DNA from: Candidatus Alkanophagales archaeon
GTDB taxonomy: Archaea > Halobacteriota > Syntropharchaeia > Alkanophagales > B39-G2
Assembly (NCBI GenBank): GCA_003661185.1
Contig: QMVQ01000031.1
Location: forward strand, 1 to 11,412
Reading direction: 5' to 3'
DNA: 11,412 bases
The position numbers were made by a program, and so were the translations under genes. The notes beneath the pieces were generated by a model. That model was given only the letters and a program-made list of their open reading frames with translations. It ran no database searches and was not told the origin of the DNA. This document shows positions 1-11,412 of the stretch, in pieces (the stretch's first letter is position 1; each line of letters starts with the position of its first letter).

Positions 1-2
1 AG

Positions 3-233
3 GGCACCATCATCACAAAGCTCCCAGACGGCAGAGATCTTCGCCTTAGAATCCGAAAGGAAGACGTGGAGCACGTGCGGAAGCTTGCGGGCATGGACGG
101 CGTTTTCATCCTTGAGAAACCGAAAGACATCCTCAAAGTTTTTGAAAAACATTTCAAAAGCGAGGGGGCTAAACCCTACTCTCTATCGAGAGAAGAGGCT
201 CCGTCTTTCTGGAGTTCGCATGAAACCCTCTGA
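3..233 (+). CDS. C-terminal fragment of an unrecognised protein (5' end outside window)
   Basis: This frame is open from the left edge and ends at TGA 231-233, giving 76 residues that begin GTIITKLPDGRDLRLRIRK and end FWSSHETL. It is charged and soluble-looking, rich in K, E, D and R, with a likely helix around EHVRKLAG and another around DILKVFEKHFKSEG. The amino-acid composition looks like real protein, whereas the competing frame over the same bases gives a Ser/Arg/Thr-rich shadow. No signal peptide, membrane segment or catalytic motif is visible. I do not recognise the family. The next small gene starts inside its last codons, at 220, behind a GGAG site. Alternatively the two are one gene split by a frameshift. 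Confidence 0.5.
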   Translation, partial: GTIITKLPDGRDLRLRIRKEDVEHVRKLAGMDGVFILEKPKDILKVFEKHFKSEGAKPYSLSREEAPSFWSSHETL

Positions 234-522
234 GTGCTATGATGCGCTTTCCATTCAGCACACTAACGACACGAACAATACGTTAACGGCTACGTCGTGC
301 TTCGTTTCCACGAACGAAGCTGAACTGTTTATCTCCGACAATGGCATCATATGGAAATATCAAAACTTAAAAAGGATGAACGAGGCTGTTGAGTTTGAGC
401 TGTGGGAAACGAACGGTCTCAACGCTACGAGAGGCGTCGTTGCTGAGAAGGTGGATTTCCTGAGGAGAAGTCTAAGCTTGACCGTGGGCGAAGTGCGACG
501 GTTCCAAGGATTAAAGAAATAA
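220..522 (+). CDS. Small hypothetical protein, 100 aa
   Basis: ATG 220 is preceded by GGAG at 211-214 with five bases of spacing, which is why I start here and not at the ATG near 85 that lies inside the upstream coding frame. The start overlaps the end of the previous gene, which suggests translational coupling. The product begins MKPSECYDALS and has an uncharged Thr/Asn-rich stretch (about residues 14-28). A more regular C-terminal half follows, with FISDNGIIWKYQNLKRM, an acidic EAVEFELWETNG segment and a helical VVAEKVDFLRRSLSL segment. No known motif, signal peptide or membrane segment is seen and I cannot assign a function. It is followed by an AT-rich gap carrying the promoter of the DUF134-mrp operon. 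Confidence 0.45.
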   Translation: MKPSECYDALSIQHTNDTNNTLTATSCFVSTNEAELFISDNGIIWKYQNLKRMNEAVEFELWETNGLNATRGVVAEKVDFLRRSLSLTVGEVRRFQGLKK

Positions 523-552
523 ACAGTGAGAAGATAAAAGCAACCGGAAGTT

Positions 553-577
553 TCATATATGATGAATATATATTCAT
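553..577 (+). promoter_or_regulatory. Promoter/operator region with two abutting palindromes
   Basis: TCATATATGA (553-562) and ATGAATATATATTCAT (562-577) are both perfect palindromes and share one base. They lie 11-35 bases upstream of the DUF134 start codon. The AT-rich core can serve as a TATA element, and the symmetry suits a dimeric helix-turn-helix regulator. The obvious candidate is the DUF134 protein itself, acting in autoregulation, but that is inference. Confidence 0.5.
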
Positions 578-587
578 TGGTGGGAAA

Positions 588-929
588 ATGCCAAGGCGGC
601 GGTGCCGTTTCGTGGGCTTCCAGCCGGGTTTCAGCTACTTCCAGCCCGTCGGGGCTATGATGGGCGAGGTCGTATTGAAAGTAGAAGAGCTGGAGAGCTT
701 ACGACTAAAGGATTTGCTTGGGCTTGAGCAGAGTGAGGCTGCGAAGGAGATGGGCATCTCGCAGCCCACGTTCCATAGAATATTAAAAGAGGCTCGTAGG
801 AAGGTTGCGGATGCCCTCGTCAACGGCAAAGCTCTCAGAATCGAGGGCGGCGACTACGTGCTCAAGACTGCGGCGTGGGGCGTTCCGCCGTGTAGACGCA
901 GGAGACGAGGACCGCCGTGGCAGCCTTAG
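588..929 (+). CDS. DUF134 (UPF0251) helix-turn-helix protein
   Basis: This 113-residue protein has the DUF134 layout. The Pro/Arg-rich N-terminus MPRRRCRFVGFQP is followed by a strand-loop segment containing a VGAMMGEVVLKVEELESLRL stretch. A sigma-70 region 4-like helix-turn-helix comes next at about residues 47-78 (LEQSEAAKEMGISQPTFHRIL), then a basic tail CRRRRRGPPWQP. The family is a predicted DNA-binding regulator found in many anaerobes, often beside Mrp-type ATPases and NifX-like proteins, and its targets are not established. The start ATG 588 has a GGTGGG-type site about six bases upstream. The stop at 927-929 lies 12 bases before the ATG of mrp, and the Mrp Shine-Dalgarno overlaps this stop codon, so the two genes are clearly cotranscribed. 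Paired palindromes upstream could be its own operator. Confidence 0.85.
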   Translation: MPRRRCRFVGFQPGFSYFQPVGAMMGEVVLKVEELESLRLKDLLGLEQSEAAKEMGISQPTFHRILKEARRKVADALVNGKALRIEGGDYVLKTAAWGVPPCRRRRRGPPWQP

Positions 930-941
930 GTGGTGGTGGCG

Positions 942-2189
942 ATGGAAGAAGCCCGTAAAGAAATAGAGAAAAAGATGGAGAAAATAAGGCATAAAATCGT
1001 AGTGATAAGCGGAAAGGGTGGCGTGGGTAAGACGACGGTTGCCGTTAATCTTGCGGTCTCACTTGCGAGGAAGGGTTTGCGGGTCGGGCTTCTCGACGCC
1101 GACCTGCATGGTCCGAACGTGCCAAAGATGCTTGGCGTCGAAGATGAACGTCCGACTGTGGAAAACAACGAGGTCGTCCCTGTGGAGTCGCAATACGGTG
1201 TCAAAGTCATGTCCGTAGGCTTTTTGCTCTCAAGTAAAGACTCGCCTGTAATCTGGCGGGGTCCCCTGAAAGCGACTGCAATTCGGCAGTTCCTCAGCGA
1301 CGTTCGCTGGGGCGAGCTTGATTATCTCATCGTGGACCTGCCGCCGGGCTGCTTGTCCAGCAACACTCGAATACTCACGCCGCGCGGTCAATTCCGCATT
1401 TCTGAAGCCAAGGCTGGCGTCCCTGTATATTGCTTTGACGGCGAGCGTGTTATGAGCCGCCGGATTTTGGACGTCATCCCGCAGGGCGTCGCCACTATTT
1501 TCGAGCTTAAGACCGAAAATCACAGCATTAAAGGCACAGCAAACCACCCCATCCTCGTCGCTGAGGATGGACACCTTTCTTGGAAGAAACTTCTGGAAGT
1601 CAAGCCCGGAAACGTCGTCCTCGTATTCGAGACGGACGCCGCCTTCGAGCGGCAACCCGCATCGCTGCCGCTGAGCTTTGAAACCGTTGTCAGCATCAGC
1701 GCTGCCGGCGTCGATGAGGTTTACGACCTTAGAGTCGAGGGGGGGAACTTCATTGCCAATGGCTTCGTCGTGCACAATACTGGCGACGAGCCGCTAAGCG
1801 TTGCGCAGCTCATCCCGAAAATCAGCGGTGCTATCATAGTCACGACGCCGCAGGACGTCGCCCTTCTGGATTCAAGGAAGGCTGTGGTCTTCGCCTCGCA
1901 GCTGAACATGCCTGTTGTGGGCATCGTAGAGAACATGAGCGGTTTCATCTGTCCGAACTGCGGCGCCCGCTTTTTCCCGTTTAAGGTCGGTGGCGGGCGT
2001 AGGGCGGCGGTGGAGCTCGGCGTCCCGTTCCTCGGAAGCATTCCCTTAGAGCCTCAAATCGTGGAATCTGGCGATGCCGGCGCCCCCTTCGTCGTGAAAA
2101 ACGTTGAGGCTGCCAAGGCATTTGAGGAAATCGTAAAGAGAGTTAGAGAATTTTTGGGAGACGAGGAAAGCAGCTGTGTGAGCAAATAG
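942..2189 (+). CDS. mrp: Mrp/NBP35 family Fe-S carrier P-loop ATPase, interrupted by a mini-intein
   Basis: The extein is a complete Mrp (ApbC/NBP35-like) ATPase that binds an Fe-S cluster and passes it to apoproteins in the cytoplasm. The precursor is 415 residues and the spliced product would be 272. The deviant Walker A GKGGVGKTT is at residues 24-32, followed by LLDADLHGPNVP and then VIWRGPLK. The switch motif YLIVDLPPG/TGDEP is split after Gly136 by the intein at residues 137-279. The CPNC cluster-binding pair is Cys337 and Cys340, which in the family bridges a [4Fe-4S] cluster across the dimer. ATG 942 is preferred over GTG 930 because AGGTGG (928-933) sits correctly before it. At 930 the codon would overlap that site and directly abut the DUF134 stop. 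The metallo-hydrolase gene follows after two bases. Confidence 0.93.
   Translation: MEEARKEIEKKMEKIRHKIVVISGKGGVGKTTVAVNLAVSLARKGLRVGLLDADLHGPNVPKMLGVEDERPTVENNEVVPVESQYGVKVMSVGFLLSSKDSPVIWRGPLKATAIRQFLSDVRWGELDYLIVDLPPGCLSSNTRILTPRGQFRISEAKAGVPVYCFDGERVMSRRILDVIPQGVATIFELKTENHSIKGTANHPILVAEDGHLSWKKLLEVKPGNVVLVFETDAAFERQPASLPLSFETVVSISAAGVDEVYDLRVEGGNFIANGFVVHNTGDEPLSVAQLIPKISGAIIVTTPQDVALLDSRKAVVFASQLNMPVVGIVENMSGFICPNCGARFFPFKVGGGRRAAVELGVPFLGSIPLEPQIVESGDAGAPFVVKNVEAAKAFEEIVKRVREFLGDEESSCVSK
1350..1778 (+). other. Mini-intein (143 aa) inside Mrp
   Basis: The intein begins with Cys1 (block A, CLSSNTRILTPRG) and ends with His142-Asn143, followed by Thr as the +1 extein residue. Block B is GTANHPILV with Thr63 and His66, the TxxH pair that activates the first peptide bond. 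Blocks F and G are VYDLRVE and NFIANGFVVHN. Removing residues 1-143 restores DLPPGTGDEP, the canonical Mrp motif, exactly. These features define a class 1 splicing domain of the Hint fold. No LAGLIDADG or other homing endonuclease is present, and only about 50 residues lie between block B and block F, so the element probably can no longer home on its own. The block F position often held by His (as in HNF) is Gly132 here (GGNF). Cys28 is a second cysteine within the element. Confidence 0.93.
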
Positions 2190-2191
2190 AG

Positions 2192-2878
2192 ATGCTGAGC
2201 ATAACCGTTGTTTACGACAACCACAAGTGCGCAAGCGGATTGACGCCACGCTGGGGGTTCTCGTGCTTTTTAGTGGTTAAGGCGCATGGTGATGCCCGCA
2301 GGCTTCTTTTCGACACGGGCGGCGACGGTGCTACGCTTTTGGAAAACATGCAGAAGCTCGGAGTGGACGTAAAAAGCGTGGACGCCGTGGTCATCTCGCA
2401 CGCGCACGGCGATCACACCGGCGGCTTGCATGCAGTCCTTGAAAAGAACCCCTTCGCTACTGTTTACAGCCCTTCAAAGTTCAGGTTGCGGGCTGTAGAG
2501 AAGGAAGTAAAGTTCATCATCGTTGAAGAGCGGACGGAGCTCTTCAACGCCGTTTACAGCACTGGCGCCCTCGGCGGCTTTATAAAAGAGCAAGCTTTGG
2601 TCATACAAACCGAAAAGGGCAACGTCGTTATAACAGGCTGTGCACATCCCGGCATCGTCAAGATTTTAAAAGTGGTAAAAAAGGGTTTTGGGGACGTGTA
2701 TCTCGTGCTCGGCGGATTCCACATGCCGAAAAGCGGCGTGTCTGAGGAATTCAAGCAACTTGGCGTCGTCAAAGTTGCGCCGTGCCACTGCACAGGCATC
2801 GCAGCCTCCAAAGAACTTGAAACGGCGTTCGGCTCGAACTTTCTAAAATGTGGCGTCGGGGCGAGAATACAAATGTAA
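2192..2878 (+). CDS. Metallo-beta-lactamase fold hydrolase, COG1237 type
   Basis: This is a 228-residue single-domain cytosolic protein of the metallo-beta-lactamase superfamily. DTG lies at 41-43, and the metal-binding HxHxDH is His70, His72, Asp74 and His75 (SHAHGDHTGG). Further conserved positions are TGCAHPGI with His152, LGGFHM with His177 and PCHCTG with His199. This set matches the COG1237 group, which databases often name 7,8-dihydropterin-6-yl-methyl-aminobenzene phosphate synthase after limited evidence. The true substrate is unknown, and the pterin label should be read as a family tag. The gene starts two bases after the mrp stop without its own clear Shine-Dalgarno site, so translation is probably coupled. 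Its place in the DUF134-mrp operon suggests a role linked to Fe-S or other metal-cofactor metabolism, which is inference. Confidence 0.85.
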   Translation: MLSITVVYDNHKCASGLTPRWGFSCFLVVKAHGDARRLLFDTGGDGATLLENMQKLGVDVKSVDAVVISHAHGDHTGGLHAVLEKNPFATVYSPSKFRLRAVEKEVKFIIVEERTELFNAVYSTGALGGFIKEQALVIQTEKGNVVITGCAHPGIVKILKVVKKGFGDVYLVLGGFHMPKSGVSEEFKQLGVVKVAPCHCTGIAASKELETAFGSNFLKCGVGARIQM

Positions 2879-2895
2879 GGCGCAAATGTAAGGCG
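2870..2895 (+). repeat. Perfect 13-bp tandem duplication over a stop codon
   Basis: CAAATGTAAGGCG occurs at 2870-2882 and again at 2883-2895 with no gap. The first copy contains the last codons and the TAA of the metallo-hydrolase gene, and the second lies just outside the gene. It looks like a slippage duplication. Because it lies at the stop, it does not change the protein. Confidence 0.85.
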
Positions 2896-2932
2896 GAGGA
2901 CTCCGTATGTTACGGCTAAGCCGCATCGCAAG

Positions 2933-2949
2933 AAAATTTAAATTTAAAT
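2933..2949 (+). promoter_or_regulatory. TATA-type promoter for the ribosomal protein operon
   Basis: An uninterrupted A/T stretch (AAAATTTAAATTTAAAT) sits in otherwise GC-rich DNA, with its centre about 29 bases before the uL23 start at 2971. Archaeal transcription starts roughly 22-27 bases after the TATA box, so the mRNA would begin almost at the ATG. No Shine-Dalgarno sequence is seen before uL23, which fits a leaderless first gene. It is the only clear promoter before the ribosomal gene run. Confidence 0.6.
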
Positions 2950-2970
2950 GCCCGCATTTCTATTTACAGC

Positions 2971-3222
2971 ATGGTCATAAAGCATCTCGTAGCGAGTGAG
3001 AAAGCAGCCACCATGATAGAGGCGGAGAACAAGCTGCAGTTCATCGTTGACATTAATGCCAACAAAACGCAAATAAAAGAAGAGGTGGAGCAGAGATTCG
3101 GCGCGAGGGTCCGTAACGTAAGGACAATGGTAACCCCGAAAGGCGAGAAAAAGGCGATTGTGCAATTTGAAGAAGAGGGGAAAGCGAGAGAGATAGCAAC
3201 GACTCTTGGCATACTCAGTTGA
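2971..3222 (+). CDS. rpl23: Large subunit ribosomal protein uL23
   Basis: This 83-residue protein is the archaeal form of uL23, which binds domain III of 23S rRNA beside the peptide exit tunnel and docks SRP and other nascent-chain factors. Recognisable segments are MVIKHLVASEKAATMIEAEN at the N-terminus, KLQFIVDINANKTQIKEEVE, FGARVRNVRTMVTPKGEKKA and a C-terminal helix AREIATTLGIL. The length is normal for archaea. It is the first gene of the translation cluster. In most archaea uL3 and uL4 come before it, but here the preceding gene is the metallo-hydrolase. No Shine-Dalgarno is visible and the TATA box lies close, so it is probably translated from a leaderless end. Confidence 0.95.
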   Translation: MVIKHLVASEKAATMIEAENKLQFIVDINANKTQIKEEVEQRFGARVRNVRTMVTPKGEKKAIVQFEEEGKAREIATTLGILS

Positions 3223-3231
3223 GGTGTAGAA

Positions 3232-3951
3232 ATGGGTAAGAGACTAATATCACAGAACAGAGGGAAGGGGACTCCCACATACAGGGCGCCGCCCCGCAGG
3301 AAAGCGGACTTAACGCATTTAAAAGTGGAAGCCGGACGGACGATAACGTGCGTGCTCACAGAAATCGTGCACGACTCTGCGAGGAACGCTCCGATTGGCA
3401 AGGTGAGAGTGGACAGCAAGGAAAAATACATTCTCATACCGGAGGGAGTTGCCATCGGCGATGAGCTCGCATACGGCGACGCCGCCGAGCCCAAGATAGG
3501 AAACACGCTGCCCCTCGGCAACATCCCTGAGGGGTTCCCTGTCTGCAATATAGAAATACGACGGGACGACGGCGGGAAGCTCGTGCGAGCCTCAGGGAGC
3601 TATGCGACTATCATCTCCCACGAGGGCGACAGAACGCTCGTCCAGCTGCCCAGCGGCGTGAAGAAGTGGTTCGACTCACGATGCTTAGCGACCGTCGGCG
3701 TCGTCGCCGGCGGCGGCAGGACCGAGAAGCCCTTCGTGAAGGCAGGCAAGAAATACCACAAGATGAAGGCGAAGGCTGCAAAGTGGCCACGCACGAGCGC
3801 TGTTGCGATGAACCCCATAGACCATCCCTTCGGCGGCGGCAAGCACCAGCACGTCGGACGCCCGAAGACCGTCGCTCGTGGAGCGCCGCCCGGACGCAAA
3901 GTCGGGAGCATCGCCGCACGCCGAACTGGGCGGGGGAAGCGTAAAAAGTAA
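3232..3951 (+). CDS. rpl2: Large subunit ribosomal protein uL2
   Basis: At 239 residues this is the usual archaeal size. It begins MGKRLISQNRGKGTPTYRAP and contains the conserved loop NPIDHPFGGGKHQ at about 194-206, whose His reaches toward the peptidyl transferase centre. It ends in a basic tail GRGKRKK. The protein is needed for subunit association and peptidyl transferase activity. ATG 3232 follows a GAGGTG site that overlaps the uL23 stop, and the nine-base spacing shows one transcript. Codon use and length look normal. Confidence 0.96.
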   Translation: MGKRLISQNRGKGTPTYRAPPRRKADLTHLKVEAGRTITCVLTEIVHDSARNAPIGKVRVDSKEKYILIPEGVAIGDELAYGDAAEPKIGNTLPLGNIPEGFPVCNIEIRRDDGGKLVRASGSYATIISHEGDRTLVQLPSGVKKWFDSRCLATVGVVAGGGRTEKPFVKAGKKYHKMKAKAAKWPRTSAVAMNPIDHPFGGGKHQHVGRPKTVARGAPPGRKVGSIAARRTGRGKRKK

Positions 3952-3978
3952 AATAATGGTAACGAAAAGTGAAGTGAG

Positions 3979-4392
3979 ATGGCGAAGAAGAGGAAGAAGA
4001 AAGTTAAACCGAAGAAGGTAGAGGAATTCGTTTATCGAGGCTATACGTTCGCAAAGCTCCGCAAGATGGGGTTTGAGGAGTTTGCGGAGTTGCTGCCGGC
4101 AAGGCAACGCAGAAAGCTTCGGCGTGGACTTAGAGAGGAAGAGAAGAAGCTGCTGGAGAGATTAAAAAAGAAGGACACGGTGCGGACGCATCTTCGGGAC
4201 ATGATAGTGCTGCCGCAGATGGTAGGGAAGACTATCGGAATACACAACGGGAAGACGTTCCAGTATGTGGAGATAAAGCCGGAGATGGTAGGGCATTACC
4301 TCGGAGAGTTCGCACTCACACGCAAAAGAGTCGTGCATGGCACTGCAGGCGTCGGCGCCACGAGGTCTTCGAAATATGTGCCGCTGAAGTGA
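3979..4392 (+). CDS. rps19: Small subunit ribosomal protein uS19
   Basis: This 137-residue protein has a lysine-rich start ([13 protein letters not shown]) typical of archaeal and eukaryotic uS19 (S15e). The conserved core follows: [42 protein letters not shown], and [14 protein letters not shown] leading into a C-terminal tail ending SKYVPLK. It sits in the head of the 30S subunit, where the C-terminal tail approaches the decoding site. The start is preceded by a short GTGAAGTGAG purine stretch. The gene lies 27 bases after uL2 and only 14 before uL22. Confidence 0.95.
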
Positions 4393-4406
4393 CGTGAGTG
4401 AGGCGT

Positions 4407-4877
4407 ATGGGACGGCTGAGGTTCTGCGTCGAAGCTGACGACGAGACGTCGGCGAAGGCGATGGCGTGCGAGCTTCACATCTCTCGAAAGCACGCTTACG
4501 AGATATGCAACGTCATCAGAGGAATGAAATTCGGCAACGCAAAGAAGTATCTGCAGGAAGTGATCGAGATGAAAAGGGCAGTGCCGTTCAAAAAGCACAA
4601 GCGCAAAGTCGGACACCGCCGAGGACTGAACAAATGGTATGCAGGACGTTATCCGGTGAAGGCTGCGGAGGCAATACTGCGGCTGTTAGAAGATGCCGCC
4701 GCAAACGCCTCTTATAAAGGGCTCGACCCCGAAGAGATGCGCATTTGGCACATCGCCACCAAAAAGGGGAGGACGATACGAGGCATAATGCCACGAGCTT
4801 TTGGCAGGGCGACGCCGAAAAACACAGAAACCGTTACTGTTGAAGTTATATTAAAGGGAGGTGAGGGTGAGCATTGA
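4407..4877 (+). CDS. rpl22: Large subunit ribosomal protein uL22
   Basis: This 156-residue protein matches archaeal uL22 (L17e type). It begins [20 protein letters not shown] and contains [19 protein letters not shown] and a long basic hairpin ([27 protein letters not shown]) that lines the exit tunnel. The C-terminal half reads [23 protein letters not shown] 4407 is chosen because GTGAGG lies just upstream. The GTG at 4398 would add three residues and cannot be excluded. The stop TGA shares bases with the TTG start of uS3, so the two genes are translationally coupled. Confidence 0.94.
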
Positions 4878-5509
4878 TAGAGCGGACGTTCGTAGAGGAA
4901 GGTTTGAAGAAGGTGAAACTCAATGAGTATTTCGTGAAAGAGCTGGACAGGGGCGGCTACGGCGGCATGGAGATCAAAAGAACGCCAATGGGCACGCAGA
5001 TTACTGTCTATGTGGAGCGTCCGGGCATGGTGATCGGAAAGGATGGCAAGACGATACGGAGAATAACGAAAGAGGTCGTGGACGCTCATGACTTTGACAA
5101 CCCGCAAATCGACGTGCAGCAGGTGGATTTATCGGAGCTGAACGCTCAGCTCATGGCATCAAAGCTCGCAAAGCTCATAGAGCGGGGCTGGCACTTCCGC
5201 CGTGCAGGACGCTCGACGCTCCGCCGCATCATGGACGCAGGAGCGCTGGGATGCGAAATTACAGTTTCGGGAAAGCTCACGGGACCGAGGTCGAGGACTG
5301 AGAAGTTCGTCGCCGGCTATATCAAGCACTGCGGCGAGCCTGCTCAGGAGATTGTGGACGAGGGGTTTGCGGTTGCGAAGAAGAAGGCGGGAGTCATCGG
5401 CGTTAAGGTGAGGCTAATACGCCCGGATGCCAAGATTCCGGATAGGTTCATGATGGTCAAGCCCGAGCCTGAAGAGCATGAAGAGGGCGTGAGTGCCGAG
5501 GAGGCTTGA
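4874..5509 (+). CDS. rps3: Small subunit ribosomal protein uS3
   Basis: This 211-residue protein starts [13 protein letters not shown], as archaeal uS3 does, which supports the TTG start at 4874. That codon overlaps the uL22 TGA by four bases and has GGTGA at 4866-4870 before it. The KH domain carries [14 protein letters not shown] with the GxxG loop at 55-58. The C-terminal domain includes [24 protein letters not shown] and [18 protein letters not shown]. It forms part of the mRNA entry channel and its helicase on the 30S head. The acidic tail [20 protein letters not shown] stretch is common in archaea. GGAGG at its 3' end serves the next gene. Confidence 0.95.
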
Positions 5510-5731
5510 GTGGACATGGCGCTCCTGAAGATGGACGAGATAAGGAAGATGAGCGATGCAGAGCTACGGGAGGAGCTGCGAGAGTTGGGCATAGACCTGC
5601 TGCGAGAGCGGACGAAAATAGCGGCGGGCGGCGCCCTCGAAAATCCCGGGCGTGTTAAAGAGATAAGAAGGACGATTGCGAGGATAAAAACGGTGCTAAG
5701 GGAGAGGAGAGGGGGACATGGAAGTCTGTGA
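5510..5731 (+). CDS. rpl29: Large subunit ribosomal protein uL29
   Basis: This 73-residue helical-hairpin protein reads [35 protein letters not shown], then [25 protein letters not shown], the standard uL29 signature. It binds beside uL23 at the tunnel exit. GTG 5510 is taken as the start because GGAGG at 5500-5504 lies exactly five bases before it, immediately after the uS3 stop. An ATG at 5516 is the alternative. Its last 14 bases overlap the aIF1 gene, which starts at 5718. Confidence 0.93.
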
Positions 5732-6011
5732 TAAATGTGGGCTTCCAAAAGACCTGTGCGTCTGTGAAGAGATAGTAAAAGAGCTGCAGCGGGTGAAAGT
5801 GAGCACGACGCGGCGGCGTTTCGGGAAGCTGATGACGGTCATTCAGGGAATAAACGCAAAGGACATCGACCTCTGGACGCTTTCTAAGGAGTTAAAAACG
5901 CGGTGTGCGTGTGGCGGCACTGTCAAGGACGGACGCATCGAACTGCAGGGCGACCAGACCGAGAAGGTGAAGAAGGTGCTGCGGGAGATGGGCTACACTG
6001 TCGAGGAGTAG
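5718..6011 (+). CDS. sui1: Translation initiation factor aIF1 (SUI1 family)
   Basis: This 97-residue aIF1 helps the small subunit select the start codon. It opens with a cysteine cluster [18 protein letters not shown] (Cys 4, 7, 13, 15) that probably binds zinc, as in many euryarchaeal members. The SUI1 core follows: [42 protein letters not shown] and [15 protein letters not shown]. The start lies within the end of uL29 behind a GGAGAGGAGAGGGGG purine run. Placement between uL29 and the RNase P protein is the normal euryarchaeal order. Confidence 0.95.
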
Positions 6012-6033
6012 CGCGATTCGGTGGGGGGTCAAG

Positions 6034-6315
6034 GTGAGAATAACACCGAAAAACCTGATACTTCATGAGCTTATCGGGCTTAAGGTTGAGGTATCAAACA
6101 GCACGAACAAGTGCATGCGAGGGCTGCGCGGCGTCGTCGTTGACGAGACGAAAAACATGCTCGTCGTCGAGAGAGCAGGCGTTAGGAAAAAAATACCGAA
6201 ACGGGGGAACGTGTTCCTTTTTAAGTTGGGTGACGTTGCCGCCCTCGTAAAGGGTGATATATTAGCGGCGAGACCCGAGGACAGAATTAAAAAGCTTATG
6301 AAAATGGCAAGGTGA
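6034..6315 (+). CDS. rnp1: RNase P protein component 1 (Rpp29/Pop4)
   Basis: This 93-residue protein has the Rpp29 Sm-like beta-barrel sequence: [49 protein letters not shown] and a C-terminal helix [14 protein letters not shown]. In archaea it pairs with Rpp21 on the specificity domain of RNase P RNA to help trim the 5' ends of tRNAs. It starts with GTG at 6034 behind a GTGGGGGG stretch and ends six bases before the ATG of uS17. Its stop codon region doubles as the Shine-Dalgarno of uS17. Confidence 0.93.
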
Positions 6316-6320
6316 GTGGG

Positions 6321-6650
6321 ATGGTGAGGGATATAGGGATAAACATAACATATCCCGAGAGGGAGTGTGATGATGAAAATTGCCCGTTCCACGGGAGGCT
6401 TCCCGTGCGTGGGCAAATATTCGTAGGCGAAGTTGTTAGCGATACTGCTCCTAAGACTGTCGTCGTGAAACGGGAATATCTGAAAAAGATAAGGAAGTAT
6501 GAAAGGTATGAACGGCGGACCTCAAAGATTCACGCGCATAACCCGCCGTGTATAGATGCGCAAGTTGGCGACATCGTGAAAATAGCGGAGTGCCGCCCGA
6601 TAAGCAAGACGAAAAGCTTCGTCGTCGTGGAGAGAATAAAGAAGGCGTAA
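6321..6650 (+). CDS. rps17: Small subunit ribosomal protein uS17
   Basis: This 109-residue protein begins [18 protein letters not shown] as archaeal uS17 does. It has the [20 protein letters not shown] signature, a beta-barrel core with TVVVKREYL, and [20 protein letters not shown]. It binds 16S rRNA helix 11 and is a primary assembly protein. ATG 6321 is preferred because GGTGA at 6311-6315 lies five bases before it. GTG 6312 would overlap the Rpp29 stop and has no such site. Confidence 0.95.
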
Positions 6651-6661
6651 AGGGGGAAGAA

Positions 6662-7060
6662 ATGAAAGGAATTCGGTCGAAAGTCCCGAGAGCATTGCCG
6701 GTCGGCGCCCGTCTGGAGTGCGCAGACAACACAGGAGCGAAGGAACTGCAAATCATCATGGTGAAAGGCTACCGGGGCGTCCTCAAACGCTATCCGGCGG
6801 CGGGCGTCGGCGACATGGTGGTCGTTTCTGTGAAAAAGGGCACTCCAGAGATGCGGAAGCAGGTGCTGACCGCCGTAATCATACGGCAGAAGAAGGAAAT
6901 AAGACGACCTTCGGGGCTGAGGGTAAAATTTGAAGACAACGCAGCCGTCATCACCGACGACAAAGGCGACCCGAAGGGCACGGAAATCCGAGGCCCCGTT
7001 GCCAAAGAGGCTATCGAACGCTTCTCCAAGATTGCGTCCGCCGCAAGCATCATTGTTTGA
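6662..7060 (+). CDS. rpl14: Large subunit ribosomal protein uL14
   Basis: This 132-residue protein reads [20 protein letters not shown], then [38 protein letters not shown] and [20 protein letters not shown], a full archaeal uL14. It sits at the subunit interface and binds 23S rRNA with uL19-type neighbours. The frame stays open upstream to 6548, but that extension is a shadow of uS17. ATG 6662 has GGGGGA a few bases before it and matches the usual N-terminus. Confidence 0.95.
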
Positions 7061-7087
7061 TGAGGAAACAGCGTCTGAGGTGGTAAT

Positions 7088-7444
7088 ATGCGTTTGAAGT
7101 CCACACAGCCGAGAAAGCAGCGGCTCGCCAGATACGAGGCGCCGCCGCACGTCCGCCGTAAGTTTTTAAGCGCGCCGCTGAGCCGGGAGCTTCGTGAGAA
7201 ATATGGGCGGCGGAACCTTCCTGTCCGCAAGGGGGACACCGTCCGCATCCTCCGTGGCGACTTTAGGGACAAAGAAGGCAAAGTAACCGCTGTTGACGTC
7301 AAGCGTGGCGTAATCTTCGTGGACGGCGTCGTTGTCGCAAAAGCGGACCTTTCCGAAGTGCCACGCCCCATACCCCCGTCGAACGTAATGATCACAAAAT
7401 TGGAGCTGAAGGATAAGTGGCGAGCACGCATCCTCGAACGATAA
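7088..7444 (+). CDS. rpl24: Large subunit ribosomal protein uL24
   Basis: This 118-residue protein carries the archaeal N-terminal extension (MRLKSTQPRKQRLARYEAP) and a KOW motif in VRKGDTVRILRGDFRDKEGK leading to VTAVDVKRGVIFVDGV. It is an early assembly protein near the tunnel exit. GAGGTGG at 7077-7083 is its ribosome binding site. It is the last gene of the run: the usual next genes (S4e, uL5, uS14, uS8, uL6) are absent, and the next gene is on the other strand. Confidence 0.95.
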   Translation: MRLKSTQPRKQRLARYEAPPHVRRKFLSAPLSRELREKYGRRNLPVRKGDTVRILRGDFRDKEGKVTAVDVKRGVIFVDGVVVAKADLSEVPRPIPPSNVMITKLELKDKWRARILER

Positions 7445-7569
7445 CCAAACGTGCGAAATTAAAAAATTAAGCTCCCGTAGCCTTTTAATTGGGTCAAGGG
7501 AGGGGGTTAAGAGCTCTTAAAGGAACTCGGTTTCAGGAGTTTTCATACTCTATTCAGGAGCCTTGCTTC
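7445..7569. terminator. Convergent intergenic region with palindrome and weak hairpins
   Basis: This 125-base stretch lies between the ends of uL24 (plus) and iscU (minus), so both transcripts must stop in or near it. It contains a perfect 14-bp palindrome TTAAGAGCTCTTAA at 7507-7520. A weak stem AACTC (7524-7528) with GAGTT (7537-7541) runs into TTTC, and TTCAGGAG occurs twice (7532-7539, 7553-7560). No strong T tract is present on either strand. A terminator role is inferred from position. Confidence 0.35.
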
Positions 7570-7944
7570 CTATCTGCTCTTCTCACGCCGGTAGTAGTCG
7601 TGGATGGCAGCATGTAGCGCCTCGGCGAGTGCGGAGCAGTGCAGCTTTTCGGGCGGTAGCCCGCCCAGCTCTTTTACAACGTCGTCCTTAGTGATTTTGA
7701 GCGCCTCTTCGAGGCTTTTGCCCTTTGCGAGTTCGGTGACCATGCTACCGACCGCTATTGCGGCGGCGCAGCCGAACGTCCTAAATTTCACGTCAGAGAT
7801 GCGCCCGTCCTCCACCTTTATGTAGATTTCAGTGACGTCACTGCACACGGGATTTCCGACACGCCCGACGCCGTCAGCGTCATCAAGCACGCCCACGTTC
7901 CTCGGATTCATGAAATGCTCCAGCACCTTCTCGCTGTATTCCAT
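7570..7944 (-). CDS. iscU: IscU/NifU-type Fe-S cluster assembly scaffold
   Basis: This 124-residue scaffold builds [2Fe-2S] or [4Fe-4S] clusters on three conserved cysteines: Cys34 in GNPVCSD, Cys59 in FGCAAAIA and Cys103 in LHCSALA. The conserved Asp36 and the LPPEKLHC motif (Lys100, His102) are present, so the protein looks functional. VCSD and GCAAA replace the commoner VCGD and GCGSA, which are mild variants. ATG 7944 (MEYSEKVLEHFMNPRNVG) is preferred over GTG 7953 because AGGTGG sits five bases before it. It follows HMG-CoA synthase on the minus strand with its Shine-Dalgarno at that gene's stop, so they share a transcript. No IscS/NifS desulfurase is next to it. Confidence 0.95.
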   Translation of the reverse strand: MEYSEKVLEHFMNPRNVGVLDDADGVGRVGNPVCSDVTEIYIKVEDGRISDVKFRTFGCAAAIAVGSMVTELAKGKSLEEALKITKDDVVKELGGLPPEKLHCSALAEALHAAIHDYYRREKSR

Positions 7945-7953
7945 CGCTACCAC

Positions 7954-9011
7954 CTAAAGGCGGATTTTCCGCTGGTGCTTGACGTAGGTCGCATAATCCA
8001 GATACCTAACGCTTTTCATAAAGTCCTTGACATCGGGCGCCTTGTCCCGATATTTTTCTATTTCCTCAGTGACGCGGAGGCTGAAGGCGTCGGAGCCAGC
8101 ACCAGAGCCAAAACTCGTCATTAGAATGCGAGAGCCGGGCGCCGCCTCGTCGAGGATGGCAGCTAACCCTATTAAAACAGCGGCGGAATAGGTATTTCCG
8201 ATCTTCGTGACGCAGAGCCCGGGGAGCACCTGTTCCTTCCTGAAGCCGAGCTTCGCCGCCGCGCGGAGCGGAAACTTCCCGTTCGGCTGGTGGAAGACCG
8301 CATAGTCGAAATAGTCGGCGGAGACGCCCATCTTCCTGAAAAGCCCCTCCGACGCCGAAATCACATGCCGAAAATACGCAGGCTCCCCAGTAAAACGCCC
8401 GCCGTGCGATGGATACTTTTGCAGGTCTCGCCGCCAAAAGTCAGGGGTGTCCGTCGTGAAGGAGAAGAAATCTTCAATTCCACGAGGACTTTGCGCTCGT
8501 CGTTCTTGCCTATGATAAAGGCGGCACCGCCGGCTGCCGTGGCGTATTCGAGGGCGTCGCCGGGCGACGACTGTGAAACGTCAGCGCCGATGGCAAGCCC
8601 GTATTTGATGCGGTCTGCAGAGATGAGCCCGTAACACGCTTGAATGGCGGCGGTGCCAGCTTTGCATGCGAATTCGAAATCTGCAGCGAAGATGGAGGAA
8701 GGCGCCCCGATGGCTTCTGCGACGATTGTGGCGGTCGGCTTCACAGCATACGGGTGGCTCTCCGAGCCCACGTAAACGGCGCCAATTTCCTTGCTGTCGA
8801 GCGCAACTCGCTGGAGTGCAAACCTCGCCGCCTCCACAGCAATCGTCACTGTGTCCTCATCAAGGTCGGGCACACTCTTCTCCTCGACGAGCAGCCCTTT
8901 TTTTATGTCTTCTGGGTTCTCGCCCCACTGCCTCGCTATATCCTCAACTCTAATCCTGAACCTCGGGATATAAACCCCATACGATATTATTCCTATCAAG
9001 CTTTTACTCAC
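7954..9011 (-). pseudogene. Archaeal HMG-CoA synthase with a one-base frameshift
   Basis: The enzyme condenses acetyl-CoA and acetoacetyl-CoA to HMG-CoA in the mevalonate route to archaeal lipids. Two overlapping minus-strand frames make up one complete protein of about 352 residues, the normal archaeal length. The N-terminal part (9011 to about 8475) has [25 protein letters not shown] with the likely acid Glu84, and [11 protein letters not shown] with catalytic Cys116. Near 8475 the frame must change: the downstream frame reads [15 protein letters not shown], then [28 protein letters not shown] with the catalytic His, and [14 protein letters not shown] single lost base (TTGGAAG to TTGAAG) explains it. 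GTG 9011 is taken as the start because GGAGGT lies five bases upstream. The lesion may be real or a sequencing error. The usual thiolase and DUF35 neighbours are not seen. Confidence 0.9.
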
Positions 9012-9138
9012 CCGTGACCTCCTCCCCTCACTGAAAGGGGCATCCACCGGATGCGCGAGGTTGGGGAGTGTGCCGGACGGCGCTCCCCTTCGAGCTGGGT
9101 CACGGCAGCTCCTGACCGCAGGTTATACCCACAGCCTC
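9012..9138 (-). promoter_or_regulatory. Stem-rich 5' leader of HMG-CoA synthase, possible regulatory RNA
   Basis: Between the inferred transcription start (about 9138) and GTG 9011 there are four perfect stems. They are GAGCTG/CAGCTC (9092-9097 with 9106-9111), GGGGAG/CTCCCC (9063-9068 with 9083-9088, plus an inner GCC/GGC), GCATCC/GGATGC (9040-9045 with 9049-9054, loop of three) and CCCCT/AGGGG (9024-9028 with 9036-9040). The last borders the Shine-Dalgarno site. An alternative pairing GGTCA/TGACC (9098-9102 with 9113-9117) excludes the first stem. I recognise no known riboswitch. A switch, a protein-binding leader or a separate small RNA are all possible. Confidence 0.4.
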
Positions 9139-9162
9139 GTTACTCATTCATTGAACGCAAGC

Positions 9163-9171
9163 TATAAATAC
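9163..9171 (-). promoter_or_regulatory. Likely TATA box for the HMG-CoA synthase-iscU operon
   Basis: Read on the minus strand this is AGTATTTATAGC, preceded by GGGAAA-like purines as in archaeal BRE-TATA elements. It lies about 150 bases before the HMG-CoA synthase start. Transcription would begin near 9138-9140 and give a leader of about 125 bases. The stretch 9172-9271 between it and the Pelota stop holds a CCTTTAAAGG palindrome (9197-9206) and the repeat GATTAGC/GCTAATC (9208-9214, 9271-9277). No gene is seen there. Confidence 0.45.
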
Positions 9172-9271
9172 TTTTCCCACACTCCTCCCCTGCCCTCCTT
9201 TAAAGGGGATTAGCAGCAACATCTTCCTAAAAACCTTCCGAGGGAGCACTACTGCAACCGCATAACAGCCG

Positions 9272-10336
9272 CTAATCAATCTTGAATCTTAGAAGTGCGG
9301 CGATGCCTCCCAGCGCTTTTAGCATTTCTCCGGGCTCGAACTCCGTGCTGAATATCACAACTTCACCGCCTCGCCTCTCAGCCTCTTTTAATAGGGTCTC
9401 TACACTCTCTCTACCTGCGTCCCGCAGCCGCTCGTCGCACACCAGAAGCTTCTCAACGGCGCCATAGCTCAGAGCGCTCCTGACGGCAGTGTCCCCATAT
9501 GCAGCGAGCCCGTCCTTGCTGACTTCTTCCATAAGCTTTTCGATGAGCTGCACTTCTTTGGCAATTCTCTCCTCCCTACATATCTCCTCGACGACGCCTC
9601 TTTTCAAAACCTCCCTGAAGCCAGAAAGCCCTATGGAAGAAACGCTTTCAATTTTCATTTTAGCAGCAAGCTCCGGCTCCCTTTCCCGCACGAACGCCAA
9701 AAAATCATCCTTCGTAAAGCCGGGACCCGCAACGATGACCGCATCCACGGGAAACTGCCTTAAGGCATTTTTTAACATGCTGAGAGCCTCTCCGAAGAAA
9801 GTCCTTCGCTCACCGGCGGAGTCGCTTGCTCCCTTGCCGGAGCCGGCTCTGACGTAAAAAACTTCATCAACGCCGTATTGGCGGACGATGCCGGCGACCG
9901 CGTCCCCTTCCTCTATCGTCAGGATAATAACCTTCGGTCGTGCCGCGGCCCGCTCAGCGTCCTCTACCCTTTTGAGCTGATGTTTTTTCCAAGCTTTAAT
10001 TATGGAGAGCTCGACGCCGGGCTCGATGTTCAGCGTGTGGTAAGAGCCAACGGCGGTTTCCAAGCCGGCTTCAATCACCCCTCTCACTCGGAGACGATTT
10101 GCAAACTTGTGAAACTCCACGCTCTCAACTCTTATTCCAAGGCGAACCGTCTTCTTCTCTCCCTTTTCCGGTCGCAGCTTGTCCGTAGCCCTTTCGACAC
10201 GCCGCTGCGTCGTCGCATACACGAGGTCGCCTGCCTCTAAAATGTGCTTCAGATGCCAAAGGTCGTCCAGCGTCTCCGGAACTACGGAAAGCTCGCCACG
10301 CCCGTCCGGCTTCAGCTCCCTTTTCGTCACCCGCAT
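9272..10336 (-). CDS. pelA: Pelota (Dom34 homologue), mRNA surveillance and ribosome rescue factor
   Basis: This 354-residue protein has the three-domain Pelota layout. The N-terminal Sm-like domain (about 1-130) has RGELSVVPETLDDLWHLKHI. The central domain (about 130-260) has VIILTIEEGDAVAGIV and DAVIVAGPGFTKDDFLAFV, and the C-terminal eRF1-like domain has YGDTAVRSALSYGAVEKLLV. As expected for Pelota, the GGQ motif of release factors is absent. With aEF1A or ABCE1 it splits stalled archaeal ribosomes. The ATG at 10336 gives the family N-terminus MRVTKREL. A TTG at 10354 would add six residues and has no ribosome binding site either, so a leaderless start at 10336 is favoured. HypF ends 56 bases upstream. 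Confidence 0.93.
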   Translation of the reverse strand: MRVTKRELKPDGRGELSVVPETLDDLWHLKHILEAGDLVYATTQRRVERATDKLRPEKGEKKTVRLGIRVESVEFHKFANRLRVRGVIEAGLETAVGSYHTLNIEPGVELSIIKAWKKHQLKRVEDAERAAARPKVIILTIEEGDAVAGIVRQYGVDEVFYVRAGSGKGASDSAGERRTFFGEALSMLKNALRQFPVDAVIVAGPGFTKDDFLAFVREREPELAAKMKIESVSSIGLSGFREVLKRGVVEEICREERIAKEVQLIEKLMEEVSKDGLAAYGDTAVRSALSYGAVEKLLVCDERLRDAGRESVETLLKEAERRGGEVVIFSTEFEPGEMLKALGGIAALLRFKID

Positions 10337-10357
10337 GCGTTTATATTGGGACAAGAC

Positions 10358-10364
10358 AAATATG
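10358..10364 (-). promoter_or_regulatory. Possible TATA element for pelA
   Basis: CATATTT on the minus strand lies about 22-28 bases before the Pelota ATG, in the short gap after HypF. That distance would give a leaderless mRNA, which agrees with the lack of a Shine-Dalgarno site. The motif is short and could be chance. Confidence 0.25.
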
Positions 10365-10392
10365 ATGCCGAGTTCTCAGGCACGTTACTGGT

Positions 10393-11412
10393 TTAAGCCA
10401 TGTCCCGGAAAAGCTTACAACCAGCAATCACGTTCTGCCCATAGGAGATACCGCCGTCGCCATTCGGAATTTCGTTGTGCGTCAGCAGTCGCACCTTAGC
10501 GTCGCCGTCAGCGCCACCGCAGTCACGCCGCCGCACTAAGCTTTCAGCGATTTTCGTGATGGGCTCGTTGTAAGAGACGCCACCCGTCAGCCCTATATTT
10601 AAACCATCCCTCTCGGCAAACTCCAAAGCAATGACGACAAGCTCCTCCAGCAAGGCGTAGACGAAGGAGTAAGCAAGAGCCGCCTTTTCAGCATCGCTCA
10701 GGCTGGCGGCGATGTGCGGCGGCGCCACCTCGAAGAGTTGCTCGAAAAGCTCCAGCGTCAGAACCTCACGAGCGCCGCCGTCCTTAAGCTTCGATGACGT
10801 TTTAAATTCGTGTTTCGGCGTCCCGTTGTTCTTGAGGGCACGCCGCAGCCCCGCATCTAAATACTTCTCAAGCTTCATCGCAGGCTCGCCTTCATAAGTC
10901 ATGCGGCGACAAACACCGAAGTAGCATGAAAGGGCGTCAAGCACCCTGCCGAAGCTGCTCGTCAGCGGCGCCGTCCTCATAAGCTTCTTTAAAATCTCTT
11001 GCTCCCGCTCGCTAAGGTTGAGAGCATTGCCCGCCTCCTCGCCAAGCTTCAGCCTTTCGGCAATTGCAAACACGAACCTTCGGGGGTCTTTTATTGCGGC
11101 GTCGCCACCCGGCAGCGGTAGCTCCTGAAGGTGCGCCACCCGCCCGAAATCGCAGAAAGACGCAACGAGAAGCTCGCCGCCCCAGGCATTGCCGTCGCTG
11201 CCATAGCCCGTGCCGTCGAGCGTGAGCGCCACGATTCTTGCGTTACCGCCGTCGTTGCCGTTAGTGTTGAGCATGCCATTATCAAGCATTAGTGAAGCAG
11301 CGTGCGCCCAGTGATGCTGGATTTCAACGAGTTCCGCATTAAATTCTTCGGCAAGCTCCTGCCCCACTCTTCTCGTTGCGTATCTTGGATGTAAGTCTAT
11401 GGCAACCGCCGA
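10393..11412 (-). CDS. hypF: HypF carbamoyltransferase, C-terminal domain (5' end outside window)
   Basis: The frame runs in from the right edge, and 339 residues are visible of a protein usually about 750 long. HypF makes carbamoyl-AMP from carbamoyl phosphate and hands the carbamoyl group to HypE, the source of the CN ligands of NiFe hydrogenase. The visible part is the Kae1-like carbamoyltransferase domain. It has AIDLHPRY, the metal-binding IQHHWAHAAS, LDGTGYGSDGNAWGGE, SYEGEPAM in the variant form MTYEGEPAMKLEKY, GLTGGVSYNEP and NDGGISYGQ near the end in the form NGDGGISYGQ. The acylphosphatase, zinc-finger and YrdC-like domains would lie beyond the edge. No other hyp gene is visible. 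The C-terminus ends at 10393, 56 bases before Pelota. Confidence 0.95.
   Translation of the reverse strand, partial: SAVAIDLHPRYATRRVGQELAEEFNAELVEIQHHWAHAASLMLDNGMLNTNGNDGGNARIVALTLDGTGYGSDGNAWGGELLVASFCDFGRVAHLQELPLPGGDAAIKDPRRFVFAIAERLKLGEEAGNALNLSEREQEILKKLMRTAPLTSSFGRVLDALSCYFGVCRRMTYEGEPAMKLEKYLDAGLRRALKNNGTPKHEFKTSSKLKDGGAREVLTLELFEQLFEVAPPHIAASLSDAEKAALAYSFVYALLEELVVIALEFAERDGLNIGLTGGVSYNEPITKIAESLVRRRDCGGADGDAKVRLLTHNEIPNGDGGISYGQNVIAGCKLFRDMA

Follow-up and report, generated by a model that had tools for sequence, protein, structure and literature searches.

The 11,412-nt window analyzed here, which is contig C31 in a bin of 1.69 Mb and 86% completeness, carries an Mrp/NBP35-type ATPase gene interrupted on the forward strand by a 143-aa (429 nt) mini-intein at 1350..1778. 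Very probably this insert is splicing-competent and splices constitutively, and is what remains, after loss of the endonuclease, of a homing intein widespread at the Mrp site. The earlier note on this DNA had recognized a mini-intein within an Mrp/NBP35 carrier, and its boundaries proved exact, with the Cys1 codon at 1350–1352 and the terminal Asn codon at 1776–1778.

The precursor ORF spans 930..2189 (+) and encodes 419 aa from a GTG at 930, or 415 aa if translation starts from the ATG at 942. The latter is the likely start, the homologue P0003 beginning with the identical MEEARKE; the size change from 415 to 272 residues given earlier holds for this ATG, while the longest ORF would give 419 to 276. 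The N-extein (942..1349) ends in VDLPPG and contains the P-loop SGKGGVGK (1008..1031), which is at least 90% invariant in alignment A1. The C-extein (1779..2189) starts with Thr+1 (TGDEPLS), as read from the sequence and the same-site alignment, and contains a CPNC (1950..1961), whose C341 is nearly invariant in the alignment and which we take to be the Fe-S ligand motif Cx2C of the Mrp family. The unspliced protein matched PF10609 in two stretches (318 bits) and PF14890 in addition, while the computationally spliced one, in which DLPPGTGDEP is restored as the note had predicted, matched PF10609 in a single stretch (residues 18–262, 339.9 bits). The PDB sequences nearest to the host were the A. 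fulgidus Mrp 2ph1 (E 4.1e-68 for the spliced extein) and the ApbC 8zkc. Judged from PF10609, the P-loop and the Cx2C motif together, the host protein is an Mrp/NBP35-type (NUBPL) Fe-S carrier, in agreement with the earlier assignment. The spliced extein is a full relative of the Mrp/ApbC carriers of known structure (A. fulgidus 2ph1 and 3kb1, ApbC 8zkc, Cfd1 6g2g), whose PDB descriptions, unlike the Mrp of the window, mention no intein.

Directly upstream of mrp lies a DUF134 helix-turn-helix gene (588..929, +; PF02001, E 1.1e-25), and a DUF134-like ORF, judged by eye, also precedes the intein-bearing mrp of Ca. A. volatiphilum (genome G001), a member of the same genus. Only one strong Mrp match was found in the bin at its 86% completeness. 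Five further ORFs of the bin exceeded the PF10609 cut-off through parts of the model. When six paralogues were scanned with NCBIfam, one was MinD and one NifH-like, both over the cut-offs, three matched MinD or MrpORP models weakly, and one had no match at E 1e-15. Among the three weak matches is a 297-aa ORF on contig C130 that bears DAPPGTSCP and Cx2C motifs; by these motifs it could share the Mrp function and so act as a partly redundant carrier.

The intein lies between Gly and Thr of the conserved DLPPG/TGDEP motif and has all the splicing residues that had been pointed out in it. These are the block A nucleophile Cys1 (1350..1352), the block B TxxH (T63-A-N-H66, 1536..1547), the block F VYDL (residues 124–127, with Asp126; 1719..1730), and the terminal His142-Asn143 (1773..1778), directly followed by the Thr+1 codon (1779–1781). 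Besides Cys1, the intein contains a single Cys, Cys28 (1431..1433). Three curated profiles matched above their cut-offs, which bears out the identification as an intein: PF14890 (E 4.2e-13, 49.8 bits vs. a cut-off of 35.8), TIGR01445 over residues 1–70 (32.5 vs. 24.5 bits), and TIGR01443 over residues 123–143 (25.9 vs. 15.6 bits). Consistently, the predicted structure contains a HINT fold, and the model matches 2in0. The solved splicing domains of Spl DnaX (7cfv), Pho RadA (2lqm) and Mtu RecA (2in0) come from other hosts and other sites than the Mrp intein. A Pfam scan found no endonuclease family in the 143 aa, and no LAGLIDADG-like motif was present. With Cys1, TxxH, His-Asn followed by Thr+1, the curated profiles, the predicted HINT fold, an intact host after removal, and the existence of empty sites, the insert belongs to the class 1 inteins, but not to the homing (endonuclease-bearing) ones. 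A split intein was ruled out, since precursor and intein form one continuous ORF.

In class 1 inteins, an N-S acyl shift at Cys1 is followed by transfer to the +1 residue, here Thr+1, cyclization of the terminal Asn, here Asn143, and an O-N shift. By this route, the mini-intein in the bin's sole strong Mrp match would be released as a 143-aa intein together with a 272-aa (or 276-aa) Mrp. We infer that the precursor is inactive; ordinary splicing would be needed for Mrp production. The block-F His before NF, found in 20/35 same-site inteins, is missing from the Alkanophaga copies, which may affect how efficiently and how fast splicing proceeds.

Protein searches showed that the site is not peculiar to this genome. 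With the window intein as query, 345 candidates yielded three matches, every one an Mrp: the query itself, P0002, and P0003, which is labelled Candidatus Alkanophagales. When the query was P0004, the copy from Methanophagales, 25 of 240 candidates matched, and with P0005 at least 58 did (8000 candidates scored). Retaining every PF10609 match resulted in a set of at least 35 Mrp/ParA proteins from archaea and bacteria, the one of the window included, with an intein exactly at PPG/C...HN/. The check for same-position insertions in homologues that had been proposed thus yielded 34 further proteins; few of the records carry an organism name, so their phylum spread is known in part, with P0007 belonging to Bipolaricaulota. 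Two members, P0012 and P0039, are named 'Mrp family chromosome partitioning ATPase/intein/homing endonuclease' by JGI, that is, the Mrp-site intein is already in database annotation. The opinion that no intein had been described at this site therefore stands for the literature searched, where the openly accessible papers (open library only) contained no description of an Mrp/NBP35 intein, but not for the databases.

Cys1, the block-B His (H66), the block-F Asp (D126) and the terminal His-Asn were invariant in 35/35 inteins, while T63 was retained in 32/35 (Ser in three) and the +1 residue was Thr in 34/35. The exception is P0044 (ParA/Mrp family), where the intein occupies the aligned PPG position but is followed by Ser+1 (SQD); this suggests that a sister family uses the site too. 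Intein length varied widely: 22 had 384–393 aa, four 341–360 aa, and the rest 318, 237, 222, 189, 189, and 174 aa, down to the three Alkanophaga-type inteins of 141–144 aa. A LAGLIDADG-like motif was found in 20/35, none of them shorter than 384 aa, and the 341-aa intein of P0044 has endonuclease PF14528 in the Pfam precomputed list. This length series at the Mrp site may be read as repeated endonuclease loss. Compared with the copy of the window, P0012, P0039 and P0007 have a common host family, a residue-exact insertion point and the same catalytic residues; the database inteins differ in that 22/35 are of 384–393 aa and 20 bear the endonuclease motif, whereas the window intein has 143 aa and lacks it. 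The ancestor would have been a homing intein that colonized the Mrp site in bacteria and archaea, and we infer an endonuclease-bearing predecessor for the Alkanophaga copies too; with the endonuclease since lost, self-movement would be impossible. In the homing cycle, imprecise loss of an intein destroys the host gene, and the mini-intein most likely persists because such a loss would destroy the Mrp gene.

Occupied and empty sites were compared within the order and the phylum. Among 53 genomes of the order, at least three Mrps align across the intein (G000, G001, and the Methanophagales genome G022), and in the extein tree all the intein-less Mrp loci (27/27) have an uninterrupted DLPPGTGDEPLS. 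From this tree, in which P0044 and P0038 form very long branches, the Methanophagales/Alkanophaga part alone was used. The Mrp of G022 (locus L106, CR_Bin_179) has as its sister the Mrp of G023, a genome of the same genus (support 99/93), and both Mrp copies of G023 are without intein. With exteins 95% identical at the protein as well as the DNA level and a cleanly placed insert, the pair indicates either a gain of the intein in G022 or its loss in G023, in each case later than their divergence. All three exteins of the Alkanophaga type cluster together (support 100/97). Between G000 and G001, dS (Nei-Gojobori) was 1.43 for the intein and 1.19 for the extein, values near saturation, and for pairs with G022 it was at or past saturation; the similar intein and extein dS fits joint descent since the G000/G001 species split. 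The corresponding dN values were 0.21 and 0.06. Purifying selection acts on the Alkanophaga intein as well as on the exteins, and the intein evolves faster.

In the final intein tree, from which 3/52 rows were removed (the very long rows of the own genome's other inteins), a single clade of all 35 inteins came near to being rejected (AU p 0.077), which would allow for more than one origin; a core of 31 as one clade gave p 0.235. The Alkanophaga and G022 inteins may or may not stem from one acquisition (p 0.152). The branch that bears the Alkanophaga inteins is long, at about one change per column, and their placement relative to the endonuclease-bearing members is therefore weak.

Wider searches covered the genomes of the phylum, genome contigs and viral contigs. 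The pattern HNTGDE matched in 24 of 392 genomes of the phylum, three of them real (G000, G001 and G022). The intein alignment at E 1e-8 matched in 21 of these 392 genomes, three in Mrp; the fetched places of the remaining 18 had no Mrp signature (0/18). Over genome contigs, the pattern HNTGDEP hit 61 loci, two of them real (L097, of Ca. A. volatiphilum, and L106), a pattern that misses bacterial-type junctions. Among intein relatives on viral contigs, none of the best 80 of 233 had an Mrp signature. The relatives' hosts include SufB, DnaB and dCTP deaminase, and among the best non-Mrp matches of the phylum search, ribonucleotide reductase was recognized by eye at L216, L217, and L220. Of the non-Mrp relatives in the order, those with the highest scores, at L212–L214 of Methanophagales, are inserted into the beta subunit of 2-oxoacid:ferredoxin oxidoreductase (AYMN/C...HN/TGIQRS). 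Given the DnaB and dCTP deaminase hosts, there is no clear bias of these relatives toward Fe-S proteins.

It is well established that inteins occur at P-loops and catalytic sites and in SufB, and that of M. tuberculosis SufB reportedly senses oxidative and nitrosative stress (PMC5874633, PMC8891592). It had been proposed in the same vein that the Mrp intein is a gate of an Fe-S carrier, in which the precursor is arrested by oxidation or metal binding at Cys1, together with Cys28. Cys1 is indeed the nucleophile, Cys28 is retained in 3/3 Alkanophaga-type inteins, the host is an Fe-S protein in its own right, some relatives reside in SufB and the oxidoreductase beta subunit, and redox-sensitive PolII and SufB inteins are covered in the review PMC5874633. 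However, position 28 is Ser in 30 and Ala in two of the same-site inteins, that is, Cys28 is absent from 32/35, so that a Cys1-Cys28 switch would be at most an Alkanophaga peculiarity. In the window precursor, no extein Cys stands at the splice junctions, and the length series is accounted for without regulation. The likeness to the M. tuberculosis system lies in an Fe-S-related host, an assembly protein for SufB vs. a carrier for Mrp; stress sensitivity is reported for the SufB intein. A redox or metal gate is thus unsupported and conditional splicing unlikely. Its fuller version is very unlikely: an intein unable to home, preserved by purifying selection in the bin's one strong Mrp, would have been co-opted so that oxygen or metals arrest splicing via Cys1/Cys28 and cluster delivery awaits a reduced, anaerobic cell.

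The missing block-F His, the faster evolution of the intein than of its exteins, and the 297-aa C130 paralogue with DAPPGTSCP and Cx2C would also fit a decayed, poorly splicing intein, with Mrp largely lost or cleaved into halves and another P-loop ATPase substituting. This is improbable in view of the intact catalytic residues, the purifying selection on both intein and exteins, and the absence of a second strong Mrp from the bin (86% complete). The source genome being a MAG fragmented into 259 contigs, an assembly artefact or a chance resemblance may be considered as well. Its probability is negligible, with a profile E-value of 4e-13 and a same-site insert shared by Ca. A. volatiphilum, P0003 and another 32 proteins; an artefact or chance ORF is refuted by the curated profiles together with the independent records in other assemblies.

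The mini-intein, probably spliced constitutively, adds to a central Fe-S carrier an Mrp-site intein allele that is absent from the literature searched, and copies of the allele range in length between a complete homing intein and a minimal one, along with an occupied/empty pair within one genus. With this length range and pair, the homing cycle and the claim of Fe-S regulation become testable at one site in many hosts. Enrichment cultures are described for Alkanophaga in PMC10322722, where Ca. A. volatiphilum is one of the petroleum-alkane oxidizers from the Guaymas Basin.

Other inteins were also observed in the same bin, in RNA polymerase A'', the RFC small subunit, the DNA polymerase II large subunit, and GyrA (L009, L010, L012 and L013); in the case of RNA polymerase A'', the N-part is cut off by the contig end. 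Asn or Gln is usually the last residue of an intein. At L012, the intein in the PolII large subunit ORF (−) apparently ends in ITVD before CDGDED, with Asp at the last position. In the window itself, HMG-CoA synthase (7954–9047, −) is divided between two overlapping frames, 8361–9047 and 7954–8364, and the frameshift is either a sequencing or assembly error or a broken gene.
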